Shown: positions 1-44,409 of the stretch, piece after piece
Numbering within the stretch: the stretch's first letter is position 1
Layout: every line of letters starts with the position of its first letter
Assembly: GCA_022822785.1 (NCBI GenBank)
Contig: JAJEAL010000009.1
Location: 1 to 44,409, forward strand
Reading direction: 5' to 3'
Source of the DNA: Candidatus Poribacteria bacterium
GTDB lineage: Bacteria > Poribacteria > WGA-4E > PCPOR2b
DNA length: 44,409 bases
Position numbers and translations under genes: made by a program
The notes under the pieces: generated by a model
What the model was told of the DNA's origin: nothing
Databases searched by the model: none
Seen by the model: the letters and a program-made list of their open reading frames with translations, nothing else

Positions 1-1350
1 GTTAGTTAGTCCTACCACTGCTGATATATCCGATATTGCACTACCTCCGAAGTTCAACGATTTCAAATTAACCAGGTCTGCTATTGGTGCTATATCTGAT
101 ATAGAGTAATTGCCGATTGATAGCTCACTCAAGTTGGTCAAGCCTGCTATTGGGGATACATCCAATTGGGTCGAAAATCGGGGACTGACCCAAAGTTTCA
201 GTGATTTCAAACCAGTTGCAAACTCAAGACCAGTCAGGTCTCTTATACCGACCGTTTCGGCAGTACGTATGTTGAGATCTGTCAGCATTGATATATCTGA
301 CAGAGTGATTGGATCATCTTCTGACTTACCAAGAGCGGCCTCAATACCATTACGAAGATTGGGGTCAGGAATCAGAACCAATTGCTCTGTTGTAGCGGAA
401 AAAGTTATTGAATCAGAGATTCTAGCAGCGGCCACCGTGACGGTGTTTGTTCCTGGATTTGGGCCCAGCGTGAGCAGACTTTCTGCTCTACCTTTTTTAT
501 CGGTTGTTGTATTTATAACACTTAGTTGCCCGTTACCCCCTATGATGGCAAAGGCGACTGGAACCCCTTCAAATGGCACAAGATTTTCATCCGTTACTTT
601 GACAATAAATGGTTTTGCTAGTGTTGTATTAATTGATCCTTGTTGCCCATTACCTGAAATTTTCTTCAGATACATAGGTGTTCGGCTTCGAAAATAGACT
701 TTAGTACCTCTGCTTTGCAAAGTAGGAATATGTGTGTAAATAGATTGGTAGCTTAATAGGCTTCTACCAAGCCCCAGGCTTTTTAGATTAGTCAAATTTG
801 TCAGAGGCGATAAGTCCGATATAGAATTCCCAGAAAGATTCAACTCTGTCAAATTAGTTAGACTTGCCAGAGGTGATAGATCCGATATAGAATTCCCAGA
901 AAGATCCAACTCTGTCAAATTAGTTAAACTTGCCAGAGGCGATATATCGTATATGGAATTTTGGTGAATATGCAGTTTTGTTAGGTTAGTTAAGCCTGCT
1001 AGGGGTGATATATCTGAAATATGATTATACATAATCCATATCTGTGTCAAATGGATTAAGCCTGCTAAAGGTTTGAGACTGGATATAGAGTTATGTTCAA
1101 AACTCAAAACTGTCAAGTTGATTGCACTCTCAAGTCCAGTTAAAGAGTTTATACGAGAATTCGGAGCACCCAATCTAGTTAAACTTACCATATCATCTGC
1201 GGTAATTGTGGCTCCCTGCGTTTTGCCAAGTTTCTTTTCAACCGCTGTTCGCAGGTTTGTATCTGGAATGTTTATGATTTGCGCCGTTCCGGTCAATGGG
1301 ATTGATATACAAAGTAACAAAAATGCGAAATGAAAAAATGGTGTTTTCAT
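1..1350 (-). CDS. Secreted leucine-rich-repeat protein with central Ig-like domain (partial)
   Basis: The minus strand is open from the ATG at 1350 to the window edge (450 codons), so the C-terminus is missing. It begins with a signal peptide (hydrophobic core FAFLLLCISIPL, then GTAQ). An N-cap follows (IPDTNLRTAVEKKLG), then about six internalin-type 22-residue LRRs with consensus ISDISPLASLTNLTELDLS. At about residues 225-320 lies an invasin/Big_1-like Ig domain with paired SGNGQ / GGNGQ motifs. A second cap (IPDPNLRNGIEAALGK) and a second LRR block follow. An ATG at 1353 is also possible, but AGAGAGG is better spaced for 1350. It starts 36 bp after the FRG gene, so the two may be cotranscribed. 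The role is probably extracellular binding or adhesion; the ligand cannot be told. Confidence 0.88.
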   Translation of the reverse strand, partial: MKTPFFHFAFLLLCISIPLTGTAQIINIPDTNLRTAVEKKLGKTQGATITADDMVSLTRLGAPNSRINSLTGLESAINLTVLSFEHNSISSLKPLAGLIHLTQIWIMYNHISDISPLAGLTNLTKLHIHQNSIYDISPLASLTNLTELDLSGNSISDLSPLASLTNLTELNLSGNSISDLSPLTNLTNLKSLGLGRSLLSYQSIYTHIPTLQSRGTKVYFRSRTPMYLKKISGNGQQGSINTTLAKPFIVKVTDENLVPFEGVPVAFAIIGGNGQLSVINTTTDKKGRAESLLTLGPNPGTNTVTVAAARISDSITFSATTEQLVLIPDPNLRNGIEAALGKSEDDPITLSDISMLTDLNIRTAETVGIRDLTGLEFATGLKSLKLWVSPRFSTQLDVSPIAGLTNLSELSIGNYSISDIAPIADLVNLKSLNFGGSAISDISAVVGLTN

Positions 1351-1386
1351 CATTACCTCTCTTGTTGGTGATTGTCACATGCGTGC

Positions 1387-2559
1387 CTAAATTGATCCAA
1401 TTATAGGTAACCGTCTGTTGCATGTCAGTATTTCGACGATGTCTGCTGGTAGACTCACGCCAATTCTCCCCTCAAAGTCCTCAATGCTTCCTTCATCGTC
1501 ACGAAACGAAACAATGAGATTTACCCCCATATCGCTGGCATACGTCAGGTCTAACTTGGCCTCTTCCCATCTTTTTAAATGTAACCATGCTATACCACGA
1601 TCGTAATGGACAAAAGGATCCTTGGCAGCGCATATAAAGTCTCCCCGGTGTAGCGATGTTCTACCACAATTGTAACTGACAGCGGGATCGCTGGTGCCAC
1701 GGGGATCACCGGAATCGAGTCGTATGACTTGGGTGTAGTCTTTTATGGCTTCCGCATAGTCTGCAATAACATCACCAGAATCGCCTCTTTCGTGATAGGA
1801 TTTACCGCGATTGCGATAGGCTTGGTAAAAATTGGGATGGAGGTCTATCGCTTGGGTATAGTCCACGATTGCAAAGTCAAACTCCTTTATGGATTGATGA
1901 AACAAGCCAGTATAAAATGCTGCGTACGCTTCTTGGTGGATGTTCTGATTTTTAATAAATCCATGAAGATCATTGTAGATGGTTTCGGTGGATATGTTTT
2001 TTTCTTCTCGCAAGTAGGTTAACATGCACTGTTTAAGGTTTGCCGGAATAGTTACTATATCGTTGATATCGCATGGTTCAATAAACCCCTTTGGTGGTTG
2101 AACAAATATGCTTTTCTGAGCTATGATGCGATTTCTTGGATTCTGCGGTTCCTTGATTTGATATTTTTCGTTTATATCTTCGGTTCTTTGCAACAAGATA
2201 ACTCTACCTTCCGCGGAAGGGGAGCCATCACAGGCAAAGAAAATAGATCTCAGATGGTCAGTCGTAAAGTCAATCAGATTGGTTTTACCGTCGTAGTGTT
2301 GAAGTTGGCTCATAATTTCAAAATCATCTTCACTGGGCTCGTGGCTGTAGTTTTTAGCTGCTTTCAGAAGTTCTGCCTGAAGAAACTCTATATCAAATGT
2401 TACCTCCGGAATTTTTCTCCTATATTCACGCCAAAGGCCTGAGGATACTTTCCCATAGTATGGATACTTTTCATGATGTTCAGGTTCACCGCGGTAGATA
2501 TAATTACTGTTAGCTGATTTCTTTATCTCGCTGATTTTTTGTCTAATAGTATTTATCAT
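1387..2559 (-). CDS. FRG-domain protein with C-terminal TPR repeats
   Basis: This is a 390-residue protein. Residues 20-125 match an FRG domain: YIYRGEPE at 20-27 stands in for the usual FRG(Q) motif, and the second signature QHYDGKTNLIDFTTDHL is at 87-103, followed by FFAC. Residues 205-345 hold tetratricopeptide-like units (AIVDYTQAIDLHPNFYQAY and AIKDYTQVIRLD), partly degenerate. The tail IGVSLPADIVEIL is separate from these. FRG proteins are of poorly known function and some occur in defence or toxin loci. The start is supported by AGGAGG five bases upstream of the ATG. The gene lies directly upstream of the LRR gene on the same strand. Family assignment is firm; function is unknown. Confidence 0.85.
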   Translation of the reverse strand: MINTIRQKISEIKKSANSNYIYRGEPEHHEKYPYYGKVSSGLWREYRRKIPEVTFDIEFLQAELLKAAKNYSHEPSEDDFEIMSQLQHYDGKTNLIDFTTDHLRSIFFACDGSPSAEGRVILLQRTEDINEKYQIKEPQNPRNRIIAQKSIFVQPPKGFIEPCDINDIVTIPANLKQCMLTYLREEKNISTETIYNDLHGFIKNQNIHQEAYAAFYTGLFHQSIKEFDFAIVDYTQAIDLHPNFYQAYRNRGKSYHERGDSGDVIADYAEAIKDYTQVIRLDSGDPRGTSDPAVSYNCGRTSLHRGDFICAAKDPFVHYDRGIAWLHLKRWEEAKLDLTYASDMGVNLIVSFRDDEGSIEDFEGRIGVSLPADIVEILTCNRRLPIIGSI

Positions 2560-2872
2560 TGATTCCTCCTGTCATGCAGCTAATACGGGTTAATCGAACG
2601 GATTGATAAACTTCTCTGTGACAACGTTCCGTAAACTGAAATCACTGTACGCCATTGAAGAATCCTCCGTGCTTTGGAGCCAGACAGCTCTACATTTGAA
2701 TGCAAAACGTAAAGGGTAAAAAATTGCCTGCTTCACGTTTTACGTTTCACGCGACTATACACACAAACAAATAGGCTCATACAAAAAGAAAGTGCAAAAC
2801 ACACAGGGAAACCGAGTTTTGAAGAAAAAACTCGGTTTCTATTGCACGATTTCTTAACATGAGCGACAGATA
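2560..2872. other. Intergenic region with repeat fragments, no gene
   Basis: No credible coding sequence is seen here. Positions 2732-2753 carry a TTTCACG-rich microrepeat (TTCACGTTTTACGTTTCACG) that is related to sequence at 4031-4055 and 27621-27660. Positions 2808-2839 carry the GAAACCGAG hairpin, listed separately. The promoter of the FRG gene should lie close to 2560-2640, but no clear -35/-10 pair can be called. Confidence 0.6.
2808..2839. repeat. Dispersed hairpin GAAACCGAGTTTT, copy 1
   Basis: The arms GAAACCGAGTTTT (2808-2820) and AAAACTCGGTTTC (2827-2839) are perfectly complementary over 13 bp, with loop GAAGAA. Nearly identical hairpins occur at 17349-17382 and 29191-29221. This copy is 33 bp beyond the stop codon of the dehydrogenase at 2873 (minus strand), so it may act as a transcription terminator or 3'-end stabiliser. 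It lacks a classical long U-run, so the terminator role is inference. Confidence 0.75.
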
Positions 2873-3925
2873 CTATTCTGCAGCACTGACTGCAATTTTG
2901 ATTACCATATCCCCTTCAAGTCGGTAGGTTCCGTTGAGCGCGTCAAATCCATCACGAACGCGGGAAAGCGGCAACTCATGGCTTACCATGTCGGCAAACG
3001 GGAATTCGTCTTTTTCAAGAATTGGCAATCCGCGCACAAAATGTTCAGGTCGGCTGCCCCAGATCGCTTCAAGGCGGATATTTTTACGCATCAACAGTTG
3101 ATTGATATTGAAATCGATGGATCCCATATCCACAAAATGTCCGACCTCAACGAAGGTCCCGCTCTGCTTCACATAACCCAAACCTTCCGGGGTAGCGGGC
3201 AAAAATCCCGCACATTCAAAGACCACATCTGCTCCTTCCCCGCGCGGTGTTTCCGATTTGACTAGCTCCGTACGCTCCTCAACGGTGGTGACCTCCTCAA
3301 TGTCGATGGTGACATCGGCGCCCATCCGCTTGGCAAGTTCCAAACGCCTCGCCGGTCCACCGACAACGATGAGTTTGGCTGCGCCGCTAATTTTCGCACA
3401 GATTAACGTCACTAAGCCGATTGCTCCGGCACCTTGTACCACAACGGTATCACCGATCTGCACCTGGCCACGCATCACTGCGTGCACGCCAACCGTGAAC
3501 GGTTCCGTCATGACTGCAGCCTCTGGAGAAGCAGTGGTCTTGATGAAACAGGTGTTCGGGTAAGAGAGGTAAATGTAATCGGCGAATCCACCACGAAAAT
3601 GGGGACCTTCATCCGGATTCCACTGAAAGCCGTATGCGCCATAGCTGGTCCCCGGCGCAAGGATGACCCTGTCTCCTTCACGAATCGGATTGCCTACATA
3701 GTCTGTTTTTACCCCTTCACCGATTGCATCAATGACACCGACATTCTCATGACCGAGTAAGACTTCCCGATCGAATCCATTTTGCCAGTTATGCAGGTCT
3801 GTTCCGCAGATTCCTGCCAACTCTTGGCGTAGTAGCACCGTGTTCGGTGCAGGATCTGGCACAGGATATTCTCGAACATCAAAATCCTGTCCGTATGCAA
3901 CGACCGCTCGACCTGTTCTTGCCAT
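2873..3925 (-). CDS. Zinc-dependent alcohol dehydrogenase (MDR family)
   Basis: This 350-residue medium-chain dehydrogenase/reductase probably oxidises an alcohol or polyol with NAD(P). The catalytic-zinc site is visible as C40 (AGICGTD) and H59-E60 (LLGHENVG). The Rossmann signature GAGAIGLV is in the middle, followed by IVVGGPARRLELAKRMGAD. The lobe that usually carries four structural-zinc cysteines (after GDRV) has none and reads GTSYGAYGFQW instead, so the structural zinc is probably absent. The frame stays open upstream to 4186, but that extension runs through a TTTCACG repeat. The chosen ATG at 3925 has AAGGAG eight bases before it. The substrate is not predictable. Confidence 0.9.
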   Translation of the reverse strand: MARTGRAVVAYGQDFDVREYPVPDPAPNTVLLRQELAGICGTDLHNWQNGFDREVLLGHENVGVIDAIGEGVKTDYVGNPIREGDRVILAPGTSYGAYGFQWNPDEGPHFRGGFADYIYLSYPNTCFIKTTASPEAAVMTEPFTVGVHAVMRGQVQIGDTVVVQGAGAIGLVTLICAKISGAAKLIVVGGPARRLELAKRMGADVTIDIEEVTTVEERTELVKSETPRGEGADVVFECAGFLPATPEGLGYVKQSGTFVEVGHFVDMGSIDFNINQLLMRKNIRLEAIWGSRPEHFVRGLPILEKDEFPFADMVSHELPLSRVRDGFDALNGTYRLEGDMVIKIAVSAAE

Positions 3926-4030
3926 GGTTATTTCTCCTTGTGTGATTTTACGAAAGGGTTTATAATACGCTTTGCCAATATAATCACGATTATACAAGAA
4001 TTTGCGTAAGAGAGCAACGGAAAAACCGCG

Positions 4031-4055
4031 GGTGAAACGTGATGCGTGAAACATG
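4031..4055. repeat. TTTCACG-type microrepeat
   Basis: The minus strand reads CATGTTTCACGCATCACG followed by TTTCACC. Variants of the same TTTCACGCATCACG sequence occur at 2732-2753 and 27621-27660. It lies in the untranslated region upstream of the dehydrogenase and artificially lengthens its reading frame. Confidence 0.6.
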
Positions 4056-4115
4056 AAAACAATTTGCTCATGGGTTGATTGTTTCATGAATGAACCAATT
4101 ATGGTAGATTTTAGA

Positions 4116-4300
4116 TAGGACTTACGCACTTGAACACTCAACGTTTTGTAGTTCAGCGATTCGTTACCATCGGACACAATTCTCAACCCCTGATGAATCG
4201 GGCAACTACAGTAAAGTCTTAGGTTTGTAGTCGGGTGATTTATCGCCCGTCCGGACGGGCAATGAATTGCGCTACTACAAACTGAACTGCGTAACTCCTA
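4116..4300. mobile_element. MITE-like inverted-repeat element, 185 bp
   Basis: The ends are TAGGACTTACGCA (4116-4128) and TGCGTAACTCCTA (4288-4300), which are inverted repeats with one mismatch in 13. The same terminal sequence bounds the element at 15980-16079. Inside are a perfect 16-bp palindrome GCCCGTCCGGACGGGC (4245-4260) and the 20-mer GCAATGAATTGCGCTACTAC (4259-4278), which recurs at 25664-25683. Outer halves GTTTGTAGT and ACTACAAAC form a nested stem. There is no transposase. It is most likely a non-autonomous element or its relic between two divergent genes, and it overlaps the upstream extension of the BNR reading frame. Confidence 0.6.
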
Positions 4301-4347
4301 CATTTACGATAGGTGGTAACCTGCGTTACCTAGGAGAGATTAACATA

Positions 4348-5289
4348 ATGTACAGTGCAGCAAAAATCTTTGAACAGCAACCCAACTTCCCATCCTGTCA
4401 CGGCTCCACAATCACAGAGCTTCCCAACGGCGATCTGCTTGCCGCATGGTATGCTGGATCACGGGAGGGCGCGAAAGATGTCGCAATATTCACGTCACGC
4501 CGTTTTTACGGTAGTGAGGGCTGGATCGAGCCGGAAATGGTTGTCAACACGCCCGACTGTTCCGAGGGCAATCCTGTCCTATTTGCGGATACGAATAATC
4601 AAATTTGGCTGTTCTACGTCACAATGTACGGGAACCGTTGGACACAGTGCAAGGTGTATTATCAAAAATCGCTGACAATGGGATATAGCTGGGAGGAGAG
4701 CGTCGTTCTCCGTGAGGAGTTGGGCTGGATGACGCGCAACAAACCGCTCTATCTCTCCAATGGCGAGATTCTGCTGCCGGTCTATGATGAACGCAGTTGG
4801 CATTCGATGGTGATGATTTCTGGGGATGGCGGCGAAACGTGGGATACTTATGGGGATGTGTCGAGTCCTAAGGGGGTCATCCAGCCAACAGTCGTGCAGC
4901 GAGCTGACGGCAGTTTGCTGATGCTGATGCGGAGTCGGGATGGGGAGATTTGGCGTTCCACCTCTGATGATTTGGGGAGGACATGGACAGCAGCACGACC
5001 AACGGATTTGCCGAACCCCAATTGTGGTACTGATATGGTCCGCTTACACAATGGAAATATCGTACTTGTTTACAATGACACCCAGCGTGGTCGGACCCCT
5101 CTGACGGTCGCGCTATCTACGGACGAGGGGGAGACGTGGGAATACAAACAACATCTCGAAACCGAGGAGGGGGAATACTCCTATCCCGCTATTATCCAAG
5201 CTCACGATGGTGGTATCCATATCACCTACACCTACCGACGCACTAGTATTATGCACGTTGAAGTCGATGAAGAGTGGATTCAAGAATAG
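4348..5289 (+). CDS. BNR-repeat / sialidase-like beta-propeller protein
   Basis: This 313-residue protein has repeated Asp-box motifs of the S-x-D-x-G-x-T-W type (SGDGGETWDTY, SDDLGRTWTAA, STDEGETWEYK and a weaker MGYSWEES), spaced as in a six-bladed sialidase-type propeller (BNR_2 family). An N-terminal block contains GSTITELPNGDLLAAWYAGS. I do not see the arginine triad well enough to claim true sialidase activity, and many relatives are called exo-alpha-sialidase only by fold. The frame is open to 4267, but that part lies in the inverted-repeat element. The ATG at 4348 is preceded by TAGGAGAG and is preferred. No signal peptide is seen. Confidence 0.82.
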   Translation: MYSAAKIFEQQPNFPSCHGSTITELPNGDLLAAWYAGSREGAKDVAIFTSRRFYGSEGWIEPEMVVNTPDCSEGNPVLFADTNNQIWLFYVTMYGNRWTQCKVYYQKSLTMGYSWEESVVLREELGWMTRNKPLYLSNGEILLPVYDERSWHSMVMISGDGGETWDTYGDVSSPKGVIQPTVVQRADGSLLMLMRSRDGEIWRSTSDDLGRTWTAARPTDLPNPNCGTDMVRLHNGNIVLVYNDTQRGRTPLTVALSTDEGETWEYKQHLETEEGEYSYPAIIQAHDGGIHITYTYRRTSIMHVEVDEEWIQE

Positions 5290-5421
5290 GACTGCCGGGC
5301 GTTTCTTTAGAAAATCAATCTATTACCTTTTTCCTGTTGCCTTAATTGTTAAATTGTGATAGAATTAATTGTCCTACTTAGATAAATTCCTAAAATTACA
5401 CACAATTGGAGATTAATCCAT

Positions 5422-7431
5422 ATGCCAAATGCCCTTTTTGTTTATCCAGAGTTTCCACCATCGTATTGGGGCTATAAATACGCTTTAGACTTTGCAGGCA
5501 AAAAATCAGCGATGCCGCCGCTTGGGCTGTTGACTGTTGCCGGAATGTTCCCCAAGAATTATCAACTTAAGGTCGTTGATATGAATATTGATCCCTTGAC
5601 GGATGCAGACATCAATTGGGCGGATGTTGTCTTAACCTCCACGATGGTCGTCCAAAAGGAATCACTTTATCAGGTCATTCAACGATGTAATCGGGCTGGA
5701 GTGCCTATTGTCGCTGGAGGGCCGCACCCCACTTCCTATCATGACAATATAAGAGAGGAAGCGGATGGAGAGGTGGATCACTTTTTCTTCGGCGAAGTGG
5801 AAGAAATATTTGAGGACTTTCTCACGGATTTTGAAGCGGGAGTTGCGAAAGATGTGTATCGGGAAAAGCGAAAACCGGATATAACCATAGCGCCTCCGCC
5901 CCGTTATGACCTGATTAACATCCATGAGTATGGGTCAATGGCACTCCAATTTTCTCGCGGATGCCCTTTTGACTGCGAATTTTGCGATATAACCAAACTG
6001 TTTGGTCGTGTGCCGCGCACCAAAAGCAACGAACAGATGATGACGGAGTTCGATCTGCTCTACCGACTCGGTTGGGAGGGGTCCCTGTTTGTCGTGGATG
6101 ACAATTTTATCGGGAATAAGCGGGATGCCATGCGTCTGCTCCCTGAAGTAGTCAAATATCAAGAGGAGAAAGATTATCCGTTCAAGCTGTTCACTGAAGC
6201 GAGTGTGAACCTTGTCGAAATTCCGGAAATGTTGGATGCGATGAGCGATGCCGGTTTTGATATGGTATTTCTGGGAATCGAAAGCCCCAATGAAGACGCA
6301 CTACTGATGACGAAAAAGAAGCAGAATACCAACAAAACGGAAGATGCAGGCAGTTATCTGCTTCGTGCCATTCGCACGATACAAAACAGTGGAATAGAAG
6401 TGACAGGCGGCTTCATTATCGGAATGGATGGTGACAAAGAATTTGATTCACATATTCGGTTCATTCAAGAGGCCGGAGTACCGATGGCGATGGCGGGTTT
6501 ATTGACAGCTCTGAAAGAGACCAATCTTTATCATCGCCTCCAACGTGAAGGGCGTTTGCTCGACGAATCTACGGGAAATAACACCGACATCTCGTTAAAT
6601 TTTGTGCCCGAACTTCCACGAGAACACTTGATTGCCGAATATAGACGGGTGGTTTCCACGCTGTACGACCCGACCTTGGAGAACTATTTTGAACGCTGCC
6701 TGACATTAATTAAGAATCTCAAGCCTGTCAAACATGGTCCGATGAGGGTCGGTAAGACGGAGCTAATGGCTATTGCTAGGTCACTTAAGCGACAACTTTT
6801 CTCCAAACAGGGCCCTGCGTACCTCCGATTTTTAATAAAGGTGCTCAAAGATTATCCCAATATGCTTGACAAAGCGATCCGCCTTGCCATTCATGGGTAC
6901 CACTTTGAAAAAATGACGAGTCAGACGGTTGCTGTTGATAATTTCAAGCAGTATCTGGAGAAGGAATTCGACACATTCGAGGCGATTGTGTCTCAACCCC
7001 AAGAGCACCGGGAGACCAAGCAGCTTGTCAAAGCAGGCGTTAGTCGTGCCAGAGACATCCGTTTACACGCGGAAGAACTCTTGGCACGTGTGTACGCACA
7101 GTATGAAGACCTCCATGAGGACTTCAGATATAGTGTGCGTGATACCCTCGATGCCTTTCAGAAATCTGTGTTCAAACACTACCTTGATGCCGAGCTGGGT
7201 GCATTTAAGGAGACGGTTGCCCGATTCGCCAAAGCGGGTGGCCATCGAATCCATGAAGTTGGTGAACACACAGGTGAACTGTTAGCGCGTGTCCATGCAC
7301 AATACAGGCGGATTCACGAGGATTTCAGACATGGTATCCGTGATTCGCTCATCGCTTTTCAAGAATCTGTGGAATCTTACCTAGATCAGCTCGTGGGGCC
7401 GGTCCCGATCGAAATCAAGAGTTTCGACTGA
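5422..7431 (+). CDS. B12-binding-domain radical SAM protein (DUF4070-type) with C-terminal internal repeat
   Basis: This is a 669-residue protein. Residues 1-130 form a cobalamin-binding Rossmann-like domain (MPPLGLLTVAGM, GVPIVAGGPHPT) without the DxHxxG histidine motif. The radical SAM centre is C181-P-F-D-C185-E-F-C188. The following CDITKLFGRVPRTK resembles the HpnP (hopanoid C-2 methylase) class and its many uncharacterised relatives. Residues about 535-660 contain two copies of a roughly 67-residue helical unit: ELLARVYAQYEDLHEDFR at 552 and ELLARVHAQYRRIHEDFR at 619. That tail is unusual for the family and looks like a coiled or helical docking region. ECF transporter genes start 28 bp downstream, so B12 supply is a tempting link but unproven. 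The substrate is unknown. Confidence 0.88.
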   Translation: MPNALFVYPEFPPSYWGYKYALDFAGKKSAMPPLGLLTVAGMFPKNYQLKVVDMNIDPLTDADINWADVVLTSTMVVQKESLYQVIQRCNRAGVPIVAGGPHPTSYHDNIREEADGEVDHFFFGEVEEIFEDFLTDFEAGVAKDVYREKRKPDITIAPPPRYDLINIHEYGSMALQFSRGCPFDCEFCDITKLFGRVPRTKSNEQMMTEFDLLYRLGWEGSLFVVDDNFIGNKRDAMRLLPEVVKYQEEKDYPFKLFTEASVNLVEIPEMLDAMSDAGFDMVFLGIESPNEDALLMTKKKQNTNKTEDAGSYLLRAIRTIQNSGIEVTGGFIIGMDGDKEFDSHIRFIQEAGVPMAMAGLLTALKETNLYHRLQREGRLLDESTGNNTDISLNFVPELPREHLIAEYRRVVSTLYDPTLENYFERCLTLIKNLKPVKHGPMRVGKTELMAIARSLKRQLFSKQGPAYLRFLIKVLKDYPNMLDKAIRLAIHGYHFEKMTSQTVAVDNFKQYLEKEFDTFEAIVSQPQEHRETKQLVKAGVSRARDIRLHAEELLARVYAQYEDLHEDFRYSVRDTLDAFQKSVFKHYLDAELGAFKETVARFAKAGGHRIHEVGEHTGELLARVHAQYRRIHEDFRHGIRDSLIAFQESVESYLDQLVGPVPIEIKSFD

Positions 7432-7459
7432 GCCTGTCTGAGGTATTCTTCTCAAAACC

Positions 7460-9211
7460 ATGGGCGGCATCGAAATTGAAAATCTTCACTTTACCTACCC
7501 CAGTCGCAGTACACCAACGTTATGCGGAATAGATGCGGACGTTGATCCAGCATCGTTCATTTTGCTTACGGGCCCTACAGGCTGCGGTAAGTCAACGCTA
7601 CTACGGACGCTGAACGGCTTAATCCCTCACGCTTCCGGCGGGAAATTATCCGGCAGTGTCCGCATCAACGGTGCGAGTGTTGCTAGCCAACCGATTGCTG
7701 TGACGTGCCAACAGGTTGGGCTGCTATTTCAGAATCCCGAAGATCAACTCTTCTGTATTATCGTAGAGGATGAAATCGCATTTGGATTGGAGAACCAAGG
7801 ATTTCCGTCCCACGAAATCGATCGCCGGATTGATACTGCATTGGCACAGGTTGGGCTCACCGGATTTAGGAATCGTCGCATCGATTCGTTTTCGAGTGGA
7901 CAGAAACAACGAGTTGCTCTTGCGTGCGTCTGTGCTATGCAACCGCAGATTCTGCTGCTTGATGAACCGACTAGTTATCTCGACCCGCAAGCCACCCACG
8001 ACATCCTTGACATTATCTGTAATCTGAATAGAAAGCTTGGTATTACCGTTATTATTGCGGCACATCAAGTCAATGAGGTTGCACCATTGTGTGGTCGTGT
8101 CTGGCTCATGAATAACGGCGAACTAGTGTCCGACCTCCCGATAGATGAAGCGTTTTCCGACCTTGAGCGGTACTCTCAGCTAGGTGTGCAGGTCCCAGAG
8201 CTCGCACAGGCTGCAGCACAACTCGGCTATGCTGAACGCCCACTGACGCTCGACCACGCCGAGCAGCTTTTCATAGATTCAGCTCAGAACTCACAGCCTC
8301 CCCAATTTTACGGGACTGAAGCGCCAGAGGTTCCTTTCACTCCTAATCCTTCATCAGGGGAAATAGACGCAGCGTCTATCCTAACGCCTGCCACGCCCAC
8401 CAATTCTGACCCGATTTTGGCAGATGTCCAAAAACTCTCTTTCCGTTATCCACAAACCGATGTTGACGTGTTGAAAAACATCTCTTTCCAGATTAAGCGT
8501 GGTGAAGTAGTGGCAATTATGGGAGCGAATGGATCGGGGAAAACAACGCTGCTCCTGCATCTAATTGGGCTCCTCCGTCCGTCAGTGGGACAGGTTTGCA
8601 TTAAAGAAAAGGATACCCGACGTTCTAAGTGGCGACATCTCGTCGGTCAGGTGGGGATTGTTTTTCAGAACCCGGACCTGCTGCTGCAGGCAGCAACGGT
8701 GTCTGAGGAGGTGGCTTTCGGTCCAAAAAACCTTAGACTATCCCGTCAACAGGTTGAAGATCGGCTCGAAGAGATTTTACCGATATTTGACTTAGAAACT
8801 CTTCAAATGGAAGCGCCTTACGCCCTCTCGCGGGGGCAACGCCAACGCACCGCAGTCGCTGCGAGCTTCTCCCTCTATCCCGATCTCCTGCTTCTTGATG
8901 AACCAACAACCGGACAGGATTACTATCACCTGCAACAGCTCATGGGGATGCTTCAGGACAGGGTGCAGACACAAGACAAGACGGTAATCTTCTGTACCCA
9001 CGATGTCCACCTCACGCTAGAATACGCAAGCCGAATACTGTTGCTGCATCGCGGAGAACTTATCTTCGATGGACCGCCTGATGTTGCCTTTGCGAATCCG
9101 GAGCTTTTAGCACAGGCATCGCTCGTCCCACCACTAATGATGCAACTACAAAGGTTACAAGATGATAAATCTCCATCCTCACACGAAAATCGTTCTCCTC
9201 GCAATCGTTAG
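7460..9211 (+). CDS. ECF transporter fused double ATPase (EcfA-EcfA')
   Basis: This is a 583-residue fusion of two ABC ATPase domains. Domain 1 has Walker A GPTGCGKST (38-46), Q-loop FQNPEDQLF, signature SSGQKQR and Walker B ILLLDEPTSYLDP. Domain 2 starts near residue 320 and has GANGSGKTT, FQNPDLLLQ, SRGQRQR, LLLLDEPTTGQD and switch THDVH. The FQNP(E/D) Q-loops are typical of energy-coupling-factor ATPases for vitamin or metal uptake. The EcfT gene overlaps its 3' end by 50 bp, so the two are translated together. No S component, which would define the vitamin, is found in the window. No strong Shine-Dalgarno is seen before the ATG. Confidence 0.92.
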   Translation: MGGIEIENLHFTYPSRSTPTLCGIDADVDPASFILLTGPTGCGKSTLLRTLNGLIPHASGGKLSGSVRINGASVASQPIAVTCQQVGLLFQNPEDQLFCIIVEDEIAFGLENQGFPSHEIDRRIDTALAQVGLTGFRNRRIDSFSSGQKQRVALACVCAMQPQILLLDEPTSYLDPQATHDILDIICNLNRKLGITVIIAAHQVNEVAPLCGRVWLMNNGELVSDLPIDEAFSDLERYSQLGVQVPELAQAAAQLGYAERPLTLDHAEQLFIDSAQNSQPPQFYGTEAPEVPFTPNPSSGEIDAASILTPATPTNSDPILADVQKLSFRYPQTDVDVLKNISFQIKRGEVVAIMGANGSGKTTLLLHLIGLLRPSVGQVCIKEKDTRRSKWRHLVGQVGIVFQNPDLLLQAATVSEEVAFGPKNLRLSRQQVEDRLEEILPIFDLETLQMEAPYALSRGQRQRTAVAASFSLYPDLLLLDEPTTGQDYYHLQQLMGMLQDRVQTQDKTVIFCTHDVHLTLEYASRILLLHRGELIFDGPPDVAFANPELLAQASLVPPLMMQLQRLQDDKSPSSHENRSPRNR

Positions 9212-10016
9212 CTGTCTAGTCATTTTGCTCGATAGTCCGATTGCCCTGTGTGTGTGTTTTCTAGTAAGCCTGGGCCTCCAAGCGTCAATCCCGCCGTCGT
9301 GGCGTCAGCTACGTCTACTCATCTTATTTATTGGATTGGGAACGTGGGGGTTGGTTTATAGCCAAGCAATTTTCTATAATCAGGTGCCGCGAACCGTGAT
9401 TTTTACGCTAGTCCATGCGGATACCCCTGTAGTCGGGGTGCTAACCGGTGGGATTCATCTCTATCGCGAGGGACTGTTTCATGGTGCCGTTCAGTCGCTC
9501 CGGTTTAACACAACGTTGACAATAAGCTGTTTCATTATCTGGACAACCCAACCCCGTGATCTCCTACTCGCCTTTGTGAAGTTGCGCGTTCCGTACAGTC
9601 TCGCTTTTATGGTGACGACAGGGCTGCGCTACATTCCGCTTATCGGATCGGAGGCGAAAACTGTAATCCGTTCACAGCGATTACGTGGTTTTCGTTATTT
9701 GCGGCTAAATGTCCTTCAGGTTATCAGTGGTATCTTAAATAGTTTGCGTCCAATCTTGACCAACAACATTCGGCGAGCGACACATCTCAGCGAAGCTGTG
9801 GAGAGCCGTGCGTTTTCGCCCGATACCGCTGCTGAACGTCGAACTTCGCTGCGTGAGTTGAAAACACGGGGGCGGGATGTTATCCTAACTGCTGTTCTAG
9901 TGCTCTGTTTATTGGGGGTTATCTGTTTGAAGGGCGTCTACTTTCTCTATGCTAACGGAATCTACTACGCTTCTTGGCTGCGGGGTGCTTACAGCTTCGT
10001 GCGCGAAGTGCTATAG
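9162..10016 (+). CDS. ecfT: ECF transporter transmembrane subunit EcfT
   Basis: This 284-residue membrane protein has hydrophobic spans at about 10-35, 45-65, 105-125, 140-160 and 245-270. The EcfT coupling helices are recognisable: one carries RSQRLRGF and the other SEAVESRAF, matching the A-R-G type motifs that dock onto the ATPases. Its start (ATG at 9162 with AAAGG seven bases upstream) lies within the 3' end of the double ATPase gene. The substrate depends on an S component that is not encoded nearby; the adjacent B12-dependent radical SAM gene makes cobalamin one possibility only. Confidence 0.88.
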   Translation: MINLHPHTKIVLLAIVSCLVILLDSPIALCVCFLVSLGLQASIPPSWRQLRLLILFIGLGTWGLVYSQAIFYNQVPRTVIFTLVHADTPVVGVLTGGIHLYREGLFHGAVQSLRFNTTLTISCFIIWTTQPRDLLLAFVKLRVPYSLAFMVTTGLRYIPLIGSEAKTVIRSQRLRGFRYLRLNVLQVISGILNSLRPILTNNIRRATHLSEAVESRAFSPDTAAERRTSLRELKTRGRDVILTAVLVLCLLGVICLKGVYFLYANGIYYASWLRGAYSFVREVL

Positions 10017-10047
10017 TGTGGGGAAAACTGTAAGGGAGACATAAAAA

Positions 10048-11430
10048 ATGCCAGAACGTATCTTAGTTGTTGATGATCAAACGGCGATGCAAAATTTACT
10101 GACGGATCTGCTTGAACAGCGCGGTGCCGAGCCGGTGGCTGCCGGTACTGTGGAAGACGGATTGGAGATGGTATCGAAAAGTCCCGACGCCTTTGATCTT
10201 GTTATCCTTGACCTCGACTTTGGCGAAGGAGAAACAAATGGCCTCGCCGGCTTGGAAGAAATTAAGAAGATCAACCCGTCCCTACCGGTTGTTATCCTAA
10301 CGGGCAAAGGTACTATCTCGACTGCTGTTGAAGCGATTAAACTAGGAGCGCAAGAGTACGTTGAAAAGGATTTCTATATTGAGGAGAACATGGAACTTGC
10401 GCTCACACGGCTCAACCATCTCATCCGCGCCACAATCGATAACAAGCGGCTCCGCCGAGAGCGTGAGTTCTATCGCGAGGAGTTGAAGGGAAAATATAAT
10501 ATTGTTGGCAAGAGCCGAGTAATTCAACAAGTGCACCAACAGATTGCAGAAGTCGCTTCCATTCCGCGGCCCGTCCTGATCCGTGGGGAAAGGGGAACTG
10601 GAAAGGAACTAGTCGCTGCGGCAATCCACAATAATAGCAACCGCCAGAAGCGTGCGTTTATTACAATTAACTGTGCAGCATTGGCGGAAGGACTTCTGGA
10701 ATGTGAACTCTTTGGGCAAGAGGATAACGCTTTTACAAATTCATCGTTCCGAGAAGGGCGCTTTGTTTTGGCGGATAAAGGCACCCTTTTTCTAGACGAG
10801 ATCGGCAATATGTCGATTGAGTTTCAGCAAAAAATCCTTCGTGTACTCGAGTACCAACAGTTTGAGCGGGTTGGTGGTACAAAGACAATCAAGGTTGATG
10901 TGCGCGTCATCGCTGCAACCAATAGCGACATAGAAGGGGACATAGAGACGGGCAAATTTCGAGCAGATCTGTACGATCGCCTCGCATTTGAAACTATCTG
11001 GCTGCCGCCGTTGCGTGATCGGAAAGAGGATATTGAGTTGTTATGTTACCATTTCATGGAACGCCTCGCAGCCGAGGTCGCAAGCATCAAACCTAAAAAG
11101 CTGGCACCTGAAACTTTAGAATATTTGAGCGGATACAATTGGCCCGGTAATGTACGGGAACTTAAGTATATTATCGAGCGTATCACGTATAAAGTTGATG
11201 GAGATACCATCTCCCCCCACCATTTACCTCAAGAGATTCTTACCGCTTACTCACAATCTGGCGATGAAGAACCCCTATCGAATCGGCTTGCTCAAGTTGA
11301 AAAGCAAATCCTCATTGACGTGTACGAGCAGTGCCGAGGCAATCTGGAGGACACAGCTCACCAACTGAGCCTCCCCCTTGAGTCGCTAAAACAACTGATG
11401 CAGAAGCACCAAATTGACCATGTACAGTAG
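10048..11430 (+). CDS. NtrC-type response regulator with degenerate GAFTGA loop
   Basis: This 460-residue protein has the usual three parts. A receiver (1-125) carries D9-D10 and phospho-acceptor D55. A sigma-54 AAA+ domain (about 150-385) has Walker A GERGTGKE and Walker B GTLFLDEIG. A Fis-like C-terminal helix-turn-helix (about 410-460) contains CRGNLEDTAHQLSLPLESL, which is weakly conserved. The loop that should read GAFTGA and contact sigma-54 reads NAFTNS (residues 227-232), so it may not activate sigma-54 promoters in the classical way. It begins 31 bp after EcfT behind AAGGGAGA. No histidine kinase is encoded nearby. Confidence 0.9.
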   Translation: MPERILVVDDQTAMQNLLTDLLEQRGAEPVAAGTVEDGLEMVSKSPDAFDLVILDLDFGEGETNGLAGLEEIKKINPSLPVVILTGKGTISTAVEAIKLGAQEYVEKDFYIEENMELALTRLNHLIRATIDNKRLRREREFYREELKGKYNIVGKSRVIQQVHQQIAEVASIPRPVLIRGERGTGKELVAAAIHNNSNRQKRAFITINCAALAEGLLECELFGQEDNAFTNSSFREGRFVLADKGTLFLDEIGNMSIEFQQKILRVLEYQQFERVGGTKTIKVDVRVIAATNSDIEGDIETGKFRADLYDRLAFETIWLPPLRDRKEDIELLCYHFMERLAAEVASIKPKKLAPETLEYLSGYNWPGNVRELKYIIERITYKVDGDTISPHHLPQEILTAYSQSGDEEPLSNRLAQVEKQILIDVYEQCRGNLEDTAHQLSLPLESLKQLMQKHQIDHVQ

Positions 11431-11464
11431 CACACTGTCAGATAAATGCTAATGGTCCCGCTCG

Positions 11465-11525
11465 TAGTGTATTGACAAATCCACTACATCCCCGCACAGA
11501 TGGCTTGGATATGTCTATCCAAGCC
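11465..11525. repeat. Intergenic stem-loops
   Basis: Two stem-loops lie between the regulator and the Uma2 gene. The first is GTAGTG...CACTAC around the core TTGACAAATC (11465-11486). The second is GGCTTGGATA / TATCCAAGCC with a TGTC loop (11502-11525), a perfect 10-bp stem. The first shares the TTGACAAATCCA core with 19176-19187. No U-run follows, so neither is a clear terminator. Confidence 0.5.
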
Positions 11526-11615
11526 GAGCGGTGAGTGACTTGTCACAATTTATTTGACGAAGTAGTAGGATCAACATAGAATTGAACTATAAATCAGATT
11601 GGAGGGAGCCTTATC

Positions 11616-12392
11616 ATGACTGTTGAAACAGCAGCGAAAGAGAAAGGTCAAGTTGAACATAGCGAAAATCCCGATTCGAGACCGAAGGAGCCCCATACTG
11701 GACAACCACCATACATTATGGACGAGACAAAAAATCTGCCGCCACCGCTGAAGCACGGAGAGAAATTGACACGGGACGAATTTGAGCGACGTTATGAGGC
11801 AATGCCGTACTTGAAGAAAGCGGAGTTGATTGGAGGAATTGTTTACATGGGTTCACCTGTAAGGGCTGATATTCACGGCAAACCTCACGGTTATATTATG
11901 GCTTGGATCGGTGTCTATTGTGCCGGAACGCCCGGTGTTGATTTCTTGGATAACACCACCGTTCACCTCGATCTCGACAATGAGGCGCAGCCCGATGCGT
12001 TGCTTCGAATCAACGAAGGCGGGACCTCTCTCCTTAACGACAAGGGTTACATTGAAGGTGCACCGGAATTGATTGTCGAAATTGCCGGGACCAGTGCGGA
12101 CTACGATTTGCACGAAAAATTAGAAGCCTATCGTCGTAATGGAGTGATGGAGTATATCGTGTGGCAGACACAGGAGGGGCGACTCGATTGGTTCCATCTT
12201 GTAAGTGAGGAATACGTGCCCCTGCCCTCCGATGCGGATGGACTGATAGAGAGCTACGTGTTTCCCGGCTTGCGCCTAGCAGTGAAGGCACTCACGGGCG
12301 GTGATCTCGCAGCAGTTTTGTCCGAATTACAAAAGGGATTGGAGACCGCTGAACATACCGAATTCGTCAATCAGTTGTTAAAAAAAAAGTAG
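11616..12392 (+). CDS. Uma2-family (DUF820) putative PD-(D/E)XK endonuclease
   Basis: This is a 258-residue protein. The first 45 residues are polar and probably disordered. The Uma2 core follows, with KKAELIGGIVYM (glutamate of the first strand), a conserved aspartate in EAQPDALLRI, and the PELIVEIAGTSADYDLHEK block with E-x-A typical of PD-(D/E)XK folds, then YRRNGVMEYIVW. Such genes are multi-copy in cyanobacteria, Chloroflexi and Poribacteria, and their biological role is unclear. The C-terminal extension (about 225-258) is alpha-helical and ends in a lysine run. The start is behind GGAGGGA. Nothing ties it functionally to its neighbours. Confidence 0.85.
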   Translation: MTVETAAKEKGQVEHSENPDSRPKEPHTGQPPYIMDETKNLPPPLKHGEKLTRDEFERRYEAMPYLKKAELIGGIVYMGSPVRADIHGKPHGYIMAWIGVYCAGTPGVDFLDNTTVHLDLDNEAQPDALLRINEGGTSLLNDKGYIEGAPELIVEIAGTSADYDLHEKLEAYRRNGVMEYIVWQTQEGRLDWFHLVSEEYVPLPSDADGLIESYVFPGLRLAVKALTGGDLAAVLSELQKGLETAEHTEFVNQLLKKK

Positions 12393-12458
12393 CAATTTGT
12401 GCTATCATAGAGTTGTGCATCAAATTTTCCGAATATTGGAGAGGAGGCAGCGGAGATT

Positions 12459-14369
12459 ATGTCTGATACCTATGAGAAGATCTACGCACAGTCGCTAAGC
12501 ACCCCGGATGCGTTCTGGGCAAAAGCGGCGGAAGATGTCCACTGGTACAAACAGTGGGACACAGTGCTTGATGACTCACAAAAGCCTTTCTACCGTTGGT
12601 TTACAGGGGGTACAACCAATAGCTGTTACAACGCCCTCGATCTGCATGTGGAAAATGGACGTGCTGATCAGGCAGCACTTATTTACGATAGTCCCGTTAC
12701 AGACACTATTGAGACTTTCACTTACCGTGAGCTCCGGGACCAGGTCGCACATTTTGCGGGTGTGCTTGTCGCTCAGGGTGTTCAGAAAGGCGATCGGGTG
12801 ATTATCTACATGCCGATGGTGCCTGAAGCGGTTATCGCCATGCTTGCCTGCGCTCGAATCGGTGCTGTTCACTCGGTGGTGTTCGGAGGGTTTGCCGCCA
12901 ACGAATTGGCAACCCGCATTGACGATGCGAAACCGAAACTCATCCTCTCCGCCTCGTGCGGTATCGAAGTGGACCGGATTGTGGCATATAAACCTTTGCT
13001 TGATAGTGCGATTGAACTCGCAGCAGAAAAACCTTCACGGTGTATTATCCTGCAGCGTCCCCAAGAAGAGGCGTCCATGGTTGATGGTCGCGATCTGGAT
13101 TGGTCGGAAATTGTGGAGGGTGCAACCGCGGTTGATTGCGTACCGGTTGCTGCAACAGATCCGCTCTATATCCTCTACACCTCCGGTACAACGGGTGTGC
13201 CGAAAGGCGTTGTACGCGACAACGGCGGTCATCTGGTCGCACTCAAATGGAGCCTCCAGAATGTCTATGGGGTAGATGCAGGCGAGGTGTACTGGGCGGC
13301 TTCGGACATCGGTTGGGCTGTGGGGCACTCCTATACCGTCTACGCGCCTCTCTTCAACGGTTGCACAACAGTTCTGTACGAAGGGAAACCGGTTGGCACC
13401 CCCGATCCGGGGGCATTCTGGCGCGTCATTTCCCAGCATGGCGTGAGTACCCTCTTCACAGCGCCCACCGTCTTCCGAGCTATTAAACGAGAGGATCCGA
13501 ATGGCGATTATATCCGGAAATACGATCTGAGCGGTTTCCGGGCACTTTTTCTTGCCGGTGAACGATGCGACCCTGATACGCTGCTCTGGGCACAGGAACA
13601 ACTCAACGTTCCGGTGATCGACCACTGGTGGCAGACGGAAACCGGTTGGCCCGTAGGCGCGAACCCCATCGGGGTTGAGACGTTTCCGGTGAAGCCGGGC
13701 TCCTGTACGAAGCCGGTTCCGGGGTATGATGTGCGTGTCTTAGATGACGATGGCGCAGAGGTAGAAGCGAGCCAGATTGGGAATATCGTCATCAAGTTGC
13801 CGTTACCGCCTGGCTGTCTCCCGACGCTGTGGAACAACGATGAGGGCTATCAGTCATCTTATCTCAGCACCTATGCGGGCTACTATTTGACAGCGGATGC
13901 TGGCTACAAGGATGAGGATGGCTACCTCTGGATCATGAGTCGCACGGACGACATCATCAACGTGGCGGGGCACCGCCTTTCGACCGGCGCGATGGAGGAG
14001 GTGCTGGCAGCGCATCCCGATGTGGCTGAATGCGCTGTCGTGGGTATCGCGGACGAGATTAAGGGGGAAGTGCCGATGGGCTTTATTGTGCTGAAAGCCG
14101 GTGTTCAACGCGACGAGGACCCCATTATTCAGGAACTTATCCAGATGGTACGCCAAGAAATCGGTCCCATCGCTTCCTTCCGCGTGGCGACGGTGGTGCA
14201 GCGGCTACCCAAAACGCGGTCGGGTAAGATTCTGCGCGGGACTATGAAGAGCATTGCTGATGGGGTGGAATACCGTATGCCGGCGACAATTGATGACCCG
14301 GTTATTTTGGATGAAATTACCGAAGCCTTGGCAGGTCTCGGTTATCCGCGACAAAATGCACAGTCGTAG
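12459..14369 (+). CDS. prpE: Propionyl-CoA synthetase-like acyl-CoA ligase
   Basis: This 636-residue AMP-forming ligase is of the acetyl/propionyl-CoA synthetase group. The adenylation P-loop is YTSGTTGVPKGVV. The aromatic motif DHWWQTETGWPVG is the form found in PrpE rather than acetyl-CoA synthetase, and the N-terminus (FWAKAAEDVHWYKQW ... CYNALDLHV) also fits PrpE. The C-terminal catalytic lysine is in LPKTRSGKILRGT, a site commonly acetylated in this family. The length matches PrpE (about 630). It would activate propionate or a similar short-chain acid in the cytoplasm. No methylcitrate or methylmalonyl genes are adjacent, so the pathway context is missing. GAGGAGG precedes the ATG. Confidence 0.85.
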   Translation: MSDTYEKIYAQSLSTPDAFWAKAAEDVHWYKQWDTVLDDSQKPFYRWFTGGTTNSCYNALDLHVENGRADQAALIYDSPVTDTIETFTYRELRDQVAHFAGVLVAQGVQKGDRVIIYMPMVPEAVIAMLACARIGAVHSVVFGGFAANELATRIDDAKPKLILSASCGIEVDRIVAYKPLLDSAIELAAEKPSRCIILQRPQEEASMVDGRDLDWSEIVEGATAVDCVPVAATDPLYILYTSGTTGVPKGVVRDNGGHLVALKWSLQNVYGVDAGEVYWAASDIGWAVGHSYTVYAPLFNGCTTVLYEGKPVGTPDPGAFWRVISQHGVSTLFTAPTVFRAIKREDPNGDYIRKYDLSGFRALFLAGERCDPDTLLWAQEQLNVPVIDHWWQTETGWPVGANPIGVETFPVKPGSCTKPVPGYDVRVLDDDGAEVEASQIGNIVIKLPLPPGCLPTLWNNDEGYQSSYLSTYAGYYLTADAGYKDEDGYLWIMSRTDDIINVAGHRLSTGAMEEVLAAHPDVAECAVVGIADEIKGEVPMGFIVLKAGVQRDEDPIIQELIQMVRQEIGPIASFRVATVVQRLPKTRSGKILRGTMKSIADGVEYRMPATIDDPVILDEITEALAGLGYPRQNAQS

Positions 14370-14435
14370 GCCTGTTCTGTATACAGTGTCCTTCAGTAAT
14401 GTACCAAAACCAAATTATATTATGGGCTGAGATAG

Positions 14436-15932
14436 ATGACTAAATCAACGCAGCGCGTGGTTGATCCACGCCGTCTGGAATTGGCTTCGGACCCGTACCG
14501 GCCAGCATACCACTTTATATGTCCAGCTAACTGGATGAACGATCCGAACGGCACCATTTTCTGGCAAGGCAGATACCACATTTTCTATCAGTACAATCCC
14601 AATGGGGCTTTCCACGGCACGATACATTGGGGGCACGCCTCTAGTGCGGATTTGGTTCATTGGACAGACCACCCGATTGCGTTGCCGCCCGGTCCGGAGG
14701 GTGCCGACCGGGACCAGTGCTACAGCGGTGCAGCGTTCATCAACAAAGAGGGCGTGCCAACATTCATCTATCACGGCTTACCGGACGGTATCTGCCTTGC
14801 CACAAGCGAAGATGACCTGCTCATCAACTGGGAAAAACACCCGGCGAACCCAATTATCCCTAATCCACAGGCGGGAGATGAATTTCGGATCGGGGGTGCT
14901 CCATGCGCTTGGGTGGAAGGGGAGACCTATTACGCACTGACCGGAAACAGCGGTGCCGGCCCGCCGGATGTGGCGTATCTATACACCTCCAAAGATTTTG
15001 CTAACTGGGAGTATCTGCACCCCTTCTACGAGGGAGGGGTTTTCACAGAGTGGGGTGAAGACTGCGGCTGTCCTGACTTTTTCCGTCTGGGAGGTAAACA
15101 TGTACTGTCGTTCACCAGTCACCCGCGCGGCGCGCAATTCTACATCGGCACTTATACCAATCAACGGTTCACTCCGGAGCGTCATAAGCGACTGGCACTC
15201 GGCGATACGGGTCGTCCCGGTGTCTATAATGAGGGCTTGACGCTGCTTGATGATAAGGGCAGACGCATTTTGTTCGGCAGGCTCCACGAAGCACGTTATA
15301 GCTATGTCCAACGTGCCTCCGGTTGGGCGGGGATGTTCGCGCTGCCGATGGTGCTGTCGCTGTCCGATGAGGATGATCTGCTCATGGAGCCTGTCCCAGA
15401 ATTAGAGGCGTTGCGAGGTGAGCACACGCACTTTTCTGACATCCAATTGAACGGGGACTCAGACCACCCGCTTGAGGAAATCAGAGGGGATCAGTTAGAG
15501 ATTCGAGCGGTGTTTGAATGGGAGAGTGCCGAGGAGTTCGGTCTGAAAGTTTGCTGTTCTCCGGATGGCGAAGAACAAACCCTTATTCGTTTCAACCTCA
15601 ATCCGTGGTCAGCCAACCGTCCTCCGGAAGAGATTGGACCGCTTAGGGAGTTGATTTTGGACGCAAATCGGTCTAGCATCAGTTCAGAGGTGAGCAATCG
15701 AGAATCGGAACGATGCACGTTTGATCTTCCTTACGGCGAGTCGATAGAATTTCGGATATTTGTTGATCGGAGCGTGGTGGAGGTTTTCGCCAATGGTCGT
15801 TATTATTTGGCAAAGCGCATCTATCCTGCAAGGCCCGATAGTCTCGGCGTAGAACTATTTGCACGCGGTGGAAAGGCGACTGTGCGATCGTTGGACGTGT
15901 GGCAGATGGGGGCAATTTGGCCCATTGCATAG
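14436..15932 (+). CDS. Glycoside hydrolase family 32 (invertase/levanase-like)
   Basis: This 498-residue cytoplasmic-looking protein has no signal peptide. The five-bladed propeller shows the GH32 nucleophile motif WMNDPNG (D36), then HWGHASSADLVHW and YSGAAF. The usual RDP motif region reads FRIGGAPCAW (150-159), with no aspartate at the expected place. The acid/base motif ECP reads GEDCGCPDFF, so E208 lies further from the CPD than usual. A C-terminal beta-sandwich (about 350-495) ends with IFVDRSVVEVFANGR, a typical GH32 sandwich motif. The likely substrate is a beta-fructoside, but the altered RDP region makes activity uncertain. Confidence 0.87.
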   Translation: MTKSTQRVVDPRRLELASDPYRPAYHFICPANWMNDPNGTIFWQGRYHIFYQYNPNGAFHGTIHWGHASSADLVHWTDHPIALPPGPEGADRDQCYSGAAFINKEGVPTFIYHGLPDGICLATSEDDLLINWEKHPANPIIPNPQAGDEFRIGGAPCAWVEGETYYALTGNSGAGPPDVAYLYTSKDFANWEYLHPFYEGGVFTEWGEDCGCPDFFRLGGKHVLSFTSHPRGAQFYIGTYTNQRFTPERHKRLALGDTGRPGVYNEGLTLLDDKGRRILFGRLHEARYSYVQRASGWAGMFALPMVLSLSDEDDLLMEPVPELEALRGEHTHFSDIQLNGDSDHPLEEIRGDQLEIRAVFEWESAEEFGLKVCCSPDGEEQTLIRFNLNPWSANRPPEEIGPLRELILDANRSSISSEVSNRESERCTFDLPYGESIEFRIFVDRSVVEVFANGRYYLAKRIYPARPDSLGVELFARGGKATVRSLDVWQMGAIWPIA

Positions 15933-16233
15933 CGTTGATTCGTGGCTTCAGTTCAGTTGTGTTCCCTGTCTTTACTCACAGGACTTACGCAAAATCAGCA
16001 CGCGGCGCAAGATTTTTTTATTTTTCACCCCCTAAATCCCCCTTATCAGGGGGACTTATGAACCAACTGCGTAAGTCCTAACTCATGAAGTGATTGAGGA
16101 GTGTTTCGTTCAGTGTATCTACTCTCTTATCAATTCTTTCAATTGAAGCAACAGTTCCGATGATAGTCAAGACTATTGGATTCATTTTTATAGCATCTAA
16201 AAATCTCGGAAACAAGAACGGAGGAGACACCCT
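15933..16233. other. Intergenic region containing the second MITE-like element
   Basis: No gene is seen in this 301-bp gap. One third of it is the inverted-repeat element at 15980-16079. The rest is AT-rich and includes a good ribosome-binding site (GGAGGAGA) for the dehydrogenase at 16234. Confidence 0.6.
15980..16079. mobile_element. MITE-like inverted-repeat element, 100 bp
   Basis: The perfect 12-bp terminal inverted repeats are AGGACTTACGCA (15980-15991) and TGCGTAAGTCCT (16068-16079). The interior contains CCCCCTAAATCCCCC followed by TTATCAGGGGGACTT, which recurs in broken form at 25453-25542. The ends match those of the element at 4116-4300. No coding capacity is present. It is probably mobilised, or was once mobilised, by a transposase encoded elsewhere; a flanking target duplication is not obvious. 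Confidence 0.7.
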
Positions 16234-17298
16234 ATGGCAACATTTCGTCCCAGAGTCTTGATAGCTTGTGATGAGAATGTCCGCAAAACTTATCTACCAC
16301 CGGAAGAGGTAGAACGGCTTGAAACCTTCGCTGATTGGGAGTGGTTTTCCTGCCAAGGTGGAGGCATTTACACCACGAACGAAAACCCCGAAACAGCAGC
16401 AGAATTCTCTAAGCATATAGGTGATATTAACGGGTTAGTTGTCTGTCACGGCTGTCCTACAATTACGTCAGAGGTTTTGGATGCCGCACCCAATCTGAAA
16501 ATCATCGGTGAATTAGAGGGAGATCGTTTTGCCAGTCGGATTGACTTAGAAGCTGCATGGGAACGGGGAATCCGCACGGTGGACACGACCAACGGCTCCT
16601 CGTATCCGGTTTCAGAGTGGGCGTTGGGACTTATCCTGATTGCGTTACGCAATGCGGGGGCGCAATTCCGTCGTATCATCGCCGGCGAGACAACCCGCGA
16701 TAACAGCGCGCTCGAATATGCCGGTGGACTCCTCACCGGCAAGCGGGTTGGGTTAATCGGGTGTGGTAATATGGGCAGGCGTCTTATTAAGTTCCTCCGT
16801 CCCTTCGAGGTTGATATTTGGGTACATGACCCCTATCTGCCACGGGAGATGGCGGAGGCTATCGGTTTTCTACAAACCTCATTGGATAACCTACTATCGC
16901 AGTGCGATGTCATCGTCTGTGTCGCGCCGTTGACACCGGGCACCCACCGGATGATTGGGGAACGCGAACTCAATCTGATTCAGTCAGGGGCGGCCTTAGT
17001 CAACGTCTCTCGTGGTCCAATTATTGACCCTGACGCACTGATTGCACGCCTCAAACGCGGGGATATTACCGCCGGATTGGATGTTTTCGATCCGGAACCG
17101 ATTCCACCCGATAGCGAAATTATCCATCTCCCCAATGTCTTCCTTACTCCGCACTTTGCTGCTTTCACCGGCGACGACTATCCGCACTTCTTTGAGTTAA
17201 TGGTAGACGAGTTAGATCGGTTCTTCCACGGCCACGAAACACTCTTCGATCTGACACCCCGCTCTCTTGCAAATCGTACCGGTGCTGAACCGGTTTAA
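16234..17298 (+). CDS. D-isomer-specific 2-hydroxyacid dehydrogenase
   Basis: This 354-residue protein is of the phosphoglycerate dehydrogenase / D-2-hydroxyacid dehydrogenase family. The NAD-binding motif is GLIGCGNMGRRL. The catalytic trio is visible as the arginine in LVNVSRGPIID, the glutamate in DVFDPEPIP and the histidine in LTPHFAAFT. It would interconvert a 2-keto acid and a D-2-hydroxy acid. There is no ACT regulatory domain, so it is not a full-length SerA. It seems to be a single-gene unit: repeats lie on both sides, and the hairpin at 17349 follows it by 50 bp. Confidence 0.9.
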   Translation: MATFRPRVLIACDENVRKTYLPPEEVERLETFADWEWFSCQGGGIYTTNENPETAAEFSKHIGDINGLVVCHGCPTITSEVLDAAPNLKIIGELEGDRFASRIDLEAAWERGIRTVDTTNGSSYPVSEWALGLILIALRNAGAQFRRIIAGETTRDNSALEYAGGLLTGKRVGLIGCGNMGRRLIKFLRPFEVDIWVHDPYLPREMAEAIGFLQTSLDNLLSQCDVIVCVAPLTPGTHRMIGERELNLIQSGAALVNVSRGPIIDPDALIARLKRGDITAGLDVFDPEPIPPDSEIIHLPNVFLTPHFAAFTGDDYPHFFELMVDELDRFFHGHETLFDLTPRSLANRTGAEPV

Positions 17299-17348
17299 GT
17301 TAGGCTGAAAAATAATCCGCTTGGCTCATGTTCGGAAATCGGCAATAA

Positions 17349-17382
17349 AGAAACCGAGTTTTGAAGAAAAAACTCGGTTTCT
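17349..17382. terminator. Dispersed hairpin GAAACCGAGTTTT, copy 2 (possible bidirectional terminator)
   Basis: The 14-bp stem AGAAACCGAGTTTT / AAAACTCGGTTTCT has loop GAAGAA (17363-17368). It lies between convergent genes, 50 bp past the stop at 17298 and 45 bp past the opposing stop at 17428, which is where a bidirectional terminator is expected. It is the same sequence family as the hairpins at 2808-2839 and 29191-29221. A T-rich stretch follows on the plus strand (17387-17410). Confidence 0.6.
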
Positions 17383-17427
17383 CACGCTTTTTGCGTTTTG
17401 CATTTTCTTTTGATGTGAGTCACCCGC

Positions 17428-18396
17428 TTAGACGCGCTGCAGAGTTTCTTCTAACCCCATAAGTGTGGCATACATTATCTGCACCCGCTGCATCGGGATT
17501 GAACGTTCCTGTGCCTCTTCAAGTATAGGACCGACACACGCCTGAAATTCTGTGGGTATGCCTTTCTGTATATCTTGAAGGGCGGAGTGCGTCGATTGGC
17601 TGCCAGCCAAAGGTGAGGTCAAAATCTTTTCGATCGCTGCTTCGGCAGCCCCTTGGCACCACGTTTTGACATGGTAGGGACCTAGATCTATTAAGGGAAT
17701 CTCTTTCGCTGCAGCGAGTGCCTGAAGTTCTCTGACCATGCCGATATATTCTGTAGCCAGCTGTCTGTTGGACATGACACCAGCGTTATTCTGTCTAGAA
17801 AGAGTAGCAAGCAGCCCGATAGGTATCCAACCCACCATCTTTGACCACGTAGCGGACAGGATAGCGTCGGAGGATTGCGTGATAAGCCCTGCTCGTTGAA
17901 AAAGCCCCACAATCTCGTCAACGCGTTCTGATGTGCCTCCGTCCAGTTCACCAAACTGAGTGCCGCCATCGTATGTCCAATCCACTGTTCCCGGCACCGG
18001 ACGCTCCCCTGCGACGACCGCAAGACCGCCGATCACTTTTTCCTTTCCAAAGACATTAATCAACAGTTCATCTTTCACTACACCATTCTGAAGAGAAGTA
18101 ACACCCTCATGTACCTGTATATGCTTCGTTGTCGTTAGCACCGCTTCTGTGTCTTGGGCTTTTACAGTGTAGATGAGGATGTCGCATTCTTGAATACTTT
18201 TGGGATCATCAGTGGCGTTGACCTTGCTGTTAAACTCTTGCAGTCCAGTTAGACGGAGGGCACGTTGTTGCTGAATTGCATCAATATGTGCGCCCGGACG
18301 ACCAATGATGGTCACATCACATTCCCCTGTTCGGGCTAAGAGCGCGGCAACGGTTCCGCCGAGTCCGCCCGGTCCAACAATTACCAGCTTTTTCAT
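17428..18396 (-). CDS. Ketopantoate reductase-like (PanE/ApbA family) protein
   Basis: This 322-residue protein begins with the dinucleotide-binding motif VIVGPGGLGGTVAALLA. It has TVKAQDTEAVL, a SLQNGVVKDELL block (PanE-like QNG) and a C-terminal helical domain with the catalytic lysine region ATWSKMVGWIPIG. The chemistry is likely NADPH-dependent reduction of a 2-keto acid such as ketopantoate. The chosen ATG at 18396 has GGTGA five bases upstream. An ATG at 18423 overlaps the stop of the upstream nucleosidase (ATGA), so translational coupling is possible if that start is used. No other pantothenate genes are near, and the family contains many relatives of unknown substrate. Confidence 0.83.
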   Translation of the reverse strand: MKKLVIVGPGGLGGTVAALLARTGECDVTIIGRPGAHIDAIQQQRALRLTGLQEFNSKVNATDDPKSIQECDILIYTVKAQDTEAVLTTTKHIQVHEGVTSLQNGVVKDELLINVFGKEKVIGGLAVVAGERPVPGTVDWTYDGGTQFGELDGGTSERVDEIVGLFQRAGLITQSSDAILSATWSKMVGWIPIGLLATLSRQNNAGVMSNRQLATEYIGMVRELQALAAAKEIPLIDLGPYHVKTWCQGAAEAAIEKILTSPLAGSQSTHSALQDIQKGIPTEFQACVGPILEEAQERSIPMQRVQIMYATLMGLEETLQRV

Positions 18397-18419
18397 AATT
18401 GTCACCCCACTTCCTTCCA

Positions 18420-19097
18420 TCATGCGTGAGTTATCCAAGATGTGATTAATGTTGCTACGTTGCTCATCGCAACTTCTAAGTTCTCCTCAAAATCTGATGC
18501 TGCCTTGTGATCCGCTGTGTCAGTCACGCCCCGTATTTCAAGAAACGGCACCCCGCTGAACGCGCACGCCTTTGCCCCGCCAATTCCTTCCCATGCCACA
18601 GCCAGTGCCCCTGTGGATTTGTGGAGCCCTCTTTTCCTGTCAGTTTCCACTACGTCTTCGTCTCCACTCGCTATGAGACCGAAGTGAACGCTGAACGCGT
18701 TGGCTGAACGTAATACAGATTTGAGATCTGCTATCGCAGCTTCTGAACCGTCGAATTTCGGAGGGGCGCGCTCATTAAATTTGTTATTGTAATCGTGTTC
18801 CACCGTTGTTGTTGCGACAACGACATCCCCAACAGACACTTTGTCCGCTAACGCGCCAGCTGCTCCGGCACAAACAATCACATCCCAGTTGCTGCGGGTA
18901 TCCAGCAAGTGCTGCGTTTGAACGGCAAATTGAACCTTGCCCAATCCACCGCGTGCCAGTGTCACGTCCAGATCGGGAAGCTGTACAACAGGAAGCCTAC
19001 CAACCGTAGCACTCTCGGCTTGGAAGCCTTGCTTGGTGCAACTTTGTAACAGGAAGTTTAACTCCTCCCGCATTGGGGTGATGATGAGCCTTTTCAT
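18420..19097 (-). CDS. Nucleoside phosphorylase/nucleosidase family protein (MTA/SAH nucleosidase-like)
   Basis: This 225-residue protein is of the PNP_UDP_1 fold. Visible family blocks are CAGAAGALADKVSVGDVVVA, TTTVEHDY, AVAWEGIGGAKACAFSG and FLEIRGVTDTAD, with the catalytic aspartate expected in TDTAD. It resembles methylthioadenosine/S-adenosylhomocysteine nucleosidases more than purine phosphorylases, but futalosine hydrolase-like activity cannot be excluded. The next gene (ketopantoate reductase-like) follows without a gap. No clear Shine-Dalgarno precedes the ATG. Confidence 0.8.
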   Translation of the reverse strand: MKRLIITPMREELNFLLQSCTKQGFQAESATVGRLPVVQLPDLDVTLARGGLGKVQFAVQTQHLLDTRSNWDVIVCAGAAGALADKVSVGDVVVATTTVEHDYNNKFNERAPPKFDGSEAAIADLKSVLRSANAFSVHFGLIASGDEDVVETDRKRGLHKSTGALAVAWEGIGGAKACAFSGVPFLEIRGVTDTADHKAASDFEENLEVAMSNVATLITSWITHA

Positions 19098-19171
19098 AGA
19101 TGATATTGTAGCATCAGGGCTAAAAAAGTAAAATCAAAAAGATTTCCTGTTAAACATATCCACGGTCTGGT

Positions 19172-19210
19172 TGTGTTGACAAATCCAACGGCAGATCCGA
19201 ATAAATTTCT
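19172..19210. repeat. Dispersed repeat, copy A
   Basis: The stretch AATCCAACGGCAG ... AAATTTCT (19182-19210) matches AATCCAACGACAG ... AAATTTCT at 36584-36610, with a stem-forming GTTG/CAAC pair upstream in both. It lies between two divergent genes (minus gene ending upstream at 19097, plus gene starting at 19295). It looks like a small non-coding dispersed repeat. Confidence 0.5.
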
Positions 19211-19294
19211 AACCGAGTGTTGATTTAGCAGTTGTTCAAAACGCTAGAAGTTGGTATAATATCGTTAGATAACTATCGATGATGGAGTGAATCA

Positions 19295-20281
19295 ATGGCT
19301 GAAAATGGGAAACCAAGGAACGTTACAAGTGATTGGTGGCTTGGGATGCCCCATACGGTCGAGCCGAAGATCTTGGAATGGATAGAAAAATATCCGGACC
19401 GATTGGAAATACGTCACACGACGCAGTACACAGGGCATAAGATCTACGCGTTGACTGTGACCAACAAGGACATTCCGGCAGATAAAAAGAAAAAGCTGTT
19501 GACCACTGTTTCCCACGGTCATGAGCCTGCGGGCACTGCAGCAATTATGGATTTTATAAATCAACTGCTCACCGGCGAACATCTCAATGGGGCGGAAACG
19601 GATCTGGCGGTGGAGGCGGTTGTTAATGAAACGTTGTTGACCTTTATCCCAATCGCCAATCCGGATGGACGTTCTCGTGCGCCTGTTGACTGTTGGGACG
19701 GATCGATTTACGACGCCAACCAGTTTTTCGACTACATGAAAGGTTGTCGTCCTGATGGCAGCAGGTTCGATTGGCCCGAACCACGGGTGTGGAAGCAGAG
19801 CGAGGAAAATGTGGCGCGGGTTGGTATCACGTATGCACAAATCGACGAAGATACCTACGCCGAAAACTTCTGGGCACCGGAGGGAACCAAATATAATGCG
19901 TTGATGGAAGAGTTGGGAGAAACCCACTATTACGACGCCCTTTTAGATCTTCACCAGACCTACGAGCAGGAAGAACGGTACGATACCTTTGTCCAGTATG
20001 CGGACGCAGATTGGATGCCGAAAGCACAGCAAGAGTATGCACTTGCTTGGGGTGAGGTGATACAAGGTGCCTTTAAAAAGATTGGTGCCCACTTCAGCGG
20101 GGTTCATACCGGCGGCGATGAACGCTGGATTATTCACCAATTTTCGGTCAAATACGGGACCCCCAATCTGCTCTTTGAGGTTCAGAATAACCATCCCAAC
20201 ACATCGATGGATGAGCAACTCCTTTACGCAGAAGCCGTGATTCGTGGCAGCGTTGAATGGTTGCTGCACAGCACAAGTTGA
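19295..20281 (+). CDS. M14-family zinc carboxypeptidase
   Basis: This 328-residue metallopeptidase has all the expected ligands. The HxxE motif is SHGHEPAG (H74, E77), the third zinc ligand is H220 in LLDLHQTYEQ, and the general base is E295 in NLLFEVQNN. NPDGRSRAP supplies the NPDG block. There is no signal peptide, so it appears cytoplasmic. It would remove a C-terminal amino acid, or cleave a related amide, from a small peptide or conjugate. It precedes the enolase-superfamily gene by 28 bp, which suggests cotranscription. Confidence 0.87.
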   Translation: MAENGKPRNVTSDWWLGMPHTVEPKILEWIEKYPDRLEIRHTTQYTGHKIYALTVTNKDIPADKKKKLLTTVSHGHEPAGTAAIMDFINQLLTGEHLNGAETDLAVEAVVNETLLTFIPIANPDGRSRAPVDCWDGSIYDANQFFDYMKGCRPDGSRFDWPEPRVWKQSEENVARVGITYAQIDEDTYAENFWAPEGTKYNALMEELGETHYYDALLDLHQTYEQEERYDTFVQYADADWMPKAQQEYALAWGEVIQGAFKKIGAHFSGVHTGGDERWIIHQFSVKYGTPNLLFEVQNNHPNTSMDEQLLYAEAVIRGSVEWLLHSTS

Positions 20282-20309
20282 ATCATAACTAATCCACAGG
20301 AGCATTTCT

Positions 20310-21539
20310 ATGAAGATTAAGCATGTCGAGACAATGACGTTGGATATTCCCTTTTACGCCGACCATGTCACTCGCGCCATGCAGCGAGCCAATACCCACA
20401 ATGAGCGCGTCCATCTGTGTCGTATTGAAACTGACAACGACATCGTTGGATATGGCGATGGCGGCGTTTCAGATGCGGCCAGGCTGATTGGTCAGAATCC
20501 GTTCGTCATCATGAACGATGACTCCATCGGTTTTGGCGCGCAGTTGGCTGTGCTAGATATAGCGGGAAAAGCTGTCGGTGCCCCGGTGCACGCACTATTA
20601 GGTGATAAAGTGCGCGATCGTTGTCCAATCTCTTGGTGGGATATTGACATGCCCCCGGAAGACTGGGTTGCGGAAGCGGAGGAATCCCTCAAACGCGGTT
20701 ATACCACCTTCAAGATGAAAGCCCGCCCTTGGTTCGACATCATTGAACAGATAGAGACGGTCGGGAAGGTTGTGCCGCTCGATTACAAATTTGATGTGGA
20801 TTTCAACGGCTTCCTACTAACTCAGGCGAAAGCCGAAATCATCCTCCAACAGCTTGACCCTCATCCTAATATCGGTATGTATGAGAGTCCTTTCTATCTC
20901 CAGCAAGATTTGACGGGAGCCAAAATACTTCGGGAACGCATATCCAAGCCGATTGTTGAGCACTTCCGCGACGAGGTTCTGCACGCCCATTGTAGTGATG
21001 GCTTTGTAATCGGTGGTGGTGTTAACCAAGTTCGGCGGGATGCCACACTCGCTGGTGCCTTCAACAAGCCGTTCTGGCTGCAATTGGTCGGCACCGGTAT
21101 CACGACCGCTTTTGCTGTGCATCTCGGCTCAGTCCTCTCACATGCCCAACTGCCTTACATCACCTGCTTCGAGCTGTGGGAACATAATCTACTTAAAGAC
21201 GGGCTCCCGGTTATCGATGGATTTATCGATGTGCCAGACGCGCCGGGACTTGGTGTTGAGGTCGATGAAGCTGCCATTGAGCAGTACAAAGTCGATCCTA
21301 ATACACCAACACCGACGGCGTTATATCGTCAGAAAAAACGTATCCTCCGCATCAGTTGGCCCGGTGCCGGCGACAAATCGCGTATTTGGGAGTTCACGGA
21401 CGAATCCATTTATCAACAAGCTTTCTATCAAGGTAACCTCCCCGGCTTTGAACGTGGCGTGAACCTAGAAGTAATTGAGGACGATAATAGTGCTGGTTTT
21501 CAGTCACAACATGAGAAGCTAGTTGCATGTGGTCTATGA
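20310..21539 (+). CDS. Mandelate racemase/muconate lactonizing enzyme family protein
   Basis: This 409-residue enolase-superfamily enzyme has a lysine motif in TTFKMKARPWF (second-strand KxK). Metal ligands are plausible in FKFDVDFNG-like FDVDFN and MYESPF, and further down EHFRDEV. A C-terminal extension of about 60 residues (YRQKKRILRISW ... VIEDD) goes beyond the usual barrel. The family abstracts the alpha proton of carboxylates such as sugar acids. It sits behind CAGGAG, 28 bp after the carboxypeptidase and 62 bp before the molybdopterin subunit. Specific substrate not assignable. Confidence 0.85.
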   Translation: MKIKHVETMTLDIPFYADHVTRAMQRANTHNERVHLCRIETDNDIVGYGDGGVSDAARLIGQNPFVIMNDDSIGFGAQLAVLDIAGKAVGAPVHALLGDKVRDRCPISWWDIDMPPEDWVAEAEESLKRGYTTFKMKARPWFDIIEQIETVGKVVPLDYKFDVDFNGFLLTQAKAEIILQQLDPHPNIGMYESPFYLQQDLTGAKILRERISKPIVEHFRDEVLHAHCSDGFVIGGGVNQVRRDATLAGAFNKPFWLQLVGTGITTAFAVHLGSVLSHAQLPYITCFELWEHNLLKDGLPVIDGFIDVPDAPGLGVEVDEAAIEQYKVDPNTPTPTALYRQKKRILRISWPGAGDKSRIWEFTDESIYQQAFYQGNLPGFERGVNLEVIEDDNSAGFQSQHEKLVACGL

Positions 21540-21601
21540 TCATCGCCTCATGGTATCAAATGTACTAATAAACCAATGAACCCAAAGAAAGGAGTATTGT
21601 C

Positions 21602-23914
21602 ATGTCAGAATATACAGTCCTTGGCAAAAGTCTACCGAGAGTTGATGCACTTGAAAAGGTAACAGGTGCGGCACAATACGGGGCTGATGTTCATCTGCCC
21701 GGTATGCTTCACGGTAAGTTTGTACGCAGCCAACACCCGCATGCAAAGATTGTTAGCATCGACACTAGTGAAGCTGAAAAGCTGCCCGGCGTCCGGGCGA
21801 TTATCACCCAAGACGATGTTGAAAGCGGGCGCCGGGTCTTTGCTTCTGACAAAGTCCTCTATCTCGGTGAACCGATTGCAGCGGTCGCGGCGACAGATCC
21901 GGATATCGCGGAGGAAGCTGTGGACTTGATTCAGGTTCATTACGAAGTGTTACCTGTTGTTCAAGATGTAACCGAGTCTATTAAGCCGGATGCACCCCGC
22001 CTGCACAGCGATGATACGAAAGACGGTCCGGCCCGTCGGGCGATTAGAGCCGAGTTGAGGCAACTTGAGCGGGACGACTCGCAAGACCACAGTGCACAGA
22101 TTGCTGAGCTAAACGCACAGCTGGACGTTCTTGAAGACGAAGTCTACTACAACGTTTCTGCCGAAACACATACAGCGGTTGGCGATGTGGAGGCGGGTTT
22201 CGCCGAGTCGGATCTGGTTGTGGAAAATACTTACGTCATTCCACGGGTGCATCAGACCTACATGGAACCGCATGTCTCCGTCGCTGATGTTGAGTCTACA
22301 GGCAAGGTCACGGTGTGGGCGAGCACCCAAGGTCCTTTCGCCATCCGATCTGGTATCGCGGGTACACTCGGTATTCCGCTCAATCAGGTGAACGTTATTG
22401 CGACCACAATGGGCGGCGGTTTTGGCGGACGTTTCGGCGTTGCACTGACCCATGTTCCTGCGGTTCTACTCTCTCAGAAGACGGGGCGTCCGGTGAAGAT
22501 TCAGATGACCCGCGAAGAGGAGTTTACGGACGGTCGTCCTGCACCAGGCTGTGTGATTACACTGAAAACAGGTGTCAAGAATGACGGGACCATCGTCGCC
22601 CGTCAGGCACTCGCCTTTTGGGATTCCGGTTCCGTGTCGGGCGCTTCGATTGGTAGCACGCTTCGTGTCCGTGGTGTTTACAAAATCGCTCATCTAAAGG
22701 TTGATGCCTACGGTGTGTATACAAACAAGTCTGGAACTGCCGCTTATCGTGCGCCGGGCACCCCCCAGGCTGCCTTCGCCGGCGAATCCCAACTTGACGA
22801 CATTGCTCGCAAGCTTGGTATGGATCCGGTCGAGTTTCGCCTAAAAAATATGCGTGAAGAGGGTGATCCCATCCCTGGTGGTGGTCAACGGGGTGGCGCC
22901 AGAGAACCGAAGGTCGGTTATAAGGAAACGCTGCAAGCGGTGGCTGATGCTGTGGGTTGGAAGAATCGCACGAAAGGTGCGAACCAAGGATGGGGCGTGG
23001 CGATTGGTGATTGGACAAACGGTTGTGGGCCGGGTGGCATGTTCGTCTCCATCCACGAAGATGGAAGCGCGCGAATCTTCCACGGCTCGATGGATATCAG
23101 CGGCACCGATACCGCCATTACCCAGATTGTTGCTGAAGTGTTGACCCTTCCCTATGAGCAGGTTGCAATCACCCGTGGGGATACCGATTCGGCACCTTAT
23201 GCAACAGGCTCTGGCGGCAGCGTTGTTACCTTTACGATGGGGAACACCGCCAAGATTGCGGCTGAAGATACGCGTCAACGTCTGCTTGAACTCGCCGCAG
23301 AACGGTTGAATACGGACATCGAGAACCTCCAATTGGCTGGAGGAGAGGTGACTACAATTGTCGGCGATCCCCCGAAATCTATTGGATTCGGTGAGTTGGC
23401 TGCATACAGTCTCTCAACAACAGGTGGGCCTATCGTTGGCAAAGGCTCATTCGCTCGGCAGCCGACGGCCCCTGCCCTTGCCGCGCAAATTGCTAAAGTT
23501 GAGGTCGATACGGAAACCGGCAGAATCAAGGTGCTGAAAATGGCATCCTCACAGGATGTCGGTTTTGCTATTAACCCGATGGCGGTCGAAGGACAGATTG
23601 AGGGCGGTACGGTGCAAGGCTATGCGTGGGCGACCATGGAACAGATGCAGTATGACGAGAACGGTAGCGTGAATCCGGGTTTCGTTGATTACCGGGTGCC
23701 AACCACCGCAGACCTACCCACTGTGGAGTCGATCATCGTTGAAGTGGCAGCGCCCAAAGGACCGTTCGGTGCCAAGGGTGTCGGTGAACCCCCGATCACC
23801 CCAACGTTGGCAACGATGGCAAACGCTGTCGCTGATGCGGTTGGCGTTCGGATTACCGAACTCCCGATGACGCCGGAGCGGGTTGTCGATGCTATTGGTA
23901 GTAACGGTAAGTGA
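21602..23914 (+). CDS. Xanthine dehydrogenase-family molybdopterin-binding subunit
   Basis: This 770-residue large subunit is of the xanthine oxidase / aldehyde oxidoreductase family. It has the N-terminal hammerhead domain (VTGAAQYGADVHLPGMLHG), the cofactor loop TTMGGGFGGRFG, AYRAPGTPQAAFAGE and the active-site glutamate E729 in GVGEPPITPT. Residues 139-182 form a charged helical insert (RRAIRAELRQLERDDS, then IAELNAQLDVLEDE) that looks like a coiled-coil hairpin and is not normal at this position. The partner [2Fe-2S] and FAD subunits are not in the window. The start is behind AAAGGAG. Confidence 0.92.
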   Translation: MSEYTVLGKSLPRVDALEKVTGAAQYGADVHLPGMLHGKFVRSQHPHAKIVSIDTSEAEKLPGVRAIITQDDVESGRRVFASDKVLYLGEPIAAVAATDPDIAEEAVDLIQVHYEVLPVVQDVTESIKPDAPRLHSDDTKDGPARRAIRAELRQLERDDSQDHSAQIAELNAQLDVLEDEVYYNVSAETHTAVGDVEAGFAESDLVVENTYVIPRVHQTYMEPHVSVADVESTGKVTVWASTQGPFAIRSGIAGTLGIPLNQVNVIATTMGGGFGGRFGVALTHVPAVLLSQKTGRPVKIQMTREEEFTDGRPAPGCVITLKTGVKNDGTIVARQALAFWDSGSVSGASIGSTLRVRGVYKIAHLKVDAYGVYTNKSGTAAYRAPGTPQAAFAGESQLDDIARKLGMDPVEFRLKNMREEGDPIPGGGQRGGAREPKVGYKETLQAVADAVGWKNRTKGANQGWGVAIGDWTNGCGPGGMFVSIHEDGSARIFHGSMDISGTDTAITQIVAEVLTLPYEQVAITRGDTDSAPYATGSGGSVVTFTMGNTAKIAAEDTRQRLLELAAERLNTDIENLQLAGGEVTTIVGDPPKSIGFGELAAYSLSTTGGPIVGKGSFARQPTAPALAAQIAKVEVDTETGRIKVLKMASSQDVGFAINPMAVEGQIEGGTVQGYAWATMEQMQYDENGSVNPGFVDYRVPTTADLPTVESIIVEVAAPKGPFGAKGVGEPPITPTLATMANAVADAVGVRITELPMTPERVVDAIGSNGK

Positions 23915-23955
23915 ACTACCTATTCGACAAAAAGGCACACTTGATGTGCTCGAAC

Positions 23956-24031
23956 CCCGTAGGTGCGGTATCTTACCTCACCGCGATACACTAAACAGCC
24001 CGTAGGCGGGGCGTCCTGCCCCGCCACGATA
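23956..24031. repeat. Tandem degenerate CCCGTAGG repeat with GC-rich hairpin
   Basis: Two 33-bp units start at 23956 and 23999 (period 43). Both begin CCCGTAGG and end CGATA, and each can fold on itself. The second forms a perfect stem GGCGGGGC / GCCCCGCC (24005-24012 and 24018-24025) with loop GTCCT. They lie between the molybdopterin subunit and the EgtB-like gene and could terminate transcription of the former, although no U-run follows. Confidence 0.6.
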
Positions 24032-24054
24032 TGCTATATTGAGATGGAAAACCT

Positions 24055-25350
24055 ATGACCGGCAACGAACTTGCTGAATGGGTGATTGACGCTCGTCAAC
24101 GCACCTTCGATATTGTTGCAGATCTCACCGATGAACAGCTAATGAGCCCATACCTTGCGATTGTCAACCCGTTGCTGTGGGAAATCGGTCATGTTGCATG
24201 GTTTCAAGAAAAGTGGGTCCTGCGGGACACATGCCAAGCGGAACCGATTCGTGAAGACGCCGATGCCCTTTGGGATTCGATTGCAATCTCCCACGAAACG
24301 CGCTGGGACTTGCCGCTGCCCTCTCGCGAGGGAACACTGTGGTATATGCGAGAAGTTCGGGACCGAATTGTGGACAGGCTGCAGCGCGGGGAGCCGAGTG
24401 AGGGACTAACCTATTTTGTCCGCTATACTACCTACCATGAAGACATGCACAACGAGGCGTTCACCTATACACGGCAGACCTTGGAATACCCTCCACCGCA
24501 TTTTACCACCGTCCCTGAAAGTCCTCCGGATATCGGAGGTGGTGCATTGGTGGGAGATGCCGAAATCCCCGGCGGCACGTTGATGCTGGGCGCCACACCT
24601 GACGAACCTTTCGTCTTTGACAACGAGAAGTGGGCACATCCAGTTGAAGTTAAACTGTTCTCCATTGCGCGTGCCGCTGTGACTCAATCTGAGTTTGCCG
24701 CGTTCACCGAGGAGGATGGCTATTGTCGCAAAGAGCTGTGGAGTGCGGCGGGATGGGAGTGGCGCGAGTCCGTGGACGCAATGCATCCGGTCTATTGGCA
24801 GAGGTCGGGTAACGGTTGGCTGCGTCGGCATTTTGACAAATGGGCCCCACTTGAGCCACACCTTCCAGTCATTCATGTCAACTACTATGAGGCCGAAGCT
24901 TACTGTCGGTGGGCAGGTCGGCGCCTCCCTACCGAAGCGGAATGGGAGACGGCGGCTGCTGCGGAATCAGATTCATCAGGCGACGGATTCTCCTCGCGGA
25001 AACGTCGTTTCCCTTGGGGCGATGAACTCCCAACGCCAGAACATGCTAACCTCGATTGGAATGCGATGGGCTGCATTGATGTGGGAGCGTGTCCAAAGGG
25101 GGATAGTGCCTTCGGATGCCGGCAGATGATTGGCAACGTTTGGGAGTGGACCAGCACCCCCTTCCGGCCGTATCCGGGCTTTGAAATTGATCCATACAAA
25201 GAGTATTCAGAGCCGTGGTTTGAAACTCGAAAGGTCTTGCGCGGCGGCTGCTGGACGACCCGCTCGCGTCTCCTCAGAAATACGTGGCGTAACTTCTACA
25301 CACCGGATCGCCGGGATGTGTTGGCGGGATTTCGGACTTGTGCAATTTAA
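24055..25350 (+). CDS. egtB: EgtB/SenA-type sulfoxide (selenoxide) synthase
   Basis: This 431-residue non-haem iron enzyme has an N-terminal DinB-like domain and a C-terminal FGE-sulfatase (SUMF1) domain. The iron ligands are clear: H46 (EIGHVAWF) and H128/H132 (TTYHEDMHNEAF), matching the H-x-x-x-H pattern of EgtB. The C-terminal domain shows VTQSEFAAF, RRLPTEAEWE, GNVWEWT and VLRGGCWTT. EgtB joins a sulfur donor to hercynine. The last stretch (NTWRNFYTPDRRDVLAGF, then RTC) reminds me of the EgtB_X/SenA (selenoneine synthase) signature more than the mycobacterial EgtB ending, so the chalcogen is open. The histidine trimethylase gene follows, separated by repeats. Confidence 0.88.
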   Translation: MTGNELAEWVIDARQRTFDIVADLTDEQLMSPYLAIVNPLLWEIGHVAWFQEKWVLRDTCQAEPIREDADALWDSIAISHETRWDLPLPSREGTLWYMREVRDRIVDRLQRGEPSEGLTYFVRYTTYHEDMHNEAFTYTRQTLEYPPPHFTTVPESPPDIGGGALVGDAEIPGGTLMLGATPDEPFVFDNEKWAHPVEVKLFSIARAAVTQSEFAAFTEEDGYCRKELWSAAGWEWRESVDAMHPVYWQRSGNGWLRRHFDKWAPLEPHLPVIHVNYYEAEAYCRWAGRRLPTEAEWETAAAAESDSSGDGFSSRKRRFPWGDELPTPEHANLDWNAMGCIDVGACPKGDSAFGCRQMIGNVWEWTSTPFRPYPGFEIDPYKEYSEPWFETRKVLRGGCWTTRSRLLRNTWRNFYTPDRRDVLAGFRTCAI

Positions 25351-25794
25351 TCGGTTCATGACGGCTCTTGTCTGAATCACGGATTAAACAGATGACACGG
25401 ATAACATTTAGTAGGTTTCAGAATGAATTAGACACTCTCAATACACAGCCAACCCCCTAAATCCCCAACCCCGCCTCCCAGAGGGCACCCGCCCCTTGAA
25501 CCCCCCTAGAGGGGTCGGGGGAAACCATTATCAGGGGGACTTTGGAAACTTCGAGCGGGTCGGAGTTGTCCGTTCCGAGACTAGGATTGGTAAATGTCTC
25601 CTTATTTCTCTGACTATTGAACCTTGGGGAAGTCTCATTCGATAAATGGTGCATGATAGACGCGCAATGAATTGCGCTACTACGAACGGGGGTATTTATT
25701 GGCACCGACCTGTCGATTTTAGAAAATCGACCTGCGGAGAGCCAACATCCATGTATGGCTCAGTGCTCATTGCCTCTATTCCTTTGGAAAATTG
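25351..25794. other. Repeat-rich intergenic region inside the histidine-betaine cluster
   Basis: No gene is seen. From left to right there is a split copy of the CCCCCTAAATCCCC ... TTATCAGGGGGACTT repeat (25453-25542) with a GC-rich insert. Next is the 20-mer GCAATGAATTGCGCTACTAC (25664-25683), shared with 4259-4278. Last is a stem-loop GTCGATTTT / AAAATCGAC (25712-25731). The minus-strand frame across 25457-25705 has repeat-derived composition and is not considered a gene. These elements may have split an originally tighter operon. Confidence 0.65.
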
Positions 25795-26799
25795 ATGATA
25801 AAACAAAGGCTACCGGTGGGTGTCAACCTAATTGAGGCACCCAAGCATTATCTACAACAGTCGTTAAAAGATGCGGTTGCAAATGGATTTCAAAAGACGC
25901 CAAAAAGTATTCCCGCGCTCTTCTTTTACGATGCAGCCGGTTCGCAGCTTTTCGAGCAGATTTGCAAACTGCCAGAATACTACCCAACGCGGACCGAGCA
26001 CAAAATCTTGACAGATTATGCGGAGGACATTATCTCAACGATCCCCGGTGAAGTGGAACTCGTCGAGCTTGGCAGCGGGAGCTCTACCAAAACACGGGTT
26101 CTTTTTGATGCAATTCTCACTAATCAAACCCATCTCCACTACATACCCACCGACATCTCCTCCGATTTTCTACTCGAATCGTCGATTGCCCTCAAAAACG
26201 AGTACGATCTGCTATCAATCACAGCGATTGCGGCGGAACATAACGATGCCCTTCGGTTACTGCCCAAAGGCGCTAGCCAATCTCGGCTTTTCCTTTTTCT
26301 TGGCAGCAACATCGGTAATTTCGAGCCGGAGGCGGCGGTTAATTTCATCGGACAGATTCGTCGCCGTATGTGCACAGAGGATTACCTGCTGATAGGGTTT
26401 GATCTCGTGAAAGACCGTCAGCTGCTTTTCGACGCCTACAATGACGATGCCGGTGTAACAGCCGAATTCAACAAAAATCTACTATTACGGGTTAATCGAG
26501 AATTGGACGGAGACTTCAATCTTGATCTGTTCGACCATTACGCACCGTTTATCGAGGAGTCCGCTCGCATTGAGATGCGTCTGATTAGTCGGTGTGCTCA
26601 GGGGGTGTATGTTGAGGATCTTGGACAACGGTTCGATTTTGAGCAAGGTGAATACATCCATACGGAAAACAGCTACAAGTATACGATTGAAGGGTTTGGT
26701 TCCCTCTGTGAAGCAGCAGGGTTGATGATGTGTAAACACTACCTTGATGCGCGTAGTTGGTTTGCAGTCGGGTTGTTCCGTAAAACCGTGGGAGGATAA
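25795..26799 (+). CDS. egtD: L-histidine N(alpha)-methyltransferase EgtD
   Basis: This 334-residue SAM-dependent methyltransferase makes hercynine (trimethylhistidine). The family blocks are FFYDAAGSQLFEQICKLPEY, YYPTRTEHKIL, the SAM-binding VELGSGSSTKTR, LFLGSNIGNFEP (its asparagine corresponds to the histidine-binding Asn of EgtD) and IHTENSYKYT, whose E-x-S matches the histidine-imidazole-binding pair. Length fits the family (about 320). The ATG at 25795 is chosen over the TTG at 25792. Its stop is only 4 bp before the ABC ATPase start, so the three genes to 29150 form an operon. Confidence 0.93.
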   Translation: MIKQRLPVGVNLIEAPKHYLQQSLKDAVANGFQKTPKSIPALFFYDAAGSQLFEQICKLPEYYPTRTEHKILTDYAEDIISTIPGEVELVELGSGSSTKTRVLFDAILTNQTHLHYIPTDISSDFLLESSIALKNEYDLLSITAIAAEHNDALRLLPKGASQSRLFLFLGSNIGNFEPEAAVNFIGQIRRRMCTEDYLLIGFDLVKDRQLLFDAYNDDAGVTAEFNKNLLLRVNRELDGDFNLDLFDHYAPFIEESARIEMRLISRCAQGVYVEDLGQRFDFEQGEYIHTENSYKYTIEGFGSLCEAAGLMMCKHYLDARSWFAVGLFRKTVGG

Positions 26800-26803
26800 G
26801 TGC

Positions 26804-27553
26804 ATGAACGAAAGCAAGATTACGCTGAGAAATGTCGAAATGCGTTTTGGCGATGTCGTTGCACTCGATTCAACGGACTTAGAAGTCGTTGAGGGTCAGA
26901 CAACGGTGCTCATCGGGCCGAGCGGTTGTGGCAAATCCACAATCTTGAGGCTTATCATCGGCTTGTTAACGCCGACCTCTGGGGTCATTGAGTTTGAGGG
27001 CAAACCAGTTTCGCAGGATAATATTCTTGCCTTGCGTCGTCGAATGGGCTACGTGATCCAGGATGGCGGACTATTTCCGCATCTGACCGCTGCCCAAAAT
27101 GTGACTCTTATGGCCAAACATCTCCAAACCGTTCAAGAGGAGGAACTTCAAGAAAAATTAGACGATCTCTGTGAACTGACACGCTTCCCAAAAGATGGGC
27201 TCACTCGTTATGCTGTCGAACTCTCCGGTGGACAACGCCAACGCGTCAGTCTGATGCGGGCCCTTACCTTAGACCCCGACGTTCTCTTACTTGATGAGCC
27301 GCTTGGGGCATTAGACCCGATGGTTCGTGCTTCTCTACAAACGGAGCTGAAGGAGATTTTCAACCGTCTCGGTAAAACTGTCATCCTGGTCACCCACGAC
27401 ATGGCGGAAGCGGGGTATATCGGAGACAGCATTGTTCTCATGCGAGCGGGTCGGATTGCCCAACAGGGAACGCTTGATGACCTCCGAGAGCGACCGGCTG
27501 ACGAGTTCGTCTCGGAATTCATCACCGCGCAACGGAGTTTAGTCCAGTTGTGA
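26804..27553 (+). CDS. ABC transporter ATP-binding protein, betaine/ergothioneine type (EgtV/OpuCA-like)
   Basis: This 249-residue ATPase has Walker A IGPSGCGKST, Q-loop GYVIQDGGLFPHLTA (the QDGGLFPH form is typical of osmoprotectant ATPases), signature LSGGQRQR and Walker B VLLLDEPLGALDP, followed by THDMAEA. It is shorter than OpuCA because it has no C-terminal CBS domains. The ATG at 26804 has GGAGG eight bases upstream, overlapping the end of egtD; the frame opens earlier at 26744, but that part is the egtD shadow. Coupling with egtD and the downstream permease suggests import of a quaternary amine such as ergothioneine. Confidence 0.9.
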   Translation: MNESKITLRNVEMRFGDVVALDSTDLEVVEGQTTVLIGPSGCGKSTILRLIIGLLTPTSGVIEFEGKPVSQDNILALRRRMGYVIQDGGLFPHLTAAQNVTLMAKHLQTVQEEELQEKLDDLCELTRFPKDGLTRYAVELSGGQRQRVSLMRALTLDPDVLLLDEPLGALDPMVRASLQTELKEIFNRLGKTVILVTHDMAEAGYIGDSIVLMRAGRIAQQGTLDDLRERPADEFVSEFITAQRSLVQL

Positions 27554-27578
27554 AATGAGGTAAAGGCAAGCGCAAACA

Positions 27579-29150
27579 ATGCAAAAACAACAGAAAGTAA
27601 ACGGCAAGCAGCAAAATATCTCGCGTTTCACGTTTGACGCATCACGCATCACATTTTACACACTATTTGTCCTTCTGTTCATTTATGCTCTACCTTCCGC
27701 CGATTGTCAGACAATCAGCGTTGGCTCCAAGCGATTCACGGAATCCTATGTCCTAGGTGAGATAGCGAAGAAACTGTTAGAAGACGCGGGTTATCAGGTG
27801 GAGTTTAAGCAGGGGATGGGCGGCACGATTATCGTGTGGGAAGCGCTACAGAATGGGGACATCGCCATGTATCCCGACTATACCGGAACCATTCAAGAGA
27901 CGATACTGAAATCGGTTACCCCAATGACCACTGAACAGATGCGGGCTGCACTCGCTAAACACGGTATCGGCATCACGGGTGAATTGGGGTTTAACAACAC
28001 CTACGCATTCGCCATGCGTCGCGCGCATAGTGAGTCGGAAAACATACATAAAATCTCCGACCTCCGTGACCATCCGAATCTCAATGCCGGATTCACGCAC
28101 GAATTTCTGGAGCGTAACGACGGGTGGGCACCGTTAAGTCGCCACTACGGTTTACAGATTAAACCGCGTGGGATGGAACACGCTCTGGCGTATGTTGCTC
28201 TGAATGAAGGCGAAATAGATCTCATGGATGCCTACTCCACCGATGCGAAACTTGTTGAATACGACCTGACTGTGCTCGAGGATAATCTCGATTTTTTTCC
28301 GAAGTACAACGCCGTATTCCTGTACCGGTTGGATATTAATCCGGCAGCGATCGACGCGATTCGTACGCTGGAAGGAGCGATTGATGAAGGGCTAATGACG
28401 CGCTTGAACGCCGAGGCTGAACGCACAAAAAACTTTGCAGCCGCTGTTTCGCTTTACTTCAGTGAAGCAGAAAGCAGAGAAGTACAGGTTGCCTCGGAAT
28501 CCTTTCTTTCTAAATTGGTACGATGGACGGGGCGCCACCTGATGCTCGTCGGTGTTTCGATGGTAATTGCGATTGTGGTCAGTATTCCCCTTGGCATACG
28601 TGCTAGCCGTCCCGGAATTCTCAGCCAAATCATTATTGGGGTGCCGGGAGTTATGCAAACCGTGCCATCGCTGGCACTGCTCGCGATACTTGTGCCGGTG
28701 CCGACGCTCGGAACAAGTCCGGCAACCGCGATTGTTGCGCTTTTTCTTTACAGTCTTTTGCCAATCGTTCGGAACACCGCTGCCGGGCTTCAGAATATTC
28801 CGACGCCGTTGAGGGAATCTGCGGCTGCGCTGGGACTCGAACCGTCCGCACAGCTCACGAAGGTGTATTTACCCATGGCGTCGCGGACAATTCTTGCGGG
28901 TGTCAAAACCAGTGCAATCATCAACGTTGGAACGGCTACGCTTGCTGCACTCATCGGAGCAGGCGGGCTCGGCGAACCGATTATCAGCGGGCTGGCGCTC
29001 AACGACGCAGAGGTTATTTTGCAAGGTGCTATTCCGGCGGCGTTGCTGGCAATCTTAGTTCAGGTCGGCTTCGACGCGCTTGACCGCTTGATTATCCCGA
29101 AAGGATTGCGTATAGAGGAGGTATCTCAACGAGCTGCGGCAGGAGAGTGA
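27579..29150 (+). CDS. Substrate-binding protein/permease fusion of a betaine-class ABC transporter (EgtU-like)
   Basis: This 523-residue fusion starts with a hydrophobic leader (24-42). A type-F betaine-binding domain (about 45-300) has ISVGSKRFTESYVLGEIAKK and the ligand-region motif MYPDYTGTIQET. The membrane part (about 312-520) has five or six spans and an EAA loop ESAAALGLEPSAQLTKVYLP. The binding domain is N-terminal, whereas described EgtU and OpuFB/BusAB fusions carry it after the permease. Residues 15-28 are encoded by a TTTCACG-type repeat. Position directly behind egtD and an EgtV-like ATPase suggests that ergothioneine, selenoneine or hercynine is the ligand; choline or glycine betaine remain alternatives. 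Confidence 0.88.
   Translation: MQKQQKVNGKQQNISRFTFDASRITFYTLFVLLFIYALPSADCQTISVGSKRFTESYVLGEIAKKLLEDAGYQVEFKQGMGGTIIVWEALQNGDIAMYPDYTGTIQETILKSVTPMTTEQMRAALAKHGIGITGELGFNNTYAFAMRRAHSESENIHKISDLRDHPNLNAGFTHEFLERNDGWAPLSRHYGLQIKPRGMEHALAYVALNEGEIDLMDAYSTDAKLVEYDLTVLEDNLDFFPKYNAVFLYRLDINPAAIDAIRTLEGAIDEGLMTRLNAEAERTKNFAAAVSLYFSEAESREVQVASESFLSKLVRWTGRHLMLVGVSMVIAIVVSIPLGIRASRPGILSQIIIGVPGVMQTVPSLALLAILVPVPTLGTSPATAIVALFLYSLLPIVRNTAAGLQNIPTPLRESAAALGLEPSAQLTKVYLPMASRTILAGVKTSAIINVGTATLAALIGAGGLGEPIISGLALNDAEVILQGAIPAALLAILVQVGFDALDRLIIPKGLRIEEVSQRAAAGE
27621..27660. repeat. TTTCACG-type microrepeat inside the permease-fusion leader
   Basis: The sequence reads TCGCGTTTCACGTTTGACGC followed by ATCACGCATCACATTTTACA. 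It resembles 4031-4055 (minus) and 2732-2753. Here it is translated in frame as part of the leader, just before the hydrophobic segment. Confidence 0.55.
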
Positions 29151-29190
29151 GTTGAATTTTATTTTTCGCTCATATAAAGAAATTGTGCAA

Positions 29191-29221
29191 AGAAACCGAG
29201 TTCTGAAAAAACTCGGTTTCT
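29191..29221. terminator. Dispersed hairpin GAAACCGAGTT, copy 3 (possible terminator)
   Basis: The arms AGAAACCGAGTT (29191-29202) and AACTCGGTTTCT (29210-29221) form a perfect 12-bp stem with a 7-base loop. It lies 40 bp beyond the stop of the transporter fusion gene. Together with copies 1 and 2 it supports a role at the ends of transcription units. Confidence 0.6.
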
Positions 29222-29292
29222 CTGAGCTACTCTGTACTTTCTCTCGGCATGAGCGTTATTTTTTTGTAGATAGAAAAAGATTGGAGAGGAAA

Positions 29293-29811
29293 ATGGACTG
29301 GGAAATCAAGAAGAGGGGACGCGTAACCTATTATCGAAAAAAAACTAACGACGTGTTTTCGGATCTGGTTGTTGAAACGCTTGACAACGGTGACCTTAAA
29401 ATCCGCTTTGTTGGCATGACCGGTGCACTAGCAGCGACCAACGAATTAGGATTGGATGAGGTAGCACGTATGGATCCGGCAAGAGAGATACCGCGCATCT
29501 TTGACACTTGGGAGTTGTACTTGCGTGAAGCGGGGATTTGTGATTCTTTGGCGGAGCTGGATTTCTTGGAGGTCCACTCCTTTGGCGCAGCACCCAAAGA
29601 ACCGCACCCACTAGTCGAACCGGCGGACTATGCGGCGGAAAAGGAACGCATCCGCCAAGCCTACGCCCAAGCTTATGCAGCTTACTGGAAGGAAAAGATG
29701 CCGGACAACGGGCTGCCCGTACGGTTTACCGTCTACCTAGAGGAACTACCGGATACCGCTGCCAGCTACGAATTCGGGGCTGTGGCACTCTATCAGAAAT
29801 CGACGAAATGA
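29293..29811 (+). CDS. Hypothetical protein
   Basis: This 172-residue soluble protein is not recognised. The frame extends upstream to 29152, but that part covers the dispersed hairpin, and the ATG at 29293 has GGAGAGG close upstream, so it is preferred. The sequence is acidic to neutral, with a beta-rich N-terminal half (VVETLDNGDLKIRFVGM) and an alanine/tyrosine-rich helix (YAAEKERIRQAYAQAYAAYW) at about 115-135. No membrane span, signal peptide or catalytic motif is evident. It ends 36 bp before a converging gene. Confidence 0.7.
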   Translation: MDWEIKKRGRVTYYRKKTNDVFSDLVVETLDNGDLKIRFVGMTGALAATNELGLDEVARMDPAREIPRIFDTWELYLREAGICDSLAELDFLEVHSFGAAPKEPHPLVEPADYAAEKERIRQAYAQAYAAYWKEKMPDNGLPVRFTVYLEELPDTAASYEFGAVALYQKSTK

Positions 29812-29846
29812 ATCCCGTATCGATTTTACCCTTTGAAGACTATACC

Positions 29847-30668
29847 TTAAAACCGCTTTTGCAACACCAGCTGGCTCTCAACGGTATGAGGAGAAACGCT
29901 CGTTTGCAGTTGCAGCTCAAAGGGTCTATGTTTTTTATTATAGCTCTTCGCAGCAATCCGGGCGTCAACTGCACTCACAACGTGATTTAGAATCGCAATT
30001 CCCAGAAAAGTTTTCGCCAGCTGGAATTTGTCATTGGCTTCTAGCCGCATGTCAAGGGCAACTTTACGGAGTGGAGAATCATGCCTCTTCCGTTCTTCGT
30101 CTTTGAACGCCCTTCGATCCTCCCAATACCACTTACCAACTCGTTCAAGCGGCTCGCCATTGTTATCCGTGTAGACATTGTGCCAATTATCAAACAGGGT
30201 AGCGTGCTCAAAATCTTCGATAGGATCCCAGTCGTCGAATTTTGTTGGTCCTTCAAAAATGACGTGGTCTCTCACATGTGCGCGATAACCCTCCCGAATC
30301 CCCTGCGCGTCATTACGCGTAATGAAATAGGCCGCAAGTAATCCCATCTCTGCCGCCAGCTGAAGATAGCCACGCTTTGCGCCAATGTAAAGCTGACCTG
30401 CACCGGGGACAAGTGCCGAATACAGAAACGCTTTTGTCGGAGATTTTGCCGGTTCCGGATTCAATGGCTCTTGGTGTCCTTCAATAGTTGGCACTTCACT
30501 CTGATCGGGTGGGAGCGTCTGTGTGCCTAGCGCCGAGATGAGCCGAAAATTTGTAGGTGAAATTTCCGGGCTGTGTTCTACCCCTAATTCATTCGACGCA
30601 ACCCCCATCTGTACAGAAATCCCGATACTGACGAGTGTCGCGAGCAAAATCCAGCATGTCTGTTTCAT
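29847..30668 (-). CDS. DUF5683-type membrane-associated protein
   Basis: This 273-residue protein has a signal-like N-terminus (TCWILLATLVSIGISVQMGVA), a proline-rich linker and the DUF5683-like motif AFLYSALVPGAGQLYIG, followed by a hydrophobic span (LQLAAEMGLLAAYFI). The remainder is charged, with a second hydrophobic stretch (TFLGIAILNHVVSAV). Such proteins are found in FCB-group bacteria next to outer-membrane or secretion genes, but the function is unknown. It follows the PorV-like gene by 53 bp on the same strand, so the two probably form an operon. AAAGGG precedes the ATG. Confidence 0.78.
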   Translation of the reverse strand: MKQTCWILLATLVSIGISVQMGVASNELGVEHSPEISPTNFRLISALGTQTLPPDQSEVPTIEGHQEPLNPEPAKSPTKAFLYSALVPGAGQLYIGAKRGYLQLAAEMGLLAAYFITRNDAQGIREGYRAHVRDHVIFEGPTKFDDWDPIEDFEHATLFDNWHNVYTDNNGEPLERVGKWYWEDRRAFKDEERKRHDSPLRKVALDMRLEANDKFQLAKTFLGIAILNHVVSAVDARIAAKSYNKKHRPFELQLQTSVSPHTVESQLVLQKRF

Positions 30669-30721
30669 TCGTTTCCCTTTGTTGTCAATTACAAACTTCT
30701 ATAAACCCTGACCTGACATTC

Positions 30722-31864
30722 TTAGAATTGGAGGATAAGCGCAAAGACATTTAGGCGCTGCTGCTCGGGACCGCCCCCGGGAAGCTGTGCGAAGTCAATC
30801 TGATAGTTGAGCAATCGGACCCCTAAGCCATAGGTCAAATGGTCCGTGAAGTTAAGCAGATTGATACCAGGCTCTTCCTTGTAGCCGACACGGAGTGCTA
30901 AGAAACTTCCCAACCAATATTCGAGACCAATGCTCTTCTGTAGGTGCCTCCATTCAAATGCGTTTATGCCGACACCTCGATCAGACAGCAATCCCTCGCG
31001 TGTTATCTCAGGCTTTAATTCCTGTTCGCCTGCTAGTCTCTTTTCATTCTCTTCCTTTATGCCTTCATTCAGGCGCAGTAAGTCTGCCTCTAACTGTTCT
31101 TCATCCTCTCTTAGCTTATGGATAGATGCGGTCAGATCTCCAATCAACCGTACTTGGTGGTTCCCCTGATCGTAGAGCGTCACCGCTGTCCCGAACCGAA
31201 GTAGGCGCGGGAGTGGGTCGCTCTGATTTTCATCTATGAAGTGTATCCGCGTTCCCCAATTCTGCACAGCTGCACCGACTTGGATAGGAACCAATGTTGT
31301 GGGCACGTCGTACTGCACGCCCACATCAATGGCATACGCCCGGGCGCCTTCCTCCCCCAATTTTAGGGAGATAATTTTGCCGCTGATTCCTCCTAGCAGG
31401 TCCTTTGCCAACTTATCCGCGTATGAGAGCGTCCACACCCAGTTTGTTCCTAGGTTCTCTGTTCGTATAGGTTCTGGGGAATCGATTGTCACATCAATCG
31501 TTCCTTGCCCTTCGAGCTGAAGCATAGTTCCAAGGGTCCCCGCATCTCCGAGCGGCATGGCACCGGCAAAGAAAGCGTAATACAAACCTTCACCCGCGTC
31601 TCCAAAGAGTTGGGTCCGGTCCAAATACGAAATGGCGGCTTGCCTCTTGTCCATGATAGCTAGTCCACTCGGATTCCATAACGCAGCTGTAACATCGTTA
31701 TTAATTGCCGAGAACGCATCGCCTAATGCCGCGGCCCGTGTACCACCACCAAGCTTAAGGATCGGCGCAGCCGTTGTCCCTTGTCCTAGCGATGCCGGAG
31801 GAACGGTAGCAATCGTTATTAGTAATAGTAGAACAACCGTACATAAAGTATCCACCTGTTTCAT
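30722..31864 (-). CDS. PorV/PorQ-family outer membrane protein
   Basis: This 380-residue protein begins with a signal peptide (VVLLLLITIATVPPASLGQ). The PorV/UPF0164 signature region TRAAALGDAFSAINNDVTA is followed by ALWNPSGLA. Alternating hydrophobic strands continue to the end, which finishes with phenylalanine (FALILQF) as outer-membrane barrels often do. A charged helical insert (KLREDEEQLEADLLRLNEGI) at about 250-280 interrupts the barrel and may form an extracellular or periplasmic loop. The family belongs to FatL-like barrels, some of which serve type IX secretion; no other type IX genes are seen here. Confidence 0.85.
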   Translation of the reverse strand: MKQVDTLCTVVLLLLITIATVPPASLGQGTTAAPILKLGGGTRAAALGDAFSAINNDVTAALWNPSGLAIMDKRQAAISYLDRTQLFGDAGEGLYYAFFAGAMPLGDAGTLGTMLQLEGQGTIDVTIDSPEPIRTENLGTNWVWTLSYADKLAKDLLGGISGKIISLKLGEEGARAYAIDVGVQYDVPTTLVPIQVGAAVQNWGTRIHFIDENQSDPLPRLLRFGTAVTLYDQGNHQVRLIGDLTASIHKLREDEEQLEADLLRLNEGIKEENEKRLAGEQELKPEITREGLLSDRGVGINAFEWRHLQKSIGLEYWLGSFLALRVGYKEEPGINLLNFTDHLTYGLGVRLLNYQIDFAQLPGGGPEQQRLNVFALILQF

Positions 31865-32018
31865 TCAATATCTCCTCACATCAGTGTCCAAGGGAATGAT
31901 AAAACGTTAATGTTTACAACCGCTCCAAACGGAAAAAGACTTGCCTAAGTTTACATGCCTTTTGACCGGGAAGGGAAAAAGATAAACCGATTGCCCCGCA
32001 CGGAACGCCTTCATTTGC

Positions 32019-32423
32019 CTATTCTTCATCGTTTTCAACGAAATCGAGTGCAGCAGAATTCATACAGTAGCGAAGTCCTGTCGGTGGTGGGCCATCGTTG
32101 AAAATATGCCCTAAGTGTGCATCGCATCTATCGCACATAGCCTCTGTTCTAATCATGCCATAACTGGTATCGGTCTCTGTTTCAATGCTGTCTTCTGAAA
32201 TCGGTGCCCAAAAGCTGGGCCAACCGGTGCCTGAGTCAAACTTCGTCTCTGAACTGAATAGATCTGCCCCACAACAGATACATTGGTATACTCCCTTCCC
32301 CTTGGCGTTGTTATATTCGCCTGTGAAAGCGGGTTCGGTACCTTTTTGCCGGGTTACGTAATACTGTTCCGGGGTCAGTTGCTGCTGCCACTCTGTCTCC
32401 GTCTTTCTAATTTTCTCCGACAT
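32019..32423 (-). CDS. msrB: Peptide-methionine (R)-S-oxide reductase MsrB
   Basis: This 134-residue enzyme is the standard size for free-standing MsrB. Zinc cysteine pairs are C48/C51 and C97/C100, the substrate-site motif is [11 protein letters not shown], the histidines are in HLGHIFNDG, and the catalytic cysteine is C120 in [10 protein letters not shown]. It repairs R-methionine sulfoxide in oxidised proteins in the cytoplasm. It lies 56 bp after the Rieske gene on the same strand behind AAGGAG, so both may serve redox homeostasis. Confidence 0.95.
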
Positions 32424-32479
32424 GTTTGCTCCTTTCTGTTTTGATTGCGATTGTTAGGGTAATGGTGCTCCGTATCAGG

Positions 32480-32836
32480 CTAATCCACATGTAAAATAAT
32501 CTCATCCCCGTCCACAGTCACAGGGTAAGTCTTAACCCGCATACGGGCATCATACAGTGCCGTTCCGGTTTTGATATCAAATTCCCATTGGTGCCAAGAG
32601 CACTTGATAATCTCGCCTTCCCGTTCAAAATCGACATGGTACGTTTTGTCCGAAGTGACATGCGGACGTACCCGTCCTTGGCAGAGGGGCCCGCCTTTGT
32701 GCGGGCACATATTCCGTAATGCGTAAAACGTTCCGTCAACGTTAAACACACCGATACCCCCCTTACCCCCTGCCTGTACAATTTTCCGCTCGCCGGGTGG
32801 TAATTCGTCAACCTTTCCAACTATATGACGCTGCAT
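32480..32836 (-). CDS. Rieske (2Fe-2S) protein
   Basis: This 118-residue single-domain Rieske protein has cluster ligands C44-P-H46 (NMCPHKGGPL) and C79-S-W-H82 (IIKCSWHQWEF). It resembles ferredoxin subunits of nitrite reductase (NirD-like) or ring-hydroxylating dioxygenases. No oxygenase is adjacent, so its partner is unknown. It starts 18 bp after the ATPase gene, which makes cotranscription with the HEPN/ATPase pair possible. Confidence 0.9.
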   Translation of the reverse strand: MQRHIVGKVDELPPGERKIVQAGGKGGIGVFNVDGTFYALRNMCPHKGGPLCQGRVRPHVTSDKTYHVDFEREGEIIKCSWHQWEFDIKTGTALYDARMRVKTYPVTVDGDEIILHVD

Positions 32837-32854
32837 CGCGAATCTATCCCTTCA

Positions 32855-34510
32855 TCATGTTATATCAGAAAGCTGTTGCAACTCAAACAACGGTCCGCGT
32901 CGCAAGAGGTTTGACAATCGTTTTGAAGTATCACCTCTCCTAGGTTCCATAGTTGTTCCTGTCTCCCTAAAAATAATATAGCCTTTCTGAAAATCTAGAG
33001 TCTTAATTCGCAGCTTAAATCTTTCTGACGAAAACTGACTCAGATCTAGCATGTATACTTCATATTTGCGTCCTTGCTCCCGTATGTCAGAGAGACTTGC
33101 ACGAACTAAATGAATAAGGCGTCCATCCATAAGTTCCCTGATTATACGATATTCCTCAGGATGGTCCTCTCTGTCTCGAAAGTCAATCCGGAAAAATGAA
33201 TAACTTTTTTCTTTACAAAATGACAGCAGCTGATCGAGACTCTTGATCCTATTTGACATACCTTCATTTAAAGCACTGTCCTCCTCTAGTTCTGAAATTT
33301 TGATCTCGGCTATCTCACTAGCAGATTTTCCAACATCTTGGACACCAACAAGTCGAGCCTTTTCTCTTGTTCGTGCTTGATTTATTGCGTTGGCACTCAA
33401 AGTAAGATAATCGCGTGGTACGGCTCCAGACGCGAGAACAAGCCGATCAAGTGCTGTAGGGGATAAAATATTTGACAGAGATGAAATTCCAACATGTTTG
33501 GCGTAGCTCAAAAAGACTTGCTCAAGGAAAGTCTTAGCTTGTGAAGGTTTTTCCAATGTTACATCCAAATCAATGTGATCCGCATCATGTCCAGTCTGCA
33601 GACCAAGGGGCGGCTTTGCTTGAAACCAGCGTGTGAGATGTCTAATTCCCGCGACTTTAAGCCACGCATCAGAATCACGCACCGCACTATGAACTAAATC
33701 CAAAAGCTTGGGCTGCTCTGCACTTGGTAAATAGTGGAGGTCATCTAGAAAGATATAAAATTGAGTTTCATTTGTATCAGCGAACCGACGAATGGTTTTT
33801 TGCATATAAGGTACGAGTCTGCTTGCTTCATCAGCAGAGATGTTTTGTTTTGCGAGCAGACTACTGGTATCATCTCGTAATTTTGAGACTAAGGTTAGGC
33901 TTTGAGGTGCGTTTCCTTTTTGTGAATAGAATACTTGCATTTGCTCGCATACATCTAGACAAATCCATACAAATATTCTCTCAATTGATTCTCTACTATG
34001 TGTGTGAATGTTTATCCAAGAGGTCAGACAGTCTTCAGCCTCAACACGGCGTTTTGCTTCAACCATGAGTGCTGTCTTCCCTGTACCTCGCCTGCCAAAA
34101 ATCAGATGATGCCGAGGCGTGATAGCTGTTAATATATTCTGAGCTGTATCAGAAACGTAGTCTAAGCTTGGTTGTGCTTCCGATGTCCTAGATCGGGATA
34201 TTAGAAGTTGAGCAAGCTCTATGGCTTTTGAATTCCGTACTCCATCCTTGATACGGGTTACCACATTTTTCACTTCTCGGTCGGCCTTACGCACAACCAC
34301 GAAACCGTTAAACCCTGTTCGGATAAGTTCAGGGTCAATAGAATTACCTACCATTGTAGCACTGTCGAAGTCATCTTCAGTAACATACACAGCGAAGATA
34401 CTTTCTTCTGGATAGTCTTTTCTTTCCATTGACTGTATTTCAATTCCGGCTTCAGAAAACCTGTTTTGAATAATAGTTTCGGTGTTTATCGGGAGTTGTA
34501 ATTGTATCAT
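32855..34510 (-). CDS. P-loop ATPase (AAA/STAND-like) of a two-gene module
   Basis: This is a 551-residue protein. An N-terminal segment of about 125 residues is unrecognised. Walker A GRRGTGKT is at 139-146, Walker B FYIFLDDLHYL starts at 251, and an arginine-containing sensor-like block is VAGIRHLTRW. The later helical region contains AVPRDYLTLSANAINQA, as in ORC/Cdc6-like AAA proteins, and the C-terminus (about 430-551) may hold a winged-helix-like domain. The ATG at 34510 overlaps the stop of the HEPN-like gene (ATGA) and has AAGGGG at good spacing; a GTG at 34519 is less likely. No nuclease or membrane motif is visible. It may be a defence or regulatory ATPase, but I do not recognise the exact family. 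Confidence 0.75.
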   Translation of the reverse strand: MIQLQLPINTETIIQNRFSEAGIEIQSMERKDYPEESIFAVYVTEDDFDSATMVGNSIDPELIRTGFNGFVVVRKADREVKNVVTRIKDGVRNSKAIELAQLLISRSRTSEAQPSLDYVSDTAQNILTAITPRHHLIFGRRGTGKTALMVEAKRRVEAEDCLTSWINIHTHSRESIERIFVWICLDVCEQMQVFYSQKGNAPQSLTLVSKLRDDTSSLLAKQNISADEASRLVPYMQKTIRRFADTNETQFYIFLDDLHYLPSAEQPKLLDLVHSAVRDSDAWLKVAGIRHLTRWFQAKPPLGLQTGHDADHIDLDVTLEKPSQAKTFLEQVFLSYAKHVGISSLSNILSPTALDRLVLASGAVPRDYLTLSANAINQARTREKARLVGVQDVGKSASEIAEIKISELEEDSALNEGMSNRIKSLDQLLSFCKEKSYSFFRIDFRDREDHPEEYRIIRELMDGRLIHLVRASLSDIREQGRKYEVYMLDLSQFSSERFKLRIKTLDFQKGYIIFRETGTTMEPRRGDTSKRLSNLLRRGPLFELQQLSDIT

Positions 34511-35031
34511 AGTATACACCCCTTACTTTGTAGGTAAATGCGAGTTGTGGACAGGAATAAATCTGCGTCTTTCTTGAGATCAAAGGCATCTTGCTTCCAC
34601 GATATATTTGATTTTGGATATGGCTCATAATCTGCACGATTTCTAAGATCGCGGGCGTCTTTTAACATATTTGACCAAGGCGCGCCAGGAGGAAAGTCTT
34701 TCGGTATATGTGATGGTAGCTTACTGTGTCCTTGATGATCATCGCCTCCATGAAAAACAAATGCACACGCTCGCATTGCATGATACATCGCGTAATAGTA
34801 TCGACTTATGGCACTTCGATAAAGGGGAGGTTTAGATCTGAGCAGCTTATTTGCGTCATGCCGGTGTTCATAGGCAAACCACCATCGATCGGAGGCAGCA
34901 CTGTTGATCAGTTGAGATATTGTTTGTCCGGAGTCCTTCTGGAGAGATACCCCCTCTTTCCAATCCTTAATTTGCTTATCGGTAGCCGTAGATAGACGAT
35001 TCAATCGATCATGGGGAAGAACTTGTGGCAT
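34507..35031 (-). CDS. HEPN-like (UPF0332-type) protein of a two-gene module
   Basis: This 174-residue helical protein has the UPF0332/HEPN-like core SAISRYYYAMYHAMRACAFV (73-92) followed by LKDARDLRNRADYEPYP. The motif is R-N-R-A-D-Y (130-135). The R-x4-6-H signature of ribonuclease HEPN proteins is not present, so catalysis is doubtful. GGAG precedes the ATG by seven bases. Its stop overlaps the ATPase start, which implies a fixed partnership, and a long palindrome lies 24 bp upstream. HEPN proteins pair with nucleotidyltransferases or ATPases in toxin-antitoxin and defence loci; whether this pair does so is inference. Confidence 0.75.
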   Translation of the reverse strand: MPQVLPHDRLNRLSTATDKQIKDWKEGVSLQKDSGQTISQLINSAASDRWWFAYEHRHDANKLLRSKPPLYRSAISRYYYAMYHAMRACAFVFHGGDDHQGHSKLPSHIPKDFPPGAPWSNMLKDARDLRNRADYEPYPKSNISWKQDAFDLKKDADLFLSTTRIYLQSKGCIL

Positions 35032-35054
35032 GGATTGACTCCGCCAACCAAAGA

Positions 35055-35110
35055 GCGACTTATGTCAGTGGTAGAAAGCTTTCGCGCTTAAAATCACTGG
35101 CATAAGTCGC
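35055..35110. repeat. Long palindrome upstream of the HEPN/ATPase pair
   Basis: The arms GCGACTTATGTCAGTG (35055-35070) and CACTGGCATAAGTCGC (35095-35110) pair with one mismatch over 16 bp, around a 24-base loop. It begins 24 bp upstream of the HEPN start codon, in the probable 5' untranslated region or promoter. It could be an operator, an attenuating hairpin or a palindromic repeat relic. Confidence 0.65.
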
Positions 35111-35174
35111 TAAGAGCATAAAATAGCTGTTTGGTAAAGTTTCAGCATCAACAAAACGTTTCGTTTATCATATA

Positions 35175-36308
35175 CTACGCAGCACGTTCCACAACCGCAT
35201 TAGCCATCTGCAACCGATGTGCATAGAGTTCACAAGCGTTCTCAACAAAGACGCGTCGTTTGAGTTCTGGAGAGATTCCGGGTAGGACAGTCGTTGGATC
35301 ATCCCAATCCCAATGCGGATAATCGCTTGCATAAACGAGGATTTCATCCGCATGTAGCCATTCAAGGAACGTGTTCCTGTCTGCACGGGTTGGCGGCTGC
35401 TCCATTGGCTGGGAACCGAAACGGATGTGCTGGCGAATATATTCACTCGGCAGCCGCTTGACCCACGGCGTATAATCGCGTGTTGATTTCCAATCCGCAT
35501 CCATGTGCCACATCAATCCCGGCAGCCAAAAGGTATCGTGCTCGATGAAAAGGAACCTAAAATTCGGGAACTTCTCAAAAACTCCCTCGCAAATCAGACT
35601 GACGGTGTGCGCCATCGCGATCTGAGGACGTGCCATGCGCATCTCCAGATAGTATGACGGATATCCGGCGGCGGTTGGCGCATTGGCGACGCCGGCGCCT
35701 TCCGCACCGAAGTGCACACAAACCGGCAAACCGTGTTCTTGTGCGGCTTCATAGATCGGATGGTAAAACCGATTGCCGAAGGGCATGCGCGCACCGGCAG
35801 GCATAATCACCTGAAAGACCGATGGATGCTCGCCAAGCCGATGAATCTCTTCGGCTGCTTGTTGTGGGTCTGTCGGAGCGATGGCAATAGACGCCTTGAA
35901 GCGGGTGTCTGCCTTAACCCACGTTTCAAGCGTCCAGTCGTTAAAAGCGCGACACATCGCTGCACCATAATCGGAGTTTGGATGGACCGCAGCCCCGTAA
36001 ACGGTGGAACCGGTCAAGATAGCGATATCGATCTCGTGAACATCTAGGTGTTTTTCCCGTGCGAGCTCAATGTTGCCGCTAGGATGTGCATCTTGACCTT
36101 CCCACAACTCAGCACGGACGCCGCCTCGCGGCATGTTCGTATATCCAACTCCTGGCATCATCGCCCCAAAGTCTTTAATATGTTCTACATAATGCCGAGG
36201 CAGATAGGGGAACAGATCTTCCTGCTTCGCCGTTGAATGGTGTAAGTCACAGTCGATGATGTTGAATGTTTGTGTGTCAATAACAGATTGCTTTTGTTCG
36301 GTTTCCAT
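35175..36308 (-). CDS. Amidohydrolase (Amidohydro_2 family)
   Basis: This 377-residue TIM-barrel metal-dependent hydrolase or decarboxylase is of the ACMSD/LigW-like group. Metal-site blocks are IIDCDLHH near the N-terminus, VCVHFGAEG, FRFLFIEHDTFWLP and VYASDYPHWD, whose aspartate is the conserved C-terminal ligand. The usual D-x-H-x-H is altered to CDLHH. Substrates in this family are often aromatic or carboxylated ring compounds. The ATG at 36308 with AGGAG six bases upstream is preferred to the longer frame reaching 36371. Confidence 0.85.
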   Translation of the reverse strand: METEQKQSVIDTQTFNIIDCDLHHSTAKQEDLFPYLPRHYVEHIKDFGAMMPGVGYTNMPRGGVRAELWEGQDAHPSGNIELAREKHLDVHEIDIAILTGSTVYGAAVHPNSDYGAAMCRAFNDWTLETWVKADTRFKASIAIAPTDPQQAAEEIHRLGEHPSVFQVIMPAGARMPFGNRFYHPIYEAAQEHGLPVCVHFGAEGAGVANAPTAAGYPSYYLEMRMARPQIAMAHTVSLICEGVFEKFPNFRFLFIEHDTFWLPGLMWHMDADWKSTRDYTPWVKRLPSEYIRQHIRFGSQPMEQPPTRADRNTFLEWLHADEILVYASDYPHWDWDDPTTVLPGISPELKRRVFVENACELYAHRLQMANAVVERAA

Positions 36309-36756
36309 AAAATCTCCTGTTGAAGGTTGACATCGCCTCTCAGCTATTGTGCAACTGCGTATACTACACACTGTCAGAAACTAAGCCCTTGGACGGTCAA
36401 CCGGTGCGAGTGTCCAGAACTTTGATCGTAGAGGATATCTAATTCTTGGACTTGCTGTTGTGCAATCTGGTATAATGCACGACTGAGGTTGACCTGTGCT
36501 AGACTAACATTCTGTTACAGTTTCGTCCTTGTTTGTAGCTACTTCCAGAGCCCCTTAGTCCTAGCCGAAAGGTTGGATTTAGCAATCCAACGACAGCATA
36601 GCAAATTTCTGAGGTCTTATCTATAAATAATACCCTATAGAAGACGCGGATTCAAGTGCTGCGAACAATAACTTACGGACAAAATATAAAGCTACCCTCT
36701 AGATTAACCCATACTACACTGAATACGAATTGAAACATGAAAATAGGAGACAATCA
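36309..36756. other. Divergent intergenic region with a dispersed repeat
   Basis: No gene is seen between the divergent amidohydrolase and acetolactate-synthase-like genes. Positions 36572-36591 form a perfect stem GTTGGATT / AATCCAAC with loop TAGC. Positions 36584-36610 match the repeat at 19182-19210. Both divergent promoters must lie here, but none can be assigned with confidence. AGGAG seven bases before 36757 marks the start of the next gene. Confidence 0.6.
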
Positions 36757-38403
36757 ATGAATGTTGCAGAACTGTTTGTAAAGTGTCTGGAAACTGAAGA
36801 TGTGGAATATGTCTTCGGTGTGCCGGGGGAGGAAAATGCTCATTTCATGATGGCGTTAGAAGATTCTTCAATACCATTTATTCTCACGCGCCATGAACAA
36901 GGTGCCGCTTTTATGGCGGATGTCTACGGCAGATTGACCGGCAGAGCCAGCGTCTGCCTCGGGACGTTGGGACCAGGGGCAACCAATCTGATGACCGGCG
37001 TTGCTGATGCCAACATGGATCGCTCACCGGTAGTTGTCGTCACCGGACAGGCTGACAGCCGGCGGCAGCACAAAGAAAGTCACCAAAACATGGATGTGGT
37101 TGGGATGTTCCAACCAGTCACCAAATGGGCAAGTCCCATCATTAACGCAGAAAATATCCCTGAGGTGGTTCGCAAAGCCTTTAAGTTGGCTGAAACCGAG
37201 AAACCCGGTGCCTGCCACATCGAGCTTGCGGAAGACATCGCCTCCCAATCGACTAGCAATATCCCCATTCCGAGGCAACGTCTCCGTCGTGCGGTGCCGG
37301 ACGATAAAATTGTCGATCAAGCTATGGCGTTGATTCGCCAAGCAAAACGTCCAGTGATCCTTGCAGGTAACGGGGCTATCCGCAAGCGGGCGAGCAAGCA
37401 GTTGCGTGAATTTGCCGAAGCCACGAACATTGGTGTTATTAATACCTTCATGGGTAAAGGTGCTGTTTCGCGTCATGCCCCCTATAGTCTATTTACCATC
37501 GGCTTACAGGCGAAAGACCTTGTCGCTTGTGCGGTTGATGCCGCGGATTTGGTGATAACCTTAGGTTACGACTTGGTCGAATACCATCCCCGTTTGTGGA
37601 ATCACGGGAGTCACAAGAAAATTGTGCACATCGACTTCCTCCCGGCGGAGGTGGATGAAGATTACCGTGTTGATGTCGAAGTCGTCGGGGATCTTGCCCA
37701 TACGCTGTGGATGCTCAATGAGCGTGTTAAAGACAGTCCCCTCCAGTTCGATGGTCATCAGCACGAGACCATTCGCGAGGAGATGTTAGCTGAATTTGCC
37801 AGACACAAAGATGATGAGACAGTCGGGATTATCCGCCCCCAAAAGGCGCTTTGGGACGTGCGTGAAGCGTTAGGTTCCGACGATATCTTGTTGAGCGATG
37901 TGGGGGCACATAAAATGTGGATCGCACGCTATTACCAATGCGATGAACCGAATACCTGCTTCATCTCCAACGGTTTTTGCTCCATGGGATTTGCCCTACC
38001 GGGGGCTATCGCCGCAAAAATGGTGTTCCCAGAACGCCGTGTACTCGCTGTTTGTGGAGATGGCGGATTTCTGATGAATGTTCAAGAGATGGAGACTGCC
38101 AAACGTTTAGGGACGAATATTGTGGCGATGGTGTGGGAGGATGGCGGTTATGGGCTCATCTCTTGGAAGCAGGATAATCAATTTGACCGTCACACCAATC
38201 TTTCGTTTGGCAACCCGGACTTTGTTAAGTTAGCAGAGTCTTTCGGTTGGCAGGGGGTTCGGGTCGAAAACGCTGCGGCCCTCGCTCCTGCTTTAGATAA
38301 GGCCTTTCATGCTGATAATCCGGTGCTTATTGTTATTCCAATTGATTATCGGGAAAATGCTTTGTTGACAGAACGTTTGGGCAATATTGCATGTCCGATA
38401 TAA
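36757..38403 (+). CDS. Acetolactate synthase-like ThDP-dependent enzyme (AlsS type)
   Basis: This 548-residue enzyme has the ThDP activating glutamate E47 (TRHEQGAAF), GTLGPGATNLMTG and the cofactor motif GDGGFLMNVQEMETA. A central Rossmann-like domain (PVILAGNGAIRK) is present. The second half of the ThDP motif reads VWEDGGYG instead of the common NN. The sequence resembles catabolic AlsS-type acetolactate synthases, and no small regulatory subunit follows, but other 2-keto acid carboligases cannot be excluded. The frame opens nine codons earlier at 36730; the ATG at 36757 with AGGAG is preferred. Confidence 0.82.
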   Translation: MNVAELFVKCLETEDVEYVFGVPGEENAHFMMALEDSSIPFILTRHEQGAAFMADVYGRLTGRASVCLGTLGPGATNLMTGVADANMDRSPVVVVTGQADSRRQHKESHQNMDVVGMFQPVTKWASPIINAENIPEVVRKAFKLAETEKPGACHIELAEDIASQSTSNIPIPRQRLRRAVPDDKIVDQAMALIRQAKRPVILAGNGAIRKRASKQLREFAEATNIGVINTFMGKGAVSRHAPYSLFTIGLQAKDLVACAVDAADLVITLGYDLVEYHPRLWNHGSHKKIVHIDFLPAEVDEDYRVDVEVVGDLAHTLWMLNERVKDSPLQFDGHQHETIREEMLAEFARHKDDETVGIIRPQKALWDVREALGSDDILLSDVGAHKMWIARYYQCDEPNTCFISNGFCSMGFALPGAIAAKMVFPERRVLAVCGDGGFLMNVQEMETAKRLGTNIVAMVWEDGGYGLISWKQDNQFDRHTNLSFGNPDFVKLAESFGWQGVRVENAAALAPALDKAFHADNPVLIVIPIDYRENALLTERLGNIACPI

Positions 38404-38560
38404 TCGATTTTAGGCTTGACGCGGTTTATGAGTCATGGTATAGTGATTTTCCGTTTTGTCGTGCAAATTGTTAGCTTGCCATCGTACGATTTTACGCATA
38501 GAATTAATAGTTGGGAAAAATCAAAACTGACAAATTGATTCGACGGTGGATATCGACTAG

Positions 38561-38599
38561 ATGAACTTGTACTTTGAATGGGATGCCAAGAGGTTATGA
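38561..38599 (+). pseudogene. Remnant of a BrnT-type toxin start
   Basis: A 12-codon frame reads MNLYFEWDAKRL and stops with TGA, whose bases overlap the ATG of the next gene (ATGA). The FEWDAKRL start is the hallmark of BrnT toxins (normally about 90 residues, beginning FEWDP-K). Its body is missing while the overlap with the downstream gene is preserved, which suggests an internal deletion of the toxin. Confidence 0.5.
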
Positions 38600-38835
38600 A
38601 GAACAACAAAGTCGTTGAACATGCCTCTAGCATATCTGATGAAATGCGAGATGAATACCAGTTTGACTATAGCAAAGCCAAACCGAACCGCTTTGCTTCG
38701 CGAATTGGACGAGACCAGTTGATGATCGTTCTCGATCCCGATGTCGCCGCTGTCTTCAAAACTCCTGAATCCGTGAACCAAGTATTGCGGGCGATCATCA
38801 CTTTAGCGTCCAAAATGGAAAAAGGTATTAACTGA
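38596..38835 (+). CDS. Antitoxin-like protein (BrnA-like)
   Basis: This 79-residue protein contains the typical antitoxin linker DEYQFDYSKAKPNRFASR and a C-terminal strand-helix-helix (LMIVLDPDVAAVFKTPESV) resembling ribbon-helix-helix antitoxins that follow BrnT toxins. The chosen ATG overlaps the stop of the toxin remnant; an upstream start at 38578 is less convincing. With the toxin gone it may be an orphan antitoxin or a DNA-binding regulator. It follows the acetolactate-synthase-like gene by 192 bp. Confidence 0.65.
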   Translation: MKNNKVVEHASSISDEMRDEYQFDYSKAKPNRFASRIGRDQLMIVLDPDVAAVFKTPESVNQVLRAIITLASKMEKGIN

Positions 38836-38921
38836 ATTTTGTATTCTGTTTTTTTCATCCGCGCAAGTCGCGATCCAAGTCAACAAAGCTTTTTGTCAAC
38901 CAATAAATGTAGGAGGAACAG

Positions 38922-39908
38922 ATGCACGTAGGTACACAGCAATTTAATACATCAGATACAGATCTGGAATACTTGGCAAGGCACGGAGTTTTCAACAAGA
39001 ATGAGAATTTTATCACATTCCACCGAGCGTACGGCTGGGATGTGAAGGAGTTGAAAGAGAAGAAGCAAAAATGTGCTGATTTTGGTATCGACATGGAGAT
39101 GGTCGCGATTCCCCTCGCTCACCTGAACGTCAATGGGGGCGGCGTCCCTAACTTCATGCTTGGTAATTATGAGGAGGGTGATAAGGAGATCGAGCTTGTC
39201 TGCAATATGATTAAACAAGCAGCCGAGGCTGGCATACCGGCGATTAAGTACTACCTTTGTGCTATGGAGAACCAGCGCACGGAGAGCAAGCCGCCCGGAC
39301 GAGGCGGTTCTCAATACAGTACCTGGAATCTGGAGGAAGCAGATTCCACCACGCCGAGATACGATGAACCCGTTACCGCCGAAATGAACTGGGCACGGAT
39401 TACCTACTTCCTTGAGCGTGTCATCCCCGTAGCAACCGAGTATCAGATCCGAATGGCTTGTCACCCGTGTGATCCATGGCTGCCGCCCGGTTACAAAGGG
39501 GTAGATCGGGTGCTTGGGGGATTCGAGGGGTTCAAGCGTTTTATTGAGATCTGCCCCAGTCCCTACCACGGCGTCAACCTGTGCCTCGGTTGTATGGCAG
39601 AGAGTGTGCTAGATCCTCGCAACGAGGTCCCCGATATTATCCGTTATTTCGGTTCACGAAATAAAATATTCCTCTGTCATTTCCGCAACATCGTCGGTGC
39701 CCGTAACAAGTTTCAGGAGGTCTGGCCCGACGAAGGGGTAATGAATATGCGCTGGAACATGAAAGCCCTCAAAGAGGTCGGATACCCGCACATGGTTGTC
39801 CCTGATCATGCACCGGGACATAAAGACCCGGAGAGTGGTCGGCAGGCATTCGCCTATGAGTTCGGCTACATCAAAGCGATGATTCAAGCGGTCATGGACG
39901 AGGGTTAG
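38922..39908 (+). CDS. Mannonate dehydratase-like (UxuA family) TIM-barrel protein
   Basis: This 328-residue protein is similar in plan to UxuA. Metal and substrate motifs are MACHPCDPWLPPG (UxuA-type HPDDPP, here HPCDPW), VNLCLGCMAES (C-x-G), FLCHFRNIVG (H-F-R-N) and MVVPDHAPG. The HPCD replacement of the usual HPDD removes one acidic residue. It would dehydrate an aldonic acid or act as a sugar-acid epimerase or isomerase. A second, divergent UxuA-like gene starts at 42203. AGGAGG precedes the ATG. Confidence 0.82.
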   Translation: MHVGTQQFNTSDTDLEYLARHGVFNKNENFITFHRAYGWDVKELKEKKQKCADFGIDMEMVAIPLAHLNVNGGGVPNFMLGNYEEGDKEIELVCNMIKQAAEAGIPAIKYYLCAMENQRTESKPPGRGGSQYSTWNLEEADSTTPRYDEPVTAEMNWARITYFLERVIPVATEYQIRMACHPCDPWLPPGYKGVDRVLGGFEGFKRFIEICPSPYHGVNLCLGCMAESVLDPRNEVPDIIRYFGSRNKIFLCHFRNIVGARNKFQEVWPDEGVMNMRWNMKALKEVGYPHMVVPDHAPGHKDPESGRQAFAYEFGYIKAMIQAVMDEG

Positions 39909-40051
39909 ATTTTGCCTTTGTTCCCAAGGTAGGGGCTAGCTACCTATAGCCCAATCTACCGCCTTATCTCCCATGTGCCACAATCCGAGTTCTTGGCAAA
40001 AGCTTGGGTTCTACATGGTCAAATTCCACTATGCCGCGCTAGAGAAAAGGT

Positions 40052-41308
40052 ATGTCCCGCAATCAGCTACCGCCCCAAGGGCACAATTGGGCAAAAGTCA
40101 AAGCTCGGATGCAAGTGGCACAAAAGGACGATTGTCCTTGGCACAGCGAGCGCATGTTTATTGGGGGCAGCTACTTTGGCGGCGAGGATGTCCTCCAGGT
40201 TGCGAACGAAGCGTATCAGATGTATATCAATTGCAATGGACTCTATGCCGCCAAGATATTTCCCAGCCTAGTCCGTTACGAAACCGATATTGTCGGTGCC
40301 TTGCTAGAAATGATAAATGCGCCAATCGGGGCAAGTGGCAGCATCACCACCGGTGGCACCGAGAGCTTGATTATGGCGGTCAAGACCGCATACGCATGGG
40401 CTCACGATCGCCGTCCGGGGGCAAGTGCACCTGAAATTGTAGTGCCCCACGCAGCCCACCCAGCCTTTGATAAGGCAGCACATTTGATGGGTATTAAGGT
40501 CGTGCGTTTGACGGAGAGCCTTGATTTTCGTGCGGATGTTAAAGCGCTGGAACATACCATCAACAACAATACCATCATGCTGGCAGCGTCCGCCCCTTCC
40601 TATCCTTTTGGTGTTACCGACGCCATCCCCGAAATTGCTGCCCTCGCAGAGAAACACGACCTATGGCTGCACGTGGATGCCTGCCACGGCGGTTTCATTT
40701 TTCCTTTTGCCCGTAAATTGGGCTACGCTATCCCCGACTACGATTTTGCGATCCCCGGCGTTACGTCAATCTCTGTGGATGTGCACAAGCTAGGCTATGC
40801 CAACAAGGGGGTATCTGCGCTGCTATTGTGCGATGCCTACTTAGAGACCTACCAACGATATACCTTTGAGGACTGGCCCTCCGGCACCTATTCAACGCAA
40901 AATTTAATGGGATCGCGTTCGGGTGGAGGGCTTGCATCTGCTTGGGCGGTACTGAACTACCTCGGCGAGGAGGGATATCTTGAGCGGGTGGGTAAGATTC
41001 TTGAGACCAGAGAACGATTCCTTGACGGTATCCGGGGAATTGAGGGATTGGAGAGTTGGGGCGATCCAGAGGCATACCTTATCGCTTTCGGCTCTAGCGC
41101 CTTCGACATCTTTGCAGTCGATGAAGGCATGACTGAGCGTGGTTGGTTAAGCAGTCGCCTGATCGACCCACCGGCTATCCATCTGTTCCTAGATATATCG
41201 CACGCAGCCATCGTTGATGACTATCTAGAAGATCTGGCTGAAGTTGTCAAGACGGTGAAGTCGGGTGAGATTCGGAGCAAGGAGAAGGGGGCTTCGTACT
41301 CAAGATGA
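40052..41308 (+). CDS. Group II PLP-dependent lyase, sphingosine-1-phosphate lyase-like
   Basis: This 418-residue PLP enzyme has LYAAKIFPSLVRYE, the cofactor-binding TTGGTESLIMAVKTA, APSYPFGVTD, LHVDACHGGF and the Schiff-base lysine K246 in ISVDVHKLGYANKG. These match the S1P lyase / aspartate and glutamate decarboxylase fold, closest to the S1P lyase branch. No N-terminal membrane anchor is present. In bacteria such enzymes may cleave long-chain-base phosphates or other phosphoethanolamine-type compounds. The ribosome-binding site is weak (AAAAGG very close to the ATG). Confidence 0.86.
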   Translation: MSRNQLPPQGHNWAKVKARMQVAQKDDCPWHSERMFIGGSYFGGEDVLQVANEAYQMYINCNGLYAAKIFPSLVRYETDIVGALLEMINAPIGASGSITTGGTESLIMAVKTAYAWAHDRRPGASAPEIVVPHAAHPAFDKAAHLMGIKVVRLTESLDFRADVKALEHTINNNTIMLAASAPSYPFGVTDAIPEIAALAEKHDLWLHVDACHGGFIFPFARKLGYAIPDYDFAIPGVTSISVDVHKLGYANKGVSALLLCDAYLETYQRYTFEDWPSGTYSTQNLMGSRSGGGLASAWAVLNYLGEEGYLERVGKILETRERFLDGIRGIEGLESWGDPEAYLIAFGSSAFDIFAVDEGMTERGWLSSRLIDPPAIHLFLDISHAAIVDDYLEDLAEVVKTVKSGEIRSKEKGASYSR

Positions 41309-41363
41309 TACACGAATCAATCTCTCTCTACTATTAGGACATTGACAGGAGGCATCAAACCTT

Positions 41364-42149
41364 ATGACACCGGATGTGGCACTTGATAAACGAAACCAAT
41401 TAACTCAGGACGGATATTGTGTTGTTGACAACATCTTGACCCAAGACTTTCTCGAAGAACTGCGGCAAACGTCAGATCGGATGCTGGACGCTGTAGAACA
41501 TCCGCCACACTGGAAGTATCAAGGCTCAGACCTTCACGTGAAAGGCACCGATGAGCCGGCAATTGACCGCCTCATCCACTGGCAGCCGACGCGCAACGCG
41601 TTGGACGAGATGGGCCTGGGTGATTTTAAGTCGACCGGCGGGTTCATCATCTTGAGCAAGCCTCCGGGTGGACCGCCTCTGTATTGGCACCAAGATTGGA
41701 TGGGATGGAACGACCCAATCAGCACTGCCCCGTGGCCCCAGTATCTATTTCTCTCCTACTACCTGATAGATACTACCCTTGAAAACGGCTGTTTTCGGAT
41801 TATCCCTGGCACACATTTGAAGCGTATCCCCTTGCACAATCGGTTGGTACAAGCTCATGCACAGGGCGGCTACTATGTAGAAGATGATGATCCATATATG
41901 TTTTGTGACCATCCCGATGCAATCGATTTGCCGGTGAAAGCGGGATCGCTCGTGATTGCGGAGGGACGGGTGCTGCACGCGGCACGAGGCAATCAGAGCA
42001 ATCAACGGCGCACACTGCTCCTCGGTTGGCACACTCGTCCACCGACATCACCGGATTATTGGACCGGTGATGTGCCTGAAGTCATTAAAAATCGCGATCC
42101 GGATGCCATATACGAAGCGACGCGTGAACCGGGGGAATATCTCGTCTGA
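41364..42149 (+). CDS. Phytanoyl-CoA dioxygenase (PhyH) family protein
   Basis: This 261-residue Fe(II)/2-oxoglutarate-dependent oxygenase has the facial triad H109-Q-D111 (LYWHQDWMGW) and distal H205 (EGRVLHAARGN). An arginine for 2-oxoglutarate is in NQRRTLLLGWH. The family hydroxylates diverse small molecules, and the substrate here is unknown. It lies 55 bp after the S1P-lyase-like gene behind AGGAGG. Confidence 0.9.
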   Translation: MTPDVALDKRNQLTQDGYCVVDNILTQDFLEELRQTSDRMLDAVEHPPHWKYQGSDLHVKGTDEPAIDRLIHWQPTRNALDEMGLGDFKSTGGFIILSKPPGGPPLYWHQDWMGWNDPISTAPWPQYLFLSYYLIDTTLENGCFRIIPGTHLKRIPLHNRLVQAHAQGGYYVEDDDPYMFCDHPDAIDLPVKAGSLVIAEGRVLHAARGNQSNQRRTLLLGWHTRPPTSPDYWTGDVPEVIKNRDPDAIYEATREPGEYLV

Positions 42150-42202
42150 AGAGTGATGATAATGTTAGCACCTTAGAATTGAAAAGGAGGAGGAATTGGA
42201 TC

Positions 42203-43174
42203 ATGAAACTCGGAATTGGATTCGGTCAGGCTGCCCTAACGGAAGAGAATCTTCAGTACGCTAAACAGCTCGGCGTATCCCACGTTATCATACACGGTCC
42301 CCGCTTTGGAGAACAAGGTGTGTTGGAGTTCATAGAATTACTGAGAGTCCGAAAGTTTATCGAATCACACGGTCTGGAGGTCGCCGGTATTGAAAATCTA
42401 CCACGGGATCACTGGGACAAGGTCCTCCACGGCGCCCCCGGGCGTGATGAACAGATTGAGAAAATTTCTGAAACGATTGAGAATATGGGCAAAGCGGGAA
42501 TCCCAATCCTCGGTTACTATTTCAGTATCGCTGGGGTGTGGGGACATTGGCGTGCCTACGATAGTGGTGGTGGACGCGGCGACGCCGGACTCAAGAGCTT
42601 CGACTACGACCTCGTGAAAGATGCGCCGGTTATGGAAACAGGCCGAGTGAGCGTTGAGGAGATGTGGGATCGCTTGACGTACTTTCTGGAACGTGTTGTC
42701 CCAGTTGCAGAAAGTGCTGGTGTTAAGCTGGCAGCGCATCAGGATGATCCACCGGCGGAAGAATTGCGCGGGACAGGACGGCTCCTGACAAGTCACGAGG
42801 GAATGAGGCGGCTGATTGAAGCGGTGCCGAGTCCAAGCAATGGATTGGAATTTTGCCAGGGAACCGTCGCGGAGATGGGACCGGATCGAGCAGTAGACGC
42901 CATCCGTTATTTCGGTGGGCAGGGGAAAATTTTCTACGTCCACTTCCGCAACGTTAGAGGTCAGTTTCCAAAGTTCGATGAGGTTTTCATTGACGAAGGG
43001 GATGTTGATATGTTTGAAGCCATGCGCGCCTACAAAGAGGTTGGCTTCGATGGCGTCATTATTCCTGATCACGCTCCCCGTGTGGCAGGCGACAGCGGCC
43101 ATCGGCGTCAAGGCGTAACATTTGCGCTGGGATACATGCGGGCGTTAATGCAGATGGTTGAGAAATTGCCCTAG
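42203..43174 (+). CDS. Mannonate dehydratase-like (UxuA family) protein
   Basis: This 323-residue TIM-barrel protein keeps the UxuA-like AAHQDDPPAEELRG, LEFCQGTVAEMG, FYVHFRNVRG and VIIPDHAPR. In contrast to the gene at 38922, its DDPP motif is intact. A mannonate or related D-aldonate dehydration is the likely reaction. The start is the ATG at 42203 preceded by GGAGGAGGA; the frame is also open from 42179. The Gfo/Idh/MocA oxidoreductase that follows fits a sugar-acid catabolic set. Confidence 0.85.
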   Translation: MKLGIGFGQAALTEENLQYAKQLGVSHVIIHGPRFGEQGVLEFIELLRVRKFIESHGLEVAGIENLPRDHWDKVLHGAPGRDEQIEKISETIENMGKAGIPILGYYFSIAGVWGHWRAYDSGGGRGDAGLKSFDYDLVKDAPVMETGRVSVEEMWDRLTYFLERVVPVAESAGVKLAAHQDDPPAEELRGTGRLLTSHEGMRRLIEAVPSPSNGLEFCQGTVAEMGPDRAVDAIRYFGGQGKIFYVHFRNVRGQFPKFDEVFIDEGDVDMFEAMRAYKEVGFDGVIIPDHAPRVAGDSGHRRQGVTFALGYMRALMQMVEKLP

Positions 43175-43269
43175 CGGATGATCGATAAATCAAGTTGCTT
43201 AGCGTAGTAGGGATAACCCTTGGGATTGCCCTGCTCCGGCTGAAATCAATGTCAGGTTAGGAGAACTAT

Positions 43270-44232
43270 ATGAACAAAGTCAAGATCGCCCTAATTGGTG
43301 GCGGTGGTATGGCAAATGGGGTTCATTACCCCTCGCTCGCAGAATTTGACGATGTGGAACTGGTCGGCTTGTGCGATTTAATCCCATCGAAATTACAAGC
43401 TACAGCTGAGCGGTTTCAGATCGAAAACGCTTTCACGGACTACAAGCAGATGCTGGAAACGACCAGTCCAGATGCTGTCTACATCTTGATGCCACCACAG
43501 CATCTATTTGCCCCGGTCATTCATTGCCTATCCCAAGGACACCACGTTTTTATCGAAAAACCGCCTGGCGTAACGCTTCATCAGATTAAGGAGATGACAT
43601 TGGCAGCTGAGCGGCATAACTGTAAAACGATGGTCGGATTTAACCGACGCTTTATTCCCCTCATGCGCCAAGTCAAGGAAATTGTGGAAGCAAAAGGCCC
43701 CATCATCCAATGTATGTCTACATTCCACAAAAACTCCCCGAACGCACTATATTACGATGGTATCATTGATGTGTTGACCTGCGATGCTATCCACGCTGTC
43801 GATGCTCTCCGTTGGATGGGCGGCGGGGCAGTCAAGGCGGTGGCGAGCGATATTAACAGCTTCGGTTCGGATCGGGAAAACAGTTTCAACGCCATAGTTA
43901 AGTTTGACAGCGGTGCGTCAGGCTATCTCTGCACCAATTGGGCAGTCGGTGGACGTATCCATATTTTTGAGATGCACGCTCCCGGTATCTCTGCGTATAT
44001 TAATCCGGACGTAGGGGGCAGCGCTGTTATCCATAGCGGTGGGGGTATCCAAGAAATTACAACCGTTGAGGCAGCGGGAACGGATGCGAATCACAAGGCT
44101 TATGGGTTCTACGGCGAAGGTCGCCATTTCGTGGATTGTATTCAGGAAGACCGCCAGCCAGACACCTGCTTTGCGGATGCGGTCAAGAGTATGGAGCTCG
44201 TTCAGGAGATTTACCGGAATCGGATCGATTGA
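43270..44232 (+). CDS. Gfo/Idh/MocA family oxidoreductase
   Basis: This 320-residue NAD(P)-dependent sugar oxidoreductase has nucleotide-binding ALIGGGGMANGVHYPSL, VFIEKPPGVTL (EKP motif with catalytic lysine) and VGFNRRF. The C-terminal domain with DVLTCDAIHAVDALRWMGG provides the D-x-x-x-H site. It probably oxidises a cyclic sugar or inositol-like substrate. It follows the UxuA-like gene by 95 bp behind TAGGAG. Confidence 0.9.
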   Translation: MNKVKIALIGGGGMANGVHYPSLAEFDDVELVGLCDLIPSKLQATAERFQIENAFTDYKQMLETTSPDAVYILMPPQHLFAPVIHCLSQGHHVFIEKPPGVTLHQIKEMTLAAERHNCKTMVGFNRRFIPLMRQVKEIVEAKGPIIQCMSTFHKNSPNALYYDGIIDVLTCDAIHAVDALRWMGGGAVKAVASDINSFGSDRENSFNAIVKFDSGASGYLCTNWAVGGRIHIFEMHAPGISAYINPDVGGSAVIHSGGGIQEITTVEAAGTDANHKAYGFYGEGRHFVDCIQEDRQPDTCFADAVKSMELVQEIYRNRID

Positions 44233-44301
44233 GAAGTTGTTCTAGCTTCAGTCGAACAGTGGCCCAATAATAGACTAAAAATCTGAAAGGCAGGAACTTT
44301 C

Positions 44302-44409
44302 ATGGCAGAACCTGAGTTTTCTCAGCATCCAACGGAGATATTTGGTTATGCCTTTACTGACCTCACTTTGGAAGCAGAGACAGCACGTAATAATCAGTTC
44401 TGTCCATTC
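44302..44409 (+). CDS. Possible NotI-family restriction endonuclease (5' fragment)
   Basis: The frame is open from the ATG at 44302 to the window edge (36 codons). A purine-rich AAGGCAGGAA lies upstream. Visible residues include EIFGYAFTDLTLEAETARN followed by NQFCPF. This resembles the beginning of NotI-type restriction endonucleases, where an (E)FFG... segment, a STEAARND-like helix and CPF with the first iron-binding cysteine occur. The remaining cysteines and the catalytic core are outside the window, so this is tentative. Confidence 0.45.
   Translation, partial: MAEPEFSQHPTEIFGYAFTDLTLEAETARNNQFCPF

Follow-up and report, generated by a model that had tools for sequence, protein, structure and literature searches.

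A Poribacteria locus that probably pairs selenoneine synthesis genes with a dedicated histidine-betaine importer

The genes at positions 24055-29150 of the window (the whole stretch of Candidatus Poribacteria DNA that was analysed, 44,409 nucleotides) probably comprise half of the selenoneine pathway together with a dedicated importer for histidine betaines, in this organism selenoneine. Selenoneine is an antioxidant that contains selenium. We favour this reading with reasonable rather than high confidence; gene content, linkage, co-occurrence and pocket residues are observed, and we infer the ligand, the direction of transport and the role in the cell. EgtD would trimethylate histidine to hercynine, SelD would provide selenophosphate, SenB, encoded elsewhere beside SelD, would convert selenophosphate to a selenosugar, and SenA would join this selenosugar to hercynine en route to selenoneine; these steps are known from the named protein families and are predicted here by sequence. 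Together with the ATPase, the fused substrate-binding domain and permease (SBD-TMD) would form an ABC importer that may recapture leaked or secreted product or take product from neighbouring cells. Since ABC systems whose binding domain belongs to this class are importers, a reading of the system as an exporter was set aside.

Organization of the locus

The four genes form an array on the plus strand with intergenic gaps of 441, 4 and 25 bp, in gene order, and the features are as follows.

24055-25350, plus strand: SenA-type selenoneine synthase (EgtB superfamily), scored on NF041186 and TIGR03440; H46, H128, H132
25351-25791, no strand: SenA-EgtD spacer of 441 bp, longer than in five congeners
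25792-26799, plus strand: EgtD, histidine N-alpha-methyltransferase; TIGR03438, 365.8 bits (cut-off 290.9)
26804-27553, plus strand: ABC transporter ATPase; ABC_tran, 125 bits; best NCBIfam model ProV, below its cut-off
27579-29150, plus strand: SBD-TMD fusion (substrate-binding domain and permease); OpuAC, BPD_transp_1
27711-28448, plus strand: substrate-binding domain, fusion residues 45-290; OpuAC, betaine cage residues by alignment
28584-29099, plus strand: permease domain, fusion residues 336-507; BPD_transp_1

Reading frames and domain matches (DinB_2 and FGE-sulfatase in the first enzyme, Methyltransf_33 in EgtD, ABC_tran in the ATPase) bear out the gene set named in the first-pass annotation, an EgtB/SenA-type enzyme, EgtD, an ATPase and a binding-domain/permease fusion; its gaps of 4 and 25 bp were exact, and the 441-bp spacer ahead of EgtD was unmentioned there. 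This spacer measures 84-86 bp in three congeners (G001, G004, G005) and 222-281 bp in two others (G002, G003). The egtD frame offers a TTG start at 25792 and an ATG at 25795, and the ATPase starts at the ATG at 26804, within a mechanical ORF from 26744. The promoter scan counted 7 sites, where shuffled sequence gave a mean of 5.2, and the terminator scan counted 11, where it gave 6.3; the repeats around the locus are short, two-copy or inverted pairs.

Predicted product of the pathway

The first enzyme passed the curated NCBIfam model for SenA (NF041186, 511.8 bits, cut-off 420) and fell below the cut-off of the EgtB model (TIGR03440, 337.4 bits, cut-off 360), and the same outcome was obtained for all three other phylum members that were rescored. 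Residues H46, H128 and H132, presumably the iron-binding site, are invariant in 7/7 aligned sequences and line up with the histidines of EgtB and SenA. The nearest solved relative was OvsA (343 bits), followed by EgtB (274) and SenA (258); it is the curated model and the partner genes that justify calling the enzyme "SenA-type", the nearest solved structure not being a defining feature. A literature search on ovoselenol/OvsA returned, among the matches listed, studies of cancer cell lines or ovarian tumours.

The partner genes are present in the window's genome, where SenB (407 bits, cut-off 300) and SelD (367 bits, cut-off 125) are encoded side by side on contig C25. All 13 candidates of this genome were scored on the SenA model, with a single match and no second one at E<=1e-70; seven EgtBs reach 325-362 bits on this model, so that an EgtB in the genome should have appeared. 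The predicted product of the window's genome is selenoneine. Ergothioneine, which the first-pass annotation had the organism making, was rejected as its product on the failed EgtB cut-off, the presence of SenB and SelD and the lack of a second SenA-model match, with no EgtB found in the genome.

The gene set resembles the SenA/SenB/SelD system of Variovorax paradoxus, as SenA- and SenB-type proteins score over their curated cut-offs and SelD is present. Contiguous senA-selD-senB occurs in three relatives (G007, G011, G014), and in the latter two it adjoins EgtD and the transporter. Unlike Variovorax, the window's genus keeps senA with egtD and the transporter, and selD-senB elsewhere.

The transporter and its binding pocket

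In the fusion, the OpuAC domain (residues 45-290) precedes BPD_transp_1 (336-507). The AlphaFold model had a mean pLDDT of 69.5, with 63-95 per ten-residue block over residues 41-300. The binding domain adopts the type II fold of the EgtU importers of S. pneumoniae, L. monocytogenes (Lmo1422/BilE) and H. pylori, with matches to H. pylori EgtU (Z 30.3) and Lmo1422 (Z 29.7); it is about 35% identical to EgtU and Lmo1422 and 33% to Archaeoglobus fulgidus ProX, which binds glycine betaine and proline betaine. The permease domain matches that of Lactococcus lactis OpuA (7ahh, Z 18.3). As in EgtU and OpuA, the SBD is fused to the TMD; however, it comes first here, while in OpuA it (residues 320-567) follows the TMD (86-278) and in EgtU it follows a TMD of residues 1-230 (PMC9732360).

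The pocket combines the EgtU-type aromatic cage and the equivalents of E375 and R379 (N140, Y142, Y219, Y243, E175, R179) with the four-tyrosine cage of ProX (Y63, Y111, Y190, Y214) and its K13, F15 and R149 (Y101, Y142, Y219, Y243, K51, F53, R179). An aromatic cage with a carboxylate clamp fits, as far as the alignment predicts, a ligand bearing both trimethylammonium and carboxylate groups. These residues are conserved over 94 aligned sequences (the phylum members and the best 80 of 592 homologues), a conservation partly built in outside the phylum at Y101, T104, F138, N140 and Y142, since the homologues were found via two peptide patterns containing these positions; K51, F53, E175, R179, W183, H201, Y219 and Y243 lie outside the patterns. 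ProX D109, at the base of the cage, is replaced by N140 in 14/14 phylum members (86 of the 94 rows have N and 8 have D), and L153 and P172 of ProX by W183 and H201, which are near-universal in the family (91/94 and 94/94 rows, respectively).

Could the transporter be an EgtU-type importer that scavenges the ergothioneine of other makers, as first proposed? The common fold, the identity of about 35%, the retained cage and E175 and R179 speak for it. However, besides the reversed domain order, the two residues favouring ergothioneine in S. pneumoniae EgtU, G244 and F293, are replaced by F53 and Y101 in 14/14 phylum members, and a G244F exchange weakened ergothioneine binding about 100-fold (PMC9732360). 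The bacteria for which EgtU has been described cannot themselves synthesize ergothioneine (PMC9732360), whereas the present family is found alongside synthesis genes, and within the phylum the transporter accompanies SenA and SenB and is missing from the sole EgtB genome (G066), a contrast that rests on this single genome. On the domain order and the two specificity residues the identification with EgtU was abandoned, and ergothioneine scavenging through such a system appears very improbable.

A generic importer of glycine betaine or proline betaine, one that ended up beside EgtD and serves osmoprotection or methyl supply rather than antioxidant defense, would account for F53, Y101 and F138, which are ProX and not EgtU residues, for a first lobe nearer to ProX than to EgtU (70 versus 40 bits), and for a permease and ATPase resembling ProW/ProV and choline systems, every score being below the model cut-off. 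ProX is a separate binding protein, whereas the binding domain here is part of a permease fusion that is linked to EgtD. The family differs from ProX in having W183 and H201, and the recurrent linkage to EgtD described below, in every transporter-bearing genome of the phylum and in varied gene orders elsewhere, further argues against a generic importer; we consider this explanation unlikely. In the binding-domain phylogeny proposed in the first-pass annotation, 92 family rows stood on one side of a branch, opposite EgtU, Lmo1422 and ProX (SH-aLRT 86); the domain appeared to cluster neither with EgtU nor with ProX, but the tree program cautioned that long branches come together there. The partial sequence L105 was left out of the full-length tree, and L105 and L154 out of the binding-domain tree.

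Distribution of the transporter and its linkage to EgtD

The fusion was present in 14 of the 84 phylum genomes, and these fall in four of ten families, so shared descent confounds the counts. All 14 encode SenA and EgtD over cut-off together with SenB (partial at a contig end in G005); among the other 70 genomes, SenA over cut-off with SenB was found only in G008 and EgtD only in G066 and G067, the former carrying EgtB (561 bits) beside EgtD, with neither SenB nor transporter. EgtD lies in the same cluster as the transporter in 14/14 genomes, in two gene orders, and SenA lies 48 kb away or on a separate contig in 6 of the 14. The tight linkage of the transporter is to EgtD and less to SenA.

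This linkage, which is closer than the one to SenA or EgtB, is also what an importer of hercynine would display, by which the cell would supply its own SenA or EgtB with substrate from outside, and the pocket carries no residue known to select a chalcogen. The same cell, however, already makes hercynine via EgtD, and we judge hercynine import quite unlikely.

Outside the phylum, the best 80 of 592 confirmed homologue candidates were sampled; culturable genera such as Dyella, Rhodanobacter, Luteimonas and Duganella are represented, and L101 and L106 are examples of homologues linked to EgtB. EgtD was encoded within 10 kb of 28 of these 80, in at least 8 phyla and in differing gene orders. Of 49 genomes whose homologue was unlinked, 40 encoded EgtD elsewhere (38 of them over cut-off) and 9 showed no EgtD; both figures are raw counts. 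The 49 derive from 52 unlinked loci, of which 50 entered the EgtD check (L105 and L163 were left out). Among 14 control genomes, the looser Pfam EgtD model matched 2 and the curated model none. The 28 linked homologues among the best 80 of 592 share the strand of EgtD in 25 cases and are separated from it by less than 300 bp in 18. The pocket did not differ between linked and unlinked homologues among the best 80 of 592, and the pocket comparison thus does not separate ligand classes.

The occurrence of EgtD in all 14 phylum clusters and within 10 kb of 28/80 homologues elsewhere (best 80 of 592) indicates that its association with the transporter is beyond chance. The proposal that synthesis genes are joined to a betaine-class importer thereby held, as did the expectation from a gene-neighbour survey that the order is conserved in relatives; with a linkage that is real, conserved in order and recurrent across phyla, a histidine betaine becomes a good prediction for the ligand. 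The adjoining chalcogen enzyme varies: most loci outside the phylum have EgtB (best 80 of 592), and SenA takes its place in the window's genome and in a single Planctomycetota operon (L154: ATPase, SBD-TMD, SenA-like enzyme, SenB, EgtD). Since the family follows EgtD whatever chalcogen enzyme adjoins, its ligand is most likely a hercynine-derived product, selenoneine in the window's genome and ergothioneine in others, and the importer probably recaptures selenoneine or its sulfur twin. More tentatively, at somewhat less than even chances, the SBD-TMD importers of at least 8 phyla might constitute a family dedicated to hercynine-derived chalcogen betaines and kept by their makers, with the branch of this phylum as the first known bacterial selenoneine importer and with SenB itself a selenoprotein in several genera.

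Implications

For bacterial ergothioneine uptake, EgtU-type importers have been named and BetP has been suggested in C. glutamicum (PMC9732360, PMC12689799). Our literature searches found no paper on a bacterial selenoneine transporter or on ergothioneine in Poribacteria, and no description of the SBD-TMD fusion importer family. The gene-order tie to EgtD across phyla offers a ligand hypothesis for generic-looking betaine transporters, and a family so tied predicts antioxidant recapture by producers. Should selenoneine prove to be the ligand in this organism, bacteria would have a dedicated route for taking up this selenium compound.

A separate observation concerns the SenB of relatives, which departs from the Variovorax paradoxus system in carrying an in-frame TGA in five of them. 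A folding search for a SECIS element after the senB TGA gave no common hairpin separating the TGA copies from the Cys copies. The TGA occupies a Cys position in 5/10 aligned sequences, the other five having Cys, and the downstream frame is conserved.

The gene cluster and its predicted product

Family searches and open frames defined four genes in the cluster, whose coordinates and 4- and 25-bp gaps match exactly those proposed in the first-pass annotation.

24055-25350, + strand, SenA/EgtB-type enzyme
25792-26799, + strand, EgtD
26804-27553, + strand, ABC ATPase
27579-29150, + strand, fusion of a substrate-binding domain (SBD) with a permease domain (TMD)

The 441-bp spacer between the first gene and EgtD measures, from gene coordinates, 84-86 bp in three congeners (G001, G004, G005) and 222-281 bp in two others (G002, G003). 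About 3 kb downstream of the cluster, a SelR-domain (MsrB-type) methionine sulfoxide reductase (32019-32423, - strand) adjoins a Rieske protein; four congeners (L062, L068, L069, L070) have, close to the cluster, a frame that starts similarly.

On NCBIfam models the first enzyme clears the SenA cut-off of 420 with 511.8 bits and falls short of the EgtB cut-off of 360 with 337.4 bits. Near its C-terminus it carries RNFYTPDRR, comparable to OvsA and SenA (RNFYHPDR and RNFFEPHRR), whereas EgtB of known structure has RNWDHPIRR; the Asp of this EgtB motif contributes to sulfur-donor binding. The nearest solved structure by phmmer points away from SenA, being OvsA (343 bits), followed by EgtB (274) and SenA (258). 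Adjoining genes on another contig of the same genome encode SenB and SelD, which score 407 and 367 bits against cut-offs of 300 and 125, respectively. All 13 candidates in this genome were scored, and only one matched the SenA model at E<=1e-70; as seven EgtBs reach 325-362 bits with this model, no separate EgtB was found by this search in the assembly (~96% complete). The passed SenA and failed EgtB cut-offs, the presence of SenB and SelD and the lack of a separate EgtB match together argue for selenoneine as the predicted product.

EgtD would most likely form hercynine, SelD and SenB would supply the selenosugar, SenA would produce selenoneine and the importer would recapture it. The synthesis steps follow from established families, and recapture we infer from linkage. 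Such recapture is plausible because active secretion of ergothioneine has been suggested in M. smegmatis, as noted in the accessible text of a C. glutamicum paper, which adds that an exporter is yet to be identified in any organism (PMC12689799). No description of an SBD-TMD importer family next to EgtD was found in the covered literature on ergothioneine, hercynine and selenoneine transport, most subscription journals lying outside this coverage.

Distribution and gene order within the phylum

Four queries (transporter fusion, SenA, SenB and EgtD) against 84 genomes of the phylum recovered the fusion in 14 (E<=1e-20), SenA over cut-off in 15, EgtD over cut-off in 16 and SenB in 15 (one of them incomplete at a contig end, the other 14 over cut-off). 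SenA, SenB and EgtD were all present in each of the 14 transporter-bearing genomes. The joining of synthesis and transport genes claimed by the first-pass annotation recurs in these relatives: transporter and EgtD share one cluster in 14/14, ordered EgtD-ATPase-fusion in 12/14, with junctions of 1-bp gaps or 4-bp overlaps in G006, G011 and G014. In two of these twelve, G001 and G003, a TPR-repeat protein gene encoded on the other strand lies between ATPase and fusion (L062:6092-8026, L066:9119-9967). The order is ATPase-fusion-EgtD in G064 and G065; in the latter a Major-facilitator transporter gene (L082:8896-9924), whose protein could be a candidate exporter of the product, stands just after EgtD, and G064 has a comparable open frame (L083:7124-8158). 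SenA belongs to the cluster in 8/14 genomes, lying 48 kb off in G006 and on another contig in five. The groups senA-selD-senB and EgtD-ATPase-fusion adjoin convergently in G011 and G014.

Among the 70 transporter-free genomes, EgtD exceeded its cut-off in G066 and G067. In G066 a true EgtB (561 bits) adjoins EgtD, and both SenB and transporter are absent; the importer therefore accompanies selenoneine within the phylum, a contrast drawn from this one genome. The 14 transporter genomes represent four of ten families, so the counts are confounded by descent. Transporter-free G008 (L064, L065) has SenA, SenB and SelD but lacks EgtD as well; fragmentation of its assembly may account for both absences, or transporter and EgtD may have been lost together.

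Linkage to EgtD beyond the phylum

GTDB genomes were scanned with an alignment of the 14 fusions, and the best 80 of at least 592 confirmed relatives were kept. EgtD occurred within 10 kb of 28 of these 80 and an EgtB/SenA-type gene within 10 kb of 21; by our own estimate, a 20-kb stretch of a ~4 Mb genome holds a given single gene in about half a percent of cases. Within this best-80 sample, the 28 linked homologues had EgtD on the same strand in 25, with gaps between aligned domains below 300 bp in 18 and below 2 kb in 26, and came from Verrucomicrobiota, Planctomycetota, Thermodesulfobacteriota, Ignavibacteriota, Pseudomonadota, Spirochaetota, Myxococcota and Acidobacteriota, one being unassigned to phylum. 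For 50 of the 52 unlinked loci among the best 80 of at least 592, a check for EgtD was set up and reached 49 genomes; EgtD was located elsewhere in 40/49 (38 over cut-off) and was not found at E<=1e-20 in 9/49. SenB exceeded its cut-off in 14/50 transporter genomes outside the phylum (8/28 linked, 6/22 unlinked).

Rescoring of nine neighbouring EgtB/SenA-type proteins placed seven over the EgtB cut-off; that of L158 passed none, and that of L154 (Planctomycetota), with 414.9 bits, was SenA-like but fell narrowly short of the SenA cut-off of 420. L154:2372-8003 encodes in one direction ATPase, SBD-TMD fusion, SenA-like enzyme, SenB (over cut-off) and EgtD, which suggests that a second phylum has a compact operon for selenoneine together with the importer. 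In a Myxococcales MAG, an EgtD-EgtB fusion protein (880 aa; L144:11280-13919) directly follows a transporter of the same family.

When linkage is mapped onto a 93-row tree, the 28 linked outside-phylum rows need at least 14 changes versus a mean of 23.6 over 100 shuffles; EgtD linkage is therefore clustered, yet has repeatedly arisen or disappeared. This tree splits the 14 phylum members between two distinct regions, so different family branches keep the EgtD partnership.

The binding pocket

Pocket residues were assigned by alignment, with residue roles from the accessible part of PMC9732360. A betaine cage (Y101, N140, Y142, Y219, Y243) and a clamp (K51, T104, E175, R179) are predicted. F53 and Y101, corresponding to G244 and F293 of S. 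pneumoniae EgtU, are invariant in 14/14 phylum members and without exception where covered in 94 rows; in the same rows, which draw on the best 80 of at least 592 homologues, W183 is found in 91/94 and H201 in 94/94. The residues at the latter two positions are L and P in ProX, N and P in S. pneumoniae EgtU, and Y and P in Lmo1422. The domain order also differs, being TMD then SBD in EgtU and SBD then TMD in the window's fusion. All 92 family rows lie on one side of a branch in the SBD tree (SH-aLRT 86), which has long branches. Structure comparison gave Z of 29-30, within about one unit, for H. pylori EgtU, Lmo1422, a glycine betaine/carnitine/choline binder, choline and nicotine sensors and ProX. 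With near-equal Z scores and shared cage residues, the pocket points to a betaine ligand and does not single out one betaine.

SenB as a putative selenoprotein

The SenB frame contains one TGA in five genomes (G006, G007, G008, G011, G014), where alignment places a Cys in SenB of G000, G001, G002, G009 and G012.

TGA-bearing SenB loci identified by alignment
L051:7492-8424, - strand
L052:6680-7612, + strand
L054:7409-8341, + strand
L056:4617-5549, - strand
L064:2514-3446, - strand

The site, part of a motif resembling FEV(U/C)V(L/I)GHLRPVKDP, precedes by nine residues a lysine that by our own count matches K158, described as catalytic in the accessible text on V. paradoxus SenB (PMC10891094). 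SelD carries a TGA in 12/13 genomes, and tRNA-Sec scored at least 70 bits in 19/20. The TGA-bearing SenB is likely a selenocysteine-containing selenosugar synthase. The terms SenB and glycosyl are absent from the available text of a 2026 review of prokaryotic selenoproteins (PMC13188914), and no report of SenB as a selenoprotein was among the literature matches listed. The same position holds C in seven of 13 further SenB proteins, A, V, I or L in six, and V in V. paradoxus SenB; Cys or Sec is therefore not strictly required.

Follow-up and report, generated by a model that had tools for sequence, protein, structure and literature searches.

On a contig of 44,409 nucleotides from a Candidatus Poribacteria bacterium (hereafter the window), a gene for a HEPN-domain protein overlaps a gene for an AAA+ ATPase, and we lean, with modest confidence, towards the idea that the two form a mobile conflict module in which a HEPN RNase is the effector and the ATPase its regulator, probably serving abortive defence. 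This reading is based on the families and motifs of the two proteins, the coupling of their genes, their conservation, the existence of empty sites, purifying selection, and one defence-island context. A point against it is that only one distant homologue, from Paraburkholderia, provides such a context. Each half of the pair belongs to a known family, and none of the libraries searched names the pairing itself: PADLOC, NCBIfam and Pfam recognise it only in pieces, in agreement with the original prediction that the combination could not be named. The coordinates are given in Table 1.

Table 1. Features of the HEPN/ATPase gene pair and its borders (positions in the window).
Feature	Position	Strand	Remark
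HEPN gene	34507-35031	minus	174 aa; PF05168 HEPN-T / UPF0332 (AF0298-like); predicted RNase effector
Y78-Y80 of HEPN	34792-34800	minus	equivalent of substrate-positioning Y40-42 of retron-Kva2 HEPN; gap-free versus 36ht_I
H102 of HEPN, candidate catalytic histidine	34726-34728	minus	equivalent of Kva2 H64; alignment to 36ht_I
R130-N-R-A-D-Y135 basic motif of HEPN	34627-34644	minus	D where the canonical H is expected; HEPN-T rule from PMC3710099
ATGA stop/start overlap	34507-34510	minus	sequence; same overlap in L001 and L009
ATPase gene	32855-34510	minus	551 aa counted from ATG; distant ORC-CDC6-like P-loop AAA+
Walker A GRRGTGKT, residues 139-146	34073-34096	minus	translation
Walker B FYIFLDD, residues 251-257	33740-33760	minus	translation
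G-x-V-P-R, residues 362-366	33413-33427	minus	VPRD invariant across four homologues
Palindrome arm	35054-35070		within the inserted segment
Palindrome arm	35095-35111		in older flanking intergenic DNA
8-bp direct repeat, distal copy	32867-32874		AGCTTTCT on the minus strand; empty-site alignment
8-bp direct repeat, proximal copy	35073-35080		empty-site alignment

As predicted, the first protein is a helical UPF0332/HEPN-like protein: it matches PF05168 in Pfam (E = 3.6e-7, 30.8 bits versus a cut-off of 22) as well as the HEPN_IX profile of PADLOC (E = 1.1e-9), and its all-helical structure model (mean pLDDT 73.7) resembles AF0298 (PDB 2hsb), which ranks first among solved structures both by sequence profile (E = 9.8e-8) and by fold (Foldseek against the PDB, E = 9.7e-4). 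The RNase motif R-x4-6-H was not found in this protein; the site reads R-N-R-A-D-Y, with D replacing H. On this point the original prediction was right, but a lack of RNase machinery does not follow from it: the alternative histidine of the clade is present as H102. In AF0298-type HEPN-T proteins, the histidine of R-x4-6-H is missing and another histidine is conserved on the N-terminal side of the motif; according to a prediction made in 2013 by Anantharaman et al., this second histidine could form an alternative active site (PMC3710099). Moreover, for the type IX HEPN of retron-Kva2, which is also devoid of the classical motif, a 2026 preprint reports that H64, R122 and the substrate-positioning residues Y40-42 are needed for phage defence, and that defence is lost in the mutants H64A, R122A and Y40-42A (PMC13405049). 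Upon alignment of the profile of the window HEPN to the Kva2 protein (36ht_I, a weak database match with E = 0.05), Y78-80 fall on Y40-42 and H102 falls on H64 with no gap between them; this weak local match ends before R122, for which R130 and R132 are candidate equivalents. Across phage and Poribacterial HEPN proteins (alignment A5), H102, Y79, Y80 and R130 are conserved, and H102, R130, N131, A133, D134 and Y135 are invariant. In the case of the Paraburkholderia homologue, the histidine is placed on H99 by MAFFT but on H102 if the stretch between H-S-K and P-x-D-F-P is read without a gap, and we prefer the second placement. An alternative split active site like that of the AF0298/type IX clade is probable for the HEPN protein. 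The missing R-x4-6-H motif might also mean that the HEPN protein has no catalytic activity and serves as an RNA-binding or dimerisation subunit, with the ATPase as the active component; we consider this improbable, given the conservation just described, the essential role of the equivalents H64 and Y40-42 in Kva2 (PMC13405049), and an ATPase that matches no nuclease domain in Pfam. Taken together, the 2013 prediction and the Kva2 mutants make an active RNase likelier than a dead HEPN protein.

For the second protein, the expectation of a 551-residue ATPase with clear Walker A and B motifs was borne out: both motifs, as well as FLDDxH and VPRD, are kept across four homologues with identities as low as 28%. 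Residues G139, R140, R141, G142, G144 and K145 of Walker A are invariant down to the Paraburkholderia homologue, and FLDD and H259 across all four proteins; the G-x-V-P-R motif is presumably the sensor-2-like motif of STAND/ORC lids. A GTG is also present three codons ahead of the ATG. The protein matches PF24389 (ORC-CDC6-like; E = 3.4e-14, 53 bits versus a cut-off of 27) and PF13191 (AAA_16; E = 3.9e-10), with the Pfam matches lying mainly over the core, and the Paraburkholderia homologue stays just under the PF24389 cut-off (24.3 versus 27). Judged by these profile matches, the ATPase is a distant ORC-CDC6-like AAA+ protein. Its best stretch corresponds to positions 193-349 of the 571 positions of PF24389, whereas two other Poribacterial ATPases that also score above the cut-off of this family (L011 in G078:C36 and L012 in G032:C627) span almost the full profile (127-379 bits per piece) and have other neighbours. 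These two are located in runs with several uncharacterised genes, the L012 gene next to one that is HD-like and one that likely encodes a DNA methylase, and the runs are probable conflict systems in their own right. Two more specific identities of the window protein were rejected, ATPase_Sll1717 (NCBIfam score 32.7 versus a curated cut-off of 75) and the anti-phage protein DS41_1 (27.3 versus 370). The structure model of the ATPase is poor (mean pLDDT 42, too low for a fold search). Its architecture comprises an N-terminal alpha/beta domain, the AAA+ core and a C-terminal region that appears winged-helix-like as judged by eye; the N-terminal 75 residues are predicted to follow an alpha-beta-beta-alpha-beta pattern (pLDDT about 60-80).

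The two genes were found on the minus strand with the predicted four-base ATGA overlap, which is retained in two other Poribacteria and by which the HEPN and ATPase genes are, as far as the sequence tells, translationally coupled. The ATPase is present in three out of 85 genomes of the phylum, each time with an adjoining HEPN gene, and the same gene pair is carried by one Paraburkholderia aromaticivorans plasmid (about 28% identity); the pair is thus conserved in all four genomes in which the ATPase was found. No ATPase homologue was detected in the phage and IMG/VR searches, and plasmid searches with either HEPN protein or with the Paraburkholderia ATPase yielded nothing beyond the Paraburkholderia aromaticivorans plasmid. 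A defence-island neighbourhood is seen for this plasmid copy, which sits inside a clear defence island with SIR2 and HerA, an Eco29kI-type restriction enzyme and its methylase (type II RM), Vsr, and an integrase, but not for the three Poribacterial copies, which lie among metabolic genes outside defence islands. In G015, the amidohydrolase gene has upstream of it what looks like a VapBC pair, a small gene and, after it, a gene for a PIN-domain-like protein (L001 4619-5768).

The pair could also be a plain toxin-antitoxin system for addiction or stress, with the HEPN RNase as the toxin and the ATPase as an antitoxin that has no phage-specific sensing. Gene order and ATGA coupling resemble those of HEPN two-gene modules, a HEPN protein of the MAE_18760 family and a ParA/Soj ATPase have been proposed as such a pair (PMC3710099), and in the NetFlax network HEPN stands beside an AAA ATPase antitoxin node (PMC10440598). 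Nevertheless, with its 551 residues, a lid and additional domains, the ATPase would be a large protein for a simple antitoxin, and the single informative context is a defence island; we regard this explanation as rather unlikely, and it overlaps with that of a conflict module.

In the window, the pair has a Rieske gene and an amidohydrolase gene as neighbours; in four congeneric species and a further genus of the family, these two genes enclose a site that is free of the pair. Joining the flanks and aligning them to the empty intergenic regions delimited a segment of 2198 bp (32875-35072) that is absent from the related genomes and bordered by 8-bp direct repeats; either an insertion with target duplication or a loss through recombination of the two repeats would account for this arrangement. 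The GC content of the pair is 42-44%, lower than that of the other genes of the window for which it was determined (48-55%). When the window is compared with G015, the pair shows 0.48 synonymous differences per site (pS) and the adjacent amidohydrolase gene 0.75, a saturated value; the lower divergence of the pair suggests its horizontal transfer between genera. The dN/dS values are about 0.08-0.13 for the HEPN gene, 0.08-0.19 for the pair and 0.02-0.05 for the neighbours, indicating that the pair is functional and under purifying selection but evolves faster than its surroundings. An accessory regulatory pair that serves the adjoining amidohydrolase and Rieske genes rather than a conflict is very hard to reconcile with these data: two genomes from different genera do have the pair immediately downstream of the same amidohydrolase gene, but the site lacks the pair in five of the eight family genomes that have this amidohydrolase, the GC content and synonymous divergence of the pair differ from those of the neighbours, and the neighbours in Paraburkholderia are unrelated. 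In G022, which has no pair, the gap between the amidohydrolase and Rieske genes (L022 2638-3139) holds about 500 bp with the internal repeats CTCCAACCTTC...CCATAATTTGTAG present twice; thus, the site varies in other ways, too.

The palindrome that had been noted upstream of the HEPN gene is real and significant: it has 17-nt arms with 16 of 17 positions complementary and a 24-nt spacer, can be extended to 26-nt arms with 81% complementarity, and is the only such inverted repeat in the window, with none in 30 dinucleotide-preserving shuffles. It ends 22 bp before the start codon, not 24 bp as previously given. Its proposed role as an autoregulatory site is little favoured by what we found, and since it straddles the insertion edge, with one arm in the inserted segment and the other in flanking DNA shared with species that do not have the module, and since nothing comparable was found in front of the G015 copy, the palindrome is neither a core nor a defining part of the module. 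Several arm positions differ between the window and G019, two paired changes preserve complementarity, and both palindromes fold well as RNA. No intrinsic terminator was found in it, and an Rfam search gave no match. A genome-wide search returned the two arms as the only exact matches and three more with two mismatches, comparable to two for the backward control, so that the palindrome does not represent a repeat family. It may be a hairpin or operator of local regulatory relevance in the genus, or a by-product of the insertion.

Several known systems share individual traits with the pair. The type IX retron effector (retron-Kva2 HEPN, PDB 36ht; PMC13405049) also is a HEPN protein without R-x4-6-H but with the aligned YYY and a distant catalytic histidine; in contrast to the retron, the window pair is adjoined by no retron reverse transcriptase, msDNA RNA or winged-helix gene and has an ATPase instead. 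HEPN-T/UPF0332 proteins such as AF0298 (PDB 2hsb) and the HEPN-MNT toxin-antitoxin systems have the same HEPN clade and a two-gene layout, whereas here the partner is an AAA+ ATPase rather than a nucleotidyltransferase, and no MNT gene is adjacent. In the dyad of MAE_18760 and ParA/Soj, a HEPN gene is likewise next to that of an ATPase proposed as the antitoxin, but this HEPN belongs to another family with the canonical R-x4-6-H and the ATPase is of the SIMIBI type (PMC3710099). Finally, the DUF499/HEPN BREX-related (Hma) systems join HEPN to a STAND/ORC-Cdc6 AAA+ ATPase (PMC12839542); there, however, a HEPN domain of another family is fused to the ATPase and accompanied by methylase and helicase genes, none of which occurs with the window pair.

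In other Poribacteria, several HEPN-T genes have small proteins as neighbours: proteins of 87-102 aa are encoded directly beside HEPN genes (L042 1152-1415, minus strand; L043 1172-1480, plus strand; L047 1770-2078, minus strand), with an apparent alpha-beta-beta-alpha-beta pattern as in the N-terminal domain of the ATPase; those of L042 and L043 had no convincing match in Pfam or NCBIfam. The domain and the small proteins agree in fold pattern and position. In hhalign, P values of 0.067 and 0.042 were obtained, 8 of 200 column shuffles were equally good, and most pairwise tests were null; as the sequence tests are weak, homology is a lead only. It is tempting to speculate, albeit tentatively, that the N-terminal domain is equivalent to the small stand-alone HEPN-T partners, and that the HEPN RNase would be neutralised by a docking domain fused to an AAA+ sensor. 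In addition, three-gene runs consisting of genes for about 245 aa and about 170 aa and a HEPN gene were observed (L044 209-1884; L048 3-1613, plus strand); a similar alpha/beta stretch forms the end of the middle protein, and the runs are unnamed in the libraries searched. On two IMG/VR viral contigs (L037 1832-3002, L038 5139-6324), a phrog_17809 gene (257-264 aa) lies next to a HEPN gene of phrog_5176; both families are of unknown function and may constitute a phage-borne defence pair. A tblastn search with the L037 phrog_17809 protein added a single phage record, in which no HEPN gene is annotated.

For the conflict module, we infer the RNase activity, the physical contact, the trigger and the abortive outcome, and propose the following course of events. 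The HEPN protein would act as a dimeric RNase with a split active site made up of H102 and R130/R132, and Y78-80 would place the RNA. The co-translated AAA+ ATPase would bind the HEPN dimer and hold it inactive until it senses infection, whereupon HEPN would be released or activated. The freed HEPN could then cut cellular RNA, probably tRNA, so that growth would stop and the phage could not multiply.

The finding adds an unlabelled HEPN/AAA+ pairing. It also implies that HEPN-T proteins can be misjudged as inactive by the usual motif test: the same split site is needed for defence in a type IX retron. If the tentative equivalence of the N-terminal domain with the small partners is true, a docking domain joined to an AAA+ sensor would be a general way of placing split-site HEPN effectors under the control of ATP. 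If the module is confirmed, the switching-on of non-canonical HEPN RNases would become testable in a simple two-gene system.
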